Shown here one piece after another: positions 1 through 64,000 of a stretch of DNA of 64,000 bases. A model generated the notes under the pieces. That model had not been told where the DNA came from. It was given only the letters and a program-made list of their open reading frames with translations, and made no database searches. Position numbers and translations under genes: made by a program. The number at the start of each line of letters is the position of its first letter. Within the stretch, counting starts at the first letter, position 1. The stretch covers positions 310,001 to 374,000 of the forward strand of contig NZ_JAIUZP010000005.1 in NCBI RefSeq assembly GCF_020171315.1. Reading direction: 5' to 3'. This stretch comes from Pseudooceanicola nanhaiensis (GTDB lineage Bacteria; Pseudomonadota; Alphaproteobacteria; Rhodobacterales; Rhodobacteraceae).

Positions 1-1084
1 TGTCCTCCGACCCGTCGATGCCATCGGTATCCGCCGCCAGCGCCGCAATGCCCGCCACGCCTTCGATCTCCAGCGCCAGCGACAGCAGGAACTCGCTGTT
101 GCGCCCGCCGCGCCCCTTGCCGCGCAGGGTCACCGTGGTCTCGCCGCCCGAAAGGATCATCACCGGCTTCGCGAACGGCCGGTCCTTGGCCTGCACCTCG
201 CGCGCGATGGCGGCATGGACCTTGGCCACCTCGCGGGCCTCGCCCTCGATAGCGTCCGACAGGATCGCCGAGGGCACACCGGCGGCCTCGGCCACCTCTG
301 CCGCCGCCTCAAGCGAGCGTGCGGCCGAGGCGATGACGGTCACGCTGTTGCGGGCAAAGCGCGGCTCCGCGGGATCGGGCGCATCCTCCGGCGCCTCGCG
401 CAGATGCGCCATGATCCGCTCCGGCAGGGTGATGTCGTAATCCCGGATCGCCTGCATCGCCGCCGCCCGGCCCACGGTCGTCGGCACCGTCGGACCCGAG
501 GCCACCTCGCCCGGGTCATCGCCCGGCACGTCCGAGACGATCAGGCTCACCATCCGGGCCGGGGCGGCGGCTGCCGCCAGCCGTCCGCCCTTCACCCGGC
601 TCACCTGCTTGCGGATCGCGTTCATCGCCCCGATGGGCGCGCCCGAGGCCAGAAGCGCCTCGTTCAGGGCCACTTCATCGGCCAGTTCCAGCCCCTCCGG
701 CGGGGCCGCCAGCAGGGCCGAGCCGCCCCCGGTCACCAGCGCCACCACGAGGTCATCCTCGGTCAGCCCCTCCAGCGCCGCCAGCACCTCACGGGTCGCC
801 GCAAGCCCTGCCTCGTCCGGCACCGGATGCGCCGCCTCCAACACCTTCAGTTGCTTGCACGGCGCGGCATAGCCGTAGCGGGTCACGATCACTCCCTCCA
901 GCGGCCCGTCCCAGAGGTCCTCGAAGGCCTGTGCCACCTGCGCGGCGCCCTTGCCCGCGCCGATCACCACGGTGCGGCCCTTGGGTTTCTCCGGCAGATG
1001 GGCGGCCAGCGCCGCCTTCGGGTCTGCGGCGGCAATGGCGGCCTCGAAACAGCGGATCAGGAGGGCGCGGTCGGCTTCGGTCAT
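1..1084 (-). CDS. ttuD: Glycerate 2-kinase (MOFRL family), C-terminus cut off by window edge
   Basis: The protein phosphorylates glycerate to 2-phosphoglycerate, feeding glyoxylate, tartrate or serine-cycle glycerate into lower glycolysis. The reading frame stays open from an ATG at 1084 to the window edge (361 codons). It shows VVIGAGKGAAQVAQ near the N-terminus, a VTGGGSALL loop, KQVSRVKGG, IVSDVPGDDP and ILSGGETTVTLRGKGRGGR, all hallmarks of the GckA/TtuD family. The visible end reaches the DTDGIDGSED stretch typical of the C-terminal MOFRL domain, so only a short tail is missing. It is divergent from tpa. Family assignment is strong; the choice of symbol (ttuD versus gckA) is convention. 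Confidence 0.9.
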   Translation of the reverse strand, partial: MTEADRALLIRCFEAAIAAADPKAALAAHLPEKPKGRTVVIGAGKGAAQVAQAFEDLWDGPLEGVIVTRYGYAAPCKQLKVLEAAHPVPDEAGLAATREVLAALEGLTEDDLVVALVTGGGSALLAAPPEGLELADEVALNEALLASGAPIGAMNAIRKQVSRVKGGRLAAAAAPARMVSLIVSDVPGDDPGEVASGPTVPTTVGRAAAMQAIRDYDITLPERIMAHLREAPEDAPDPAEPRFARNSVTVIASAARSLEAAAEVAEAAGVPSAILSDAIEGEAREVAKVHAAIAREVQAKDRPFAKPVMILSGGETTVTLRGKGRGGRNSEFLLSLALEIEGVAGIAALAADTDGIDGSED

Positions 1085-1161
1085 CGGGGGCTCCACTTGC
1101 ATGTTTGCGCGCACCATAGCAGCCCGCCGCCCATGTACCAGCCGCGCAGCGCCGCGCCCGA

Positions 1162-1190
1162 TTGCCAAGTGTCGACAACGCGCCTAGGCT
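1162..1190 (+). promoter_or_regulatory. Putative sigma70 promoter of tpa
   Basis: A TTGCCA -35-like box at 1162-1167 and a TAGGCT -10-like box at 1185-1190 are separated by 17 bases. They lie 35 bases before the tpa start codon, in the 140-base gap shared with the divergent glycerate kinase gene. The call rests only on the match to consensus spacing. Confidence 0.4.
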
Positions 1191-1224
1191 TCCCCCAACC
1201 TCACCCTTTCAGCGGAGCATCGCC

Positions 1225-2610
1225 ATGGACGGCGCATACAAGGACAACGACATTTCCCGCGTGGTTGCGGCGGACCGCGCCCATGTCTGGCACCACCTGA
1301 CCCAGCACAAGCCCTTCGAGACCGGCGAGCCGCGGGTCATCGTCGAGGGCAAGGGGATGCGCGTCTGGGACCAGGCGGGCCGCGAATTCCTCGACGCGGT
1401 CTCCGGCGGCGTCTGGACGGTCAACGTTGGCTACGGCCGCGAAAGCATCGCCGACGCGGTCCGCGACCAGCTGGTGAAGCTGAACTACTTCGCCGGCTCC
1501 GCGGGCTCGATCCCGGCCGCGCTCTTCTCCGAGAAGCTGATCTCCAAGATGCCCGGCATGAGCCGCGTCTACTATTGCAACTCGGGCTCCGAGGCCAACG
1601 AGAAGGCCTTCAAGATGGTCCGCCAGATCGCCCACAAGCGCTATGGCGGCAAGAAGCACAAGATCCTCTTCCGCGAGCGGGATTACCACGGCACCACCAT
1701 CGGCGCCCTCTCCGCTGGCGGCCAGCCCGAGCGCAACGCGCAATACGGCCCCTTCGCGCCGGGCTTCATCGAGGTGCCGCACTGCCTCGAGTACCGCGCC
1801 CAGTGGGACCTCTCCGGCGAGGCCTACGGCCAGCGTGCCGCCGATGCCATCGAGGAGGTCATCCTGCGCGAGGGCCCCGACACCGTGGGCGCGATCTGCC
1901 TCGAGCCGGTGACCGCCGGCGGCGGCGTCATCGTGCCCCCGAAAGGCTACTGGGAGCGCGTGCAGGAGATCTGCCGCAAGTACGACGTGCTCCTGCACAT
2001 CGACGAGGTGGTCTGCGGCGTGGGCCGCACCGGCAGCTGGTTCGGCTACCAGCAGTTCGGGATCGAGCCCGACTTCGTGACCATGGCCAAGGGCGTGGCC
2101 TCCGGCTATGCCGCCATCGCCTGCTGCGTCACGACCGAGGCGGTCTTCGACCTCTTCAAGGATGACGCCGCCGATCCGCTGAACTACTTCCGCGACATCT
2201 CGACCTTCGGCGGCTGCACCGCCGGCCCCGCGGCCGCACTCGAGAACATGCGCATCATCGAAGACGAGGACCTGCTCGGGAACACGCAGAAGATGGGCGA
2301 CCGCCTCACCGCCAACCTCCTTGCCCTGCAGGAGAAACACGCGGTGATCGGCGAGGTCCGCGGCCTCGGCCTGTTCCAAGGCGCGGAACTCGTCACCGAT
2401 CGCGCCACCAAGGAGCCGGTGCCCGAGAAACTCGCCCAGCAGGTGGTCGCGGAATGCGGCGCCCAAGGCGTGATCATCGGCGTCACCAACCGCTCGCTGC
2501 CGGGCCTCAACAACACGCTCTGCCTCAGCCCCGCGCTGATCGCGACCGAGGCAGACATCGACCGCATCACCGATGCCATCGACGTGGCGCTGACGAGAAC
2601 CTTCGGCTGA
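1225..2610 (+). CDS. tpa: Taurine:pyruvate aminotransferase (class III PLP enzyme)
   Basis: Class III aminotransferase of 461 aa that transfers the amino group of taurine to pyruvate, giving sulfoacetaldehyde and alanine. It shows the NSGSEANEKAFK cofactor loop (about 119-130), the HIDEVVCGVGRTG aspartate motif (258-270) and the PLP lysine in TMAKGVASGY (Lys289). The start MDGAYKDNDISRVV and the overall sequence closely resemble the roseobacter Tpa proteins I recall, including length. An upstream in-frame ATG at 1162 sits inside the predicted promoter, so 1225 is preferred. No other taurine genes (xsc, tauABC) are visible nearby, so another omega-amino acid substrate remains possible. Confidence 0.85.
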   Translation: MDGAYKDNDISRVVAADRAHVWHHLTQHKPFETGEPRVIVEGKGMRVWDQAGREFLDAVSGGVWTVNVGYGRESIADAVRDQLVKLNYFAGSAGSIPAALFSEKLISKMPGMSRVYYCNSGSEANEKAFKMVRQIAHKRYGGKKHKILFRERDYHGTTIGALSAGGQPERNAQYGPFAPGFIEVPHCLEYRAQWDLSGEAYGQRAADAIEEVILREGPDTVGAICLEPVTAGGGVIVPPKGYWERVQEICRKYDVLLHIDEVVCGVGRTGSWFGYQQFGIEPDFVTMAKGVASGYAAIACCVTTEAVFDLFKDDAADPLNYFRDISTFGGCTAGPAAALENMRIIEDEDLLGNTQKMGDRLTANLLALQEKHAVIGEVRGLGLFQGAELVTDRATKEPVPEKLAQQVVAECGAQGVIIGVTNRSLPGLNNTLCLSPALIATEADIDRITDAIDVALTRTFG

Positions 2611-2631
2611 CCCAGCCCATCATCGACACGC

Positions 2632-2661
2632 AAAGGCCGGGGCACTCTCCCCGGCCTTTTC
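2632..2661 (+). terminator. Rho-independent terminator of tpa
   Basis: A hairpin with arms AAAGGCCGGGG and CCCCGGCCTTT ends in a T run about 20 bases after the tpa stop codon. Confidence 0.85.
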
Positions 2662-2675
2662 AATGTCGCCTTTCC

Positions 2676-2742
2676 AATTTTCTTGCCGCAAATATCCTCG
2701 GGGGGAATTGGCCCGCAGGGCCAAGGGGGGCAGACAGCCCCC
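2676..2742 (+). repeat. Family 1 intergenic repeat, copy 1
   Basis: Contains the core AAATATCCTCGGGGGG followed by a GC hairpin with arms GGGGGC and GCCCCC around AGACA (2726-2742). It lies between the convergent ends of tpa and the DUF1523 gene. The same two-part layout recurs elsewhere in the window. Confidence 0.7.
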
Positions 2743-2828
2743 AACCCCGCCCGCCGCAGGCGCCCCCGCCGGACGGCCCGCAGGGACGTTCCGCGGGGTA
2801 TCTCCCGGTCAGCCCCGGAACGCGCCGC

Positions 2829-3473
2829 TCACTTGCCCGTCCAGCTCTGCCACCAGCGCGCCAGCCGTCCGCGTTTCTCCCGCGCGCTGTCGCTCATATC
2901 GTCCCAGGCCTCGCCCGCATCCGCGACCACCGGGTCGATGCGCCGCTGCCGGAAGCGGATCCAGCGCACCCGCACGGCCCAGACCAGCGCCAGGAAGACC
3001 ACGATGATCACGATGTTCAGCCAGGGGATGAAGCGCGCGTCCGGCCCGTCGACCTGCGTGACCCCGACCGCGTTCGGGAAGATCGAGAGGAACTCGTTGC
3101 GCCAGCCGTAATGGGTCACCGCCACCCACTTCGGGTTGTCCGAGGTCGAGCGCAGGTCGGCCGCCTCGGTCTGCAGGTTGTTGGTGTCGAACTTGAAATA
3201 GGGCGGCCAGCCCCAGCTGGTGTCCTCGTTGCGATAGACCAGCGGTTTACCGTTGGTCTTGATCGTCTGGATGAAGAAGACGTCCCGGTTCGGCCCGCCG
3301 ACCTGGTTGCCCGGCCCGGGCGAGGCCCAGAAGATCGAGTTCTCGCCGAAGTCGATCCGCCGTTCGAAGGTGTCGGTGATCCGCACGATGTCGCGCTGCG
3401 GCAGCGTGTAGTGGAAGAATGCCGCCACCAGCAGCCAGACGATCGCCCAGAACGTCCATTTCACATAGACCAT
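2829..3473 (-). CDS. DUF1523 family membrane protein
   Basis: A 214-aa protein of unknown function. It has an N-terminal membrane segment (about residues 5-23), an extracytoplasmic middle domain of about 120 residues, a second membrane segment (WLNIVIIVVFLALVWAV) and a basic cytoplasmic tail. The HYTLPQRDIVRITDTFERR stretch is what I associate with DUF1523, a family common in Rhodobacteraceae. It is the last gene of the minus-strand operon, 10 bases after the preceding 88-aa membrane protein. No catalytic motif is visible. Confidence 0.8.
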   Translation of the reverse strand: MVYVKWTFWAIVWLLVAAFFHYTLPQRDIVRITDTFERRIDFGENSIFWASPGPGNQVGGPNRDVFFIQTIKTNGKPLVYRNEDTSWGWPPYFKFDTNNLQTEAADLRSTSDNPKWVAVTHYGWRNEFLSIFPNAVGVTQVDGPDARFIPWLNIVIIVVFLALVWAVRVRWIRFRQRRIDPVVADAGEAWDDMSDSAREKRGRLARWWQSWTGK

Positions 3474-3483
3474 GAGGGTCCCC

Positions 3484-3750
3484 TTACCAGAAGTTCACGT
3501 AGTAGATGAGGAAGGCCACCACCATCACCGGGACGATGTAGATCAGCAGGATCAGTTTTCGACGGAAGGACTGGTCGTAGTCTTCCAGTTCCTCGCGCAT
3601 CCATGCCCTGCGGTCCCCGGTGCGGCCCTCGGCCTTCCAGCGCGCTTTCAGCTTGGCGCGCCGCGTTTCGCGCGACCAGATCGACACGATGACGTAAAGC
3701 ACTGTCAGCACAACAAAGCCGACGAGGATCAGGCGGAACAGTTGAACCAT
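3484..3750 (-). CDS. Small two-segment membrane protein, unknown
   Basis: An 88-aa protein with a hydrophobic segment at about residues 5-24 and another at about 66-85, joined by a strongly charged cytoplasmic-looking loop (SRETRRAKLKARWKAEGRTG onward). It starts 3 bases after the stop of the 469-aa gene and ends 10 bases before the DUF1523 gene, so the three are almost certainly co-translated. I do not recognise a family. Its position suggests a membrane partner of the operon's soluble proteins; that is inference. Confidence 0.75.
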   Translation of the reverse strand: MVQLFRLILVGFVVLTVLYVIVSIWSRETRRAKLKARWKAEGRTGDRRAWMREELEDYDQSFRRKLILLIYIVPVMVVAFLIYYVNFW

Positions 3751-3753
3751 GGA

Positions 3754-5163
3754 TCACTCCCTCCCGCGCAGCACGGCGCCCCAGGGGCCGACCTGTGCAA
3801 TCCTGTCGTCGGTCGCCGGGGCCGCAGCGGTGGCGGCGCGGGGCGACCATGGCCCAGTAACGGGCGGCGGTGGCGGTGGCGGGGCGGCCTCCATCGGGGC
3901 GTCGTGCCCGAAGAGCGCCCGCCGCGCGCCGGCCTTGTCCACCTGGTATTCCCGCGCGAGGAAATCGGCCACATAGGCCTTCTTGGTCTCGCCCCAGCCG
4001 GAATAGAGCCGGTAGAACAGCTCCTTGTGGCAGATGAAGAGCTGGCGCACATCCTTCGGCGAAAGCTCGGCCAGCACCATGTTCACGAGGTCCCGGTCGG
4101 CGTGATCCGCCGCGCGCAGGGTATAGAAATAGGCCGGGTGATCCGAGGAGATCCGCGGCCAGCGCCCGCCGTCCTCGGCCCAGGCCAGCAGGTCCCGCAG
4201 GGCGTGGTATTCCTCTGGCAGCGCCTCGGCATGATCGCGGGCCAGGGCGCGGATGTCGCGCCGGGTCGCGCCCTGCAGGTTCACGCCGCTCTCCTGTGCC
4301 GCGTCCACGACGATGAAATCCATCTTCTGGCGCAGGATCGCCGCCGCATCTATCCCGCGGGCCTTCACGATGGGTTCGACGAGGTCGTTCTGCTCCAGGA
4401 ACCGGGCCACGCGGTTGCGCTGCCGGGTGAGGGAGAAGACCTCGCCCGGGATTCCTTCCAGCGGCTCCGTCGGCCCCGCCGCAAGCGTCGCGGGATGGTC
4501 CACCCCGCGAAAGACGTAGAGACCGCCGAAATGCGCGGTCCAGAAGTTCTCCTGCCGGAAGGACATCGTCTTAAGCCGCACCGGGTTGCGGGTCACGTCG
4601 CCGGTCCGCTTCGCGGTGGTGATCATCTGGGCGATAAGCACGTCATCGAACCAGGCGTCTTCCTCCTGCAGGAACCTGTCCGAGAGCTTGCCCAGAGCCT
4701 CCGCCGCGCGCACCGTACCTGTCGTGGTATCGGCCTCGATTTCGACCCGCCGGATGTCGAAGAGCCGCGCGGGATCGCGCACCGAGAAGACGGAGTTCAC
4801 CAGCTCCCCCGCCACCGCGTCCTGCGCGGTCAGGGCGAAGAGCTGGCGCTCGTTCTCCTCGATGAAGCTGCGCAGGATCGACCGCGAGGTCGAGAATTTC
4901 GCGTTCAGCAGCGGCGCGCGCTTCTGGTCCGTGGTCAGCAGGATGAACTGCCGGTTCACCCCGTTGCGGTTGAGGTAGAGGTGGTCGTCCAGCTCTTCCC
5001 CGATCTCCGGGCTGAAGCCCGAGATATCGACGTGGAAATCCTTCAACGCCGTGCGCTTGCCCGCCAGATGCTCCAGCGCGCGGTTGTAGCGCTCGATCAT
5101 GGAGGGCGCCTGAATGTGGACGAGGTTGCCGAACATCAGGCCCTTTTCGATAAGGCGTTTCAT
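3754..5163 (-). CDS. Uncharacterised 469-aa soluble protein of the AAA operon
   Basis: The start MKRLIEKGLMFGNLVHI is preceded by GGAGG six bases upstream; longer in-frame starts lack such a site. There is no signal peptide or membrane segment. The protein is mixed alpha/beta in character and ends in a disordered-looking tail with a run of seven prolines followed by an alanine-rich stretch. No nucleotide-binding or hydrolase motif is evident and I cannot name a family with confidence. It lies 94 bases downstream of the AAA ATPase gene and 3 bases before a small membrane protein gene. It could be an adaptor or substrate-recognition subunit of the ATPase, but nothing in the sequence proves this. 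Confidence 0.75.
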   Translation of the reverse strand: MKRLIEKGLMFGNLVHIQAPSMIERYNRALEHLAGKRTALKDFHVDISGFSPEIGEELDDHLYLNRNGVNRQFILLTTDQKRAPLLNAKFSTSRSILRSFIEENERQLFALTAQDAVAGELVNSVFSVRDPARLFDIRRVEIEADTTTGTVRAAEALGKLSDRFLQEEDAWFDDVLIAQMITTAKRTGDVTRNPVRLKTMSFRQENFWTAHFGGLYVFRGVDHPATLAAGPTEPLEGIPGEVFSLTRQRNRVARFLEQNDLVEPIVKARGIDAAAILRQKMDFIVVDAAQESGVNLQGATRRDIRALARDHAEALPEEYHALRDLLAWAEDGGRWPRISSDHPAYFYTLRAADHADRDLVNMVLAELSPKDVRQLFICHKELFYRLYSGWGETKKAYVADFLAREYQVDKAGARRALFGHDAPMEAAPPPPPPPVTGPWSPRAATAAAPATDDRIAQVGPWGAVLRGRE

Positions 5164-5257
5164 GGCCGGGCCTCCGCTGCGTAAGCGGCGCACTGCATCA
5201 GGACGGATCGACCGCGCGTTCCGCTCCATACGGATGTGTCTGGGCTGAAAACCACGC

Positions 5258-7192
5258 TCATCCCTTCCCCTCCAGATACCGCCGCTTCGCCTCGTCCTGC
5301 CGCCCGAAGTCGCGCACCATGGCCTCGATCGCCACCTCGTCGGACTTGTCGGCATAGCGGAATTCGCTGTCGGCGTAGCGGTTGATCTCCTGCACCACCA
5401 TCTCCACCGTGATCGGCTGGCGCAGCTCGGCGATCATCGCCGCCTTGGTGTCGTAGTCCTTGAAGAGGAACAGCTCCGGCTCTTCCATCCAGGCATCGGG
5501 GAGCTCGAAATCCATCGCCCGCACCTTCACCGCATCGGTGATGTTCTTGATCGCCCGCCCGGTGAAGCGGGGATCGGCCTGCTGGATCGCCTTCAGATAC
5601 TCCCCCAGCTTGGCAATCGTATCGAGCCGCCCCAGACGGTCCTCGACCCGCTCCCAGACCGCCAGCAGGCCGGCTTCCTTCGGGCGGCCGTGCCCCTCGA
5701 AAGAGGCGGCGACAGCGCGCTTGATCTCCTGCGCGGCGAAAAGCTCATGCGCGCCCAGCGGGATGTCGTGCTTCTTCCCCAGCAGCAGGGCGAGGATGTC
5801 GATGTAGTCCTCCCGCGTCTGCGGCCCGTCCACGAGGAACCGCGCGCCGGCCCGTTGCCGCAGGGCGTCATCCACGTTCTCGGGATAGTTCGAGAACATG
5901 CCGAAGGTGCAGTTCCCCCGCACAACGGTGTTCGCCCCGGCAAAGGCCTCCATGAAGACCGCCGTCACCTCCTGCTGCCCGGCCGAGGACTGCCGGTCCC
6001 CGCGCTTGCCCGCGATCTGGTCGATGTCATCGATGGTGCCGAAGCCGATCACCCCCGGGTCCAGCACAGTCTGGATGAAGGCCTTGGCGTTCTGCCCCGA
6101 CTTGCCCTGATAGCTGTCGATATTGTCGATGCCGAAATTCTGGTAGCGGAAGGGATAGCCCGCCACCTGGCAATAGTCGTTCAAGAGCCCCGCCATCATC
6201 TGGATCAGCGTCGTCTTGCCGGTGCCCGGCGCGCCGTCCCCCATGAAGGTGAAGATGAAGCCGCCCAACTCGGCAAAGGGGTTCAGCCGCCGCTCGAAAT
6301 CATAGGCCATGAGCATCTTGGCCAGCTTCATCGCCTGGTACTTGGCGATGTGGTTGCCCACCACCTCGTGCGGTTTCTTGAAGGCCATGGTCAGCACGCT
6401 GCCGCGCGCCTTCGTCGCCGGGGTGAAGCCCTGAAGCGTCAGGTCGTCCGCCTCCACCCGCCATGCGGCAGAGGTGAAGGCCTCCAGCCGCGGGGCGGTG
6501 GCCGCGCGGGCCGCGACCTTCTCCATGACCTTCTCGGCAAAGCCCGCGACCACGGCCACCAGCCGCGCCTCGTCGGTGCCAAGCGCCGCGATGTCCTGAT
6601 CCAGCTCCCAGAGCATCCCGTGCAGCGCAAGCGGCGCATTGTCGGTGAGGATCTCCTCCACCTCGCCCGGCTCCACGGTGACCTCGCCCAGATGCGGGGC
6701 CAGCAGGTAGGCCAGCGTATTGGCGCAGACATGGAGCACGACCAGCGCCTCCGCCGTCAGCAACGCGCCGAAGTCCGCCTTCCGGTCGGCGGGCAGAGCC
6801 CCTTCAAGGTTCGCCCGCTTCAGCCCGTCGAGCCCGCTCGCCTCGGAAAGCTGCTCCCCCATGGCCAGCGCCACGGCAAGGGCCCGGCGAAGCGCCCCCA
6901 TGACGGCGGCCTGCCGGGGCGAGACCAGCGGGTCTTCTGCCTCCGCGCTCTCGATCCGCTCCAGCAGCCGCACGCCCTCGGGCCGCGCCACGCTGCGCCC
7001 GGCCAGTCCCGGCGTGGTGGAGCGGAACCGCCGCCGCGTGCCAATCCCGGAGGACCGCTCCGCCACCGGTGCAGCCCCGCCCGCCGCGATCCGCGGCGCA
7101 TGGTCAAAGCCCTCCAGCAGGGCAAAGGCCGCGGGGTAGTGCTTCACGATGTCCTCTTCCCGCAACTCCATGCGGTTTCCGGTCAGGCTCAT
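5258..7192 (-). CDS. AAA family ATPase with a large unassigned N-terminal region
   Basis: A 644-aa protein. About 300 N-terminal residues, largely alpha-helical in character, show no motif I recognise. They are followed by an AAA module: Walker A GDGAPGTGKTTL (about 318-329), a Walker B-like FGTIDDIDQIAG, sensor-type MFSNYP, and DDALRQRAGARFLVDGP carrying likely arginine-finger residues. The start MSLTGNRMEL is chosen because GAGGGG lies just upstream; a GTG 18 bases further up overlaps a family 1 repeat. It is the only recognisable enzyme of the operon. The AAA core suggests ATP-driven remodelling of a protein partner; the substrate is unknown. Confidence 0.88.
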   Translation of the reverse strand: MSLTGNRMELREEDIVKHYPAAFALLEGFDHAPRIAAGGAAPVAERSSGIGTRRRFRSTTPGLAGRSVARPEGVRLLERIESAEAEDPLVSPRQAAVMGALRRALAVALAMGEQLSEASGLDGLKRANLEGALPADRKADFGALLTAEALVVLHVCANTLAYLLAPHLGEVTVEPGEVEEILTDNAPLALHGMLWELDQDIAALGTDEARLVAVVAGFAEKVMEKVAARAATAPRLEAFTSAAWRVEADDLTLQGFTPATKARGSVLTMAFKKPHEVVGNHIAKYQAMKLAKMLMAYDFERRLNPFAELGGFIFTFMGDGAPGTGKTTLIQMMAGLLNDYCQVAGYPFRYQNFGIDNIDSYQGKSGQNAKAFIQTVLDPGVIGFGTIDDIDQIAGKRGDRQSSAGQQEVTAVFMEAFAGANTVVRGNCTFGMFSNYPENVDDALRQRAGARFLVDGPQTREDYIDILALLLGKKHDIPLGAHELFAAQEIKRAVAASFEGHGRPKEAGLLAVWERVEDRLGRLDTIAKLGEYLKAIQQADPRFTGRAIKNITDAVKVRAMDFELPDAWMEEPELFLFKDYDTKAAMIAELRQPITVEMVVQEINRYADSEFRYADKSDEVAIEAMVRDFGRQDEAKRRYLEGKG

Positions 7193-7203
7193 GCGCTCCC
7201 CCT

Positions 7204-7235
7204 CATCCACTGTTCGAAAATATCCCCGCCGGAGG
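7204..7235 (+). repeat. Family 1 intergenic repeat, copy 2 (inside operon)
   Basis: CATCCACTGTTC followed by an AAATATCCCC core, lacking the CAGACAG hairpin. It sits in the 65-base gap between the 378-aa gene and the AAA ATPase gene, immediately 5' of the ATPase ribosome binding site. Confidence 0.55.
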
Positions 7236-7257
7236 CCTCAAATCTCATGTCCCGCCC

Positions 7258-8394
7258 TCACCGGTAGCGCAGCACGGCGCCGTCGGGCGCCACCACGAAC
7301 TTGCGCACGTTGGCGAAGCCCGGCGGGTTGCGCTCGCTCAGCACCTGGAAGGGCCGCGCCGGCAGGATGACAGAGCGGACCATCTCCGTCGCCCCAAGGT
7401 CCACGCCGCGCCCGCCGAAGGGATCGAGCGCATAGACCTCGCGCTCCACCCGGCCGAACCAGCCCTGCGCCTCGGTGGTCACCCGCTCGCTTTCCAGCCG
7501 CTCCTCGGTCCAGACCAGCGCCCAGTCCTGCCCCTCGGTCGAGGAAGCTTCGACCAGCACGTCGTGGATCGGCCCGGACTGGCGGGTATAGGCCGAGGAA
7601 TGCATCGGCCCGATGTGGAACCGGCGCAGGCGCTTGGGGTGCAGGTGATCGAAATCCGCGTCGAAGCCGCTGGCGATGGTCAGCAGCTTCAGCCCGCCGA
7701 GGCTCTGCGCCATCAGGTGGGCCTGCGCCTCGGGCCAGCGGCGCTCGTCCTTGGGCAGGGCGACCTTCCCGGTGTCCTCCACCTCCATCAGGTAGAGGCA
7801 GGGCAGGTTCACCTCGGTGTCGTAGACCGACCAGTGCAGCAGGTAGCGCCGCCGCCCCTCGCCGACATCGCCCAGCCAGACCGCCTCGGGATCGTTGCGC
7901 GGCCAGAACAGCTCCCCCCGCGCCAGTTCCTCGTAGTAGAGCCGCTGCGACAGGGCGAACTGCAGCTTCGTCGGCACCTCGAGGTCACCGATGATCTTGC
8001 GCAGCATCTGCGCCTTCAGCTCCTCGACCGTGGGCATGTCGCGCAGGTGGCGGGCGGCCTGCTGCGCGTCATTGGCCATCACCATCAGCTCCTGCGCTGC
8101 CGGAAAGCCGCTTTCGTGGTTGTCGATGGTCAGCGAGCCGAAGAACCGGCCCGTATCGCGCCCGGTCATCAGGTATTTCATCGAGAGCGCGCGGAAGGTG
8201 AAGGTCAGCGCGGAGACATGCCGCGCCAGCGCCGTCACCTCGGCACGGGTGAAATCACCCTCCGCCTCCATCACGCCCGCGACCCGGCCCATGTGGGCCA
8301 TGATCGCCTCGAACTTGCGGAAATAGCGCCGCGCCGCGACCCCGTCGGAAATCCCCACGTGGTCGTTGCCCGGGCTCTTGCTGCTGTCAGTCAT
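7258..8394 (-). CDS. Uncharacterised 378-aa protein of the AAA operon
   Basis: Starts MTDSSKSPGNDHVG. The N-terminal third is helical; the rest is rich in aromatic and charged residues. There are no signal peptide, membrane segments or known motifs. Notable stretches are LFWPRNDPEAVWLGDVG and RRFHIGPMHSSAYTRQSG. The frame extends further upstream but overlaps the preceding coiled-coil gene, so the internal ATG at 8394 is preferred. It lies 73 bases after the coiled-coil gene. I do not recognise the family; existence as a gene is supported by protein-like composition and operon position. Confidence 0.72.
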   Translation of the reverse strand: MTDSSKSPGNDHVGISDGVAARRYFRKFEAIMAHMGRVAGVMEAEGDFTRAEVTALARHVSALTFTFRALSMKYLMTGRDTGRFFGSLTIDNHESGFPAAQELMVMANDAQQAARHLRDMPTVEELKAQMLRKIIGDLEVPTKLQFALSQRLYYEELARGELFWPRNDPEAVWLGDVGEGRRRYLLHWSVYDTEVNLPCLYLMEVEDTGKVALPKDERRWPEAQAHLMAQSLGGLKLLTIASGFDADFDHLHPKRLRRFHIGPMHSSAYTRQSGPIHDVLVEASSTEGQDWALVWTEERLESERVTTEAQGWFGRVEREVYALDPFGGRGVDLGATEMVRSVILPARPFQVLSERNPPGFANVRKFVVAPDGAVLRYR

Positions 8395-8467
8395 CTTAGG
8401 GTCCGTCCGGTTGGCCACCCTGCCGGAAGGCGCGCAGGGCGCCGGGCCCCGCAGGCGGCCGTGCCTC

Positions 8468-9544
8468 TCACGCGCCGTAGAGGTTCTTGTCGTGTTTCTC
8501 GACGATCTTCTGGAACCGGCGGGCAAAGCGTTCGTCCGCCTTGGCCTTGGCTTCCAGCACCTCGCGGGCAAAGACCATGTGGCCCTCGTGGGCCTCCAGC
8601 ATGTCAGCCATGCGGGCATTGGTGGCCGCGCCGATCTGGGCCATGGCCTGCTGCGCCTGCTTGTCGGTCTCGGTGCCGATCTCGTTGATCCGGTGCGCCA
8701 CGTCCTGCTGCTGCGCGGTCTTCAGCGACTTGGTCAGCGCATCGTAGAGCACGACCCGCTGCTTGGTGTCCGTCTGCAGCTTGTTGATCAGAACCATCTG
8801 CGTCGCCGCCTGGTTCTGCAGGCTGTCGACCCAGGATTTGCCCTTCTCGATATAGCGCTCCAGCGTCTGCGACTTGGCGAGCTTCACCTGCTCGTCCTGC
8901 ACCAGCGCGTTGTAGTGCGCGTTCAGGTCGGCCAGCTCGGTCTCCAGCTTGGTGCGCGCGGCGGCGTCCTGCTCGACCGAGATCTTGTTCTCCAGCTCGA
9001 TGATCTTCGGATCCATCGCCGTGATCTCGGCCCGGACGGCCTCCAGCTCACCCACGGTGGTCTCGCGTTCGTCCAGCGTGTCGGTCAGGTTGGCCTCGAC
9101 CTTGGTCTTCTGGCTGTTGAGCACCTCCAGCTGGCTCTGCAGCAGCCGGGTGATCACGTCGGACTTGGAAATCAGGTCCTGCAGCTTGTCGTCGATCGAG
9201 GCGGTGCGGATACGCTCCTGCCGCATCTGGTCCGACTTGTGGCGCGCGAAGAGGCCGACGAAGCTTTCCCACCCGGTCTTGGAGCGGATCTCCTCGAAAT
9301 CCTTGGAAAAGCCCGCCGTCACATCGTCCAGCCCCATGATCAGCTCGGCGATATTGGCGTTCATCGCCTCGGTGTGGGCATGGACATCGGCCAGCGTCGC
9401 ATTCTCGATCTCGGCGATCGCGTCGCCGCCGGTCTGCATCTTGGCGCGGGCCGCCTCGATCCGGCTGGTCAGTTCGGCAATCTTGGCCTGCGCCTCGGTC
9501 ACCTCGGTCTGGCTCTGGCGCAGCTGCGCGTCGAAATCGGCCAT
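8468..9544 (-). CDS. Long coiled-coil protein, first gene of the AAA operon
   Basis: A 358-aa protein dominated by heptad-like Glu/Lys/Gln/Ala/Leu patterns. Two coiled-coil blocks (about 1-75 and 120-355) flank a short non-coil patch containing GWESFVGLFARHKS. It is acidic and soluble, with no signal peptide. The organisation loosely recalls TelA-type toxic-anion-resistance or PspA-like membrane-stress proteins, but I see no sequence motif that proves either. GAGGAGA lies a few bases before the ATG. It is divergent from a secreted-protein gene across about 200 bases. Confidence 0.8.
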   Translation of the reverse strand: MADFDAQLRQSQTEVTEAQAKIAELTSRIEAARAKMQTGGDAIAEIENATLADVHAHTEAMNANIAELIMGLDDVTAGFSKDFEEIRSKTGWESFVGLFARHKSDQMRQERIRTASIDDKLQDLISKSDVITRLLQSQLEVLNSQKTKVEANLTDTLDERETTVGELEAVRAEITAMDPKIIELENKISVEQDAAARTKLETELADLNAHYNALVQDEQVKLAKSQTLERYIEKGKSWVDSLQNQAATQMVLINKLQTDTKQRVVLYDALTKSLKTAQQQDVAHRINEIGTETDKQAQQAMAQIGAATNARMADMLEAHEGHMVFAREVLEAKAKADERFARRFQKIVEKHDKNLYGA

Positions 9545-9748
9545 CGCACTCTCCTCACTGAAATCTATTCAAAAGCAATATGGGGATCATGCCCCGGTCC
9601 TGCACGGGATGATACCGGTTTTTCGATGCGGGGGCAGGGTTTCACGGGTCAGGTTTACCGGACTTGCCAGCCCGGCTGCCATTTTGCCATTCTGAGCCAG
9701 ATGTACGTCGCGGGCAGAGTTTCGCCCCATTTCAAAGGAAGTTTTTGA

Positions 9749-10303
9749 ATGAAGTCCCTATTGGTCGCTGCGGCCTTCGCCTGCAGCCTGTCCCCGGTTT
9801 ACGCAGACGAGATTTCCGACACGCTGCAAAGCGCGCTTGACGCCTACACTGACGGCGACGTGGCCTATGCCCTTGAAGAGCTGGAGTATGCCCGGCAGCA
9901 GATGATGGCGTTGAAGCAGGATGCGCTGACCCAGTTCCTGCCCGAGGCACCCGAGGGCTACACCCGCGAGGTGAACACCGAGATGAACGCCGGTCTCGCT
10001 CTCATGGGCGGCGGCTACGGGGCCGAGGCCTCCTATATCGCCGAGAGCGGCGACAGCTTCACCATCCAGCTTCTGGCCGACAACCCCATGATCGCCGGGC
10101 TGGGGGCGCTTATCTCCAATGCCGCGGCCTATGGCGCCAAGATCGAGCGGGTCGGGCGGCAGAAGTTCATGGTGCAGGACGGTGAGGCGCAGGCGCTGAT
10201 GAACGGGCGCATCCTGATCAAGGCGGAGGGCGGCGACATGGCCACGATGCTCGCGCTGCTGGAAACCATCGACTACGGCGCGCTCGGCGCCTTCGGGAAC
10301 TGA
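9749..10303 (+). CDS. Secreted or periplasmic protein of unknown function
   Basis: A 184-aa protein with a classic signal peptide (MKSLLVAAAFACSLSPVYA, cleavage before DEISD). The mature part begins with a helical region resembling a chaperone-tether (SALDAYTDGDVAYALEELEY), followed by a compact alpha/beta domain. A good Shine-Dalgarno (AAGGAAG) precedes the ATG. It is divergent from the AAA operon and may share regulatory DNA with it. I do not recognise a named family. Confidence 0.75.
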   Translation: MKSLLVAAAFACSLSPVYADEISDTLQSALDAYTDGDVAYALEELEYARQQMMALKQDALTQFLPEAPEGYTREVNTEMNAGLALMGGGYGAEASYIAESGDSFTIQLLADNPMIAGLGALISNAAAYGAKIERVGRQKFMVQDGEAQALMNGRILIKAEGGDMATMLALLETIDYGALGAFGN

Positions 10304-10372
10304 GGCGCGGGTTCGGGCTTTACCTTGCCGGGCGGGCGGTTTCTGATGGCGCAGACCATCCGGAGACCGCCC

Positions 10373-10708
10373 ATGCCCATCCTGCCCGTCGCGCCCACCG
10401 GCCTGCCCGAGATCGAACGCCCCGCGCCCGAGAAGGTGATCGCGGGCGATCCCGTCTTCACCACCTGGAATCTCGTGGAGGAGGACGGGCTCTATGCCGG
10501 CATCTGGGAAGCCACCCCCGGCACCTGGCGCATCACCTACGATGAATGGGAATATTGCCGCCTGCTCAGCGGGGTCTCGATCCTGACCGAGGAAGGCGGG
10601 GCGCCGGTGACGCTCCGCGCGGGCGACAGTTTCGTCATCCCGCGCGGCTTCAAGGGCACTTGGCAGGTCGTGGAGACCACCCGCAAGGACTACGTGATCC
10701 GGCTCTGA
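10373..10708 (+). CDS. Small single-domain cupin protein
   Basis: A 111-aa protein whose sequence fits the DUF861/EutQ-like cupin group: GIWEATPGTWRITYDEWEYC, then LLSGVSILTEEGG and the second motif LRAGDSFVIPRGFKGTW. The metal-binding histidines of classical cupins are largely replaced (by Tyr, Asp and Glu in the first motif), as is usual in this subgroup. The start at 10373 follows GGAGA; an upstream ATG at 10325 lacks a site. It is convergent with the creatinase gene. Substrate unknown. Confidence 0.75.
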   Translation: MPILPVAPTGLPEIERPAPEKVIAGDPVFTTWNLVEEDGLYAGIWEATPGTWRITYDEWEYCRLLSGVSILTEEGGAPVTLRAGDSFVIPRGFKGTWQVVETTRKDYVIRL

Positions 10709-10774
10709 GGGGGCCGCCGGGGCCAGGCAAAGGCCGGGCCTCGCCTGACAAGCTCCCATCTTGCAGGGCCCCTG

Positions 10775-10807
10775 CCATTTTCTTGCTCCAAATATCCCCG
10801 CAGGAGG
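10775..10807 (+). repeat. Family 1 intergenic repeat, copy 3
   Basis: CCATTTTCTTGCTCC followed by AAATATCCCCGCAGGAGG, between the convergent cupin and creatinase genes. The CAGACAG hairpin is absent. Confidence 0.55.
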
Positions 10808-10833
10808 CTTGAAATCTGACGGCCCGCGGGCCC

Positions 10834-12045
10834 TCAGATCACGTTCTTCTCCGGCCCGTAGGGGAAGCCGGTCAGGTTCTCGTTCCCATCGCCGGTGATC
10901 AGCAGGATATCATGCTCCCGGTAGCCCCCGGCACCGGGCGTCCCCTCCGGCAGGGTCAGCATCGGCTCCATCGAGACCACCATCCCGGGCTCCAGAACCG
11001 TGTCGATGTCCTCGCGCAGTTCCAGCCCGGCCTCGCGCCCGTAGTAATGCGAGAGCACGCCGAAGCTGTGGCCATAGCCGAAGGTCCGGTACTGCAGCAG
11101 GTCGCGCTCGGCGAGGAAGGCGTTCAGTTCCGCCGTCACCTCGGCGCAGGAGACGCCGGGCTTCAGCAGCGAGAGGCCAAGCTCATGGGTTGCCACGTTG
11201 GCCTCCCAGATCTTCAGCGAGGCGGGATCGACCGCGCCGAGGAAGAGCGTCCGCTCCAGCGCGGTGTAATAGCCCGAGATCATCGGGAAGGTGTTCAGCG
11301 ACAGGATATCGCCGTGCTGCAGCCTGCGGGCGGTGACCGGGTTGTGCGCGCCGTCGGTGTTCAGGCCCGACTGGAACCAGACCCATGTGTCGCGATACTC
11401 GGCATCGGGGAAGGCGCGGGCGATCTCGGCCTCCATGGCGTCACGGCCGGCCATGGCCACGTCGATCTCGCGCACGCCCTCGCGGATCGCGGCGCGGATC
11501 GCCTCACCGCCAAGGTCCGCCACCCGGGCGCCTTCGCGGATCAGGGCGATCTCGGCCGGGCTCTTGGACATGCGCTGGCGCATGGACTGGACGTGGATCG
11601 GCACCAGCGCGGCGGGCGAGAGCAGCGCCTCCATGGCGGCCTCCACCGTGCGGGTCAGGTGATCGCCCTCGATGCCCAGCCGTTTGCCGGTGCCGGTGAC
11701 CGAGGCGACGGCGCGCCAGATATTGTCGCGAGCCCAGTCGGTATAGGTGATCGCGTCGCCATGGGAGCGGCGCCAGGGCTGGCCCGCGTCGATCCCGGCC
11801 GAGATGGTCACGCAGTCGGTGGCGGTCACCACCAGCGCGTAGGGTCGGCCGAAGCTGCAGTAGAGGAAGCCGGAGTAATAGGCGATGCCATGCATCGAGG
11901 TGAGCACCGCGGCATCGAGGCCCTCGGCGCCGAGGATCGTGCGCAGCCCGGCGAGGCGGGCGTCGTATTCAGCGGGCGCGAAGGGCAGGGGGGCCTTTTC
12001 GCCGTTATGGAACCGGTAGAAGGCGGGACGGTCGTGCTGGGTCAA
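10834..12045 (-). CDS. Creatinase (creatine amidinohydrolase)
   Basis: Hydrolyses creatine to sarcosine and urea (EC 3.5.3.3). At 403 aa it matches the length of the Pseudomonas putida enzyme, and long segments agree with what I recall of it: FLYCSFGRPYALVVT, the catalytic-His region SGLNTDGAHNPVT (His234 here, His232 in P. putida), FPMISGYYTALERTLFL, RTFGYGHSFGVLSHYYGREA and EPGMVVSMEPM. These separate it from the metal-dependent Xaa-Pro peptidases of the same fold. Translation appears to begin at TTG, directly behind a near-perfect AGGAGGT site; no better ATG lies nearby. No creatininase or sarcosine oxidase operon is adjacent. Confidence 0.9.
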   Translation of the reverse strand: MTQHDRPAFYRFHNGEKAPLPFAPAEYDARLAGLRTILGAEGLDAAVLTSMHGIAYYSGFLYCSFGRPYALVVTATDCVTISAGIDAGQPWRRSHGDAITYTDWARDNIWRAVASVTGTGKRLGIEGDHLTRTVEAAMEALLSPAALVPIHVQSMRQRMSKSPAEIALIREGARVADLGGEAIRAAIREGVREIDVAMAGRDAMEAEIARAFPDAEYRDTWVWFQSGLNTDGAHNPVTARRLQHGDILSLNTFPMISGYYTALERTLFLGAVDPASLKIWEANVATHELGLSLLKPGVSCAEVTAELNAFLAERDLLQYRTFGYGHSFGVLSHYYGREAGLELREDIDTVLEPGMVVSMEPMLTLPEGTPGAGGYREHDILLITGDGNENLTGFPYGPEKNVI

Positions 12046-12338
12046 GGTGACCTCCTGTGAAAGAGGTCCCGGCGTACAGGACTGTAGGGGAAGGGCCCTG
12101 ATCCCTGCGGGGGATTCGGCGACGCCATCGCCCGGGCCTGGGCAGAGAGTACAGGGGCCGGGGAAACGCGCAAGAGGGCGTGATGCGGCACCGGCGTTCT
12201 ACGGTCTTTTCCGCCCGCGGGGGGCGGTCTAGGGTCCGCCGGAAGAGGTGATGCGCGGCCAGCCAGTGAATGGGTCAGTCAATTGGCTTCCCCCAATCGG
12301 CCCGCCCATCCGCCTGACCACAAGACGAAGGACATGCT
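12046..12338. other. Intergenic region between creatinase and P1 peptidase genes
   Basis: About 290 bases with no convincing gene. It must carry both divergent promoters. The only structure I see is a weak inverted repeat near 12280-12298 (AATTGG, spacer, CCCAAT), which could be an operator but is too short to rely on. Confidence 0.5.
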
Positions 12339-13331
12339 ATGCTGCGCCCCGGCCCCCGCAACCTGATCACCGACGTGCCCGGCCTGATGGTGGGCCAGTC
12401 GCAGGACCTCGACATTCGCACCGGGGTGACCGTGCTGACGGCAGAGGCCCCGTTCACCGCGGGCGTCAACGTCATGGGCGGCGCCCCCGGCACGCGGGAG
12501 ACGGACCTGCTGGCACCCGACAAGACCGTGCAGCAGGTGGACGCGCTGGTGCTCTCGGGTGGCTCGGCCTTCGGGCTCGACGCGGCCTCGGGCGTGGCGG
12601 ACCTGCTGCGCGCACGCGGGCGCGGCTTCGGCCCGCCGGAGGTGCGGGTGCCGATCGTGCCCGGTGCGATCCTCTTCGACCTGCGCGGCGGCGGGCGGAA
12701 GGACTGGGCCGAGAACCCCTACAAGGCGCTGGGCCGCGCGGCGCTGGAGGCGGCGGGGCCGGACGTCGCGCTGGGCACCGAGGGCGCGGGCACCGGCGGC
12801 ACCACGGCGACAGTGAAGGGCGGGCTGGGCTCGGCCTCGGTCGTGCTGCCCTCGGGCCATGTGGTCGGGGCGCTGGTGGCGGTGAACGCGCTGGGCTCGC
12901 CCATCGTGGGCGAGGGTCCGGAGTTCTGGGCCGCGCCCTTCGAGGTCGCGGGCGAATTCGGCGGCATGGGTCTGCCCGCCGCCTTCCCGGACCCGCATCT
13001 GCCGGTCACCAAGATGCGGATGCACGGCAATACGACCATCGGGATCGTGGCCACGGATGCGGTGCTGGACCAGGCCCAGTGCACGCGGATGGCCACGGCG
13101 GCGCATGACGGCTTTGCCCGCGCGCTGGTGCCGTCCCATACGCCGATGGATGGAGACCTGATCTTCGGCGCCGCCACCGGGGCGGTGCCACTGGCGCAGC
13201 CGGTGCCGGACCTGCTGGCGCTCTGCCATGCGGCCTCGGTCTGCATGGCGCGGGCGATCGCACGCGGGGTCCATGCCGCGCGCGCCCTGCCGGACGATCC
13301 GGTGCCGGCCTGGGCGGCCCGCTTCGGCTGA
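12339..13331 (+). CDS. P1 family peptidase/amidase (NylC/DmpA-like, self-cleaving)
   Basis: A 330-aa N-terminal-nucleophile hydrolase. It shows the ITDVPGLMVGQ start, VDALVLSGGSAFGLDAASGV, EGAGTGGTTATVKGGLGSAS and the self-processing site HGNTTIGIVATDA. Cleavage between Asn231 and Thr232 would free the nucleophilic threonine. Family members hydrolyse N-terminal amides of peptides or nylon-type 6-aminohexanoate oligomers; the natural substrate here is unknown. The sequence is closer to NylC-type proteins than to classical DmpA in the HGNTT context. Start chosen by GAAGGAC upstream. Confidence 0.87.
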   Translation: MLRPGPRNLITDVPGLMVGQSQDLDIRTGVTVLTAEAPFTAGVNVMGGAPGTRETDLLAPDKTVQQVDALVLSGGSAFGLDAASGVADLLRARGRGFGPPEVRVPIVPGAILFDLRGGGRKDWAENPYKALGRAALEAAGPDVALGTEGAGTGGTTATVKGGLGSASVVLPSGHVVGALVAVNALGSPIVGEGPEFWAAPFEVAGEFGGMGLPAAFPDPHLPVTKMRMHGNTTIGIVATDAVLDQAQCTRMATAAHDGFARALVPSHTPMDGDLIFGAATGAVPLAQPVPDLLALCHAASVCMARAIARGVHAARALPDDPVPAWAARFG

Positions 13332-13379
13332 GAGCGGCGGCGGGGGCTGCCCGCCGCGCGCCGGACCTCAGGCCAGATC

Positions 13380-14195
13380 TCAGGCCAGTGTCGAGACCAG
13401 CAACTGGCTGTCCGCGATCTCCAGCGGCTCGATCACGTCGAGATGGTGCCGCCCCTCGGCCACGATGCAGTCGACCTCCCAGGCCTGCGCAAGGTTCCGG
13501 GCATCGCGCTTGAAGACCGGGCGTTCCTTGGCGCCGACCCAGATCGTCACCGGCACGTCGAGGCGCTGCTTCATCAGCAGCGGGCTCTCTGCGGCGGCTT
13601 CGGCCATGTCGAGGCGAAAGATCTCGTTCATCGTGGTCTGCAGCAGCGGCCGCAGATCCGCCAGGGGCGAGATCGGCACCACCCGGCGCAGCCGCGCCGC
13701 CACCTCTGCCGGCAGCATCCCCGGTTGCAGCATCCGCGCCGCCAGGTGCCCGCCCGCCGAATGGCCGACGATCACCAGCGGCCCGGGCACCATCGCGGCC
13801 ATGACCGGCAGGGCGCGGGCGACCTGCCGCACCGTGGCCGAGACCCGTTGCTGCGGGCAGAGCGTGTAGCTGGGCATCGCCACGGCCCATCCCGCCGCCT
13901 GCGCCCCAGCCGCCAGATGCGAGAACAGCTTGCGGTCAAAGCGCATCCAGTAGCCGCCGTGGATGAAGACCATCAGGCCTTTCGGCGGTGTGCCGGCGGG
14001 CAGATGGGGCTGGAAGAGGTCGAATCGTTCCCTCTCCCCCGTGCCGTAGGCGAGGTCGGATTGCAGCCGCCCCGCGTTGCACTCGGTCTTGCGCCACTGC
14101 GCGGCGGCCTCGGCCCATTGGCCGGAATATTGTGGCCCGCCGGGGATATGGCCTAGGTTGTCGTAGTCGTCGTCCAGTACTCCGATAACATCCAT
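13380..14195 (-). CDS. Alpha/beta hydrolase, esterase/arylformamidase-like
   Basis: A 271-aa enzyme with an HGGYW oxyanion motif (79-83), a GHSAGG nucleophile elbow (Ser146) and a C-terminal EGRHHLDV that provides the catalytic histidine. The motif set and length match kynurenine formamidase and related carboxylesterases. Tryptophan-degradation genes are not adjacent, so the substrate is left open. GGAGG precedes the ATG. The gene is convergent with the P1 peptidase and divergent from gabD. Confidence 0.82.
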   Translation of the reverse strand: MDVIGVLDDDYDNLGHIPGGPQYSGQWAEAAAQWRKTECNAGRLQSDLAYGTGERERFDLFQPHLPAGTPPKGLMVFIHGGYWMRFDRKLFSHLAAGAQAAGWAVAMPSYTLCPQQRVSATVRQVARALPVMAAMVPGPLVIVGHSAGGHLAARMLQPGMLPAEVAARLRRVVPISPLADLRPLLQTTMNEIFRLDMAEAAAESPLLMKQRLDVPVTIWVGAKERPVFKRDARNLAQAWEVDCIVAEGRHHLDVIEPLEIADSQLLVSTLA

Positions 14196-14299
14196 GCCTG
14201 GGCTCCTCCCTGCTCTGGCACAATAAGATGATAGCCGCTGGCCCTATGCGTTGGGAATACTAAGTGCTTCCTCAACGGAAAGTTGAGAAGGAGCCCCCC

Positions 14300-15778
14300 A
14301 TGCTGGATACCGCAACCGATCTGAAATCCCTGCTCAAGGACCCGAGCCTGCTGGTCGAAGCGGCCTATCTGGCCGGGGAGTGGGTGCAGGGCGACGATGG
14401 CACCTTCGAGGTGACGAACCCCGCCCGCGGCGATGTCATCGCCAATGTCGCGGACCTGTCGCGCGCCCAGATCGCCAAGGCGATCGAGGCCGCCTATGTC
14501 GCGCAGAAGGAGTGGGCCAAGCTGACCGGCAAGGAACGCTCGATCATCCTGCGCAAGTGGTTCGACCTGATGATGGAGAACCAGGAAGACCTCGGCACGA
14601 TCCTGACCGCAGAACAGGGCAAGCCACTGGCCGAGGCCAAGGGCGAGATCGCCTATGGCGCCTCCTTCATCGAGTTCTTTGCCGAAGAGGCCAAGCGCAT
14701 CTACGGCGAGACGATCCCGGGCCACCAGCGGGACAAGCGCATCACCGTGATCAAGCAGCCCATCGGGGTGGCCGCCTCGATCACGCCGTGGAACTTCCCC
14801 AACGCCATGATCACCCGCAAGGCGGGCCCGGCGCTGGCGGCGGGCTGTGCCTTCGTGGGCCGTCCGGCCTCGGAAACCCCGCTCTCGGCGCTGGTGCTGG
14901 GCGTGCTGGCGGAACGCGCGGGCATCCCCAAGGGCGTCTTCTCGATCCTGCCCTCCTCCTCCGCCTCCGAAGCGGGCAAGGAGTTCTGCGAGAACCCCAT
15001 GGTGCGCAAGCTGACCTTCACCGGCTCGACCGAAGTGGGCCGCATCCTGCTGCGCCAGTCGGCGGATCAGGTGATGAAATGCTCGATGGAGCTGGGCGGC
15101 AACGCGCCCTTCATCGTCTTCGACGACGCCGATCTGGATGCGGCGGTCGAGGGCGCGATCCTGTGCAAGTTCCGCAACAACGGCCAGACCTGCGTCTGCG
15201 CCAACCGGATCTACGTGCAGGCCGGTGTCTATGACGCCTTCGCCGAGAAGCTGAAGGCCGCCGTGGCCAAGATGAAGGTCGGCGACGGCTTCGAAGAGGG
15301 CACCGAACTGGGCCCGCTCATCACCACCGACGCGATCGAGAAGGTGCAGGAGCATATCGCCGACGCCAAGTCGAAGGGCGCAGAGGTGATCCTCGGCGGG
15401 GGCGACGTGCTGCAAGGCAAGGGCAACTTCATGGCGCCGACCATCGTGACCGGTGCCACCCGCGACATGCTCTTCTCCACCGACGAGACCTTCGGCCCGC
15501 TGGCCCCGCTCTTCAAGTTTGAGACCGAGGACGACGTGATCGAACTGGCCAACGACACGATCTTCGGCCTCGCCTCCTACTTCTACGCCAAGGACCTGAG
15601 CCGCGTATACAAGGTCGCCGAGGCGCTGGAATACGGCATCGTCGGCGTGAACACCGGCATCATCTCGACCGAGGTCGCCCCCTTCGGCGGCGTGAAGCAA
15701 TCCGGTCTGGGCCGCGAAGGCTCGCACCACGGGATCGAGGATTACCTCGAGATGAAGTACATCTGCATGGCGGTCTGA
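14300..15778 (+). CDS. gabD: Succinate-semialdehyde dehydrogenase
   Basis: Oxidises succinate semialdehyde to succinate in GABA catabolism. The 492-aa protein closely follows E. coli GabD: ITPWNFPNAMITRKAGPALA, FTGSTEVGR, ELGGNAPFIVFDDADLD (general base Glu264), NNGQTCVCANR (catalytic Cys298) and EVAPFGGVKQSGLGREGS. One deviation: the usual cofactor-site lysine in the KPAS motif is Arg188 (GRPASETP). AAGGAG precedes the chosen ATG; an earlier in-frame start at 14264 has no site. No gabT is adjacent. Confidence 0.92.
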   Translation: MLDTATDLKSLLKDPSLLVEAAYLAGEWVQGDDGTFEVTNPARGDVIANVADLSRAQIAKAIEAAYVAQKEWAKLTGKERSIILRKWFDLMMENQEDLGTILTAEQGKPLAEAKGEIAYGASFIEFFAEEAKRIYGETIPGHQRDKRITVIKQPIGVAASITPWNFPNAMITRKAGPALAAGCAFVGRPASETPLSALVLGVLAERAGIPKGVFSILPSSSASEAGKEFCENPMVRKLTFTGSTEVGRILLRQSADQVMKCSMELGGNAPFIVFDDADLDAAVEGAILCKFRNNGQTCVCANRIYVQAGVYDAFAEKLKAAVAKMKVGDGFEEGTELGPLITTDAIEKVQEHIADAKSKGAEVILGGGDVLQGKGNFMAPTIVTGATRDMLFSTDETFGPLAPLFKFETEDDVIELANDTIFGLASYFYAKDLSRVYKVAEALEYGIVGVNTGIISTEVAPFGGVKQSGLGREGSHHGIEDYLEMKYICMAV

Positions 15779-15805
15779 CCTGACCCCATCGGCAAGGACC
15801 TGCGC

Positions 15806-15834
15806 GCGGGGCGGCCTTCTGGGCCGCCCCGTTT
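15806..15834 (+). terminator. Rho-independent terminator of gabD
   Basis: A stem with arms CGGGGCGGCC and GGCCGCCCCG around a short loop, followed by TTT, about 30 bases past the gabD stop. Confidence 0.75.
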
Positions 15835-16024
15835 GCGTCTGGGGGCGGGACGGCGCGTGGCGTGATGAGGGGAAAACACGTCACGGTGAGGGGTTCCCGG
15901 GGCAAAATCCCGAATTGGCGCTGCATCGCAGAAAATCGCGGAACCGATGTGGTTAAAGGGGGCTTTCCTTTCTGTGTGAGTAGGCGCGGTTTCGCCGATC
16001 CAGTGAAACAACCATCAAGGACCT

Positions 16025-17809
16025 ATGGCCCTAACCGATACGCAAGGCATTGCCAGCCGCCCCGCCCCGGCTTCCTCCGGAAGCACGAAACCCCACCCCC
16101 GACACAGCGCCATTCCGGCGGCCGCACGACACGTCCGCGGCTGGCGGTATTTCGCTGGGCTTTTCGGAGGCGAGCACATCGCCGCCACCGAATTCGTCAT
16201 CGGGATGACCTTCGTGACCATGGGCGTGGGCACCCGCGAGGTTCTGCTGGGGCTCCTGCTCGGCAACCTGCTGGCGGTGGCCAGCTGGACCCTCGTCACT
16301 GCGCCGATCGCGGTCGAGACGCGGCGCTCGCTCTTCTCCTACCTCGAACAGATCGCCGGGCCCTACTTCTCGAAAATCTACAATGTCGCGATCCTGCTCT
16401 TCTACGGCTCGCTGGCGGCGGCGATGATCACCGTGTCGGCCTATGCGCTGCGGTTCGCGCTCGGCGTGCCGGTGCAGCTGGAGTGGTATCCGACCTCCGG
16501 CATGTTCATCCTTGTCACGCTGCTGATCGCCGCCGTCGTGGTGGTCGTGGCCGCCAACGGCTTCGAGGCGATGGCGAATTTCGCGACCATCTGCGCGCCC
16601 TGGATGCTGGCCTGCTTCATCTGCGGGGCCGCCGTGGCGCTGCCGGTGCTGGCGCTGAACGCGACCGGCGAGACCGGCTTTGGCGGCTTCACCAGCTTCA
16701 TCGAGATGGCGAAGGACCAGATCTGGACCGGCACCACGCCCGCCGGCGCGCCCGGCATCTCCCTGTGGGAGGTCGCGGCCTTCGCCTGGGCCAATGGTGC
16801 GATGGTGCACCTCGGGCTGATCGACATGGCGATCTTCCGCTTTGCCCGCAAGAAGAGCTACGGGCTCTTCTCCGGCATCGGCATGTTCCTTGGCCACTAC
16901 GTCGGCTGGATCGCCGCGGGTCTGATGGGCGCCGGTGCTGCCGTCCTCGTCGGGCTGCCGCTGACCGGGCTCGACAGCGGTGACGTCGCCTATGCCACGC
17001 TCGGCTTCATCGGCATCCTCGTGGTGATCTGCGCCGGCTGGACCACCGCCAACGCCTGTCTCTACCGGGCCGGGCTTGCGGCCTCGAACCTGATGCCCTC
17101 GGTGCCGCGGTCGCGGGTCACGCTCTACGTCGGCGTCGTCATCGCAGTGGCCGCCTGCTTCCCCTTCGTGGCGCGGTCCATCATGCCGCTGACCGTCTAT
17201 GGCGCGATGCTGCTGGCCCCCGTCGGCGCGATCGTCATCGCCGAGCATTACCTGCTGCCCAAGCTGGGGCTGACCCGCTACTGGGCGCGGTATCACGGGC
17301 TCAAGCTGAACCCCGCGGCGCTGCTGGCCTGGGGCGTGGCGCTGGCCTTTGCCCTGACCATGCTGCTGACCGGCGCGATGAGCTTCTACTTCATCTTCAT
17401 TCCGGAATACCTGATCGCCCTTGCGCTCTACCCGCTGCTGGCGGCCCGGATGGGCGCCCGCAAGTCGTGGCCCAAGCGCGAGGAGCAGCAGGCCGCCCGG
17501 GAAGAGGCGCTCACCGCCTACGAGGAACGCCGCGAGGCGCGCGAGGCAGAGGCCGCGGAAAGCGAGGACGACGAGGAAGACCCCTCCGGCTTCCACACCG
17601 CCCGGCTGGCGAAATGGCTGCTCTTCGGGGCGGGGGTGATGCTGCTCTCGATGATCTTCTTCGCACTCCGCATCATGGTGCTCTCGCCCGAGCCGGAACT
17701 GCTGGAGAGCTTCCGCCAGACGTTCCAGATCACCGCGATCGTCTGCACCCTGTGCTATTTCATCACCGCGGTCCTCGCGATGCAGGTGACCGACGCCAAC
17801 GAGGGCTGA
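16025..17809 (+). CDS. NCS1-like nucleobase:cation symporter family permease with C-terminal extension
   Basis: A 594-aa integral membrane protein with about 12 hydrophobic segments. EHIAATEFVIGMTFVTMGVGTREVLLG and GWTTANACLYRAGLA resemble purine-cytosine permease family proteins. After the core there is a long charged, acidic linker (about residues 485-530, rich in Glu, Arg and Ala) and then two more hydrophobic segments. AAGGA lies six bases before the ATG. It is upstream of the DgoK-like/deoC/ALDH16 genes on the same strand, which makes a nucleobase or nucleoside-related substrate plausible but unproven. Confidence 0.78.
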   Translation: MALTDTQGIASRPAPASSGSTKPHPRHSAIPAAARHVRGWRYFAGLFGGEHIAATEFVIGMTFVTMGVGTREVLLGLLLGNLLAVASWTLVTAPIAVETRRSLFSYLEQIAGPYFSKIYNVAILLFYGSLAAAMITVSAYALRFALGVPVQLEWYPTSGMFILVTLLIAAVVVVVAANGFEAMANFATICAPWMLACFICGAAVALPVLALNATGETGFGGFTSFIEMAKDQIWTGTTPAGAPGISLWEVAAFAWANGAMVHLGLIDMAIFRFARKKSYGLFSGIGMFLGHYVGWIAAGLMGAGAAVLVGLPLTGLDSGDVAYATLGFIGILVVICAGWTTANACLYRAGLAASNLMPSVPRSRVTLYVGVVIAVAACFPFVARSIMPLTVYGAMLLAPVGAIVIAEHYLLPKLGLTRYWARYHGLKLNPAALLAWGVALAFALTMLLTGAMSFYFIFIPEYLIALALYPLLAARMGARKSWPKREEQQAAREEALTAYEERREAREAEAAESEDDEEDPSGFHTARLAKWLLFGAGVMLLSMIFFALRIMVLSPEPELLESFRQTFQITAIVCTLCYFITAVLAMQVTDANEG

Positions 17810-17871
17810 CCCTCCGGCACAGACCCGCTACGGGTCATGTCCGGGACATTCACGGGGCTGACGCCTCCCTC

Positions 17872-17901
17872 CCCGGGCGCCGCGCTGTCGCGGCGCCCGG
17901 G
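17872..17901. other. Long perfect GC hairpin
   Basis: A 13-bp perfect stem (arm CCCGGGCGCCGCG) around the loop CTGT, 62 bases after the permease stop codon and 76 bases before the next gene. No T run follows, so it is not a textbook terminator. It could block 3' exonucleases or attenuate read-through. Confidence 0.6.
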
Positions 17902-17977
17902 TCACGTTCGGGGGAGGGGCCCCCGCGGGCACCCGCGCCCCATTGACCGGCAGAGGCCGCTTGCCTATGCCCTCCCC

Positions 17978-18721
17978 ATGAACGACTGGATCGGCATTCT
18001 CCCCCACGATGACACGGACCGCAGGGGTTGGCACTTCCACGGGGCCGACCTGCGCGGCCCGCTGGAGGGCCCGGCCCTCGATGCGGCGCTCAAGGGCCTG
18101 CCCAGCGAGGCGATCCTGATGGCCGATGCCGCCGGGGCCCCGCCCGAGGCCGTGCCGGCCAACCTGCTGCCCGACCAACTGCTGCACAGCCCCGGGGGCC
18201 TCGTCCTGCCGCCGCTGGCGCAGACCAGCCCCGCGGCCCGCATAAGGGCAGAGCGGCTGCTCCTGATCGGCTTCATGGCGCTGAACCCCAACTGGGACGG
18301 CGTCGTCTGCGTGCCCGGCGAGGTCACCACCTGGGCCAGCCTCTCGGCGGGCGAGGTGATCTTCCTCCAGCAGAGCCTCACCGGCCGCCTCGCCGCCGCC
18401 CTCGGCGCGGTGGAGATGCCGGATACCTCCGCGCTCGACACCACGCTCTCGCGGCCCGAGCGCCTCGCCACCGACCTGCGCGCGGCGGAACTCTCGGGCC
18501 AGCCCGGCGCGGCCATGGGCCACCTGCTGGGGGCCGAACTGGCTGCGGCCCGGGGCCTCTGGCTGGGCCAGCAACTGGCCGTCATCGGCACGGGCACGCT
18601 GGCGCGGGCCTATGCCGCTGCCCTCAAGGCGCAGGGCGCCCCGGTGACCGAAGCCGCGCCCGAGGCCATGGCCCAGCAAGGCTTCCTCGCCCTCGCCCAG
18701 AAATTCGGCCTTCCGGGCTAA
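17978..18721 (+). CDS. DgoK-like protein lacking the kinase phosphate-binding motif
   Basis: A 247-aa homologue of 2-dehydro-3-deoxygalactonokinase. The middle (LLLIGFMALNPNWDGVVCVP, then GEVTTWASLSAGEVIFL and QSLTGRLAAAL) and the end (MGHLLGAELAAARGLWLGQQ, then LAVIGTGTLARAYAAAL) align by eye with E. coli DgoK. However, the N-terminal DWG-T-N phosphate loop is absent, the protein is about 45 residues shorter, and the PGTHCKW motif reads PGEVTTW. The ribosome binding site is weak. It may be a non-catalytic paralogue. It sits between a permease and deoC on the same strand. Confidence 0.65.
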   Translation: MNDWIGILPHDDTDRRGWHFHGADLRGPLEGPALDAALKGLPSEAILMADAAGAPPEAVPANLLPDQLLHSPGGLVLPPLAQTSPAARIRAERLLLIGFMALNPNWDGVVCVPGEVTTWASLSAGEVIFLQQSLTGRLAAALGAVEMPDTSALDTTLSRPERLATDLRAAELSGQPGAAMGHLLGAELAAARGLWLGQQLAVIGTGTLARAYAAALKAQGAPVTEAAPEAMAQQGFLALAQKFGLPG

Positions 18722-18726
18722 GCCCG

Positions 18727-18791
18727 CATCCACTGTTCCGAAATATCCTCGGGGGGTGGCCCCGCAGGGGCCGGGGGGCAGACAGCCCCTC
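18727..18791 (+). repeat. Family 1 intergenic repeat, copy 4
   Basis: A full-length copy: CATCCACTGTTCCG, AAATATCCTCGGGGGG, a GC-rich spacer and the hairpin GGGGCAGACAGCCCC. It begins six bases after the DgoK-like stop codon. Confidence 0.7.
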
Positions 18792-18967
18792 TTCACCGTC
18801 GCGGTCCGCGCTCCCGCCGGTTGAATTCCCGCAGACCCCGATCCTGCCCCCGATCCTGCCGATGCCGCCAAGTGATCCCGCCCCGCGCTTGCCAAGCCTG
18901 CCCCGCCATGCGACCGTCGCGCCCGAGTTGAGGCCCGCCTTGGGGCCCGAGCCGAGGGGAGGCGCCG

Positions 18968-19996
18968 ATGCCGCAGGACCACGCCCAGACCGCCACACAG
19001 GCCGGTCAAGACACGGCCAGGGAGGCGGGACATCACCAGCTGCCCCAGACGGTGGAGCCGCGCAATCCCGGCATGCCGCTCGACATGGCCTGGGTCGAGG
19101 CGGCCACCGCCAATGCCCCGGCCATCACCCGGCGCTGTGCCACCCTGCCGGGGCGGCGCACGGTGAAGAAGGACCACCAGGCGGCCTGGCTGGCGCGCGC
19201 GATCTCCTGCATCGACCTGACCACGCTGGCGGGCGACGACACGCCCGGCCGGGTCCGGCGGCTCTGCGCCAAGGCGCGCCAGCCGGTGCGGGCCGATCTG
19301 GCCGCGGCGCTCGATTTGCCCGACCTCACGGTGGGCGCGGTCTGCGTCTACCACGACATGGTGCGCACCGCGGTGAAGGCGCTGCAGGGCACGGGCATTC
19401 CCGTGGCCGCCGTCTCCACCGGCTTCCCGGCGGGGCTGTCGCCCTTCCACCTGCGGGTGGCCGAGATCGGCGAGAGTGTCAGTGCAGGCGCCGCCGAGAT
19501 CGACATCGTGATCTCGCGCCGCCATGTGCTGACCGGCGACTGGCAGGCGCTCTACGACGAGATGCGCGCCTTCCGGCAGGCCTGCGGCGATGCCCACGTC
19601 AAGGCGATCCTCGCCACCGGCGAGCTGGGCACGTTGCAGAATGTCGCCAAGGCCAGCCTCGTGTGCATGATGGCGGGGGCGGATTTCATCAAGACCTCCA
19701 CCGGCAAGGAAAGCGTGAACGCCACGCTGCCGGTGAGCCTGGTCATGATCCGCGCGATCCGCGAGTATCACGAGCGCACCGGCATCCGCATCGGCTACAA
19801 GCCCGCGGGCGGCATCTCCAAGGCCAAGGACGCGCTGGTCTACCTGAGCCTGATCAAGGAAGAGCTGGGCGACCGCTGGCTGCGGCCCGACCTCTTCCGC
19901 TTCGGCGCCTCCTCCCTGCTGGGGGACATCGAGCGCCAGCTGGAACACCATGTGACCGGCGCCTATTCGGCCTCGTGGCGCCATGCGGCGGGCTGA
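18968..19996 (+). CDS. deoC: Deoxyribose-phosphate aldolase
   Basis: Cleaves 2-deoxyribose 5-phosphate to glyceraldehyde 3-phosphate and acetaldehyde. The 342-aa protein has the Schiff-base lysine in FIKTSTGKESVNAT (Lys242), the activating lysine in GYKPAGGIS (Lys278) and an Asp in EIDIVI (Asp179). An N-terminal extension of roughly 70 residues makes it longer than the E. coli enzyme, as in the long DeoC subgroup. GAGGGGAGG precedes the ATG. The next gene, an aldehyde dehydrogenase, could oxidise the acetaldehyde product. Confidence 0.92.
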   Translation: MPQDHAQTATQAGQDTAREAGHHQLPQTVEPRNPGMPLDMAWVEAATANAPAITRRCATLPGRRTVKKDHQAAWLARAISCIDLTTLAGDDTPGRVRRLCAKARQPVRADLAAALDLPDLTVGAVCVYHDMVRTAVKALQGTGIPVAAVSTGFPAGLSPFHLRVAEIGESVSAGAAEIDIVISRRHVLTGDWQALYDEMRAFRQACGDAHVKAILATGELGTLQNVAKASLVCMMAGADFIKTSTGKESVNATLPVSLVMIRAIREYHERTGIRIGYKPAGGISKAKDALVYLSLIKEELGDRWLRPDLFRFGASSLLGDIERQLEHHVTGAYSASWRHAAG

Positions 19997-20002
19997 GGGC
20001 TT

Positions 20003-20025
20003 GAGTATTTTCGGAAAGATGAAGC
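20003..20025 (-). repeat. Family 1 intergenic repeat, copy 5 (partial)
   Basis: GAGTATTTTCGGAAAGATG, the reverse-orientation core without the hairpin, starts seven bases after the deoC stop and ends 22 bases before the next ATG. Confidence 0.5.
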
Positions 20026-20047
20026 GGGCGTCGTGCGGGGGCGGGCA

Positions 20048-22390
20048 ATGAGCGTGAAAGAGATCTTCGAGACCATGACCTATGGCGAGGCGCTGGAGAG
20101 CGCGGGCGAGGCCCTGGCCTGGCTGGTGGACCAGGGCGACCGGTTCGGCTGCTTCATCGACGGCACCTTTGCGGAGCCGGGCGAAACCTTCGAGAGCCGC
20201 AATCCCGCCACCGGCGAGGTGCTGGCCCATGTGACGCAGGCGAGCGCGGCGGACGTGGATGCCGCCGTGGCCGCCGCGCGCGCGGCCCAGCCGGGCTGGG
20301 AGGCGCTTGGCGGCTATGGCCGGGCGCGCCATCTCTATGCCCTGGCCCGGATGGTGCAGAAACATGCCCGCCTGCTGGCGGTGCTGGAAACGCTCGACAG
20401 CGGCAAGCCGATCCGCGAGGCGCGCGACATCGACCTCGCCCTCGTGCACCGGCATTTCTACTACCACGCGGGCATGGCCCAGCTGATGGAGGCCGAACTG
20501 CCGGGCCGCCGCGCGATGGGTGTCTGCGGGCAGGTGATCCCGTGGAACTTCCCGCTGCTGATGCTGGCATGGAAGGTGGCCCCGGCCCTGGCCATGGGCA
20601 ACACGGTGGTGTTGAAGCCTGCGGAATACACCTCGCTCACCGCGCTCTGCTTTGCCGATATCTGCCGTCAGGCGGGCCTGCCGGAGGGCGTCGTGAACAT
20701 CGTCACCGGCGACGGTACCGTGGGCGAGCTGGTGGTGACCCACCCGGGCGTGGACAAGGTGGCCTTCACCGGCTCCACCGAGGTGGGCCGCCGCATCCGC
20801 ACCGCCACGGCGGGCCAGGGCAAGGGGCTGACGCTGGAGCTGGGGGGCAAGTCGCCCTACATCGTCTTCGAGGATGCAGACCTCGACAGCGCGGTCGAGG
20901 GGCTGGTGGATGCGATCTGGTTCAACGGCGGGCAGGTATGCTGTGCGGGCTCGCGCCTGCTGGTGCAGGAGGGCGTGGCCGAACGCTTCCATGCCAAGCT
21001 GCGCGCCCGGATGGACAAGCTGCGCGTGGGCAATCCGCTCGACAAATGCATCGACATGGGCGCGATCGTCGACCCGGCGCAGCTGGAGCGGATCAGCCGC
21101 ATGGTGGCCGAGAGCACCGCGGGCGAGGTCTATGCCGCGCCCTGCGCCCTGCCCGAGGGCGGCTGCTACTATCCGCCGACGCTGATCACCGGGCTCTCCT
21201 CCTCCGATCCGCTGATGCAGGAGGAGATTTTCGGCCCTGTGCTCGTCTCCGGCACCTTCCGGACGCCGGCCGAGGCGGTGAGCCTTGCCAACAACACGCG
21301 CTACGGTCTCGCGGCCTCGATCTGGTCCGAGAACATCAACGTGGCGCTGGAGGTCGCGCCCAAGCTGGTGGCGGGCGTGGTCTGGGTGAACGGCTCGAAC
21401 ATGTTCGACGCGGCGGCAGGCTTCGGCGGCGTCCGCGAGAGCGGCTTTGGCCGGGAAGGCGGTTGGGAAGGCCTGATGGCTTATACGAAGCCCGTGGCCG
21501 AAGGCGCGCCGCTGGCGAAACTGGCCCCGATGGTGGGGCAGGGCGGACCCGGGGGCGGGCTGAACCGCACCGCCAAGCTCTATGTCGGCGGCAAACAGGC
21601 CCGGCCCGACGGCGGCTATTCCCGCGCGGTCTATGGTGCCGAGGGCAAGCTGCTGGGCCATGTGGGCGCGGCCAACCGCAAGGATGTGCGCAACGCCGTG
21701 GAGGCCGCGCAGGGCGCTGCCGCCTGGAGCCGGACCACCGGCCACCTGCGGGCGCAGATTATCTATTACATCGCCGAGAACCTCGAGGCGCGGGCGGAGG
21801 AATTCGCCGCGCGGATCGATGCGCTGGCCGGCTCCGGCGGGGCCGAGGAAGTGGCGGCCTGCGTGAAGCGGCTTTTCACCTGGGGGGCCTGGGCGGACAA
21901 ATATGCGGGCAACCTCGCGGCGGTGCCGATGAAGGGGCTGGCCATGGCGCTGCGCGAGCCCGTCGGCGTGATCGGCGCGATCTGCCCGGACGAGGCGCCC
22001 TTGCTGGGGCTGATCTCTGTCATGGGGCCGGCGCTGGCCATGGGCAACCGCTGCGTGCTGGTGGCCTCGGAGATCTTCCCGCTGGCGGCGACGGACTTCT
22101 ACCAGGTGCTGGAAACCTCGGATGTGCCCGGGGGCGTGGTGAACATCCTCACCGGGGAACATGCGGAACTGGCCCCGGTGCTGGCCAAGCACATGGATGT
22201 GGAGGCGGTCTGGTGCTTCTCCTCGACCGACCTGTCGCAGGTGGTGGAAGCGGGGGCTGCGGGCAACCTGAAGCGCACCTGGGTGAACAACGCACGCGCC
22301 CGCGACTGGCTGGGGGCCGAGGGCGAAGGCCGTGCCTTCCTCGACGCGGCGACCGAGGTGAAGACCGTGTGGGTGCCTTACGGGCTGTGA
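20048..22390 (+). CDS. ALDH16-type aldehyde dehydrogenase with a second, truncated ALDH domain
   Basis: A 780-aa protein. Residues 1 to about 500 form a full ALDH: IPWNFPLLMLAWK, VVLKPAEYTS, FTGSTEVGR, ELGGKSP (Glu264) and NGGQVCCAGS (catalytic Cys298). Residues from about 515 to the end repeat an ALDH NAD-binding-like domain (LYVGGKQARPDGGYSRAV, PVGVIGAICPDEAP) that stops before any catalytic cysteine. This is the ALDH16 layout; the bacterial ALDH16 structure I recall came from Loktanella, a related genus. The first domain should be active. The position 51 bases after deoC suggests acetaldehyde oxidation in deoxyribose catabolism. Confidence 0.88.
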   Translation: MSVKEIFETMTYGEALESAGEALAWLVDQGDRFGCFIDGTFAEPGETFESRNPATGEVLAHVTQASAADVDAAVAAARAAQPGWEALGGYGRARHLYALARMVQKHARLLAVLETLDSGKPIREARDIDLALVHRHFYYHAGMAQLMEAELPGRRAMGVCGQVIPWNFPLLMLAWKVAPALAMGNTVVLKPAEYTSLTALCFADICRQAGLPEGVVNIVTGDGTVGELVVTHPGVDKVAFTGSTEVGRRIRTATAGQGKGLTLELGGKSPYIVFEDADLDSAVEGLVDAIWFNGGQVCCAGSRLLVQEGVAERFHAKLRARMDKLRVGNPLDKCIDMGAIVDPAQLERISRMVAESTAGEVYAAPCALPEGGCYYPPTLITGLSSSDPLMQEEIFGPVLVSGTFRTPAEAVSLANNTRYGLAASIWSENINVALEVAPKLVAGVVWVNGSNMFDAAAGFGGVRESGFGREGGWEGLMAYTKPVAEGAPLAKLAPMVGQGGPGGGLNRTAKLYVGGKQARPDGGYSRAVYGAEGKLLGHVGAANRKDVRNAVEAAQGAAAWSRTTGHLRAQIIYYIAENLEARAEEFAARIDALAGSGGAEEVAACVKRLFTWGAWADKYAGNLAAVPMKGLAMALREPVGVIGAICPDEAPLLGLISVMGPALAMGNRCVLVASEIFPLAATDFYQVLETSDVPGGVVNILTGEHAELAPVLAKHMDVEAVWCFSSTDLSQVVEAGAAGNLKRTWVNNARARDWLGAEGEGRAFLDAATEVKTVWVPYGL

Positions 22391-22404
22391 TCCGTCGCGG
22401 CGGG

Positions 22405-22476
22405 GCAGGGGGGCTGTCTGCCCCCCACGGGGCCTGCGGCCCCTCCCCCCGAGGATATTTTCGAAACGAAAATGGG
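22405..22476 (-). repeat. Family 1 intergenic repeat, copy 6
   Basis: Reverse orientation: hairpin GGGGGGCTGTCTGCCCCCC (22408-22426), GC-rich spacer, then CCCCCCGAGGATATTTTCG and CGAAAATGG. It lies between the convergent ALDH16 and YciI-like genes. Confidence 0.7.
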
Positions 22477-22496
22477 CGGGGCGCCGCGCGGGGCGG

Positions 22497-22811
22497 TCAC
22501 ATCGGGATGATCTGCGCCACTTCGACGCCGCCGCTGCCGGTGACCATCGGGTTGCCGGTGGCCATCTCGCAGGCGGTGGCAAGGTCCGGGGCCTCGACGA
22601 TCGAATAGCCGAAACTGGGGTTCGGCACCTCCGGGCTGACACCGGTTTCGGAGACGAAGCTGGATTTGCCCACCGGGTTGCCGGGGTCGATCAGCGCCGC
22701 ACCCAGGCCCGCCATCCAGACCCCCCAGGCGGCCATGGCGGCCTGCTGCTCTTCGGGGGTCGTGGGGATCTGGCTGGTGTCACCGCGGTAGATGTAGAGG
22801 AAGTGGGGCAT
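22497..22811 (-). CDS. YciI-like small protein
   Basis: A 104-aa single-domain protein of the YciI/DGPF-like ferredoxin fold: MPHFLYIYRG start, TPEEQQAAMAAWGVWMAGLG helix and a C-terminal GGVEVAQIIPM strand, as seen in the proteins encoded near ECF sigma factors. No sigma factor is nearby here. Function unknown; some family members act on small aromatic or halogenated compounds. It follows serB on the same strand after about 110 bases. Confidence 0.72.
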   Translation of the reverse strand: MPHFLYIYRGDTSQIPTTPEEQQAAMAAWGVWMAGLGAALIDPGNPVGKSSFVSETGVSPEVPNPSFGYSIVEAPDLATACEMATGNPMVTGSGGVEVAQIIPM

Positions 22812-22922
22812 GTCGGATCTCCTGTCTCCATGGAGCGGATCATCCGATGAGTCGCCGGTTTCGCGCAGTGTTTTCTGGGTGTGGGAGGCACCGGGCGGAT
22901 TGCCGCCCGGCGGCCCGAAGCC

Positions 22923-23798
22923 TCAGGCGGCGAAGTCCTCGCGGGCATAGCCCTGCAGGTAGAGGAGCGCGGTCAGGTCGCCGAAGTTCACCCGCAGCTC
23001 GCATTCCGCCGCGACCGAGGGCTTGGCATGCAGCGCCACGCCCGCACCCGCGCGGGTCAGCATCCCGAGATCGTTGGCACCATCGCCCACGGCCATGACC
23101 TCGGCCTCGGAGAGGCCGAGACGGGCGGTGATCTGTTCCAGCGCCTCGACCTTGGCGGCGCGGCCGAGGATCGGGCGGCCGACCTCGCCGGTGAGCGTGC
23201 CCTCGGAGACGATGAGCGTGTTGGCGCGGTTCTCGTCGAAGCCGACGAGGGCGGCCACCTGCGCCGTGAAGGCGGTGAAGCCACCGGAGACCAGCGCCGC
23301 GTAGCCGCCCTGGGCCTTCATCGTGGCGACCAGCGCCGTGCCGCCGGGCATCAGTTCGATCCGCTCGGCCAGCACCTTGGCGATGACGCTCTCGGGCAGG
23401 CCCTTGAGCAGGCCGACGCGTTCGATCAGCGCGCCTTCGAAGTCCAGCTCGCCGTTCATGGCGCGGGCGGTGATTTCCTTCACCCGGTCGCCGACCCCGG
23501 CCTCGTCGGCCAGTTCGTCGATGCATTCCTGCCGGATCATCGTGCTGTCCATGTCGGCCAGCAGCATCTTCTTCCGGCGGCCCTCGGCGGGCTGCAGGTT
23601 GAGGTCGATCCGCATCTGCTGGAAGTCGTCCCAGGCCTGACGGAAGGTATCCGGCACGGCGGGCAGCGGGAATTCGGCGGCCTCGCCGGTGGCGAGCCAA
23701 CGAATATCACCGCCGCCCCAGGCATTGCGCAGGGCGCTGACGGCGGCGCCGTCGAGGGCGGGGGCCGCGGGATCGCTGGTGAGGGTCACGACGTACAT
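22923..23798 (-). CDS. serB: Phosphoserine phosphatase
   Basis: HAD-family enzyme making serine from O-phosphoserine, 291 aa. It shows the nucleophile motif [10 protein letters not shown] (Asp82, Asp84), [17 protein letters not shown] and [14 protein letters not shown]. The N-terminal 75 residues form the regulatory-type domain of SerB. It is divergent from recO, the two starts being about 105 bases apart. Confidence 0.93.
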
Positions 23799-23902
23799 GG
23801 AAATCCTCCGGTCTGTTGCGGGGGATAAAGCACGGGGCGCGCGCCATGGGAAGGGGTTGGCCCTTGCAAATCGCGGGCCGAGGCGCTCCTCATGGCGCCA
23901 TG

Positions 23903-24637
23903 ATGGAATGGCGCGACGAAGGTATCCTGCTCTCGGTCCGGCGGTACGGGGAATCCGCGGCGATCGCCGAGGTCTTTACCCCCGGGCACGGCCGCCACGT
24001 GGGCGTCGTGCGGGGCGGGGGCTCGCGCCGGATCGCGCCGGTGCTGCAGCCGGGCGCGCAGCTCGACATCACGTGGAAGGCGCGGCTGGAGGAGCATATG
24101 GGCGCCTTCACCGTGGAGCCCGTGCGCTCCCGCGCGGCGGTGATCATGGGCGACCGGATGGCCCTGGCCGGGCTCAACGCGGTGACGGCGCTGCTGTCCT
24201 TCTGCCTGCCGGAACGCGAGGTCCACGGGCCCCTTTACCTGCGCACGGAGCGCCTGCTGGACCTGCTGGAGCACGGCGAGGTCTGGCCGCTGGCCTACCT
24301 GCAATGGGAACTGGCGCTGCTGGAGGAGATGGGCTTTGGCCTCGACTTGACGCGCTGCGCGGTGACGGGTGCGACGGAGGGGCTGATCTATGTCTCGCCG
24401 CGCACCGGGCGGGCGGTGTCGCAGGCCGGTGCGGGGGAGTGGGCGGACCGGCTGCTGCCGCTACCCGACTGCCTTGCGGGGCGGGGCGATGCGCCGGATG
24501 CGGAAATCGCGCAGGCGCTGCGGGTGACGGGGCATTTCCTGAGCGAGCATCTGGCGCCGGAACTGGGGCGCAAGCCTCTGCCCGAAGCGCGGGCGCGCTA
24601 TGTCGATCTCTTCGTGCGCAGGCTGTCGGCGGGATAG
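23903..24637 (+). CDS. recO: DNA repair protein RecO
   Basis: RecF-pathway mediator that loads RecA with RecR. The 244-aa protein starts [20 protein letters not shown], giving the N-terminal OB-fold ([30 protein letters not shown]), then a helical C-terminal domain. The zinc cysteines of some RecO proteins are not evident. The frame extends upstream to 23816, but homologues begin at this Met; ATG at 23900 is an equal alternative. Confidence 0.92.
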
Positions 24638-24663
24638 CGGCGCTGCGCCGTCGTTGATGCGGC

Positions 24664-25197
24664 TTACCTGAGGGCCAGCACGAGGTCGACGAGCGTCCCC
24701 ATGGCGGAATTGGTCTTCTTCGTGTCCGCGACGGGCAGCTGGGTGCTGCCGATCTGCGCGGCGTAGAGAATGCGCGCGATCTCGGGATTGGTCACGCCGA
24801 TCTGGCGCAGCAGCTTCTCGAGGTGGGCCAGACGACGGGCGTCGATCTCGGCCAGGGTCGCGGCGGCGGTGGGTTCGGTCCGGGCCCAGGCCCGCATCGC
24901 GGCCTCGGCCGGCAGGCTGTCGGAGAAGCCCTCCTGCATCAGCTTGTGCAGCTGGCCGACGGCTTCGGTCTTGTCCTCCGGCTCGGAGAGGGCGGCCCCG
25001 GCGGTGTCGCCCCAGAAGTCGAGCAGCGCCTTGCGATAGGCGGGGACATCGGGGAAGTGCCAGTAGAAGGAGCCCTTCGTCGTGTCGAGACCACGGGCGA
25101 GGGCCTCGGCCTTCAACGCCTCGGGCCCCGCTGCTGCGAGGGCATCAAGACCGGCTTTCAGCCAGTCGTCGGGGGAAAGGCGTTGCTTGCGACTCAT
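24664..25197 (-). CDS. TetR family transcriptional regulator
   Basis: A 177-aa repressor-type protein. The N-terminal helix-turn-helix region is GPEALKAEALARGLDTTKGSFYWHFPDVPAYRKALLDFW, a typical TetR signature (KGSFYWHF). The C-terminal ligand domain is unassigned. Upstream, CCGTACGTAAGG lies 6 bases before the ATG and contains the palindrome CGTACG, a possible autoregulatory operator. Target genes cannot be inferred from position: it faces away from hsp20 and converges with recO. Confidence 0.85.
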   Translation of the reverse strand: MSRKQRLSPDDWLKAGLDALAAAGPEALKAEALARGLDTTKGSFYWHFPDVPAYRKALLDFWGDTAGAALSEPEDKTEAVGQLHKLMQEGFSDSLPAEAAMRAWARTEPTAAATLAEIDARRLAHLEKLLRQIGVTNPEIARILYAAQIGSTQLPVADTKKTNSAMGTLVDLVLALR

Positions 25198-25370
25198 GGC
25201 TTTACCTTACGTACGGCGCCGGATGAATTCATGGGTTAATCTGGACCCTACGCCGGAATTGGCCGTTTTTCGCCCCTTCGTTACACCCCGTGAGCGGATT
25301 TCGCGACGTTGATGCTGCCTTGCAGCGATCCGCTGGCGTCGGGCGGGGTTCAACCGGTGCGTGCGTGCCG

Positions 25371-25400
25371 AAAAAAAGGGCGCGGCCGAAGCCGCGCCCA
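25371..25400 (-). terminator. Rho-independent terminator of hsp20
   Basis: On the minus strand, arms GGGCGCGGC and GCCGCGCCC enclose TTCG and are followed by seven Ts, 33 bases past the hsp20 stop codon. Confidence 0.88.
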
Positions 25401-25432
25401 CTGAGATACGAGGGGTCTTGGGGTCTGAAGCC

Positions 25433-25897
25433 TTATGCCTCGGCGTTCTCAAGCGCCTTGGCCTCGACCGTATCGCCGGAGGCGATCTGGATGCGGCGCG
25501 GTTTCAGCGCCTCGGGGACTTCGCGCAGGAGGTCGATATGCAGCATGCCGTTGGCGTGGGTGGCGCCCGTCACGCGCATGTGGTCGGCCAGATGGAAGCG
25601 CCGTTCGAAGGCGCGGGTGGCGATACCCCGGTGCAGGTAGGTGCGCTGGCTGTCGTCCTCGGCCTTCTTGGCGGCGATCACCAGCATCTTTTCCTTGACC
25701 TCAACCGAGAGGTCTTCGTCCGAGAAACCGGCCACGGCGAGCGTGATGCGGTAGCCGTTGTCGGCGGTTTTCTCGATGTTGTAGGGCGGGTAGCTCGGCT
25801 GAGCGACATCATTGGTCAGGACCCGGTCCATCATGTCGGCGATCTGGTCGAAGCCGACGGTGGCGCGATAGAGCGGGGCAAAGTCGAAGTTACGCAT
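25433..25897 (-). CDS. Small heat-shock protein, Hsp20/IbpA family
   Basis: A 154-aa holdase chaperone. The start MRNFDFAPLYRATVGFDQI is characteristic of alpha-proteobacterial IbpA/HspA proteins. The alpha-crystallin domain follows (YPPYNIEKTADNGYRITLAV, then LSVEVKEKMLVIAAKK and RGIATRAFERRFHLADH). The C-terminal tail contains RRIQIAS, an IXI anchor. A GAGG site precedes the ATG and a candidate heat-shock promoter lies about 90 bases upstream. Confidence 0.92.
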   Translation of the reverse strand: MRNFDFAPLYRATVGFDQIADMMDRVLTNDVAQPSYPPYNIEKTADNGYRITLAVAGFSDEDLSVEVKEKMLVIAAKKAEDDSQRTYLHRGIATRAFERRFHLADHMRVTGATHANGMLHIDLLREVPEALKPRRIQIASGDTVEAKALENAEA

Positions 25898-25988
25898 GGG
25901 GTTATCCTCTAGATAAGCGATACCTTGGATGCCTTCCCGACGGGACAGGCAGGGATGCGGGACCCTGTAGCGGCGTCCCGTATCCGGA

Positions 25989-26017
25989 ATCTGGGAAGGC
26001 GGCGGCGGGGTTTCAAG
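25989..26017 (-). promoter_or_regulatory. Candidate RpoH (heat-shock) promoter for hsp20
   Basis: On the minus strand CTTGAAA is followed by CCCAGAT, with an 18-base spacer counted after CTTG. This fits the alpha-proteobacterial sigma32 pattern (CTTG, 16-18 bases, C-rich -10), about 92 bases before the hsp20 start. Confidence 0.4.
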
Positions 26018-26088
26018 ACCCCCGGCAGGCTGTTGCCTGCTCCGCGCGGATCACCCTGTCGCGAGCGCCGCCATCCCGTCGCTTCAGA

Positions 26089-26463
26089 TCACTGGAGCCA
26101 GATGCCCACGCCGAGGATCGCGGCCGAGCCCGCGAGGAAGCAGGCCCAGTTGATCAGGGTCTGGCGGTTGCTCTGGCTCGGCGTGCTGGATTTCAGCTCA
26201 CACCAGCGGCAATGGGTCTCGCCCTGCGGGATGGGCGTGCCGCAGCCGCTGCAGGCCACGGTGGGCAGGTCGGCGGCGTCGGGTTTGACCGCGCGCCGCC
26301 GGGTCGGCGGGGCGGGCAGTTCCTTGGGCATCTGGATCGGTTCGCGCGGGGCGCGGGGGCCCGCGGCGCGGCGGGCGCGGGAGCGGCGGATGCCGGTGCC
26401 GATGAGCGCAAGGGCACCCATCGCAGGCAGCAACGCCTGGAAGGGAAGGGCGGAAAGGGCCAT
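26089..26463 (-). CDS. Zinc-ribbon membrane protein, unknown
   Basis: A 124-aa protein with an N-terminal hydrophobic segment, an Arg/Pro-rich linker, a zinc-ribbon-like CSGCGTPIPQGETHCRWC (CxxC twice) and a C-terminal membrane helix (INWACFLAGSAAILGVGIWL). I do not recognise a named family. The paired CxxC motifs suggest a structural metal site. It follows, on the same strand, a small secreted-type protein and a serine protease. Confidence 0.65.
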   Translation of the reverse strand: MALSALPFQALLPAMGALALIGTGIRRSRARRAAGPRAPREPIQMPKELPAPPTRRRAVKPDAADLPTVACSGCGTPIPQGETHCRWCELKSSTPSQSNRQTLINWACFLAGSAAILGVGIWLQ

Positions 26464-26506
26464 GAAAGCCTCCGTTCAGGGGGCGAGCCTATGGGCTCGC
26501 ATCAGG

Positions 26507-26914
26507 TCATGCGTCGTGCGGGGGCATGAGACTGAACGGGGGCGCCCGGGGTTCCGGGCGCAGGCCATGGGCAGAGCGGGGATCGAGGGCCTCGGCAGGC
26601 GCCATGCATTGCGGCAGCGCCTCGTCGTCGCCCAGCGGAAGCACGCAGGCCTCCACCGGCAGGGCGGGGCTGTTGCCGCTGTCGCTGTCCGGCTGATCCT
26701 CGGTCGCCCTTGTGTTGGCCTTGACCGGCTGCACCAGGGCCATGTCGGTCTGGTACAGGGTCCAGGAGGGGGCGGTCTCGGCCGCTTCGCTCCGGTCGCC
26801 CTGACCGGCGAAAAGCGCCAGTGCAAGGGTCGTCAGGACCTGCAGCAGCCAATGCGCCATCCGCTCCGCCCGGGGGGCGGACCGCGTGGGGCCATGGGGA
26901 ATGCTGCGGGTCAT
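26507..26914 (-). CDS. Hypothetical exported or membrane-anchored small protein
   Basis: A 135-aa protein beginning MTRSIPHGPTRSAPRAERMA with one hydrophobic segment (WLLQVLTTLALALFAGQG), then a low-complexity Asp/Ser/Pro/Ala-rich tail with two cysteines. No family recognised. It lies between the protease and zinc-ribbon genes on the same strand. Start position uncertain (a longer frame reaches 27010). Because the sequence is low in recognisable features, its reality rests mainly on position. Confidence 0.5.
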   Translation of the reverse strand: MTRSIPHGPTRSAPRAERMAHWLLQVLTTLALALFAGQGDRSEAAETAPSWTLYQTDMALVQPVKANTRATEDQPDSDSGNSPALPVEACVLPLGDDEALPQCMAPAEALDPRSAHGLRPEPRAPPFSLMPPHDA

Positions 26915-26981
26915 ATCGTGTCCGGGGAGCGGAGGGTTAGCGGACAATGTAGTCCTCTCCTGCCCCTCCGTCCAGCGGAGG

Positions 26982-27839
26982 CTAGTTTCCCGCCCGGATG
27001 AATTTTGCACCGGTGTCGTTGCGCTGACCCCCGACCACGACGCGGTTTTGCCGCGGGGCGGGGCCGAGGAAGACGCCCTTCCCCGCGCTCAACTCGGCCT
27101 TGAGGGCCGCCAGCGGCTGGTCGAGCTGCATGCCAAGCGCCACCGGGCGCCCGTCGACCTCGGCCTTGGCCGAGATCACCGAGACGATGCGCGGCTGGCC
27201 GTTGTCGAAGCTGAAGACCGGCGCGCCGGAGGAGCCGAAATCCACATCGCAGGAGAGGATCAGGATGCCCTCCTGCCGCGACATGACGGAGCAGATTTCC
27301 TGAAGCGCCGGGGCCTCGGCCCGGTCATGGGCGTAGGAGACGACACCGATCCGCGTGCCCGCCATGGCTGTCGGTTCGGTCTGGAACGGGACCACCGTGG
27401 TGTTCCGGATCGGCATCTCGAGCTCCAGCAGCGCCACGTCGTCCTGCACCCGCTTGGTCGAGACGGAGGCGCCATAGCGATACTCGGGGTGGACCACGGC
27501 GCGGCGCACGTTGCGATAGGCCTCGGCCCGGCCATTGCGCCAGCCCGCGCGGAATTCGATCTTGGTGGGGTCGATCCGGGTGCCGGTGTGACGGTCATAG
27601 AGGCAATGCGCCGCCGTCAGCACGAGGTCCTCGGCCACCAGCGCGCCGGTGCAGAAGCCCTTCCCGTCGATGTCGAGCCGCCCGACGGCCTCCCAGCCGC
27701 GCGATTCGTCGCCCGTGTCGAGTCGCTGAAGCCGGCTGTCCTGCTGGGCCGCCAGCGGCGTGGCGCAGAGCACCGCCACAAGCAGCAGAAGCAGGGCGGG
27801 CGGCAGCAGGAGGCTGGGGCGAAAGGCAAGTCTTGGCAT
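26982..27839 (-). CDS. Secreted trypsin-like serine protease (S1 family)
   Basis: A 285-aa protein with a long signal peptide (hydrophobic core LLLPPALLLLLVAVLCATPL) and a complete S1 triad: LTAAHC (His78), QDDVALL (Asp134) and FGSSGAPVF (Ser204). The residue context GSSGAP rather than GDSGGP resembles bacterial glutamyl-endopeptidase-like or V8-like proteases. An in-frame TTG 33 bases upstream is an alternative start. The likely site of action is the periplasm or outside the cell. Confidence 0.85.
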   Translation of the reverse strand: MPRLAFRPSLLLPPALLLLLVAVLCATPLAAQQDSRLQRLDTGDESRGWEAVGRLDIDGKGFCTGALVAEDLVLTAAHCLYDRHTGTRIDPTKIEFRAGWRNGRAEAYRNVRRAVVHPEYRYGASVSTKRVQDDVALLELEMPIRNTTVVPFQTEPTAMAGTRIGVVSYAHDRAEAPALQEICSVMSRQEGILILSCDVDFGSSGAPVFSFDNGQPRIVSVISAKAEVDGRPVALGMQLDQPLAALKAELSAGKGVFLGPAPRQNRVVVGGQRNDTGAKFIRAGN

Positions 27840-28042
27840 CGGGGCGGACCTGTAAGGATCGTTTATCCTCAAGGACCTATTCCCGCTCTGGGGCGAAATT
27901 AGGGAAATTCGGTGAACGATGGCGGCGGGCGTGCGTCAGCCCGGTTCGTCCCCGACCTCGACCGCCAGAGGGCCGACCGCTTCCGCGCCCGGGAAGCCGT
28001 CGAAGCGGTGGCCGCCGGCTTCGCCTCTCCCGGGCGGTCGCG

Positions 28043-29350
28043 TCAGATGTGGCCGGGCTTGGCCGCGGCGTCCAGCGCCCGGGGCGCAGGCCCGCCGGTC
28101 GCCCAGTCGAGCAATTCGACCGTATGCACCACCGGCACCCCGGTGCCCGATCCGATCTGCATCATGCAGCCGATATTGCCCGCCGCGATGACATCCGGCT
28201 TCACCGCCTCGAGGTTGCCCACCTTGCGCGCCTTCAGCTGGCCCGAGATCTCGGGCTGCATCAGGTTGTAGGTCCCTGCCGAGCCGCAGCACAGGTGCGG
28301 CTCCGCCGGTTCTGCCACGGCAAAGCCCGCCCGTTTCAGCAGGTCCTTGGGCGCGGTCTTCACCTTCTGCCCGTGCTGCAGCGAACAGGCGGAGTGATAG
28401 GCCACCTTCAGGCCCTTCTCGGTACCTTCCGGGATCTCCAGCCGGGTCAGCAGCTCGCTCACGTCACAGGCCAGCGCCGAGATCCGCTTGGCTTCCTCGG
28501 CCAGCGGATCGTTGCGGAACATGTGGCCGTAATCCTTCACGGTCGTGCCGCAGCCCGAGGTGTTGACTACGATGGCGTCCAGCCCCTCGCCCGCGATCTC
28601 CTGCCCCCAGGCGCGGATGTTGGCGGCAGCGGAGCCGTGGCTTTCGGCTTCGCGCCCCATGTGATGGGTCAGCGCGCCGCAGCAGCCCGCGCCCTTGGCC
28701 ACCACCACCTCGCACCCCAGCCGCCGCAGCAGCCGGATCGTGGCGTCGTTGATGTCGGTGTTCAGCGCCTTCTGGGCACAGCCGGTCATCAGCGCCACCC
28801 GCATCCGGCGCGGGCCGGTGGCCGGGAAGACCTGCGGCGCGTCGTTGGGGGACACCGGCGGCACGCGCTTGGGCGCCATGGCGATCATCGCCCGCAGCCG
28901 CGGATCGGGCAGGAATCGCGCGAAGGGACGCCCCATCTTGGCCCCCAGCAGCGCCAGACGGAACCGCCCGGGATAGGGCAGGATCCGCGCCAGCAACCAG
29001 CGCAGCGCCCGGTCCGACCACGGCCTGCGATAGCGTTCCTCCACATAGGCGCGGGCATGGTCGATCAGGTGCATGTAATGCACGCCCGAGGGGCAGGTCG
29101 TCATGCAGGCCAGGCAGGAGAGGCAGCGATCGAGGTGCTTCACTGTACGTTCGTCCGGGACGCGCTCGTTCTCCAGCATGTCCTTGATCAGGTAGATCCG
29201 GCCCCGCGGGCTGTCGAGTTCATCGCCCAGCACCTGGTAGGTCGGGCAGGTGGCGGTGCAGAAGCCGCAATGCACGCAGGCCCGCAGGATCTGGTTTGCC
29301 CGCGCCGTGCCCGGGTCGGTCAGCTGTTCGGGAGAGAAGTTCGTCTGCAT
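28043..29350 (-). CDS. glcF: Glycolate oxidase, iron-sulfur subunit
   Basis: Electron-transfer subunit of the GlcDEF complex that oxidises glycolate to glyoxylate. The 435-aa protein has two 4Fe-4S motifs (CVHCGFCTATCP about 25-36; CLSCLACMTTCP about 76-87) and two CCG-type cysteine-rich domains (GAGCCGALTHHMG, HLCCGSAGTYNLMQP). Its ATG overlaps the stop codon of the preceding membrane protein gene (ATGA). Confidence 0.95.
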   Translation of the reverse strand: MQTNFSPEQLTDPGTARANQILRACVHCGFCTATCPTYQVLGDELDSPRGRIYLIKDMLENERVPDERTVKHLDRCLSCLACMTTCPSGVHYMHLIDHARAYVEERYRRPWSDRALRWLLARILPYPGRFRLALLGAKMGRPFARFLPDPRLRAMIAMAPKRVPPVSPNDAPQVFPATGPRRMRVALMTGCAQKALNTDINDATIRLLRRLGCEVVVAKGAGCCGALTHHMGREAESHGSAAANIRAWGQEIAGEGLDAIVVNTSGCGTTVKDYGHMFRNDPLAEEAKRISALACDVSELLTRLEIPEGTEKGLKVAYHSACSLQHGQKVKTAPKDLLKRAGFAVAEPAEPHLCCGSAGTYNLMQPEISGQLKARKVGNLEAVKPDVIAAGNIGCMMQIGSGTGVPVVHTVELLDWATGGPAPRALDAAAKPGHI

Positions 29351-29703
29351 CAGGCCATCGCCTCCGCCAGGAAGAGCCCCGCCACGGGCACGAGGGTGGA
29401 CGCCGCGCCAAGGGCGGGGGCCCAGACCGGCAGGTCCGGGGCACGGCGGCGCAGGATCTGCACCACGAGGGCCGCCAGACCGACCCAGCCGAGGTAGAGC
29501 AGCGCCAGCGCCGCCAGCGCCCGGCCCGGCTGGGTGCCGGCGTCCATCGGCACGATGCGCAGCACGAAGAGCCCGGCCAGCAGCGCCAGCAGAACGCCGC
29601 CCGCCAGCAGGCGCAGCGCGCCGCCGCGCGGGGCGGGCAGAACGAGCATGCCATAGAGGATCAGCCCCACCAGCACGGCAAGGGCGGGCACGAGCAGGGA
29701 CAT
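29350..29703 (-). CDS. Small membrane protein embedded in the glycolate oxidase operon
   Basis: A 117-aa protein with four predicted membrane segments (about residues 5-22, 28-50, 62-83, 95-114) and no soluble domain. It overlaps glcE upstream and glcF downstream by four bases each (ATGA on both sides), so all three are translationally coupled. It is not part of the E. coli glc operon. It could anchor the oxidase to the membrane or help pass electrons to quinone; the sequence does not show which. Confidence 0.78.
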   Translation of the reverse strand: MSLLVPALAVLVGLILYGMLVLPAPRGGALRLLAGGVLLALLAGLFVLRIVPMDAGTQPGRALAALALLYLGWVGLAALVVQILRRRAPDLPVWAPALGAASTLVPVAGLFLAEAMA

Positions 29704-30872
29704 CAGGCAGGCACTCCCACCGGCATTGCGGCCATCAGCCCCGGGTTCAGGATGCCCCGCGGATCGAAGGTGGCCCGCAGCCGCTCGGCCAGCCGGGCCA
29801 CGCCCGGCGCCTGCGGCTTGAACATCGGCACCTCTGCGCGATGCGCCTCGGAGGCGCGCATCAGCGTGGCGTGGCCGCCAAGTGCGGCCACCTCGGCCCG
29901 CAGCCGGGCCGCCGCCGCCGCGCTCTCCTCCAGCACCAGCCAGAGCCGCCCGCCGGACCAGTCGCAGATCGCGGGCCCGCGCCCGCCCGCCGTCTCCAGC
30001 GCCGCCAGCAGGCGCGGCCCGTCGGTGGGCTTCACCGAAACCTGCCAGACCGCCCCGGCGAGGTCAGCGAGCGGCGTCACATCGCGCACCGCACGCCAGA
30101 GGGCCGCGCTCTCTTCGCCCTCGACGCTTTCGAACCCGGAACAGACGCCCGCCAGCAGGGCATGGCGGCGATGCGCCACCGATCCCGGCAGCCCCTCGAT
30201 CCGCACCAGCGTCAGGCTCTCCGCCCCGGCCAGCCCGGCCTCCAGATGCGCCGTCCCCGTCACGTCATAGGGCGTGCCCATGGCGGCACAGAGCCGCGCC
30301 ACACCCGCTGCCACGTCCAATCCGCGCAGCATCAACGTGCACTCCACCGGCGGCGTCGCCAGCACCTTCAGGCTCACCTCGCTCAGCACGCCGAGGGTGC
30401 CCCAGCTGCCCGCCATCATCTTCACGAGGTCATAGCCGGTGACATTCTTCATCACCCGCCCGCCGTTCGACACGAGGGTCCCCGCCCCGTCCACGAAGCG
30501 CACGCCCAGCAGGAAGTCCCGCGCAGCCCCCGCCTGCACTCGCCGCGGGCCCGAGATATTGGCCGCGATGACCCCGCCCAGCGTGGCCGTGCCGGAGGTC
30601 CCCATAAGCGCCTGCGCCTCCATCGGCTCGAAAGCCAGCCGCTGGCCCTTCTCAGCCAAGAGCGCCTCGATCTCCGCCAAGGGCGTCCCGGCCCCTGCCA
30701 CCAGCGTTTGCGCGCCGGGCTCATAGAGCCGCACACCCGACAGCCCGCCGGTCTCCAGCACATCGCCCGCCATCGGACGCCACGCCAGCCGCGTGCTACC
30801 GCCGCGTACCTCCACCGGGCCGCCCGCGTCCCGCAGGGCCTCCACCAGCTGGCTCTCGCTCTCAGGTCTCAT
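29703..30872 (-). CDS. glcE: Glycolate oxidase, FAD-binding subunit GlcE
   Basis: A 389-aa FAD-binding (PCMH-type) protein: VEVRGGSTRLAWRP, LVAGAGTPLAEIEALLAEKGQ, GTATLGGVIAANISGPRRV, GGRVMKNVTGYDLVKMMAGSWGTLG. The C-terminus ends in the usual FDPRGILNPG. Its ATG lies within the outer edge of a family 1 repeat (AACAGTGGATG), with no strong Shine-Dalgarno. It follows glcD by about 86 bases. Confidence 0.93.
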   Translation of the reverse strand: MRPESESQLVEALRDAGGPVEVRGGSTRLAWRPMAGDVLETGGLSGVRLYEPGAQTLVAGAGTPLAEIEALLAEKGQRLAFEPMEAQALMGTSGTATLGGVIAANISGPRRVQAGAARDFLLGVRFVDGAGTLVSNGGRVMKNVTGYDLVKMMAGSWGTLGVLSEVSLKVLATPPVECTLMLRGLDVAAGVARLCAAMGTPYDVTGTAHLEAGLAGAESLTLVRIEGLPGSVAHRRHALLAGVCSGFESVEGEESAALWRAVRDVTPLADLAGAVWQVSVKPTDGPRLLAALETAGGRGPAICDWSGGRLWLVLEESAAAAARLRAEVAALGGHATLMRASEAHRAEVPMFKPQAPGVARLAERLRATFDPRGILNPGLMAAMPVGVPA

Positions 30873-30933
30873 CCACTGTTCCCAAATATCCCGGGGTGAA
30901 TTGGCCGCAGGCCAAGAGGGGCAGCGCCCCTCT
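30870..30933 (+). repeat. Family 1 intergenic repeat, copy 7 (overlaps glcE start)
   Basis: CATCCACTGTTCCC, AAATATCCCGGGG, spacer and a GC hairpin variant (GAGGGGCAGCGCCCCTC). It fills most of the gap between the glcD stop and glcE, and its edge supplies the glcE start codon on the minus strand. Confidence 0.65.
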
Positions 30934-30958
30934 ACCCGCCCCGCAGGGCACGCACGCC

Positions 30959-32410
30959 TCACCCGACATCGCGCAAATCCCCCTCCCGGCGCGGTGCCGA
31001 GACCGCCAGCGGGAAGACCTTGGCCGGGTTCAGCAGCCACTTCGGATCGAAGACATCCTTCACCGCCATCTGCGCTTCCAGGTCGGCAGGCGCATATTGC
31101 ACCTCCATCAGGTCGCGCTTCTCGATGCCCACGCCATGCTCGCCGGTCAGGCAGCCGCCGACCTCGACGCAGAGCTTCAGGATCTCCGCCCCGAAGGCCT
31201 CGCATTTCTCCAGCTCGCCGGGGGTATTGGCGTTGTAGAGGATCAGCGGATGCATGTTGCCGTCGCCCGCGTGGAACACATTGCCCACGTCCAGCCCGCA
31301 GGCGCGGCTCATCTCGCCGATGCGGCGCAGGACGAGGGGCAGGGCGTTCACCGGGATGGTCCCGTCGAGGCACATGTAATCATTGATCTGCCCCATGGCA
31401 CCGAAGGCGCTCTTGCGGCCCAGCCAGATACGGGCGCTCTCTTCGGGCGAGGTGCTCTCGCGCAGCTCCACCGGGTCGTGACGCCGGGCGATCTCGAGGA
31501 TCACCGCCAGCTGTTCCTCGATCTCGGCGTCGGAGCCTTCGACCTCGATGATCAGCAGCGCCTCGCAGTCCGGGTAGCCCGCGCCCGAGAAATCGTCGCA
31601 GGCCCGGATGCAGGGGCCGTCCATGAACTCGATCGCCACCGGCACCACGCCGGCCTCGATGATGTCCGAAACGCAGGCCCCCGCGATCTCGGAGGAGGCA
31701 TAGCCCACCAGCACCGGACGCGCGCCCTCGGGCTTGGGCAGGATGCGCAGCGTGGCCTCGGTCACGACGCCAAGCTGCCCCTCGCTGCCGCAGACAAGGC
31801 CCATGAGGTCCAGCCCGCCCGCGTCCAGATGCGCGCCGCCCAGCTCGATGATCTCGCCATCCATGAGGACCATCTTCACGCCCAGCAGGTTGTTCGTGGT
31901 CACCCCGTACTTCAGGCAATGGGCCCCGCCGGAGTTCATGGCGATATTGCCCGCGATGGCGCAGGCCAGCTGCGAGGACGGGTCAGGGGCGTAGAAGAAG
32001 CCCTCTGCCTCCACTGCGCCGGAGACCGAGAGGTTGGTGCGCCCGGCCTCGACCCGGATCAGCCGGTTGGCGTAATCGGTTTCCAGCACCGCCGTCATCC
32101 GCATCAGGCCGAGGACGACGGAATCCGCCGTGGGCAGCGCGCCCCCCGCCAGCGAGGTGCCCGCGCCGCGCGGCACCACCGGCACGCCGAGGGCGTGGCA
32201 GATTTTCAGCGCAGCAGCGACCTCCTCGGTCGAGCGCGGCAGGACCACGGCCAGCGGCGGGCAGCGGTAGGCGCTGAGCGCGTCGCATTCGTAGGCCAGC
32301 AGCTCCGCCGGGGCTTCGATGATGGCGTCCTCCGGCAGGACCGCGCGCAGCTCCGTCAGGAGCCGGGGCTTGAGCGCGAGGACGCGCGGATCGGGCTGCG
32401 GCATCTGCAT
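30959..32410 (-). CDS. glcD: Glycolate oxidase, catalytic FAD subunit GlcD
   Basis: A 483-aa FAD-linked oxidase catalysing glycolate to glyoxylate. It shows the PCMH FAD-binding motifs (VVPRGAGTSLAGGALP, IAGNIAMNSGGAHCLKYG, VCGSEGQLGVVTEATLRI) and the C-terminal catalytic histidine region (GNVFHAGDGNMHPLI, GEHGVGIEKRDLM). GGGAG precedes the ATG. It is first in the operon glcD-glcE-membrane protein-glcF and divergent from a secreted-protein gene. Confidence 0.95.
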   Translation of the reverse strand: MQMPQPDPRVLALKPRLLTELRAVLPEDAIIEAPAELLAYECDALSAYRCPPLAVVLPRSTEEVAAALKICHALGVPVVPRGAGTSLAGGALPTADSVVLGLMRMTAVLETDYANRLIRVEAGRTNLSVSGAVEAEGFFYAPDPSSQLACAIAGNIAMNSGGAHCLKYGVTTNNLLGVKMVLMDGEIIELGGAHLDAGGLDLMGLVCGSEGQLGVVTEATLRILPKPEGARPVLVGYASSEIAGACVSDIIEAGVVPVAIEFMDGPCIRACDDFSGAGYPDCEALLIIEVEGSDAEIEEQLAVILEIARRHDPVELRESTSPEESARIWLGRKSAFGAMGQINDYMCLDGTIPVNALPLVLRRIGEMSRACGLDVGNVFHAGDGNMHPLILYNANTPGELEKCEAFGAEILKLCVEVGGCLTGEHGVGIEKRDLMEVQYAPADLEAQMAVKDVFDPKWLLNPAKVFPLAVSAPRREGDLRDVG

Positions 32411-32594
32411 AATTTCTCTCCCCTCCCGGGGCCTGTGACGGCCCCTGACCGGCCCGGGCGGGCCGCCGGGTCTCCATCCCGGGTTGAGCCGGAAATACAG
32501 GCAGGCGCCGCACCGATCAAGCGTTCTGGCCGTGGCAGGCGGCCACACGCAAGTGTGACCCCTGTTTCAGCCCGGCCCGCCTATGGTACGGGCG

Positions 32595-32984
32595 ATGCAG
32601 AAGATTTGTCCCGTTCCCTCGCCCCGCATGCTGACCCGTGCCGCGGTGTTCTGCCTGCTTCCGGCCCTGCCCGCGCTTGCCTCTCCGCCCGAGATACTGG
32701 GCGCAAGCGCCAAGCGTGCCGCCGGGGGCTGGAACATCTCGGTCACCCTGCGCCACGACGATACCGGCTGGGACCATTACGCCGACCTGTGGGAGGTGCG
32801 CGACGAGGCGGGCAATCTGCTGGGCGAGCGCCGCCTGCACCATCCCCATGTGGACGAACAGCCGTTCACGCGCTCGCTGCGGCAGATCGTGGTGCCGGAC
32901 GGGACCCGCAAGGTCTATATCCGTGCGCGCTGCAATGACGGGACCTGGACGGAAGGCCGCTACAAGCTGAAGCTGACGCGCTGA
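32595..32984 (+). CDS. Secreted conserved protein, unknown function
   Basis: A protein of about 129 aa with a signal peptide (RAAVFCLLPALPALA, cleavage near ASPP) and a compact beta-rich mature domain (GWNISVTLRHDDTGWDHYAD, then RQIVVPDGTRKVYIRARC) resembling a small immunoglobulin-like fold. One cysteine is visible in the mature part. Alternative ATGs at 32583 and 32628. The downstream genes encode methionine sulfoxide reductases, but a 260-base gap separates them. Confidence 0.68.
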   Translation: MQKICPVPSPRMLTRAAVFCLLPALPALASPPEILGASAKRAAGGWNISVTLRHDDTGWDHYADLWEVRDEAGNLLGERRLHHPHVDEQPFTRSLRQIVVPDGTRKVYIRARCNDGTWTEGRYKLKLTR

Positions 32985-33248
32985 GGGGGCCATGGGGGCC
33001 GGGCAGATCGGGCCGGGCAAATCGGGACTGAGGCGGGGCTGCGATGGCTGTGGCGGCTTTCGCTCTGGACAGGACGGCCTGGGGGATCACATCCTCCACA
33101 GCAGGATGTAACAGGGCTTTTCCCGGCAGGCCCCACGCCCCACATGGGAGTTGAGCCACGTGGGACGCCGCCCTTACGGGTGCCGGCCCACATGAGAGCC
33201 GCACGAGAGCTACAGGTGACCCGCAAGGGACCCGACAAGGAGAACCGC
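32985..33248. other. Intergenic region upstream of msrB
   Basis: About 264 bases without a convincing gene. It contains three similar CCAC(A/G)TG-type words near 33140, 33157 and 33188, too short to call a regulatory repeat. It must carry the msrBA promoter. Confidence 0.4.
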
Positions 33249-33698
33249 ATGGCAAGCTATCACAAGGACCCGGCGGCCATCGCCGCGCTGAGCCCCGAGG
33301 AATACTGGGTGACGCAGGAATCGGGCACCGAACGGCCCGGCACCGGCAAGTACCTCGGCAACAAGGCGCCGGGGATCTACGTCGACATCGTCTCGGGCGA
33401 GCCGCTCTTCGCTTCGTCCGACAAGTATGAAAGCGGCTGCGGCTGGCCGAGCTTCACCAAGCCCATCGCGCCCGCCAATGTCAGCGAATTGCGCGATACC
33501 AGCCACGGCATGATCCGGGTCGAGGTCCGCTCGACCCATGGCGACAGCCACCTCGGCCATGTCTTCCCGGACGGGCCGGTGGACCGGGGCGGTCTGCGCT
33601 ACTGCATCAACTCGGCCTCGCTTCGCTTCGTCCACCGCGACGACATGGCTGAGGAAGGTTACGGCGAGTATCTCGACCAGGTGGAGGATGTGACATGA
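33249..33698 (+). CDS. msrB: Peptide-methionine (R)-S-oxide reductase, zinc-free type
   Basis: Repairs methionine-R-sulfoxide in proteins. The 149-aa protein has SGCGWPSF (Cys64), the [15 protein letters not shown] block and the catalytic [11 protein letters not shown] (Cys119). The two CxxC zinc sites of many MsrB proteins are absent: the expected first pair reads [15 protein letters not shown] precedes the ATG. Its stop overlaps msrA (ATGA). Confidence 0.93.
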
Positions 33699-34204
33699 CG
33701 ATCGAACGCGCAGTCCTTGCAGGCGGCTGTTTCTGGGGCATGCAGGACCTGATCCGCAAGCTGCCGGGGGTGGAGAGCACCCGCGTCGGCTATACCGGCG
33801 GGGACGTGGCCCATGCGACCTATCGCAACCACGGCACCCATGCCGAGGGGATCGAGGTGATCTTCGACCCCGCGACGATCAGCTACCGGCAGCTGCTGGA
33901 GGTCTTCTTCCAGATCCACGATCCCACGACGCTGAACCGGCAGGGCAACGACATCGGCCTCTCCTACCGGTCGGCGATCTACTACGTCGACGCGGCCCAG
34001 AAGGCCTGCGCCGAGGAGACCATCGCGGATGTGGAGGCCTCGGGCCTCTGGCCCGGGCGGGTGGTGACCGAGGTCGAACCCGTGGGCGACTTCTGGGAGG
34101 CTGAGCCGGAGCACCAGGATTACCTGGAGCGCTTCCCGAACGGCTATACCTGCCACTTCCCGCGGCCCGGATGGGTGCTGCCGAAACGCGCGGCGGCGGA
34201 ATGA
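33695..34204 (+). CDS. msrA: Peptide-methionine (S)-S-oxide reductase
   Basis: A 169-aa partner of MsrB acting on the S-epimer. It contains the catalytic [33 protein letters not shown], and [20 protein letters not shown]. Only the N-terminal catalytic cysteine and one further pair are present, typical of single-domain MsrA. It is translationally coupled to msrB. Confidence 0.95.
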
Positions 34205-34208
34205 ACGC

Positions 34209-34238
34209 AAGGCCGGTCCCGAAGGGGCCGGCCTTTTT
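34209..34238 (+). terminator. Rho-independent terminator of msrA
   Basis: Arms AAGGCCGGTCCC and GGGGCCGGCCTT followed by a T run, starting 5 bases after the msrA stop. Confidence 0.85.
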
Positions 34239-34278
34239 CCTGGCCTTTTTGCTGGCGCTGCGGGCGCGGCTGGACGGG

Positions 34279-34325
34279 TAAAATTCTTCGAAGAATTTTA
34301 CCAAGAATTTTCGCAAAATTCTTGG
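34279..34325 (+). repeat. Family 2 palindrome pair, type A, copy 1
   Basis: Two adjacent dyads: a perfect 22-bp palindrome with half-site TAAAATTCTTC (34279-34300), then an 11-bp perfect stem CCAAGAATTTT around CGC (34301-34325). Confidence 0.75.
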
Positions 34326-34382
34326 CCGCGGGGGAGAGGGGCTGTGCGCCCTTCGGACCGACGGGTGACCGCGAGGGGCGAT

Positions 34383-34427
34383 CCGTTTTCTTCAAAGAAA
34401 ACGGTCCGGAATTTTCGAAAATTCCGG
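34383..34427 (+). repeat. Family 2 palindrome pair, type B, copy 1
   Basis: A 22-bp dyad with half-site CCGTTTTCTTC (one central mismatch, 34383-34404), one base, then a perfect 22-bp palindrome with half-site CCGGAATTTTC (34406-34427). Confidence 0.75.
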
Positions 34428-34483
34428 GTCCCGGCGCGCTGTGGGCACGTCGGGTCTGGCGTGGCACGGGCCTCGGGCGGTGC

Positions 34484-34546
34484 GGGGGCTGTCTGCCCCC
34501 AGTCGCTGGCGCGACGTCCCCCGAGGATATTTTTCAGCGAAAGATG
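34484..34546 (-). repeat. Family 1 intergenic repeat, copy 8
   Basis: Reverse orientation: hairpin GGGGGCTGTCTGCCCCC, spacer, CCCCCGAGGATATTTTTC and GAAAGATGA. It abuts the matB stop codon. Confidence 0.7.
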
Positions 34547-34547
34547 A

Positions 34548-36056
34548 TCAGGCGAAGAGCTTGGCGAAATCGTCGCGCAGGGCCTTCTTCTGGACCTTGC
34601 CCATGGTGTTGCGGGGCAGGGCGTCGATGAAGGCGATGTGCTTGGGTTGCTTGAACTTCGCGAGACGTTCGTTGAGCGCGGCGGCGATCGTCGGGGCATC
34701 GGTGCCGGCGCCTTCGGGGACGACCACGGCCACCACTGCCTCGCCGAAGTCGGGGTGGGGCACGCCGATGACCGCGCTTTCCTTCACGCCGGGCAGGTCG
34801 TCGATGACCTCTTCGACCTCCTTCGGGTAGACGTTGAAGCCGCCCGAAATCACGAGATCCTTGGCGCGTCCGACGATGGTGACATAGCCCTCGGCATCGA
34901 CGAACCCGAGATCGCCGGTGATGAACCAGCCATCGGCGCCCAGTTCCTCGGCGGTCTTCTCGGGCATCTGCCAGTAGCCCTGGAAGACGTTCGGGCCACG
35001 GACCTCGATCACGCCGATCTCGCCTTGCGGGATGTCGCGGCCCTCGTCGCGGATGCGCAGTTCGACGCCGGGCAGCGGGAAGCCCACGGTGCCGGTGCGG
35101 CGCTCGCCCTCGTAGGGGTTCGAGGTGGACATGTTGGTTTCGGTCATGCCGTAGCGTTCGAGGATCGTGTGGCCGGTGCGCTCTTCCCAGGCCTTGTGGG
35201 TGTCCACCAGCATCGGCGCGGAGCCGGAGATGAAGAGCCGCATGTTCGCCGCGCGGGTGCGGTCGAGGCGGGGATCGTCGAGCAGCCTTGTGTAGAAGGT
35301 GGGCACGCCCATGAGGCTGGTGGCCTCGGGCATCGCCTCGAGGATCGCATCGGCGTCGAAGCCTGCGAGGAAGACCACGGCCGCGCCGGAGAGCAGCGCC
35401 ACGTTGGTGGCCACGAAGAGCCCGTGGGTGTGGAAGATCGGCAGGGCGTGGATCAGCACGTCGTCGCGGGTGAAGCGCCAGTAGTCGCGCAGGGTCTCGC
35501 TGTTGGAGGCGAGGTTGGCATGGCTCAGCATGGCGCCCTTGGAGCGGCCCGTGGTGCCGGAGGTGTAGAGGATCGCGGCGAGGTCGGAGGCGTCGCGCGG
35601 GACGGCGTGGAAATCGCCCGAGGGTTGGGTCGCCTGTGCCTGGGCCAGCGTTCCGGTGCCATCGGCGCCGAGGGTGAAGAGACGGGCCGCGCCGGCAAGT
35701 GCTGCGATCTCGGCCTCGCGGGCGGGATCGCAGACCACCACGGCGGGGGTGGCGTCGCCGAGGAAGTAGGCAACCTCGGGGCCGGTATAGGCGGTGTTCA
35801 GGGGCAGGAAGATGCCGCCGGCCAGCACGGTGCCGATGTAGAGCTCCAGCGCGGTGAGGGACTTGGCCACCTGTACCGCCACCCGGTCACCGGGCTGGAG
35901 GCCCGCGTCGATCAGGGCGCGGGCCATGCGTTCGGCCCCGTCGAAGAGGGCGCCATAGCTCACGTCGTCCTGCCCGGGGCGTCGGGCAAAGAGCTTCTCG
36001 GGCGTCAGGGCTGCGTGGCGGGACAGCCGGCTGGCCAGGTAGTTCTCATCGTACAT
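34548..36056 (-). CDS. matB: Malonyl-CoA synthetase
   Basis: ANL-superfamily ligase forming malonyl-CoA from malonate, CoA and ATP. The 502-aa protein carries the P-loop AAILYTSGTTGRSKGAMLSH, IHALPIFHTHGLFVATN, ISGSAPML, ERYGMTETNMSTSNPYEGER and the C-terminal hinge and lysine regions (GRAKDLVISGGFNVYPKEVE; LPRNTMGKVQKKAL). These blocks agree closely with the Rhizobium MatB sequence I recall. GGAGGAAAA precedes the ATG. No matA/matC is adjacent. Confidence 0.92.
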   Translation of the reverse strand: MYDENYLASRLSRHAALTPEKLFARRPGQDDVSYGALFDGAERMARALIDAGLQPGDRVAVQVAKSLTALELYIGTVLAGGIFLPLNTAYTGPEVAYFLGDATPAVVVCDPAREAEIAALAGAARLFTLGADGTGTLAQAQATQPSGDFHAVPRDASDLAAILYTSGTTGRSKGAMLSHANLASNSETLRDYWRFTRDDVLIHALPIFHTHGLFVATNVALLSGAAVVFLAGFDADAILEAMPEATSLMGVPTFYTRLLDDPRLDRTRAANMRLFISGSAPMLVDTHKAWEERTGHTILERYGMTETNMSTSNPYEGERRTGTVGFPLPGVELRIRDEGRDIPQGEIGVIEVRGPNVFQGYWQMPEKTAEELGADGWFITGDLGFVDAEGYVTIVGRAKDLVISGGFNVYPKEVEEVIDDLPGVKESAVIGVPHPDFGEAVVAVVVPEGAGTDAPTIAAALNERLAKFKQPKHIAFIDALPRNTMGKVQKKALRDDFAKLFA

Positions 36057-36240
36057 GCGGTTTTCCTCCCTCCGGGGCAGGCTGCGGCGGGGGCCAGCCT
36101 GCGCGGGTGCCGTTCCAGTGCGGGGACGCGGCGTAACGCCGGGCCCGGATTTCTGTCATCCGGCACGGCGTCCCGGATTGCAAGACCCGGTGAGGATTGC
36201 CTATGGAGGGACGATCCCCGCCCCACGGAAGGCCAGACCC

Positions 36241-37164
36241 ATGCAACCGCTTCGCGGCATCCTCCTCAAGATCGGCGCCGTTCTGTGCTTCATCGGTATG
36301 AGCACGATGATCAAGCTGACCTCGGAGCGCATTCCCGCGGGCGAGGCGGTCTTCTTCCGGTCCTTCTGCGCGCTGCCGGTGATCCTGGCCTGGCTGGCGA
36401 TGAAGGGCCAGCTGCGCACGGGGCTGAAGGTGAAATCCCCGGCGGCGCATTTCTGGCGCGGGCTGGTGGGGACGACGGCCATGGGCTGCGGCTTTGCCGC
36501 GCTGGCCTTCCTGCCGCTGCCGGAGCAGACCGCGCTTGGCTATGCGACGCCGCTGCTGGTGGTGATCTTTGCCGCGATGTTCCTGAACGAGAAGGTCGGT
36601 CTCTTCCGGATCTCGACCGTGCTGGTGGGGCTGGTGGGCGTGATGGTGGTCATGGTTCCCCAGCTGACGCTCTCGCCCGAGGAGGCGATGAACAGCGCGG
36701 CGCCGCTCGGGGTGGCGCTGGTGCTCTTCGGGGCGGTCTGCGCGGCGCTGGCGCAGATCCACATCCGCAACATGGTGCGGGTCGAGCATACCTCGGCCAT
36801 CGTGTTCTGGTTCTCCTCCACCGCGACGCTGCTGTCGCTGGCGACGATCCCCTTCGGCTGGGTCCTGCCGATCGGCTGGGAATGGGTCTTCCTGATCACC
36901 ACGGGCCTGATCGGCGGGGTGGGGCAGATCATGCTGACCTCCGCCTACCGTTTTGCGGATGCCTCGGTGGTGGCGCCCTTCGACTATGCCTCGATGCTCT
37001 TCGCGATCATCATCGGCTATACGGTCTTTGGCGATGTGCCGACGTACCAGACCCTTCTGGGGGCGGCGATCATCATCTGCGCTGGCGTCGTCATCATCCT
37101 GCGGGAGCGTCATCTGGGGCTCAAACGGGGCGGCGCGCGGCAGGCCAAGACGCCGCACGGATGA
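36241..37164 (+). CDS. EamA/DMT-family transporter
   Basis: A 307-aa membrane protein with ten hydrophobic segments in two EamA repeats (GEAVFFRSFCALPVILAWLA in the first; the second begins around residue 155). LPLPEQTALGYATPLLVVIF is typical of DMT-superfamily exporters. The substrate cannot be predicted. It is divergent from matB with about 185 bases between. Confidence 0.85.
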   Translation: MQPLRGILLKIGAVLCFIGMSTMIKLTSERIPAGEAVFFRSFCALPVILAWLAMKGQLRTGLKVKSPAAHFWRGLVGTTAMGCGFAALAFLPLPEQTALGYATPLLVVIFAAMFLNEKVGLFRISTVLVGLVGVMVVMVPQLTLSPEEAMNSAAPLGVALVLFGAVCAALAQIHIRNMVRVEHTSAIVFWFSSTATLLSLATIPFGWVLPIGWEWVFLITTGLIGGVGQIMLTSAYRFADASVVAPFDYASMLFAIIIGYTVFGDVPTYQTLLGAAIIICAGVVIILRERHLGLKRGGARQAKTPHG

Positions 37165-37274
37165 GGCGCCGCTAGGGGTTTTAAAATTTTGTGGAATAAG
37201 TGCGTCGGAAACTTCGGTCTCGTGCGTTGAAACGTCACGGCCCCCATGCCGCGAGACCCTAGAACGGACCGCTG

Positions 37275-38060
37275 ATGTTTAACGATTTGCCACCTATCCC
37301 CCGGGAACGCCCCATCGACCGGCGCAAGGCGCGCCTCCTCTCCCCGCTCAGCCGCCGCTACCGTGCCAAGGCCGGACTGGCGGACATGCCCCTGCAAAAG
37401 CAGATCGTCTACAGCCACTGCATCCTGAGCCACGACGGCAAGCTCTTCTTCCCCAAGAACGCCAAGGCGGCCTCTTCGACCACGCGGCGCCATATCGTGC
37501 GACTGGCCACCGGGCAGTTCGAGCGTGACGCCCCGGAGGTGAAACAGGGCCAGCGGCACTGGCGCGCCTACGAGGCCGCCGTGCGCGATCCGCAGTGCGT
37601 CAAGTTCTGCATCACGCGGCATCCGGTGGACCGGCTCGTCTCGACCTTCTGCAACTTCTTCGTGGACGAGGGCCATCCTTCGACGCGGGCCCACATGGGG
37701 CCGATCGAGGCGCGTGGCTATCTGCGCGGCGGCGACATGGCACGGAACTTCGATGTCTTCCTCGCCTATATCGGCGAAGCCCACGCCGAGGGGCTGATCT
37801 ATTGCGATCCCCACTGGCGGCCGCAGTACATCAACATCGCCCATGACGAGGTCACCTATGAGCTGTCGGGCGATATCTCGGACTATGCGAAGATCCTGCG
37901 CGAGGCCTTTGCCCGGGCAGGACACGGGGATCCCTTCGCGGGCGAAGACGGCAGCCGCCGCTTCAACGTGTCGTCGGGCGGCGATTTCGAGGTCAGCGCG
38001 GAGCAAAGGCGCAAGATCGAACTGCTCTTCGAACGGGACTACACGCTCTACGGCTATTGA
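37275..38060 (+). CDS. Sulfotransferase family protein
   Basis: A 261-aa protein with a PAPS 5'-phosphosulfate loop-like LFFPKNAKAASSTTRRHIV (about 58-76) and a 3'-phosphate motif-like FCITRHPVDRLVSTFCNFF (about 112-130), the two signatures of the carbohydrate sulfotransferase-2-like family. It is soluble, without a signal peptide. The acceptor is unknown; cell-surface polysaccharide or a small metabolite are options. It converges with pnp. Confidence 0.8.
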   Translation: MFNDLPPIPRERPIDRRKARLLSPLSRRYRAKAGLADMPLQKQIVYSHCILSHDGKLFFPKNAKAASSTTRRHIVRLATGQFERDAPEVKQGQRHWRAYEAAVRDPQCVKFCITRHPVDRLVSTFCNFFVDEGHPSTRAHMGPIEARGYLRGGDMARNFDVFLAYIGEAHAEGLIYCDPHWRPQYINIAHDEVTYELSGDISDYAKILREAFARAGHGDPFAGEDGSRRFNVSSGGDFEVSAEQRRKIELLFERDYTLYGY

Positions 38061-38103
38061 GCCTTTGCCGGATGCGGGTGCTGCGCACACCCGTCCCCGG
38101 AAC

Positions 38104-38135
38104 GAAAAAAGCCCCGGCATATGCCGGGGCTTTCT
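38104..38135. terminator. Bidirectional terminator between sulfotransferase gene and pnp
   Basis: Arms AGCCCCGGCAT and ATGCCGGGGCT flanked by an A run on the left and TTT on the right, so it can act on both converging transcripts. Confidence 0.85.
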
Positions 38136-38156
38136 GATCTCTCGCAGAGGGGCAGA

Positions 38157-40295
<2,139 letters not shown>

Positions 40296-40679
40296 TCAGC
40301 GTATCCTATGAGGGAGCCTACCCGGCCCTCCGGGTCTCCCGTTTTGCGTGGCGGCCCCATTGCCGCCGACCCCATCATCATTCCCTTCACAGCGCCGGGG
40401 TCCGGGCGCTACGTCTCAGATGGGCGGGCCATACATGAGTTTTGGACGAAAAGAAAGGAAAACGGCACAGTCTCTCGACCCGAATGCGGTGCAAGAGCTG
40501 CGGCGGATAGCCCCGCCCGGGGCAAGCGGCCGGGTGATGGTGGGCGTCTTGCCGGGGTCGTTGGGAGGGGGCTGCGGGGCCCTTGGTGAGGGCCGTGGCC
40601 GGGTCCTTGGCAGGGCAGGGCGCGCAACGAAAAAGGGGCCGCGCAGGCGACCCCTTTCATGCGTTCCCTGCGGGAAGGC
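40296..40679. other. Intergenic region between rpsO and pnp
   Basis: About 384 bases without a supported gene. It holds the rpsO terminator at its right end and presumably the pnp promoter and 5' leader. I see no other clear structure. Confidence 0.5.
40628..40655 (-). terminator. Rho-independent terminator of rpsO
   Basis: On the minus strand arms GGGGTCGC and GCGGCCCC (one G-T pair) are followed by a run of five Ts, about 25 bases after the rpsO stop. Confidence 0.75.
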
Positions 40680-40949
40680 TTAGCGGCGCAGGCCGAGACG
40701 CTGGATCAGCGACTGGTAGCGAGCTTCGTCCTTGCCTTTCAGGTAGTCGAGCAGCTTACGACGCTGGGCAACCATCATCAGCAGGCCGCGGCGGCCGTGG
40801 TTGTCTTTCTTGTGCGTCTTGAAGTGCTCGGTCAGGGTCGCGATGCGCGAGGACAGGATTGCGACCTGGACTTCGGGCGAACCGGTGTCGCCTTCCTTGG
40901 TCGCGAATTCTTTCATCACGCGGGCTTTTTCTTCAACAGTGATCGACAT
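40680..40949 (-). CDS. rpsO: 30S ribosomal protein S15
   Basis: An 89-aa primary 16S rRNA-binding protein. It shows the diagnostic [40 protein letters not shown] and [21 protein letters not shown]. The start at 40949 follows AAGGAGA and gives the standard length; an upstream in-frame ATG is not needed. Confidence 0.97.
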
Positions 40950-41133
40950 CGGGGTCTCCTTGGGTTGAAGGGTTCGGGCACAAGCCGGGATGTCGTCCAG
41001 CAAGGTCCATGGAGTCACCGCACCCTCGTGGCGCGGATTGCGGGCTGATAAAGCATCGGCTCCCCTTTGAAAAGAGGGATTCTCCCCGGTGTCGCGGGCC
41101 CCTCGGCGGGGTCCGGGGCGGGCCCTGCCCGGC

Positions 41134-42330
41134 TCAGCCCGCCGCCAGCATCGCGTCGGCCTCGGCCTGTGTCATCACCACCACATCGTCGAGCGTTGCG
41201 CTGCCGCTGCCCGAGAGCACGGCGACGACCGATCCATCCAGCAGCACCTGTTGCAGATCGTCCTCGGGCAGATCGCGCAGCGTGACCTCGGCCGGCGTAT
41301 CGCCGTCATGCACCACCAGCAGGTGATCCGTACCGGGCTGGAAATCAAGGATATGGGCCGCTTCTCCGCCAGCCATCCAGTCTCCGATGAGGATCGAGTC
41401 GAAGCCCTGTCCGGCGGTCACGATGTCGCCGCTGCCCGCGATGATCGTGTCGGCCCCGGCGCCGCCGTTGAGAAAGTCCGGCGCATCGGCGTCAAGCCAG
41501 AGCCCGTCCTCGGCAAGCTGCGCGACAACGCCGGAGAGCACGTCCGCGCCCCAGCCGCCAAAGAGCGTATCGGTGCCAAGGCCGCCGGACAGGTGGTCGT
41601 TGCCATGACCGCCCAGAAGCGCATCCGCCCCCGCGCCGCCGGACAGGCTGTCGGCACCCATGCCACCCTCCATCGAATCATCGCCCTCGCCGCCGAAGAG
41701 GGCGTCGCGGTTCAGCCCGCCAAAGAGACGATCGTCGCCGTCCGCTCCCATCAGGGTGTCGTCGCCCTCGTTGCCCTCGATCTGGTCGCTGCCCGTGCCC
41801 CCCGCGATGACGTCGTCGCCGTCGCCGCCCAGAAGCCAGTCCGCGCCGTCGCCGCCCGACAGGCTGTCGGCACCGGCATAGCCGTGGATCTGGTCGTCTT
41901 CGTCGCCGCCCGCCAGCAGATCGGCAAGCGGGCCGCCGGGCTGGATGCCGCTGACAGGATCGGGACTTGGGCCCGCTGCCTCTTGTTCGGGGTCTTCCGC
42001 CGCGTCCTGCATGGGGTCTTCGGTGGTCTCCTCGTCCGCCGCGCTGTCCGTTGTGTCGGCAGGCACGGTCTTCGCTGCGTCGGCGCGGGCGTCGGGTGCG
42101 ACTTCCGTGGCCCCCTCAGTGGCAGGCACGACATCGGCGGGCTCGGCGTCGGACAGGGCGTCGCCGAGCGGCGCAAGGTCGAGGAAGTCGGCGACGGAGG
42201 TGCCACCGGACGACGCATCGTCGCCCGTGTCGGTCTCGGCCTCCTCGTCCTCCTCTTCGGAGGGATGCAGCCCAAGAAGGGCCGTCGTCCCGGCAAGCAA
42301 GGCGCCCATCAGGCTGGCAATCACAAACAT
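41134..42330 (-). CDS. RTX-repeat calcium-binding protein with N-terminal membrane segment
   Basis: A 398-aa acidic protein. N-terminal hydrophobic stretch [20 protein letters not shown], then about 110 residues of acidic, low-complexity linker, then roughly a dozen GGxGxD-type nonapeptides (examples [27 protein letters not shown]). A C-terminal beta region follows ([20 protein letters not shown]). The repeats form a calcium-dependent beta-roll, typical of type I secretion substrates. No ABC exporter gene is nearby, and an N-terminal membrane segment is unusual for such substrates. The start at 42330 is the best-placed ATG. Confidence 0.85.
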
Positions 42331-42432
42331 CGGTGCTCCGCTTTCGTCCTCGCAGACGGACCCTTCCCCTGCGTCATTATCGGGCGCGGGGCAGGGGCCG
42401 GTCAAAGCCAATTGGAGCAGTTGGTTAACGGC

Positions 42433-42942
42433 CTAGCCCTGCCAGGCCAGAGGCACCGTGTCGTAGGAGATGTAGAGCGGGTGGCGCGGCTGCCCGGCCT
42501 TCGTCAGGCCGAGGACATGCAGCGGCCGCCCGGTGCCGCGCAGCAGGGTCGCCACCTCGGCGTCGCGGCCCATGTGGGCGCCGTGAAAACCCCAGCCGGC
42601 GAGGATCATGTCACCCCAGGCGCAGGCGTCGCGCAGCACGGCGTCATTTTCGGGGCCGATCGGGGCCCCGGCCGCGCGCAGGGCCTTGGGATCGGTCTCG
42701 CGCCAGGCAAAGAGATTGACCACCCGCAGCGCGCCATGGCCCAGACGGCGGGCGCGCTCCTGACAGCGGGCTATGGTGGGGTCGTTCTGGGTTTCGGTCG
42801 CTTTCGACGGGTTCAGCATGACGAAGACGAGGCGGGGCGCGTCGGGCGCCCAGACCCGTGTCAGCGCATAGCGATACCGCTCGCAGGGGGAATAGAGCGC
42901 CTCCGAGCGGACCGTGCCGTCGTCATGCCTCCGGGTGATCAT
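42433..42942 (-). CDS. DUF1643 family protein
   Basis: A 169-aa protein. YRYALTRVWAPDAPRLVFVM, LNPSKATETQNDPTIARCQ, RVVNLFAWRETDPKALR and GWGFHGAHMGRD are hallmarks of DUF1643, a widespread family of unknown function. It starts 11 bases after the truB stop codon and is probably co-transcribed with it. Confidence 0.87.
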   Translation of the reverse strand: MITRRHDDGTVRSEALYSPCERYRYALTRVWAPDAPRLVFVMLNPSKATETQNDPTIARCQERARRLGHGALRVVNLFAWRETDPKALRAAGAPIGPENDAVLRDACAWGDMILAGWGFHGAHMGRDAEVATLLRGTGRPLHVLGLTKAGQPRHPLYISYDTVPLAWQG

Positions 42943-42953
42943 CGCCCCGTCGG

Positions 42954-43859
42954 TCAGAACCGGAACACGCGGGTCGGATGCAACTCGCCGCCCTTGAAGA
43001 TGCCGACGGCGACGGGCTGCCCGTCGAGGCTGGCCCAGCATTCCTCGCCATAGTCCACGTCATGGGCGATCACCATGCCGGGGTTGCCGTTGGTCAGCCG
43101 GGCCGCGCCTTCGGGCGTGGCCTTCACCTCGGGCAGATCGGCAAGGCCGGTCTCCACGGGCAGCAGGTAGCCATCCAGTTCCTCGGTGCGGGCGTGGGCC
43201 TCGATGGTCTCCAGCGTGATGCCCTTGGCGGCCTCGAAGGGCCCGGACCAGACCCGGCGCAGGGTGGCCACATGGCCATGGCAGCCGAGCGCCTCGCCAA
43301 GGTCGCGGGCGATGGAGCGGACGTAGCCGCCCTTGCCGCAGACCATTTCCAGCACGGCATGGTCGGCATCGGGCACATCGAGCAGCAGCAGGGAGTCGAC
43401 GTAGAGGGGCCGGGCGTCCAGCTCCACCTCCTCGCCGTCGCGGGCCAGCTTGTAAGCGCGCTGACCGTCGATCTTCACGGCGGAGAACTTGGGGGGGACC
43501 TGTTCGATATCGCCAAGGAACCCGGACAGGGCGGCCTTGATCTCATCCTCGGTCGGACGCGCGTCGGAGGTGGCGATCACCTCGCCCTCGGCATCGTCGG
43601 TGTTGGTGGCCTGCCCGAAGCGGACCGTGAACTCGTAGGCTTTCAGCGCGTCCGTGACATAGGGCACGGTCTTCGTCGCCTCGCCGAGCGCAATGGCCAG
43701 AACACCGGTCGCCTCCGGATCCAGCGTGCCGGCGTGGCCCGCCTTGTTGGCGTTCAGGGCCCATTTCACCTTGTTGACGACGGCGGAGGAGGTCAGCCCT
43801 GCGGGTTTGTCCACCACCAGCCAGCCCGAGATGTCGCGGCCCTTGCGCTTACGTGCCAT
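42954..43859 (-). CDS. truB: tRNA pseudouridine(55) synthase
   Basis: Converts U55 of the tRNA T-loop to pseudouridine. The 301-aa protein has the catalytic motif [59 protein letters not shown] and [19 protein letters not shown]. It lies a few kilobases from rpsO/pnp, a neighbourhood common to many bacteria (truB-rpsO-pnp), here interrupted by DUF1643 and the RTX gene. Confidence 0.96.
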
Positions 43860-43937
43860 GCGGGTCCCCTGAATGTTGCGCTACAGGCCGTGGCGGTTAG
43901 CGCAGGTGAGGTGCGGGCGTCAACAGCCCGCGGCGGA

Positions 43938-43957
43938 AAGCGGCCCGGGGGCCGCTT
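43938..43957. terminator. Possible hairpin terminator downstream of polA
   Basis: Arms AAGCGGCC and GGCCGCTT, about 100 bases past the polA stop codon, followed on the minus strand by only a short T run. Confidence 0.35.
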
Positions 43958-44058
43958 GCGTGGGGTCAGGCGCGGGGGCTGTCACGGGCCAGTGCTGGTA
44001 CCGCAGCAGGCTCAGCGACAGGCCCCGAACCAGACCCCGATACGGGCGCGGCGCAGGA

Positions 44059-46893
44059 TCAGTGCGCCTGCGCCCAGTTTGCCCCGCGGCCTGCGTCCAC
44101 CACCAGCGGCACGTCGAGCTTCACCGCCGGATCGGCGGCATTCTCCATCACCGCGCGGGCGGCGGCGATGACCTCGTCCGCGGCGGCTTCGTCCACCTCG
44201 AACAGCAGTTCGTCGTGGACCTGCAGCAGCATCTTGGCGGGCAGGTGGGCGATGGCTTCGGGCATGCGGATCATGGCGCGCCGGATGATGTCCGCCGCCG
44301 CGCCCTGGATCGGGGCGTTGATCGCCGCACGTTTGGCAAAGCCCGCGCGGGGGCCCTTGGCGGCAATCTCGGGCGTGTGGATCTTGCGGCCAAAGAGCGT
44401 CTGGACGTAGCCATGCGCCTTGCCGAATTCCACCGTGGCATCCATGTAGTCGCGGATGCCGGGGAAGCGCTCGAAGTAGCGGTCGATGAAGCCCTGCGCC
44501 TCGGCCCGGGGGATGCGCAGGTTGCGCGCCAGCCCGAAGCCGGAAATCCCGTAAATCACGCCGAAGTTGATCGCCTTGGCCTGACGGCGCACCATCGGAT
44601 CCATCCCCTCGACCGGCACGCCGAAGACCTCGGATGCGGTCATCGCGTGGATGTCCTGCCCCTCGTGGAAGGCCTGTTTCAGCGCGTCGATCCCGGCCAC
44701 ATGAGCAAGGATGCGCAACTCGATCTGGCTGTAGTCGAGCGAGAGCAGCACCTTGCCCTCCTCCGCCACGAAGGCCTCGCGGATGCGGCGGCCCTCTTCG
44801 GAGCGGACGGGGATGTTCTGCAGGTTCGGATCGGTCGAGGCGAGCCGCCCGGTGTTGGCCCCGGTCTGGACGTAGGAGGTGTGGACGCGGCCCGTCTCGG
44901 GGTTGATGTGGGTCTGCAGGGCGTCGGTATAGGTGGATTTCAGCTTGGAGAGCGCGCGCCAGTCCAGCACGCGGCCCGGCAGCTCATGCTCCGTCGCCAG
45001 ATCCTCCAGCACGTCCGCGCCGGTGGCATAGGCGCCGGTCTTGCCCTTCTTGCCGCCTTCCAGCCCCATCTTGTCAAAGAGGATCTCGCCCAGCTGTTTC
45101 GGGCTGCCGACGTTGAAGGTCTCGCCGGCGAGTTCGTGGATCTCGGCCTCCAGCGCGGCCATCTTCTGAGCAAAGGCGTTCGACATGCGCGAGAGCGTGT
45201 CGCGGTCCACCTTCACGCCGTGCCGCTCCATCTGCGCCAGCACGGGCGAGAGCGGGCGTTCCAGCGTCTCGTAGACGGTGGTCACGCGGTCGCGGTGCAG
45301 CTGCGGCTTGAACAGCTGCCACAGCCGCAGGGTGATGTCGGCATCTTCGGCGGCGTATTTCACCGCCTCGGCCACGGGGACCTTGTCGAAGGTGATCGCG
45401 CTCTTGCCGGTGCCGAGCAGCGACTTGATCGGGATCGGCGTGTGGTCGAGGTACCGCTCGGAGAGCGTGTCCATCCCGTGCCCGTGTTCGCCCGCGTGCA
45501 GCGCGTAGGACAGCAGCATCGTGTCGTCGTAGGGCGCGATGGTCACACCGTAGCGGGCAAGGACCTTGGCGTCGTACTTCATGTTCTGGCCGATCTTGAG
45601 GACGGCGTCGTCCTCCAGTACCGGCTTCAGCGCGTCCAGCACGGCGTTCAGCGGCAACTGGCCCTCGGCAAGGCTGTCATCCTGAAAGAGGCCCTCGTCG
45701 CTGCCCCCGGCCTTGTGGCCCAGCGGGATGTAGCAGGCCTGACCGGCCTTGACGCTGAGACAGATGCCCACCAGTTCGGCCACCATCTCGTTCAGCGAAT
45801 TTGTCTCGGTGTCCACGGCGACATAGCCGCGGTCGTTGATCCGGTCGATCCAGACCTGAAGCGCCTCCATGGTCGAGACGCATTCATAGGCCTCGGGGTC
45901 GATCTTGGGGGCCTCGGGCGTGGCGGCGGGGCTGGCCTGCGTCACCTCGGGCTCGGGGATCGCGGGGGCCTCGACGTTCAGCGTCTTGGCGACGCGGGCG
46001 GTGAGGGTGCGGAACTCCATCTCGGTCAGGAAGGCCATCAGCACCTCGGGGTCCGGGTCCTTCACCTCGAGGTCTTCGAGGGAGAAGTCGAGCGGCGTGT
46101 CGCAGTCGAGCTGCACCAGCTTCTTGGACAGTTCGATCTGCGCGCGGTTCTCGATCAGGGTCTGGCGGCGCTTTGGCTGCTTGATCTCCTCGGCGCGGTC
46201 CAGCAGCGACTCGAGGTCGCCGTATTCGTTGATCAGGAGGGCCGCGGTCTTGATCCCGATGCCCGGCGCGCCCGGCACGTTGTCGACCGAGTCACCGGCC
46301 AGCGCCTGCACGTCCACCACCCGGTCGGGATAGACGCCGAACTTCTCGTGCACGCCGTCGCGGTCGATGCGGCGGTTCTTCATGGCGTCGAGCATCTCGA
46401 CCCCGTCGCCCACCAGCTGCATCAGGTCCTTGTCGGAGGAGATGATCGTCACGCGCCCGCCCGCCTCGCGGGCCTGACAGGCCAGCGTGGCGATGATGTC
46501 ATCGGCCTCGTAGCCCTCCAGCTCCTTGCAGGCGATGTTGAAGGCCTCGGTCGCCTGCCGGGTCAGCGGCATCTGCGGGCGCAGGTCCTCGGGCATCGCC
46601 TCGCGGTTGGCCTTGTAGAGGTCGTAGAGATCGTTGCGGAAGGTGTGACTGCCCTTGTCGAAGATAACGGCGACATGGGTGGGGGCGTCGGGGCCGGTGG
46701 CATCCTCGACATACTTCTGCAGCATGTTGCAGAAGCCCGAGACCGCGCCGATCGGCAGGCCATCGGACTTGCGCGTCAGGGGCGGCAGGGCGTGGTAGGC
46801 GCGGAAGATGAAGGCAGAGCCGTCGATCAGGTGCAGGTGGCAGCCCGTGCCGAACTGCGTCGCGGGCTGGTCCTTGGGGGTCTCGTTGCTCAT
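44059..46893 (-). CDS. polA: DNA polymerase I
   Basis: A 944-aa repair and primer-removal polymerase with all three domains. N-terminal 5' nuclease (LIDGSAFIFRAYHALPPLTR, SSDKDLMQLVGDGVEM); an apparently intact 3'-5' exonuclease (VAVDTETNSL, GQNMKYDAKVL, YAAEDADITLRLW); and the family A polymerase (SLDYSQIELRILAHVAGID, KAINFGVIYGISGFGLA, LLQVHDELLFEV). The start MSNETPKD at 46893 is preferred over an upstream in-frame ATG at 46944. Confidence 0.97.
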   Translation of the reverse strand: MSNETPKDQPATQFGTGCHLHLIDGSAFIFRAYHALPPLTRKSDGLPIGAVSGFCNMLQKYVEDATGPDAPTHVAVIFDKGSHTFRNDLYDLYKANREAMPEDLRPQMPLTRQATEAFNIACKELEGYEADDIIATLACQAREAGGRVTIISSDKDLMQLVGDGVEMLDAMKNRRIDRDGVHEKFGVYPDRVVDVQALAGDSVDNVPGAPGIGIKTAALLINEYGDLESLLDRAEEIKQPKRRQTLIENRAQIELSKKLVQLDCDTPLDFSLEDLEVKDPDPEVLMAFLTEMEFRTLTARVAKTLNVEAPAIPEPEVTQASPAATPEAPKIDPEAYECVSTMEALQVWIDRINDRGYVAVDTETNSLNEMVAELVGICLSVKAGQACYIPLGHKAGGSDEGLFQDDSLAEGQLPLNAVLDALKPVLEDDAVLKIGQNMKYDAKVLARYGVTIAPYDDTMLLSYALHAGEHGHGMDTLSERYLDHTPIPIKSLLGTGKSAITFDKVPVAEAVKYAAEDADITLRLWQLFKPQLHRDRVTTVYETLERPLSPVLAQMERHGVKVDRDTLSRMSNAFAQKMAALEAEIHELAGETFNVGSPKQLGEILFDKMGLEGGKKGKTGAYATGADVLEDLATEHELPGRVLDWRALSKLKSTYTDALQTHINPETGRVHTSYVQTGANTGRLASTDPNLQNIPVRSEEGRRIREAFVAEEGKVLLSLDYSQIELRILAHVAGIDALKQAFHEGQDIHAMTASEVFGVPVEGMDPMVRRQAKAINFGVIYGISGFGLARNLRIPRAEAQGFIDRYFERFPGIRDYMDATVEFGKAHGYVQTLFGRKIHTPEIAAKGPRAGFAKRAAINAPIQGAAADIIRRAMIRMPEAIAHLPAKMLLQVHDELLFEVDEAAADEVIAAARAVMENAADPAVKLDVPLVVDAGRGANWAQAH

Positions 46894-47105
46894 GTCGCGC
46901 CTCCGTTGGTCGGAGACGGTAATGCCACGATCCGCCCCGGGCATCCAGCGGGCAATGGTGCGGGGCGGGGGCTGCGCGGATCACGGCCCCGGCCGGGTGC
47001 ACAGCGTCAGCGGCAGGGCGTCGGGGCCGCCGCGCGCCCGGAAAATTCTTCGAAGAACTTTCCCAAGACTTTTCGAAAAGTATTGGGTGCCTCGCGTCGG
47101 GGCGG
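46894..47105. other. Intergenic region upstream of polA
   Basis: A 212-base gap between polA and the zinc-finger gene on the same strand. It contains a family 2 type A repeat near its right end and presumably the polA promoter. Confidence 0.5.
47041..47086 (+). repeat. Family 2 palindrome pair, type A, copy 2
   Basis: An imperfect dyad with half-site GAAAATTCTTC (47041-47062), then a second dyad CCAAGACTTTTC / GAAAAGTATTGG (47063-47086). It starts 20 bases downstream of the zinc-finger gene's stop codon. Confidence 0.65.
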
Positions 47106-47306
47106 TTACTTCGCCGCGGCGGTCAGCTCGGCTTCGGCCTTGGAGCCGCGCAGCACGTATTTCGCATCGCAATAGCCGCATTCGACGAAACCGGTCTCTT
47201 CCGGGATCGCCAGCCAGACGCGGGGATGTCCGAGCGCGCCTTCGCCGCCGTCGCAGGCCACCTTGGCAGAATCCACGATCTTCGTTTCGGGCGCTTCAAT
47301 CGACAT
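47106..47306 (-). CDS. Zinc-finger domain-containing protein (CHCC type, NDUFS6-like)
   Basis: A 66-aa protein with the Cys-His-Cys-Cys pattern [19 protein letters not shown] followed by [13 protein letters not shown]. This is the zf-CHCC domain shared with the mitochondrial complex I subunit NDUFS6. It is well conserved in Alphaproteobacteria. The short frame starts at MSIEAPETK; a much longer frame upstream overlaps the divergent oxidoreductase region and looks non-coding. Confidence 0.87.
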
Positions 47307-47507
47307 GCTGGCGTTCCTTCCGACTGGGGCCTCGACGGGCCGGGCTTGCGCTGCCCAAGATGCGGGCACGGGCCGGAATATGGGCGAAAACCGCGTGCGG
47401 AGCAAGCGGGGCGGCGCCGGTTCTGGACATCGTCGTCGGGTCGGGCAAAGCTGCCCGCGCAGAGGCCCAGCCACCCCCAGCTGCGGGCTTTCATTGGAAA
47501 GGACATC

Positions 47508-48659
47508 ATGCATATCGCCGTTATCGGGCGCGGGCTGATCGGCTCCGCCGCCGCACGTCATCTGGCCAAGGCCGGCGGGCAGGTCACCCTCATCGGCCCC
47601 GACGAACCCGCGGCCCTCGCCACCCACGAGGGTGTCTTCGGAAGCCACTACGACGAGGGACGGATCACCCGCGGGCTCGACCCTGCGCCGTTCTGGAGCC
47701 GCGCCAGCCGTGCCTCCATCGCGCGCTACCGCGAGATCGAGGCCGAGAGCGGCATCGCCTTCTACACCGAGGCAGGCAGCCTGATGTCCGGCCCCGAGGG
47801 GCAGGACTACATTCACCGCGTGGCCTCGGTTCGGGCGCGCGACGACATCGCCGCCGATGCGCTGACCGGTGCGGCGCTGGCCGAGCGGTTCCCCTACTTC
47901 GGCTTCCCCGAGGGCACGATGGGCCTGCACGAGGCCAAGGGCGCGGGCCATATCAGCCCCCGCCGCATGGTGGCCGCCCAGACCGCCGCGGCCGAACGCG
48001 CGGGCGCCGCGATCCTGCGGGCCGAGGCCATCGGCATCGACCCGGATGCGCAGGGCGTGACGATCCGCACCAGCGCGGGCGACCTGCGCGCCGACCGGGT
48101 TCTGGTTGCCGCCGGGGCCTTCACCAACCGGCTACTGGCCAATGCGCTGACGCTCAGCGTCTATGCCCGCCTCGTGCGGCTCTTCGTGCTCGACGCCGAG
48201 GAACACGCCCGGCTGGCAGACATGCCGAGCTGGATCTACCACGATGCCTCGGGCGATGAATTCTACATGCTGCCGCCGATCCGCTATCCCGACGGCACCG
48301 TGGCGCTCAAGATCGGCGGCGATCCCGAGGACATTCTGCTGCCCGACGATGCGGCGATGCGGGACTGGTTCCGCAGCGGCGGCGACCCGGAGGTCGGCGC
48401 CTACCTACAGGCCAAGTGCGAACGCTTCATTCCGGGCCTTCGGGCGGTGGAGATGCGCGACGTGCCCTGCGTCACCACCTACACGCCGGACGTGCGCCCG
48501 GTGCTGCGCTTCGTGGATGACCGCATCGCCGTGGCGGCGGGCGGCAACGGGCGCGGGGCCAAGAACTCCGACGAACTGGGGCGCCTCGGCGCGCTGGTGG
48601 TGCGGGACGAGGCGCTGCCCGACTGGGCGCTCGAACCCGCCGAGGAGGCCGCTGAATGA
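47508..48659 (+). CDS. FAD-dependent oxidoreductase (DAO/sarcosine oxidase-like)
   Basis: A 383-aa flavoprotein with an N-terminal dinucleotide-binding motif ([19 protein letters not shown]), [33 protein letters not shown] and a C-terminal FAD-contact region ([17 protein letters not shown]). The layout is that of monomeric sarcosine oxidase or N-methyl amino acid oxidase-type enzymes. Substrate not determined. GGAAAGGA precedes the ATG. It overlaps gph by four bases. Confidence 0.82.
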
Positions 48660-49315
48660 GCACGCGCCTTCCGGTGATCTTCGATCTCGACGGCACGCTG
48701 ATCTCCTCGGCCCCGGACATCCGGGAGGGGCTGAACGCCGCGCTGGAAGAGGTGGGTGCCGGGCCGCTCGACCTACCGACGGTCGTCTCCTTCATCGGCT
48801 GGGGCCTGCCCCGGCTGGTGGAGCAGGCCGCCGACCACCTGCGGCTGGACCGGGCGGGCCTGCCCGCGCTGACCGACCGGACGATGCATCACTACAAGGC
48901 TCTCAGCGGCAGCCGCACCGCGCTCTTCCCGGGCGTGGCGGAGGTGCTGGCGGAGCTGGCAGGGGCGGGCCATCCGCTCGCGCTCTGCACCAACAAACCT
49001 GCGGCCGCGACGATTGAGGTGCTGGCGCATCTTGGCCTTTCCGAGACCTTTGCCAGCGTGGTCTGCGGCGATAGCCTGCTAACCCGCAAGCCCGATCCGG
49101 AGATGCTGCGCCTCTCGCTCAGCGAGCTTGGGGCGGGCCATGCGGTCTATGTCGGGGACAGCGAAATCGACGCCGAGACGGCAGAGCGCGCGGGCCTGCC
49201 CTTCGCGCTTTTCACCGAAGGCTATCGTCATTGCGCGGTAGAGGAGATGACCCACGCCGCCGCCTTCGACGATTTCGCGGCGTTGCCGGGGATCGTGGCG
49301 CAGCTCGCGGGCTGA
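48656..49315 (+). CDS. gph: Phosphoglycolate phosphatase-like HAD hydrolase
   Basis: A 219-aa HAD enzyme: PVIFDLDGTLISSAPDI (nucleophile Asp), ALCTNKPAAATIEVLAHLG, GDSLLTRKPDPEML and YVGDSEIDAETAERAG. Fits Gph, which turns 2-phosphoglycolate into glycolate, although related HAD phosphatases cannot be excluded from motifs alone. The ATGA overlap with the upstream oxidoreductase shows co-translation. The lrgB/lrgA genes converge on it 22 bases away. Confidence 0.82.
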   Translation: MSTRLPVIFDLDGTLISSAPDIREGLNAALEEVGAGPLDLPTVVSFIGWGLPRLVEQAADHLRLDRAGLPALTDRTMHHYKALSGSRTALFPGVAEVLAELAGAGHPLALCTNKPAAATIEVLAHLGLSETFASVVCGDSLLTRKPDPEMLRLSLSELGAGHAVYVGDSEIDAETAERAGLPFALFTEGYRHCAVEEMTHAAAFDDFAALPGIVAQLAG

Positions 49316-49337
49316 GTGCCCGCGCGCCGCAGGGCCG

Positions 49338-50054
49338 TCAGAGCAGCCAGGTCACGATATAGGGCACGATGACGGCGGTGAGCAGGGCGTTCAGCCCCAT
49401 GCCGATGCCGGCGAAAGCGCCCGCCGTCTCGTTGATCTGCAGTGCCCTTGCGGTGCCCACGCCATGGGCCGCCACGCCGGTGGCAAAGCCGCGGGCGCGC
49501 CAGTCGGTCAGGCCGAGGGCGTTGAAGGTGGGCGTCACCACGATGGCGCCGAGGATGCCGGTGATCAGCACCAGAACGGCGGTCAGCGTGGGCAGGCCGC
49601 CGACCTTCTCGGAGATACCGATGGCGACCGGGGCGGTGGTGCTCTTGGGCGCCAGCGAGACCAGCGTGGTGTGATCGAGCCCCATCATCATCCCCACGGC
49701 GATCGCCACCAGAACGGCGGTGAGCGAGCCCGCCACCAGCGCCGCCAGCATCGGGATCAGCGCCCGGCGGATGTGGACCCGGTTGGCATAGAGCGGCACC
49801 GCCAGCGACACGGTCGCCGGGCCAAGCATGAAGTGGACGAACTGCGCGCCCTCGAAATAGGTGTGATAGGGCGTGCCGGTGATCAGCAGCAGCGCCGAGA
49901 CGAGGATCGTCGCGATCATCACCGGGTTCGCATAGGGCGCGCGGTTGAAGCGCCGGAAGATAGCGTCGCCGATCACGTAGGCCAGCAGCGTCATGGTCAG
50001 CCAGAGCAGCGGGCCCTTGGCGAGGTAGGTCCAGATATCGGGCAGCGCGGTCAT
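49338..50054 (-). CDS. lrgB: LrgB family membrane protein
   Basis: A 238-aa polytopic membrane protein. FMLGPATVSLAVPLYANR, LAPKSTTAPVAIGISEKVGG and GFATGVAAHGVGTARALQIN are LrgB/CidB signatures. LrgAB proteins include the plant plastid glycolate/glycerate translocator; others are linked to pyruvate uptake or cell lysis control. Its ATG overlaps the lrgA stop (ATGA). Confidence 0.92.
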   Translation of the reverse strand: MTALPDIWTYLAKGPLLWLTMTLLAYVIGDAIFRRFNRAPYANPVMIATILVSALLLITGTPYHTYFEGAQFVHFMLGPATVSLAVPLYANRVHIRRALIPMLAALVAGSLTAVLVAIAVGMMMGLDHTTLVSLAPKSTTAPVAIGISEKVGGLPTLTAVLVLITGILGAIVVTPTFNALGLTDWRARGFATGVAAHGVGTARALQINETAGAFAGIGMGLNALLTAVIVPYIVTWLL

Positions 50055-50413
50055 TGCTTGGCCTCCTTCGGGCCCTCGGTCAGGCGCGCCACGCCGACGA
50101 AGGTGAAGGCACCCACGATCAGCGCCAGCGTCGTCGAGGCCAGCACCGCCAGCAGCAGGCCGAGGCCCTCGCTCTCCATGATGGAGAGGTGCTGCACCAC
50201 GCCGACGCCCGCGGGCACGAAGAGCATCGAGAGATGCGCCAGCAGCCCCTGCGCGGTGGAGGACACCATCCGGGCCACGGCCGGGAACAGCAGGAAGGTG
50301 ACGAAGAGCCCGGCAAGGCCCAGCACGGGGCCGGGCAGCGACAGGCCAAGCCCGCGCACGAGCGTCTCGCCCGCCAGCTGGAAGCCGAGAATGATGACGA
50401 TATTCAGGATCAT
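50051..50413 (-). CDS. lrgA: LrgA/CidA family membrane protein
   Basis: A 120-aa protein with four membrane segments, including LAGETLVRGLGLSLPGPVLG and HLSMLFVPAGVGVVQHLSIM, the core LrgA/CidA motifs. It is the upstream partner of lrgB. The pair forms a small operon converging on gph. Confidence 0.92.
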   Translation of the reverse strand: MILNIVIILGFQLAGETLVRGLGLSLPGPVLGLAGLFVTFLLFPAVARMVSSTAQGLLAHLSMLFVPAGVGVVQHLSIMESEGLGLLLAVLASTTLALIVGAFTFVGVARLTEGPKEAKQ

Positions 50414-50699
50414 GGTCCGGGTCCCTTCAAGGATGCGTCGCGGCGCGTGGGCGCGGGAATGCGGGGCGATCTACTGTGTGACGCAACGTCTGAAAACCCC
50501 CGTCCGCTGCAGGGCCGCCTTTCCGAAACCGGGCACCCGGCGGCGGGGCTGTCCGTTTTCTTCGAAGAAAACGGGCCGGAAAATTCGAATTTTCCGGGCA
50601 GCGTGGCCGGTCTTGGCGCGGACGGCAAGCGGGGCGTTGCGGGGCAGGGGGTGAAAAACCGGGCGCCCCGCCTCATTGGCGGGCGCTGCGGAAACGGCG
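50414..50699. other. Intergenic region between GNAT gene and lrgA
   Basis: A 286-base gap holding a family 2 type B palindrome pair and presumably the lrgAB promoter. No gene supported. Confidence 0.5.
50553..50597 (+). repeat. Family 2 palindrome pair, type B, copy 2
   Basis: Two perfect 22-bp palindromes separated by one base: half-site CCGTTTTCTTC (50553-50574) and half-site CCGGAAAATTC (50576-50597). Confidence 0.8.
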
Positions 50700-51176
50700 T
50701 CAGGCCGTCGCGGTGAGGTCCCGGGTAAAGGTGAGGCTGGTGGGCCGGTCGTAGCCGTCATGTGCCGTGCGCCCGGTCTCGACGAAGCCCATGCGGGCAA
50801 AGATTGCGTGGTTCTCGGTCAGCTCGATTCGGGATTGCAGCACGATCCGGGGCAGGCCGAGGACCGCGGCACGCGTCACCGCATGGTCCATCAACTGCCG
50901 GGACAGCCCCGTGCCGCGGGCGGCCTCCGCCACGGCGAGCTTGCCGAGGTAGAGGTGATCCGTCTCGGGCGTCAGCAGCACGCAGGCCAGCGGCGCGGGG
51001 CCCGGGCGGATCACCCAGAGCTCTTTCGTCGCAGCGTCGCGGGCGAGGCTCTCGGGCGTCATGCGGTGGAGCGAGGAGGGCGGATCGATCCGCGCCTCCA
51101 TATAGGCAAAGGCCGCGTGGAGCAGGGCATGGACGGGGGCCATGTCATCCTGCGGTCCGAGGCGGACAGGCTGCAT
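50700..51176 (-). CDS. GNAT family N-acetyltransferase
   Basis: A 158-aa acetyltransferase. The acetyl-CoA-binding motif A is LYLGKLAVAEAARGTGLSRQLMDHAV and motif B ends with ENHAIFARMGFVETGR. Substrate unknown. It begins 2 bases after the rluB stop codon, so the two are likely co-expressed; a role in ribosome or tRNA modification is possible but unsupported. Confidence 0.87.
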   Translation of the reverse strand: MQPVRLGPQDDMAPVHALLHAAFAYMEARIDPPSSLHRMTPESLARDAATKELWVIRPGPAPLACVLLTPETDHLYLGKLAVAEAARGTGLSRQLMDHAVTRAAVLGLPRIVLQSRIELTENHAIFARMGFVETGRTAHDGYDRPTSLTFTRDLTATA

Positions 51177-51178
51177 GA

Positions 51179-52417
51179 TCAGCCGCGCGGCTTGCGGCGC
51201 GGGCCGGACGGGGCGCCGTCACGGCCGGGTCTGGGCCCGGATTTCGGGCCTGCGCCGGAGCCGGTGCGCGGCCCGGGCTTCGCGCCGGACTTGGGTCCGG
51301 AGGTAGGGCCGGATTTCGGGCCAGACTTGGTGCCAGTCTTGGAACCCGGCTTGCTGCCATCGCGCGCGCGGGCGCCGGGCTTGGCGTTGAAGCCTTCACC
51401 CTCCTGTGCGCGGTCACGGCCAAAGCCGCCGGGCTTGCCGCCAGTGCGGGGGCCCCTACCGGGGGCTCCGCCCTCGGTGCGCGGCCCCTTGCCGGTGGAG
51501 GCGCCACCCGAACGGGGGCCTTTGCCTGCAGGGCCATCGGCCCGGGCGGCGCGGCCCGCGGTGATGCCCTTGCCGGTGAAGATCGTGCCTTCCCAGGCCG
51601 GGGCCTCGGGCTTCGGCTTGGCGGGCTTGCGCGGGCGCAGGCCGGGCTTGCCCTTGGCGGCGCGCGCAGTGCCGATGTCGTCGCCCAGCTCCAGCCCCAG
51701 CTGGTCGCGCAGCACGCGGCGGCGCAGTTCCTCGACCGCGCCGGGCTTCAGCTGGCCCAGCTGGAACGGCCCGTAGCTGACGCGGATCAGCCGGTTCACG
51801 GTCAGACCGATCTCGGTCATGGCGCGGCGGATCTCGCGGTTCTTGCCCTCGCGCAGGCCCACGGTCAGCCAGGCGTTCGCGCCCTGCTGGCGGTCGACGG
51901 TCACCGTCATCGGCTGGAACTTTTCGCCCTCGATGACCACGCCCTTGCGCAGCGGTTCGAGGTCGGCGTCCTGCGGCTTGCCGTTCACCCGCACCCGGTA
52001 CTTGCGCAGCCAGCCGGTCGACGGCAGCTCCAGCCGGCGCTTCAGCTCGCCATCGTTGGTCAGCAGCAGAAGCCCTTCGGAGTTGAGGTCGAGCCGGCCC
52101 ACGGACATCACGCGCGGCATGTCCTCGGGCAGTTCGTCGAAGATCGTGGCGCGGCCCTGTTCGTCCTTCGCCGTGGTCACGAGGCCGGTGGGTTTGTGGT
52201 AGAGCCAGAGGCGCGGCGGCTCGGCGGCGGCCAGCGGCTTGCCGTCCACCGTGATCTTGTCACGCTCGGTCACGTTCAGCGCGGGGCTGTCGATCTTCTT
52301 GCCGTTGACGGTGACGCGGCCAGCCTCGACCAGCCGCTCCGCGTCTCGGCGGGAGGCGACGCCGGCGCGGGCCAGCACTTTGGCGATCCGGTCGCCGGGG
52401 GGGGATTTCTGCTCCAT
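51179..52417 (-). CDS. rluB: rRNA pseudouridine synthase RluB-like, with long basic tail
   Basis: A 412-aa protein. S4 domain (RIAKVLARAGVASRRDAERL, TVNGKKIDSPALNV), then the RsuA/RluB catalytic domain with VMSVGRLDLNSEGLLLLTNDG (catalytic Asp), LREGKNREIRRAMTEIG and RVSYGPFQLG. After about residue 250 comes a disordered, strongly basic tail rich in Gly, Pro, Lys, Arg and Ser with repeated (K/T)SGPKSG units. Such tails are common in alpha-proteobacterial RluB proteins. A longer frame upstream would overlap the divergent tadA, so MEQKSPPGD is preferred. Confidence 0.9.
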   Translation of the reverse strand: MEQKSPPGDRIAKVLARAGVASRRDAERLVEAGRVTVNGKKIDSPALNVTERDKITVDGKPLAAAEPPRLWLYHKPTGLVTTAKDEQGRATIFDELPEDMPRVMSVGRLDLNSEGLLLLTNDGELKRRLELPSTGWLRKYRVRVNGKPQDADLEPLRKGVVIEGEKFQPMTVTVDRQQGANAWLTVGLREGKNREIRRAMTEIGLTVNRLIRVSYGPFQLGQLKPGAVEELRRRVLRDQLGLELGDDIGTARAAKGKPGLRPRKPAKPKPEAPAWEGTIFTGKGITAGRAARADGPAGKGPRSGGASTGKGPRTEGGAPGRGPRTGGKPGGFGRDRAQEGEGFNAKPGARARDGSKPGSKTGTKSGPKSGPTSGPKSGAKPGPRTGSGAGPKSGPRPGRDGAPSGPRRKPRG

Positions 52418-52478
52418 CTTCCCGCGATAGCCGGATTCGGGCGCTTGCGGAAGACGGGACAGCGGGGCAGGAAGGGCC

Positions 52479-52928
52479 ATGACATTCCGCAGCCACATGC
52501 AGATCGCGCTGGACGAGGCGCAGGCCGCAGGCCGCCGGGGCGAGGTGCCGGTGGGCGCCGTGCTGCTCTCGCCGGAGGGGGCGGTACTGGCGCGCGACGG
52601 CAACCGCACGCGGGAATTGAACGACCCCACCGCCCATGCCGAGATACTGGTGATCCGCGCCGCCTGCGCGGCGCTGGGGCAGGAGCGGCTGCCGGGCTGC
52701 GATATCTACGTGACGCTGGAACCCTGCCCGATGTGCGCGGCGGCGATCTCCAACGCGCGGATCGCGCGGGTCTATTACGGGGCGGCCGATCCCAAGTCGG
52801 GCGGCGTGGCGCAGGGGCCGCGGATCTTCACCCATCCCCAGTGCCACCATGTGCCCGAGGTCTATGACGGGATCGGTGCGGCACCGGCCGAGGCGCTGCT
52901 GAAGGATTTCTTCGCCGCGCGTCGGTGA
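52479..52928 (+). CDS. tadA: tRNA-specific adenosine deaminase
   Basis: Deaminates A34 to inosine in tRNA-Arg(ACG). The 149-aa protein has the zinc site TAHAEILVIR (His53, Glu55) and EPCPMCAAAI (Cys83, Cys86), plus RVYYGAADPKSGG. It is divergent from rluB with 61 bases between the start codons. Confidence 0.93.
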   Translation: MTFRSHMQIALDEAQAAGRRGEVPVGAVLLSPEGAVLARDGNRTRELNDPTAHAEILVIRAACAALGQERLPGCDIYVTLEPCPMCAAAISNARIARVYYGAADPKSGGVAQGPRIFTHPQCHHVPEVYDGIGAAPAEALLKDFFAARR

Positions 52929-52936
52929 GGCTCTCC

Positions 52937-52981
52937 CCGGAAAATTCGAATTTTCCGGTCCGTTTTCTTCGAAGAAAACGG
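52937..52981 (-). repeat. Family 2 palindrome pair, type B, copy 3 (inverted order)
   Basis: Perfect palindromes with half-sites CCGGAAAATTC (52937-52958) and CCGTTTTCTTC (52960-52981), in the opposite order to copies 1 and 2. It starts 8 bases after the tadA stop. Confidence 0.8.
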
Positions 52982-53004
52982 GCAGGGCCCTCTGACGGAC
53001 GCAT

Positions 53005-53050
53005 CCAGGATTTTTCGAAAAATCTTGGCAAAATTCCTGGAAGAATTTTG
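53005..53050 (-). repeat. Family 2 palindrome pair, type A, copy 3 (inverted order)
   Basis: Near-palindrome CCAGGATTTTTC / GAAAAATCTTGG (53005-53028), then stem CAAAATTC / GAATTTTG (53029-53050). It is the reverse-complement order of type A copy 1. Confidence 0.7.
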
Positions 53051-53091
53051 AGGGGCCGCGGGCGGCCCCTCGCAAGCATCGGTCAGGGCGA

Positions 53092-53787
53092 TCAGATCTC
53101 GATCGCGGTCATGACCTCGGGCTCGATGACGTTCACGCCGGGCAGGGCAGCGACCAGTTTCTCGGCCGATTGCTCCAGCAGCGGGAAGGTCTTGTAGTGC
53201 ATCGGGATGACGGTCTTGAAGTCGAAGAAGGTCTTGGCCGCATAGGCCGCGCGCTTCATGTCCATCGTGTAATGGCCCCCGGCGCACAGGATGCCGATGT
53301 CGGGTTCATGCAGCGCGTTGAAGACGCCCATGTCCGCCATCACGTCCGTATCGCCCGAGAAATAGATCGTGTGGCCTTCGCCCGAGATCATGAAGCCCGA
53401 TTCGGTACCGAGGTAGAGCGGCCCGTCCGGCCCGTCGGTGGAGGAGGAGTGGGTCGCGTTCACCATGGTGACCTGCACGTTCCCAAGGTCGATCGTGCCG
53501 CCCTTGTTGAAGCCGGTGGCATTCGCGACGCCCTTCTTGGCCGAGAGCCAGCCCATCAGCTCGACCATGCCGAAGACCGGGATGCCCAGTTCCTCGGCGA
53601 TGGCGGGAACGTCGGCGACGTGGTCGCCGTGGCCATGGGTGCAGAAGATATGGGTCGCGCCCTTGATGGCCGTGTCGCGCTTGTCGTCCGGGAAGACGGG
53701 GTTGCCGGTCAGGAAGGGGTCGATCAGCAGCACCTTGTCCTCGATCTCGAGACGGAAGGAGCCGTGGCCCAGCCAGATGATTTTCAT
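53092..53787 (-). CDS. Metal-dependent hydrolase, UPF0173 family (metallo-beta-lactamase fold)
   Basis: A 231-aa protein: KIIWLGHGSFRLEI start, FCTHGHGDHVAD metal motif, IYFSGDTDVMADM and a C-terminal VIPMHYKTFPLLEQ. This set defines the UPF0173 family, close to UlaG-type lactonases. Reaction unknown. GGAGG precedes the ATG. A much longer frame upstream overlaps ceramidase and gatC and is not credible. Confidence 0.9.
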   Translation of the reverse strand: MKIIWLGHGSFRLEIEDKVLLIDPFLTGNPVFPDDKRDTAIKGATHIFCTHGHGDHVADVPAIAEELGIPVFGMVELMGWLSAKKGVANATGFNKGGTIDLGNVQVTMVNATHSSSTDGPDGPLYLGTESGFMISGEGHTIYFSGDTDVMADMGVFNALHEPDIGILCAGGHYTMDMKRAAYAAKTFFDFKTVIPMHYKTFPLLEQSAEKLVAALPGVNVIEPEVMTAIEI

Positions 53788-53880
53788 GTTGAACCTCCAA
53801 CGGAAACGGCCACCCATGGGGCGGGCGGCCCGGAAACACGGGGCAGAGCCTAGCGCGTGCCGTGAGGAAGGAAAGAGCCG

Positions 53881-54549
53881 ATGGACTGGACCCGGGCGGT
53901 GGACGCCTATTGCGAACGGACCGGGCCCGAATACTGGTCGGAACCTGTGAACGCCCTGACGAACCTCGCTTTCCTGCTGTCGGCGACGGTGATGGGGGCG
54001 CGCTGTGCGGGGCTGAGGACGGGCCGGACGACAGCGCGCGCGCTCTGCATAAACCTCTTCGTGATCGGGATCGGCTCGTGGCTGTTCCACACCCATGCGC
54101 AGGCCTGGGCGGGGATGGCCGACACGTTGCCGATCCTCGTCTTCATCCTCGCCTATCTCTTCGTGGCGAACCGGGACTTCTGGGGCATGCGCCCGCTTCA
54201 TGCCGCCCTCGCGGTGCTGGCCTTCTTTCCCTTCGTGGCGCTGACCCTGCCGCTTTTCCGGCTGATCCCGGGCATCGGCTCCTCTGCCGGCTATGCGCCG
54301 GTGCCGCTCCTGATCGCGCTCTATGCCATCGGGCTGTGGCGCCGGGCGCCGGTGCTGGCCCGCAACCTCGCCCTCGGGGCGGGTCTGCTGGTGCTTTCGA
54401 TCACCTTCCGGGCGCTCGACGGGCCGCTCTGCACCGCGCTTCCGGGGGGCACGCATTTCCTCTGGCACCTGATGAATGCGCTCATGCTGGGCTGGATGAT
54501 CGAGACATGGCGCCGCCACCGCCTTGCGGGCGCGGGGCGCGGGCGGTAA
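53881..54549 (+). CDS. Ceramidase-like membrane protein (CREST superfamily)
   Basis: A 222-aa protein with about seven membrane segments. The conserved polar residues expected of alkaline ceramidase-type hydrolases are present: WSEPVNALTNLAFL near the N-terminus, GSWLFHTHAQAWAGMADTLP in the second segment pair and GGTHFLWHLMNALML near the C-terminus (zinc histidines and Asp). The substrate could be a bacterial sphingolipid or another amide lipid. It is divergent from the UPF0173 gene and 30 bases upstream of gatC. Confidence 0.82.
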   Translation: MDWTRAVDAYCERTGPEYWSEPVNALTNLAFLLSATVMGARCAGLRTGRTTARALCINLFVIGIGSWLFHTHAQAWAGMADTLPILVFILAYLFVANRDFWGMRPLHAALAVLAFFPFVALTLPLFRLIPGIGSSAGYAPVPLLIALYAIGLWRRAPVLARNLALGAGLLVLSITFRALDGPLCTALPGGTHFLWHLMNALMLGWMIETWRRHRLAGAGRGR

Positions 54550-54579
54550 AGGCTTTCGGGACCAAAGGAGAGACGCGCC

Positions 54580-54867
54580 ATGTCGATCGACACCGATACC
54601 GCCGCCCGCGTGGCCAAGCTGGCCCGGATCAAGGTTGAGCCCGACCAGCTTCCCGCGCTTGCGGAGGAGTTCAACAACATCCTCGGCTTCATCGAACAGC
54701 TGAACGAGGTCGACGTGGAGGGCGTGGAGCCCATGACCTCCGTCACCCCGCAGCGCCTGAAGCGGCGCGAGGACGTGGTGACCGAGGGCGACCAGCAGGA
54801 CAAGATCCTCGCCAATGCCCCCGATGCCCGCGAAGGTTTCTTCGCCGTGCCCAAGGTGGTCGAATAA
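54580..54867 (+). CDS. gatC: Asp/Glu-tRNA amidotransferase subunit C
   Basis: A 95-aa subunit that stabilises GatA-GatB. It shows VAKLARIKVEPDQLPALAEE, FNNILGFIEQLNEVDVEGVE and NAPDAREGFFAVPKVVE, a full family match. AAGGAG precedes the ATG. gatA follows after 109 bases; gatB is not in the window. Confidence 0.96.
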   Translation: MSIDTDTAARVAKLARIKVEPDQLPALAEEFNNILGFIEQLNEVDVEGVEPMTSVTPQRLKRREDVVTEGDQQDKILANAPDAREGFFAVPKVVE

Positions 54868-54976
54868 GCCACGCTGGCCCGGGCCGCGCCTGCCTGCGCG
54901 CCCGAGCCCCTGCCGCCCACCTGCCGCGCTGTGCCCCCACAGCTGACGATGTGCCTGCCGAGAGAGGCGAGACCCG

Positions 54977-56464
54977 ATGACCGAACTGAACAAGCTGACC
55001 ATTGCCGAGGCCCGCGACCTGCTGCGCAGCGGTGACGTGACCTCGAAGGCCCTGACCGAGGCCTGCCTGAGCGCCGTCGAAGGCGCCGGTGCGCTGAACG
55101 CCTTCGTCCACAAGACCCCCGAGATCGCCCTGCAACAGGCCGAGGCCGCCGATGCCCGCCTCAAGGCCGGCGACGCGCCCGCGCTCTGCGGCATCCCGCT
55201 GGGGATCAAGGACCTCTATTGCACCAAGGGCGTGCCCAGCCAGGCGGCGAGCAACATCCTCGAAGGCTTCAAGCCCGAGTACGAGTCGACCGTTACGCAG
55301 AACCTCTTCGACGATGGCGCGGTCATGCTGGGCAAGCTCAACATGGACGAATTCGCCATGGGCTCCTCGAACGAGACCTCGGCCTATGGCAACGCGGTGA
55401 ACCCGTGGCGGCGCGGCAACGACGACACCGCGCTGACGCCCGGCGGCTCGTCCGGTGGCTCGGCCGCGGCCGTGGCGGCGGACCTCTGCCTCGGCGCGAC
55501 GGGTACCGACACCGGCGGGTCGATCCGCCAGCCCTGTGCCCTCACCGGCACCGTGGGGATCAAGCCGACCTATGGCCGCTGCTCCCGCTGGGGCATCATC
55601 GCCTTCGCCTCCTCGCTGGATCAGGCCGGGCCGATGACCAAGACCGTGCGCGACAGCGCGATCATGCTGCAGTCCATGTGCTCGCATGATGCCAAGGACA
55701 GCACCTCGACCGATCTGCCCGTGCCTGATTTCGAGGCCGCGCTGACCGGCGACATCCGGGGCAAGACCATCGGCATCCCGCGCGAGTACCGCATCGACGG
55801 CATCCCCGACGAGATCGACGCGATCTGGAAACGCGGCACCGAGATGCTGAAGGACGCGGGCGCCAAGGTGGTGGACATCTCGCTGCCCCACACCAAATAC
55901 GCGCTGCCCGCCTACTACGTGATCGCCCCGGCCGAGGCCTCCTCGAACCTCGCGCGCTATGACGGCGTGCGCTATGGCCACCGCGCCAAGCTGGCGCAGG
56001 GCGACGGCATCACAGAGATGTACGAGAAGACCCGCGCCGAAGGCTTCGGCCACGAGGTGCAGCGCCGGATCATGGTGGGCACCTACGTGCTCTCCGCCGG
56101 GTTCTACGACGCCTACTACAACCGTGCCCGCAAGGTCCGCACCCTGATCAAGCGCGACTTCGAAGAGGCCTTCGCGCAGGGCGTGGACGCCATCCTGACG
56201 CCCGCCACCCCCTCCGCCGCCTTCGGGCTGGGCGAGATGAAGGACGCCGATCCGGTTCAAATGTACTTGAACGACGTGTTTACCGTGACGGTGAACCTTG
56301 CGGGCCTGCCCGGCGTTTCGGTACCAGCAGGGCTGGACAAGCAGGGCCTGCCCCTCGGGCTGCAGCTCATCGGCCGGCCCTGGGAAGAGGCAGATCTGCT
56401 GAATACCGCCCTTGCGCTGGAGACGGCGGCGGGCTTCGTGGATAAGCCTGCCAAATGGTGGTAA
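54977..56464 (+). CDS. gatA: Asp/Glu-tRNA amidotransferase subunit A
   Basis: A 495-aa amidase-signature enzyme that releases ammonia from glutamine for transamidation. The Ser-cisSer-Lys triad is in [13 protein letters not shown] (Lys), [15 protein letters not shown] (cis-Ser) and [16 protein letters not shown] (nucleophile Ser). AGAGGCGAG precedes the ATG. Confidence 0.97.
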
Positions 56465-56501
56465 ACCTGCCCGTCAGGAGCAGGCGATAGAGAGGACAGA
56501 C

Positions 56502-57386
56502 ATGTCCAAGCGGATGATTTCCTGCGGAGTTGTGGCCCTTGTTGCGCTCTCCGCATGTTCCCCGACGGTGCCCGACAGCGCCGCCGGTGTGGGCTTTGGC
56601 GACTACGAAAGCTATCAGCAGCAGCGCGAAGCTGCCCTCGCCACGGGCGGCGGGCGGACCTATTCGCTGCCGCCGCAGCGTACCGGCAGCGCAGGCGGGG
56701 CCCCGATGTCCGCGATGAACAGCGCAAGCCCGGTGAACGCGATGCCGGCGCCCGCGCAGGTCACGGCGCAGCCGCTGGACGGCGGCAGCGTCAACGTGCC
56801 GTCCAACCTGTCGCAGCCCGTCGCCACCGGCGCGGCGCTCGGCACGGCAACCACTGCCACCGGTGGCGCAGATGACATCGCCGCCGAGACCCGCGCCGCG
56901 CTGAACGCGGCACAGGCGAACTCGGGGCAGGTGCCGCTTCAGGCCAGCCCCAACAACCCGCCGCCCGAGGCAGTGGGCCCTATGGGCCTCTCGCGCGAGA
57001 ATGATTTCAGCGCCGTCGGCGACCTGCGTTCGATCGAGAGCGACAAGGAACGCATGGCCGAGAACCGGGCGAACTACCAGGTCGTCCAGCCCGAGGCCCT
57101 GCCCGAGCGGACCTCCTCCGGGCCGAACATCGTGGCCTATGCGCTGCAGACCTCGAACCCGGTGGGCCAGCAGGTCTACAGCCGTGGCGGCTTCAACGTG
57201 GCCGCGCGCAACGCGCGCAACTGCGCCAAATACGCCTCGCCCGACCTCGCGCAGGAGGATTTCCTGAGCAACGGCGGGCCGCAGCGTGACCGCATGAGCC
57301 TTGACCCCGATGGCGACGGCTACGCCTGCAGCTGGGACCCGCGGCCGTTCCGCCGCGCCGGTGCCGCGGCCCGGCAGGGTGGCTGA
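56502..57386 (+). CDS. Putative lipoprotein with C-terminal excalibur-like motif
   Basis: A 294-aa protein with a lipobox (VALVALSAC, lipidated Cys near residue 19), a long Ala/Ser/Gly/Pro-rich linker (about 30-150) and a C-terminal domain ending NCAKYASPDLAQEDFLSNGG, then LDPDGDGYACSWDPRPFR. The DPDGDGYAC segment with the preceding Cys is an excalibur-type calcium-binding motif. It probably faces the periplasm. The next gene, a murein amidase, overlaps its 3' end, which suggests a cell-wall role; inference. Confidence 0.8.
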   Translation: MSKRMISCGVVALVALSACSPTVPDSAAGVGFGDYESYQQQREAALATGGGRTYSLPPQRTGSAGGAPMSAMNSASPVNAMPAPAQVTAQPLDGGSVNVPSNLSQPVATGAALGTATTATGGADDIAAETRAALNAAQANSGQVPLQASPNNPPPEAVGPMGLSRENDFSAVGDLRSIESDKERMAENRANYQVVQPEALPERTSSGPNIVAYALQTSNPVGQQVYSRGGFNVAARNARNCAKYASPDLAQEDFLSNGGPQRDRMSLDPDGDGYACSWDPRPFRRAGAAARQGG

Positions 57387-58131
57387 GGACGACAGCGTCC
57401 CGTCCGGCGCACCGGACGGGGCTGCCGCCGCAGGGCTGGCCCATTGGCAGGCCTCGCCCAACGTGAATGCCCGCCGACACGGCGGCGACCCGGACATGGT
57501 GGTGTTGCACTACACCGCCATGACCAACGCCGAGGATGCCCTGCGCCGCCTCTGCGACGATTGCCCGCCCGAGGGGCTGGGCCCCGTTTCCTGTCACTAC
57601 CTGATCTCGGAAACCGGCCGCATCTGGCAGATGGTGCGCGAGCGTGACCGCGCCTGGCATGCCGGGGTCGGTGCATGGGGCGGGCGCGAGGATGTGAATT
57701 CCCATTCCATCGGGATCGAGCTGGCCAACACCGGCATGCATCCTTTCCCCGAGCCGCAGATGGCGGCGCTGGAGGCGCTGCTGCCCGGCATCCTCGCGCG
57801 GTGGTCCATCGCGCCTGCGCGGGTCATCGGCCATTCCGACATGGCGCCGGGCCGCAAGATCGACCCGGGCCCGCGGTTCGACTGGCGCAGGCTGGCGCGG
57901 CAGGGCCTCTCCGTCTGGCCCGGGGCGGCGCGGGAGGGCGATTTCCACGCCGATCTGGCGCGCTTCGGCTACCCGGTGGAAGCTGTGGCAGAGGCGGACC
58001 TGCTGGAGGCCTTCCGGGCGCGCTTCCGGCCCCATGGCCGCGGTGCGGTGAGTGCCGAGGACCGGCGGATCGCGCGCGATCTGGCAGAGCGTTTCCCGGC
58101 CCGTGCGGGGGCGCACAGCCCCACCGCTTGA
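57379..58131 (+). CDS. N-acetylmuramoyl-L-alanine amidase (Ami_2/AmpD-like)
   Basis: A zinc amidase that cleaves the lactyl-peptide bond of muropeptides. Motifs: DMVVLHYTAM (His ligand), VSCHYLISETGRIWQMV, RAWHAGVGAWGG, HSIGIELANTG and the terminal zinc region VIGHSDMAPGRKIDPG. No ATG is suitably placed; GTG at 57379, overlapping the lipoprotein stop, is the best guess (250 aa), with GTG at 57361 an alternative. Without a signal peptide it resembles cytoplasmic AmpD, so a role in muropeptide recycling is likely. Confidence 0.87.
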   Translation: MAEDDSVPSGAPDGAAAAGLAHWQASPNVNARRHGGDPDMVVLHYTAMTNAEDALRRLCDDCPPEGLGPVSCHYLISETGRIWQMVRERDRAWHAGVGAWGGREDVNSHSIGIELANTGMHPFPEPQMAALEALLPGILARWSIAPARVIGHSDMAPGRKIDPGPRFDWRRLARQGLSVWPGAAREGDFHADLARFGYPVEAVAEADLLEAFRARFRPHGRGAVSAEDRRIARDLAERFPARAGAHSPTA

Positions 58132-58181
58132 TCGCCGGGCCCGGCCTGCGCCAGATGGCCCCATCGGCGCAGGAGGCCCCC

Positions 58182-58649
58182 ATGGACGATCAGGTCTTTA
58201 CCTCTCACATCCGCTGGACCGGGAACCGGGGCGACGGCACGGCCCATTACCGCGCCTACGACCGGACATGGGACGTGGCCGCGCCGGGCAAACCGCCGAT
58301 CCCCTGTTCCAACGATCCGATGCTGGGCGGCGATCCCGCGAAGATGAACCCGGAGGACCTGCTGCTCTCGGCGCTGGCCGGGTGCCACATGCTGTGGTTC
58401 CTGCATTATGCCTCGGACGCGGGGATCGTCGTGCTGGGCTACGAGGACAATCCGCATGGCGTGGGGGAGCATGGTGCAGGCGGGGCAGGGCGCTTCCTGC
58501 GGGCGGAGCTGCGGCCGCGGATCACCGTCGCGGCGGGCACAGACCTGCATGTGGCCGATGCGATCCACAAGCGCATCCACGAGGTCTGCTTCATCGCGCG
58601 GTCGGTCTCCTTCCCGGTGGGCATCCGGGCGCGCTACCGCGTGGGGTGA
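58182..58649 (+). CDS. OsmC family protein
   Basis: A 155-aa protein with the OsmC/Ohr fold: SNDPMLGGDPAKMNPEDLLL, ALAGCHMLWFLHYASDAGIV (redox Cys) and a C-terminal HKRIHEVCFIARSVSFPVGI with the second cysteine. The pair of cysteines is consistent with thiol-dependent peroxide reduction. GGAGG lies upstream of the ATG. It converges with ecm. Confidence 0.87.
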   Translation: MDDQVFTSHIRWTGNRGDGTAHYRAYDRTWDVAAPGKPPIPCSNDPMLGGDPAKMNPEDLLLSALAGCHMLWFLHYASDAGIVVLGYEDNPHGVGEHGAGGAGRFLRAELRPRITVAAGTDLHVADAIHKRIHEVCFIARSVSFPVGIRARYRVG

Positions 58650-58653
58650 GACC

Positions 58654-58703
58654 CGGGGGCTGTCTGCCCCCGGACCCCCGAGAGTGCTTGCGGAAAGATG
58701 AAG
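58654..58703 (-). repeat. Family 1 intergenic repeat, copy 9
   Basis: Reverse orientation: hairpin CGGGGGCTGTCTGCCCCCG, then CCCCCGAGAGTGCTTGCGG and AAAGATGAAG. The central AAATATCC core has diverged. It lies between the osmC and ecm stop codons. Confidence 0.65.
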
Positions 58704-58707
58704 GCGA

Positions 58708-60687
58708 TTACTCGGCCGCGACCTTCTGCGGATCGGCGAGGGTGACGATGTCCTTCATGATCGCGTTCAGCTCGAAGTCCTTGGGGGTATAGACCTTGGC
58801 CACCCCCATCTCGAGCAGGCGCTTGGCGTCCTCGTCGGGGATGATGCCGCCCACGATCACCGGCAGATGGTCGAGCCCCGCCGCCCGCAGGCGCGCGAGC
58901 GTATCTTCCACCAGCGGCATGTGCGAGCCGGAGAGGATCGAGAGGCCGACCACATGGGCGCCTTCCTCCTGCGCGCGGGAGACGATCTCTTCCGGCGTCA
59001 GGCGGATGCCCTCGTAGCTGATGTCCATGCCGCAGTCGCGGGCGCGGAAGGCGATCTGCTCGGCGCCGTTGGAATGACCGTCGAGGCCCGGCTTGCCGAT
59101 GATGAACTTGAGCCGCCGCCCGAGACGGGACGAGACGGTATCGACCGCGTCGCGGATCTCCTCCAACCCCTCGGTCTTGTTCGAGGGCGCGCCGGAGACG
59201 CCGGTGGGGCCGCGGTACTCGCCGTGGACCACGCGCATCTGCGCCGCCCATTCGCCGGTGGTGGCCCCGGCCTTCGCTGCCGCGATGGAGGCAGGCATGA
59301 TGTTCTCGCCCTTTTCGGCGGCCTCGCGCAGGGCGGAGAGGGCGGCCTGCACCGCGGCCTCGTCGCGCTGGTCGCGCCACTCCGTCAGCCGGGCGATCTG
59401 GTCGGCCTCGACCGCCGGGTCGACGGTCATGATGCCGCCGTCCTCGCCCATCAGCGGCGAGGGCTCGGCCTCCTTCCAGCGGTTCACGCCGACGACGACG
59501 GTCTCCTCGCGCTCGATCCGGTTCACCCGGTCGGCGTTGCTGTCCACGAGGCGCGACTTCATGTATTCGATCGAGCCGATCGCCCCGCCCATGGAGCCGA
59601 GGTTGGCAAGCTCGGCGCGCGCGCCGGCCTTCAGCTCTTCGACCTTGGCGTCGATGGCGGGGTTGCCGTCGAAGAGGTCACCGTATTCCAGCAGGTCGGT
59701 CTCATAGGCGAGGATCTGCTGCATCCGGAGCGACCACTGCTGGTCCCAGGGCCGCGGCAGGCCAAGTGCCTCGTTCCACGCCGGAAGCTGCACCGCGCGG
59801 GCGCGGGCCTTCTTGGAGAGCGTGACGGCCAGCATCTCGATCAGGATGCGGTAGACGTTGTTTTCGGGCTGCTGCTCGGTCAGGCCGAGGGAGTTCACCT
59901 GCACGCCATAGCGGAAGCGGCGGTACTTGGGGTCCTCGACGCCATACCGCTCTTCGAGGATCTCGTCCCAGAGGTCGACGAAGGCGCGCATCTTGCACAT
60001 CTCGGTGATGAAGCGGATGCCCGCGTTCACAAAGAAGGAGATCCGGCCGCAGAGCGCCGGGAAATCCTCTGCCGCCACCCGGGGGCGCAGTTCGTCCAGC
60101 ACGGCGATGCCGGTGGCGAGCGCATAGGCCAGCTCCTGCTGCGGCGTCGCCCCTGCCTCCTGCAGGTGGTAGGAGCAGACGTTCATCGGGTTCCACTTGG
60201 GCACGTTGGTGTAGCAGTACTCCGCCACGTCGGCGATCATCTTGAGCGAGGGCTTGGGCGGGCAGATGTAGGTGCCGCGCGACAGGTATTCCTTGATCAG
60301 GTCGTTCTGCACCGTGCCCTGCAGCGTGGTGGTATCGGCGCCCTGTTCCTCCGCCACGGCGATATAGAGCGACAGCAGCCAGGGCGCGGTCGCGTTGATC
60401 GTCATGGAGGTGTTCATCTCGGCCAGCGGGATCTGGTCGAAGAGGGTGCGCATGTCGCCCAGATGGCAGACCGGCACGCCGACCTTGCCCACCTCGCCGC
60501 GCGCCAGCACGTGATCGCTGTCATAGCCGGTCTGGGTCGGCAGGTCGAAGGCCACGGAAAGGCCGGTCTGCCCCTTGGCGAGGTTCGAACGATAGAGCGC
60601 GTTCGACTTCGCAGCCGTGGAATGGCCCGAATAGGTCCGGAAGAGCCAGGGGCGGTCTTTCTTGGTCTCGGTCATCTTATCGGTCAT
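58708..60687 (-). CDS. ecm: Ethylmalonyl-CoA mutase (B12-dependent)
   Basis: Converts ethylmalonyl-CoA to methylsuccinyl-CoA in the ethylmalonyl-CoA pathway. The 659-aa protein joins the mutase catalytic barrel (RTYSGHSTAAKSNALYRSNL, GLSVAFDLPTQTGYDSDH, MNTSMTINATAPWLL, PPKPSLKMIADVAEYCYTN) to a C-terminal cobalamin domain (GKPGLDGHSNGAEQIAFRA with the axial His; LSILSGSHMPLVEDTL; IVGGIIPDEDAKRLL). The arrangement next to ccr, as in Rhodobacter, favours Ecm over methylmalonyl-CoA mutase. The start is MTDKMTETKKD; a longer frame upstream is not supported. Confidence 0.92.
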   Translation of the reverse strand: MTDKMTETKKDRPWLFRTYSGHSTAAKSNALYRSNLAKGQTGLSVAFDLPTQTGYDSDHVLARGEVGKVGVPVCHLGDMRTLFDQIPLAEMNTSMTINATAPWLLSLYIAVAEEQGADTTTLQGTVQNDLIKEYLSRGTYICPPKPSLKMIADVAEYCYTNVPKWNPMNVCSYHLQEAGATPQQELAYALATGIAVLDELRPRVAAEDFPALCGRISFFVNAGIRFITEMCKMRAFVDLWDEILEERYGVEDPKYRRFRYGVQVNSLGLTEQQPENNVYRILIEMLAVTLSKKARARAVQLPAWNEALGLPRPWDQQWSLRMQQILAYETDLLEYGDLFDGNPAIDAKVEELKAGARAELANLGSMGGAIGSIEYMKSRLVDSNADRVNRIEREETVVVGVNRWKEAEPSPLMGEDGGIMTVDPAVEADQIARLTEWRDQRDEAAVQAALSALREAAEKGENIMPASIAAAKAGATTGEWAAQMRVVHGEYRGPTGVSGAPSNKTEGLEEIRDAVDTVSSRLGRRLKFIIGKPGLDGHSNGAEQIAFRARDCGMDISYEGIRLTPEEIVSRAQEEGAHVVGLSILSGSHMPLVEDTLARLRAAGLDHLPVIVGGIIPDEDAKRLLEMGVAKVYTPKDFELNAIMKDIVTLADPQKVAAE

Positions 60688-60747
60688 GGCACCCTCGTGC
60701 GGCAGGGCGGGAGATCCCGGGTGAGCAACAATCTTACGTCGAGCGGG

Positions 60748-60776
60748 TCTTAGCGGACAGAATATGGCTTTGTCAA
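60748..60776 (-). promoter_or_regulatory. Putative sigma70 promoter of ecm
   Basis: On the minus strand a perfect TTGACA -35 (60771-60776) is followed after 17 bases by CTAAGA (60748-60753), about 60 bases before the ecm start codon. Confidence 0.5.
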
Positions 60777-61000
60777 TTCGCCGCAACGCGGCGTCACGGC
60801 CTATCCTACACCTGTTGCGCCCGTCGCGCAGGCGGACACTGGGCAAAGACGGGCCTGCAGCGCGACCCAACGGAAACTTTTCTGCGGCTTTGGCTGATTC
60901 TCGCGTATTTTAAGGGCTATCGGCCTGAGCCGGCGCAGGGTTTCCGCGCCGGGCCTGCGGAAACGTCGGATTTTACGCGACATAAAATTACAAAAGTTGC

Positions 61001-61020
61001 GTTTCTTGCATTGCAAAGTT
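61001..61020 (-). promoter_or_regulatory. Putative RamB/ScfR/PccR-type operator
   Basis: On the minus strand AACTTTGCAATGCAAGAAAC contains AACTTTGCAA, which resembles the box I recall for RamB-family regulators of acyl-CoA metabolism, overlapping the dyad TTGCATTGCAA. It lies about 70-90 bases before the ccr start. Inference from motif and context only. Confidence 0.35.
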
Positions 61021-61090
61021 TCGTGACGGATTATATCCGATGAGCACCCACCGCGATTCTGCATCGCGGCAATCGCATGAGGAGGCTGTC

Positions 61091-62377
61091 ATGGCGCTTG
61101 ATACGGAAACGGGCATCGCGGCTTACGACGCGCCCGAGAAGGACCTTTACGAAATCGGCGAACTGCCGCCGCTCGGCTATGTGCCCAAGAAGATGTACGC
61201 ATGGGCGATCCGGCGTGAACGGCACGGCGAGCCCGACAAGAGCTTCCAGGTCGAGGTCGTGGATACCCCCACGCTCGACAGCCACGAGGTTCTCGTGCTC
61301 GTGATGGCCGCCGGCGTGAACTACAACGGCGTCTGGGCCGGTCTGGGCATTCCGATCAGCCCCTTCGACGTGCACAAGGCCGAGTATCACATTGCCGGCT
61401 CCGACGCCGCGGGCGTTGTCTGGGCGGTGGGTGACAAGGTCAAGCGCTGGAAGGTGGGCGACGAGGTCGTGATCCACTGCAACCAGGACGATGGCGACGA
61501 CGAGGAATGCAACGGCGGCGATCCGATGTTCTCCGACAGCCAGCGGATCTGGGGTTACGAGACCCCGGACGGCTCCTTCGCACAGTTCACCAACGTGCAG
61601 GCGCAGCAGCTCATGCCGCGGCCCAAGCACCTGACCTGGGAAGAGAGCGCCTGCTACACGCTGACGCTGGCCACCGCCTACCGGATGCTCTTCGGCCACG
61701 AGCCGCATGACCTGAAGCCGGGCGACAACGTGCTGGTCTGGGGCGCCTCGGGCGGCCTCGGCTCCTTCGCGATCCAGCTGATCAACACGGCGGGGGCGAA
61801 TGCGATCGGCGTGATCTCGGAAGAGGACAAGCGCGATTTCGTCATGAGCCTTGGCGCGAAGGGCGTGATCAACCGGAAGGAGTTCAACTGCTGGGGGCAG
61901 CTGCCCAAGGTGAACACGCCCGAGTACAAGGAATGGTTCGGCGAGGTCCGCAAGTTCGGCAAGGCGATCTGGGACATCACCGGCAAGGGTGTGAACGTCG
62001 ACATGGTCTTCGAGCACCCCGGCGAGGCGACCTTCCCGGTCTCGACCTTCGTCTGCAAGAAGGGCGGCATGGTCGTGATCTGTGCCGGCACCACCGGCTA
62101 CAACCTGACGATGGACGCCCGCTATGTCTGGATGCACCAGAAGCGCATTCAGGGCTCGCATTTCGCCCATCTGAAACAGGCGGCCGCGGCGAATAAGCTG
62201 ATGGTCGAACGCCGGATCGACCCCTGCATGTCCGAGGTCTTCCCCTGGGACCAGATTCCGGATGCCCATATCAAGATGCTGAGAAACCAGCATAAACCGG
62301 GCAACATGGCGGTTCTCGTGCAGGCGCCGCGCACCGGTCTGCGCACGGTCGAGGACGTCCTCGCGGCACGCTCCTGA
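61091..62377 (+). CDS. ccr: Crotonyl-CoA carboxylase/reductase
   Basis: NADPH-dependent reductive carboxylation of crotonyl-CoA to ethylmalonyl-CoA, the key step of the ethylmalonyl-CoA pathway. The 428-aa MDR-family protein starts MALDTETGIAAYDAPEKDLY and includes VLVLVMAAGVNYNGVWAG, VIHCNQDDGDDEECNGGDPM, NVLVWGASGGLGSFAIQLIN (NADPH site) and SEVFPWDQIPDAHIKM. It resembles the R. sphaeroides enzyme I recall over its whole length. GAGGAGG precedes the ATG; a longer in-frame start at 61040 is not needed. Confidence 0.97.
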   Translation: MALDTETGIAAYDAPEKDLYEIGELPPLGYVPKKMYAWAIRRERHGEPDKSFQVEVVDTPTLDSHEVLVLVMAAGVNYNGVWAGLGIPISPFDVHKAEYHIAGSDAAGVVWAVGDKVKRWKVGDEVVIHCNQDDGDDEECNGGDPMFSDSQRIWGYETPDGSFAQFTNVQAQQLMPRPKHLTWEESACYTLTLATAYRMLFGHEPHDLKPGDNVLVWGASGGLGSFAIQLINTAGANAIGVISEEDKRDFVMSLGAKGVINRKEFNCWGQLPKVNTPEYKEWFGEVRKFGKAIWDITGKGVNVDMVFEHPGEATFPVSTFVCKKGGMVVICAGTTGYNLTMDARYVWMHQKRIQGSHFAHLKQAAAANKLMVERRIDPCMSEVFPWDQIPDAHIKMLRNQHKPGNMAVLVQAPRTGLRTVEDVLAARS

Positions 62378-62775
62378 TCCAATCGCGCCGGTCCCGATTT
62401 CGGGGCCGGCGCATCTGACGCCCGGCTTTTGCAATTCGCGAAGATTGCAAGACACATTCTTATGAATGTTTTTGGCGCCCTTTTTCCAAGAATTAATGCA
62501 TTCCACCCCAATCCTCCGAAATGGGGGGATTGATCGCCCGCGACTGGCAATATCTAGTTGTCCGGCGGCGCGATGATCTGTTGTCCGACCCATGCAATGG
62601 TCTCTCACACGGCCGGACCCGGTGAGCAGCCCGATGCCCGTGATCGCCGGTCTCTCACCGGGATGGCGAACCGCACGGGCGGTGAAAGCGGCCAGGACGG
62701 CAGGGCCGGATCGGGAACGTCGCAAAGCTCAGTTCGCGCAAGGGTAGTGCCGCGCGAAGATAAAGGCCTTTTGGG
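62378..62775. other. Intergenic region between ccr and the luxR-type gene
   Basis: About 398 bases. It has a terminator-like hairpin after ccr, an imperfect inverted repeat around 62427-62448 (TTGCAATTCGCGAA, then GA, then TTGCAA), and an AT-rich stretch at 62445-62505 that likely includes the luxR promoter. No luxI-type synthase gene or other ORF is supported. Confidence 0.6.
62385..62412 (+). terminator. Hairpin terminator candidate of ccr
   Basis: Arms GCGCCGGTCCCGA and TCGGGGCCGGCGC starting 8 bases after the ccr stop. No strong T run follows. Confidence 0.5.
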
Positions 62776-63504
62776 ATGCGACATTCGAGCGCCGACAGGA
62801 TGGAGGCGAACTGTCAGACGGTGGAAGCCGTGGGCGGTCATGATGAGTTGCAGGAGCTCATCGTGCGGTTTCGCGATGACTTCGGGGTGCAGCACCTGAA
62901 CTACACCTGGGTGACGGCGCCTGTGCGTCCCTGCCGTTTCGGCACGCTCCCCGAGGACTGGCTCGACTACTACAAGCAGCGCAACTACGCGATGATGGAC
63001 CCGGTGATCCTCGGGGCGTCACGCCATTTCGGCGTGGTGAACTGGGCCGATCTCGACTGGAGCAGCCGCATCGCCCGGGACATGCGCGCCGAGGCCAATG
63101 CCCATGGTGTCGGCTGGCAGGGGCTCAGCATCCCGGTGCGCGGCCCCCGTGGCCAGTTCGCGCTGCTGACCGCCACCAGCGACGTGTCGGACGAGGACTG
63201 GGCGCTCTTCGTGCGCCAGCAGGGCAATGCGCTGCTGCTGCTGGCCCATACGATCCACCGCAAGGTGCTGGCGCTCTGCGATCACAGCGGGCCCGATACG
63301 ACGGCTCTTCTGTCGCCCCGGGAATGCGAAACCATGACCCTTCTGGCACAGGGCAAGAGCCGGGCGCAGGTCGCTCAGGAGCTGTCGATCTCCGAGCATA
63401 CGCTGCGGGATCACATCAACTCGGTGCGCAGCAAGCTGAAGGCGGGCAATACCGTGCAGGCCGTCGCGCTCGCGCAGGCCTACGGGTTGATCGTCGTCGG
63501 CTGA
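62776..63504 (+). CDS. LuxR family regulator with autoinducer-binding domain
   Basis: A 242-aa quorum-sensing-type regulator. The N-terminal acyl-homoserine-lactone domain keeps the four residues that contact signal in TraR at a constant offset of +5: Trp62, Tyr66, Asp75, Trp90. The C-terminal GerE-type HTH is LSPRECETMTLLAQGKSRAQ, then VAQELSISEHTLRDHINSVRSKL. No luxI homologue is in the window, so it may be an orphan receptor. The start is uncertain (62776 or 62800), without a strong ribosome binding site. Confidence 0.9.
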   Translation: MRHSSADRMEANCQTVEAVGGHDELQELIVRFRDDFGVQHLNYTWVTAPVRPCRFGTLPEDWLDYYKQRNYAMMDPVILGASRHFGVVNWADLDWSSRIARDMRAEANAHGVGWQGLSIPVRGPRGQFALLTATSDVSDEDWALFVRQQGNALLLLAHTIHRKVLALCDHSGPDTTALLSPRECETMTLLAQGKSRAQVAQELSISEHTLRDHINSVRSKLKAGNTVQAVALAQAYGLIVVG

Positions 63505-63569
63505 CGCCGGGACGGAAACCTGTCGTGCGGGCACTGGCGTCTACCCGCCGGCGCGGCTAGATTGCCGTC

Positions 63570-64000
63570 ATGGCCGGGACTTCGCTCACCTTTTCCCATG
63601 ATCAGGCGGAGGCCTGGGACCGTATCGCCGAGATGCTCCGCGAGGCGGGCGTCGACGTCGAGGACGGCACGACGCGCCCCGACAGCGGCACCCGCTCCCG
63701 CGTCCTCGCCGTGACCGGGAAGGCGGGCTCCGGCAAGACGCTCCTTCTGGCGGAGCTTTCACGCACCTGCGCCGAGGCCGGGCTGGCCGTCGTTTCGGGC
63801 GATTACGAGCCGAAGAAGTCGAAGGAGCGCCGCACGCTCTCGATCCTCGCGCCCACCAACAAGGCGGCCTCGGTCCTGCGGCTGCGTGGCGTACCGGCGA
63901 CGACGATCCACCGCATCCTCTACACCCCGGTCTATGATCCCGAATACGAGAAGATCGCCGAATGGCTGGCCGAGGACGGCGAACGCCCGGTGATCGAGGG
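63570..64000 (+). CDS. RecD-like ATP-dependent DNA helicase, 3' end beyond window
   Basis: The first 143 codons of a superfamily 1 helicase. Residues 46-60 hold Walker A (LAVTGKAGSGKTLLL), then ILAPTNKAASVLRLRGVPATTIHRILYTP, matching the motif I/Ia region of RecD/exodeoxyribonuclease V alpha-type AAA proteins. The remainder, including the UvrD-like C-terminal domain, lies outside the window. Start at ATG 63570, 65 bases after the LuxR stop. Confidence 0.85.
   Translation, partial: MAGTSLTFSHDQAEAWDRIAEMLREAGVDVEDGTTRPDSGTRSRVLAVTGKAGSGKTLLLAELSRTCAEAGLAVVSGDYEPKKSKERRTLSILAPTNKAASVLRLRGVPATTIHRILYTPVYDPEYEKIAEWLAEDGERPVIE

Follow-up and report, generated by a model that had tools for sequence, protein, structure and literature searches.

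A conserved AAA ATPase operon with a variable gene slot, a possible modular machine for protection or stress

In an operon found in many marine bacteria, a four-gene core, encoding a coiled-coil protein (g1), a protein termed g2, an AAA ATPase (g3) and a DUF6638 protein (g4), is joined to a membrane module, and most of the copies studied have an extra gene, widely different between species, at one fixed spot, between the ATPase and DUF6638 genes. This variable slot may point to a modular machine for protection or stress. The operon was analyzed in a 64,000-nucleotide stretch of the Pseudooceanicola nanhaiensis genome (hereafter, the window), where all six genes are present on the minus strand at 2829-9544. 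They run from g1 (8468..9544, 358 aa), with which the core begins, through g2 (7258..8394, 378 aa) and the ATPase gene g3 (5258..7192, 644 aa) to g4 (3754..5163, 469 aa), with which the core ends, and continue with two members of the membrane module, g5 (3484..3750, 88 aa, two membrane segments according to hydropathy) and g6 (2829..3473, 214 aa, a DUF1523 protein with two membrane segments, likewise by hydropathy, and a loop of ~125 aa). The gaps between them are, in the order of transcription, 73, 65, 94, 3 and 10 nt. The slot corresponds to the 94 nt between g3 and g4 (5164..5257, minus strand) and is empty here, so that its variability is invisible from the window alone.

The original prediction had described six minus-strand genes in this order as an unnamed AAA ATPase operon with membrane partners, and the comparison of genomes bears this out beyond the present strain: the full set was found together in 121 of 140 dereplicated loci, and the junction distances place the genes in this order. 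Of the remaining 19 loci, some are cut by contig ends, nine belong to a family limited to g1-g4, and L140 is a decayed locus. An NCBIfam scan of the six proteins gave no model over its cut-off, PADLOC returned weak matches only, no paper in the literature collection searched mentions DUF6638, and no function for any of the operon genes was found in the literature and database searches. The protein g4, previously listed as unknown, does have a family assignment, DUF6638 (PF20343; 768.8 bits against a cut-off of 27, profile positions 1-439 of 439), although this is itself a family of unknown function in Pfam, as are DUF1523 and DUF2852, while DUF2333 is described there as uncharacterized.

The idea of a single six-part machine did not survive the comparison. 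The core occurs without an adjoining DUF1523 gene in Rhizobiaceae and Vibrio, and DUF1523 (PF07509; 234.5 bits for g6 against a cut-off of 23) occurs without the core, mostly accompanied by g5. The operon is two modules joined, the second consisting of a protein of ~114 aa (family f0), g5 and DUF1523, and this membrane module is kept in Rhodobacterales without the core. In one such core-less genome, weak relics of the core remain. In Rhizobiaceae, DUF2333 follows g4 in 9/9 loci, and the setting of the core is stable, with fhs in 9/9 and thymidine kinase in 8/9. The suggestion of an envelope-stress machine is not supported, the membrane proteins being the only pointer to it.

The distribution of the core is patchy: of 196 genomes sampled from the order, 113 have an ATPase match and the other 83 have none. 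The ATPase is also present in marine bacteria that can be cultured, for example Phaeobacter inhibens. The core has also moved, as one genome from another class groups with Leisingera (support 100/99). Phage records contained no ATPase match at E<=1e-10.

Among the core proteins, the ATPase has the clearest affiliation (PF00004, 44.7 bits against a cut-off of 21.2). Its Walker A motif, GDGAPGTGKTT, lies at 6209..6241 and its Walker B region, IGFGTIDDIDQIAGKR, at 6002..6049 (both minus strand), as seen in an alignment of 142 ATPases in which the five variants listed, which account for 139 sequences, all have GDGxPGTGKT. The classical AAA Walker B motif is hhhhDE, an Asp-Glu pair with the catalytic Glu; here, it ends in Asp-Asp, and the second position is Asp in 142/142 aligned ATPases. 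The DE motif is no requirement for Pfam AAA membership. Paired arginines after sensor 1 have a role in AAA proteins, and an ALRQR..R motif at this place is present in the five variants listed (139/142 sequences) and in Vibrio. Weak sequence matches to an i-AAA protease domain (5ubv, E 1.8e-5) and a fidgetin-like protein (4l15, E 3.6e-4) reflect the AAA core common to these classical proteins, from which g3 differs in its invariant Asp-Asp and in a long N-terminal part of ~300 aa outside the Pfam match. The PADLOC matches are likewise weak (TRIP13, E 9.1e-5; IetA, E 0.0052), and simple hydropathy indicates one marginal membrane stretch.

In the Pfam scan, g1, g2 and g5 fell below every cut-off. 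The coiled coil of g1 was called by eye and has weak coiled-coil matches only; LmuB (PADLOC) also matches weakly (E 4.3e-4). A relationship of g1 to TelA was considered, and no link was detected: TelA (PF05816) is absent from the g1 Pfam matches up to E 1, and hhalign against a thin profile of five TelA rows gave a probability of 0.3%. The genome has a separate TelA gene. For g2, a structure was predicted (pLDDT 86.2, pTM 0.85) with a helical N-terminal half and a beta-rich C-terminal half; the structure search gave no confident match, and simple hydropathy detected no membrane segment.

The junction between the ATPase gene and g4 stands apart from those downstream of it. Of 136 loci, 111 have more than 250 bp at this place, while neither g4-g5 nor g5-g6 is that long in any of 123. 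One question is whether such a slot could be an artifact of assembly or ORF calling. Metagenome-assembled genomes do contribute some loci (in L048, for instance, only the ATPase is present), but filled slots also occur in genomes of named isolates and in one annotated complete replicon, which makes this explanation highly improbable. The mean GC content is 0.543 in the slot and 0.607 in the ATPase gene, with the slot being lower in 88/111 loci. The 151 slot ORFs fall into 67 BLAST families, and among 22 pairs of loci whose ATPases share at least 95% identity, 10 have a slot family in common and 12 do not. Families recur through separate changes on the ATPase tree (f1 in 19 loci with 17 changes, f4 in 6 with 6, f3 in 6 with 5). 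Exchangeable candidate effector genes are found at one position.

The slot genes also fit closely between their neighbors. In 58/111 loci, an ORF of at least 60 aa shares 4 or 1 nt with the end of the ATPase gene, where 200 draws of random positions gave a mean of 6.6 and a maximum of 13. An equally short overlap with the start of g4 is seen in 63/111 (random mean of 0.37, maximum of 2), and overlaps at both ends occur in 38/111.

Could accessory genes nevertheless simply hitchhike in the slot, as a permissive and well-expressed landing site, the core itself being a membrane-linked remodeling or quality-control ATPase? This possibility, close to the original prediction, must be taken seriously, although we consider it somewhat less likely than the reading favored below. 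The slot is shorter than 250 bp in 25 of 136 loci in which both the ATPase and g4 were found, the window among them, which suggests that the core can do without a slot gene; the membrane module adjoins the core; the slot genes that can be recognized belong to types that move between genomes as accessory genes; and other junctions also exceed 250 bp (g1-g2 in 45/136 loci, g2-g3 in 15/138). A landing site would also suit S. meliloti, where a gene with an endonuclease domain occupies the slot and adjoins an IS element. Hitchhiking leaves unexplained, however, the double-ended overlaps, the recurrence of f1 on the tree and the placement of its strong matches.

The f1 proteins, 16/19 of which were aligned, have a constant N-terminal membrane module, NExGDTLAGxxxxLAF...Q..EL, and variable tails, and two of them match putAbiC. 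In the 196 genomes, all 15 strong f1 matches (E<=3e-30), at least 5 of which come from loci that built the f1 model, follow the ATPase directly, at a distance of up to ~500 nt, and the 83 genomes lacking an ATPase match have none; nine weak matches (E 1e-14 to 4e-4) lie elsewhere. Of the f3 and f4 matches, 4/9 and 2/6 are likewise not beside the ATPase. The commonest slot family, f0 (31 loci), was rejected as a dedicated effector, since 14 of 53 f0 matches come from genomes in which no ATPase was matched.

Among the remaining slot genes are matches to Mrr, AbiJ_NTD4, Schlafen AlbA_2, DUF2971, PIN_10, DUF433 and DUF559; a few slot genes resemble abortive-infection proteins or nucleases. Pfam matches cover only a small share of slot ORFs. 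PADLOC assigned 19 models to 108 slot ORFs and 3 to a second set of 43, compared with 11 models, one ORF each, for flanking controls, and its matches were not clearly commoner in the slot than in these 80 flanking ORFs. In another explanation, the operon has expanded at the slot by gaining small membrane proteins that are specific to lineages and tune the DUF1523 module, and the defense-like matches are a chance minority. A predicted membrane segment in 67/93 overlapping slot ORFs (simple hydropathy) is consistent with this, as is the location of f0 near DUF1523 even without the core, in 12/12 cases fetched of the 14 mentioned above. Nevertheless, slots are filled in Rhizobiaceae, where DUF1523 is absent from the locus, and nuclease- and Abi-type slot proteins fit poorly, which makes this explanation unlikely.

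We tentatively favor, at somewhat less than even chances, the reading that the four-protein, ATP-driven core acts as a complex that controls an effector, encoded in the slot and open to exchange. This reading draws on the length, turnover, low GC content and short overlaps of the slot, the recurrence of f1, f4 and f3, the position of the strong f1 matches, the Abi- and nuclease-type slot genes, and the patchy distribution and movement of the core. Counting against it are the empty slots, the ties of f0 to DUF1523, the f3, f4 and weak f1 matches elsewhere, the f1 matches from model-building loci, the PADLOC comparison with flanking ORFs, the small share of slot ORFs with Pfam matches, the stable setting in Rhizobiaceae, the phage records devoid of ATPase matches and the upstream palindrome, which about half of the loci lack. 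We infer that g1, g2, the ATPase and DUF6638 would form this complex. The effector, usually a membrane protein, would often be translated in step with the preceding ATPase or the following DUF6638 protein. In Rhodobacterales, the core is joined to the membrane module of g5 and DUF1523, with f0 in some loci, and in Rhizobiaceae, DUF2333 takes the place of this module. Under stress, for example infection, the core may sense the event and change its ATP state, and it may then release or recruit the effector at the inner membrane. A more specific version, which is possible but less secure, is that these loci constitute an unnamed class of bacterial immune systems, defined by the g1-g2-AAA-DUF6638 core and a translationally coupled slot, with a dedicated family of polymorphic membrane effectors (the GDTLAG module with variable C-terminal killing domains) and recruited nucleases and Abi proteins.

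The region upstream of the operon is also shared in part. A palindrome, ATGTAA-N7-TTACAT, is present there in 67/136 loci and missing in about half; DUF2852-type genes have the same upstream palindrome. It is absent from the window, where GGGGCATGATCCCC (9582..9595, minus strand) lies upstream of g1, roughly at the palindrome's place as matched by eye.

An exchanging slot in which many genes retain short overlaps amounts to a natural experiment, in which the slot genes are candidate effectors and strains with empty slots are controls. If the proposed control function is true, a set of uncharacterized membrane effectors becomes testable, and DUF6638, DUF1523 and DUF2852 gain a context. Among known systems, CBASS and retrons are modular anti-phage systems with exchangeable effectors. 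The loci described here resemble them in having a conserved sensing or control part and exchangeable effectors, many of which are membrane proteins or nucleases, but differ in that the core has no recognized sensor enzyme, the slot can be empty and the defense role is putative. Type I restriction loci contain embedded accessory genes such as anticodon nucleases, likewise unrelated defense genes at a fixed junction inside a conserved operon; here, however, the core is not recognized as a restriction system, and overlaps of 1 or 4 nt with core genes are frequent among the slot ORFs. Finally, P2 and P4 phages have hotspots of antiviral genes (PMC9122126), and these share with the slot a fixed position and changing genes, some of them antiviral, whereas the slot lies inside a bacterial operon, its genes overlap their neighbors, and the ATPase is unmatched in phage records.

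The original prediction of a six-gene operon built around an AAA ATPase held well beyond the window: all six genes are kept together in 121 of 140 loci, which were found through DUF6638 or the ATPase and are therefore not a random sample, and the order is borne out by the junction distances. These loci are what remained of 141 (the window, 4 found via DUF6638 and 136 via the ATPase) once the near-duplicate L155 had been dropped for gene-content counts. The ATPase profile matched 113 of 196 genomes of the order, in pieces in two of them (G408 and G422), and 26 of 398 genomes from the phylum. Only g1-g4 were found in 12 of the 140 loci, namely L038 and L046 (both cut short), L140 and nine loci of one other family; L008 and L134 have g1-g4 plus g6 without g5, g1 is missing at a contig end in L044 and L047, and g1-g3 were found in L070 and L096. 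The core copy of L140 is decayed, with the ATPase and DUF6638 matches each broken into three short frames. In L096 (Roseovarius sp. ZX-A-9, L096:11936-21932), g4-g6 were not found downstream of g1-g3. The metagenome-assembled genome L048 has the ATPase alone, with the other five genes not found within 10 kb, a layout that may come from misassembly.

In the window, the six genes occupy 9544 to 2829 on the minus strand, separated by 73, 65, 94, 3 and 10 nt. Pfam matches were obtained for the ATPase (g3, 44.7 bits), g4 (DUF6638, 768.8 bits) and g6 (DUF1523, 234.5 bits); the coiled-coil protein g1, g2 and the small membrane protein g5 did not reach the Pfam cut-off, none of the six proteins reached that of NCBIfam, and PADLOC returned weak matches only. 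The genome has one ATPase match and is close to Maritimibacter alkaliphilus (L017), whose ATPase is 99% identical. Elsewhere in the genome, separate from the operon, lies a TelA gene (G000:C1:229637-230629).

The gap between neighbouring genes exceeded 250 bp in 111 of 136 loci at the ATPase-g4 junction (hereafter the slot), in 45 of 136 at g1-g2, in 15 of 138 at g2-ATPase, and in none of 123 at either g4-g5 or g5-g6. Short ATPase-g4 gaps were also seen: 48 nt in Vibrio, 8 in L008, 0 in L093, -1 in L188 and -4 in both L133 and L134. The longest ORF lies on the operon strand in 100 of the 111 slots, and mean GC is 0.543 in the slot versus 0.607 in the ATPase gene, being lower in the slot in 88 cases. 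An overlap of 1 or 4 nt between a slot ORF of at least 60 aa and the ATPase stop was present in 58 of the 111 slots, and one with the g4 start in 63, whereas 200 draws of random positions gave means of 6.6 (maximum 13) and 0.37 (maximum 2), respectively; 38 slots had overlaps at both ends. The two smaller slots behaved similarly, with overlaps at the two ends in 18 and 16 of 45 g1-g2 slots (expected 2.7 and 0.2) and in 8 and 6 of 15 g2-ATPase slots (expected 0.8 and 0.0).

Clustering by BLAST single linkage, a method that may join unrelated rows, placed the 151 slot ORFs in 67 families, and the 93 overlapping ORFs, 67 of them with a membrane segment predicted by simple hydropathy, in 44. A slot family was common to 10 of 22 locus pairs at an ATPase identity of at least 95%, 28 of 46 at 90-95%, 19 of 55 at 85-90%, 40 of 213 at 80-85%, 541 of 4528 at 70-80% and 81 of 1241 below 70%. 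Even between the window and L017, the slot measures 94 versus 280 nt. Mapped on a tree of the ATPases of 136 loci built with FastTree, slot presence or absence required a minimum of 20 changes, family f0 (31 loci) 12, f1 (19 loci) 17, the DUF559-like f2 (8 loci) 6, f3 (6 loci) 5 and f4 (6 loci) 6, counts that do not separate gain from loss and are inflated by tree errors. In close comparisons (ATPase identity of at least 92%), the slot gene was more diverged than the ATPase in 19 of 21, the exceptions being both ORFs of the pair L152/L154.

Pfam searches (E<=0.001) covered 108 slot ORFs from the first loci and 43 from a later set; the 108, a few of which lie on the opposite strand, had all been called by a rule slightly different from that of the clustered ORFs. 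DUF559 was found in 4 and 3 of these, putAbiC in 1 and 1 (L061 and L148) and DUF2971 in 2, while Mrr_cat, Mrr_N, AbiJ_NTD4, PIN_10, DUF433, Schlafen AlbA_2, NA-iREase1, Hint_2, HATPase_c_2, BrkB and RRG7 each occurred in one. Among 56 of the 59 smaller-slot ORFs, Fic, DUF4279, CopD-like and holin-like matches occurred once each, and all other scanned ORFs lacked a match at this threshold. PADLOC gave 19 models over the 108 ORFs and 3 over the 43, versus 11 models, one ORF each, over 80 of the 111 flanking ORFs chosen as controls; defence enrichment was not shown by this comparison, which is weak because the control genes are longer. The DUF559-like slot ORFs of L141, L142 and L185 begin with apparent translated intergenic repeats (e.g. 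GEKVPEGRMRGS), hinting at a mobile-type insertion.

Two main readings compete: the ATPase may be a housekeeping protein whose operon is a convenient address for slot genes, or it may belong to a control complex whose effector can be exchanged. The f1 family bears on this choice. Its proteins (16 of 19 aligned) have a common N-terminal module with the motif NExGDTLAGxxxxLAFxWxxxTVxLQSxELRxQR, and variable tails, those of L061 and L148 being the ones that match putAbiC. Across 196 genomes, the f1 profile gave 25 matches, of which 16 lie no more than 2.5 kb from the ATPase. These include every one of the 15 matches with E<=3e-30, each on the same strand and within about 500 nt downstream of it, although at least 5 of the 15 (L022, L143, L148, L157 and L182) match by construction, since these loci were used to build the model. 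The nine matches away from the ATPase are weak (E 1e-14 to 4e-4). The informative part of the search is thus the absence of strong copies anywhere but beside the ATPase, including the 83 genomes in which the ATPase profile matched nothing. For f4 and f3, 4 of 6 and 5 of 9 matches, respectively, lie beside the ATPase. The restriction of strong f1 to this position, its repeated appearance and the overlaps kept at both slot ends tilt away from the housekeeping reading, the main rival but the less likely of the two, and lead us tentatively to favour the control complex. In such a complex, the slot gene would be translated in step with the ATPase, and its product could be an effector that the ATPase keeps in check or sets off.

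The operon also divides into two modules, a core (g1-g4) and a membrane module (f0, g5 and DUF1523). On pSymB of Sinorhizobium meliloti, thymidine kinase precedes g1, g2 and the ATPase; next come an endonuclease-domain gene resembling the DUF559 slot ORFs and an IS element, and then a gene occupying the g4 position, DUF2333 and formate-THF ligase. In the nine-locus g1-g4-only family, g4 is followed by DUF2333 in 9/9, with formate-THF ligase in 9/9, thymidine kinase in 8/9 and DUF1523 in 0/9; we take this family to be Rhizobiaceae because in one member, L137, DUF2333 is 71% identical to that of S. meliloti and the ATPase groups with its counterpart there (99/94). A Vibrio vulnificus record has g1, g2, ATPase and DUF6638, all profile-confirmed, with the 48-nt gap and with mfd, not DUF1523, as the next gene, and a V. 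parahaemolyticus record has the same layout by annotation. The gene annotated mfd lies directly 3' of DUF6638 at L189:12277-15738 and L191:12277-15738.

Conversely, 14 of the 53 matches to f0, a small hydrophobic protein of about 114 aa in which about three membrane segments can be made out by eye, fall in genomes that gave no ATPase match; in the 12 of these loci fetched, DUF1523 was nearby in 12 and g5 in 11, and in L217 the f0/DUF1523 neighbourhood has a gap of about 970 bp. At L219:8325-9615, weak relics stand in the expected order (g1 start, a near-end ATPase stretch, f0, g4 end, g5, DUF1523; best E 3.7e-5 for g1, 5.5e-6 for the ATPase and 1.8e-5 for g4), so the core was probably lost here while the membrane module survived; the remaining 11 loci had no core relics at E<=0.01. 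As for horizontal movement, the complete six-gene set is present in L133, whose genome belongs to a different class, and the ATPase there groups with Leisingera (100/99); the ATPase of L134, whose genome is of a different family within the class, branches among the Rhodobacterales rows (100/99). The ATPase was matched at E<=1e-30 in ten plasmid records, all of them at least 0.88 Mb and predicted non-mobilizable; none of the phage records searched gave a match.

Upstream of g1, the palindrome ATGTAA-N4..9-TTACAT (10 or more of the 12 arm bases matching), searched after enriched 7-mers had been seen, occurs in 67 of 136 loci versus 3.0 per shuffled set, with a spacing of 7 in 64 of the 67 and a median site beginning 61 bp before the start codon; it was not found in the window. 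Of 41 genomes of the order, 15 contain the exact palindrome and none its reversed control. Taking one locus per genome, 8 of the 15 are beside a DUF2852-type gene, 2 precede g1, 2 are at LysR-type genes and 3 at neither, as read by eye with a Pfam check on one DUF2852 (L199) and one LysR protein (L200). The DUF2852-type genes (L192, L193, L195, L196, L199, L201, L205 and L206, around position 1500) suggest a regulator common to them and the ATPase operon. LysR-type regulator genes stand at the palindrome in L200 and L203, around position 1500, and a LysR-type protein is an unproven candidate for the regulator.

The AlphaFold models of g2 (pLDDT 86.2, pTM 0.85) and g4 (pLDDT 86.6, pTM 0.81) are confident, and structure comparison yielded no clear relative of either, which does not by itself make the folds novel. 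The ATPase has an intact Walker A motif, and its Walker B motif closes with Asp-Asp in all 142 sequences, Vibrio included, where the classical motif has Glu at the final position.
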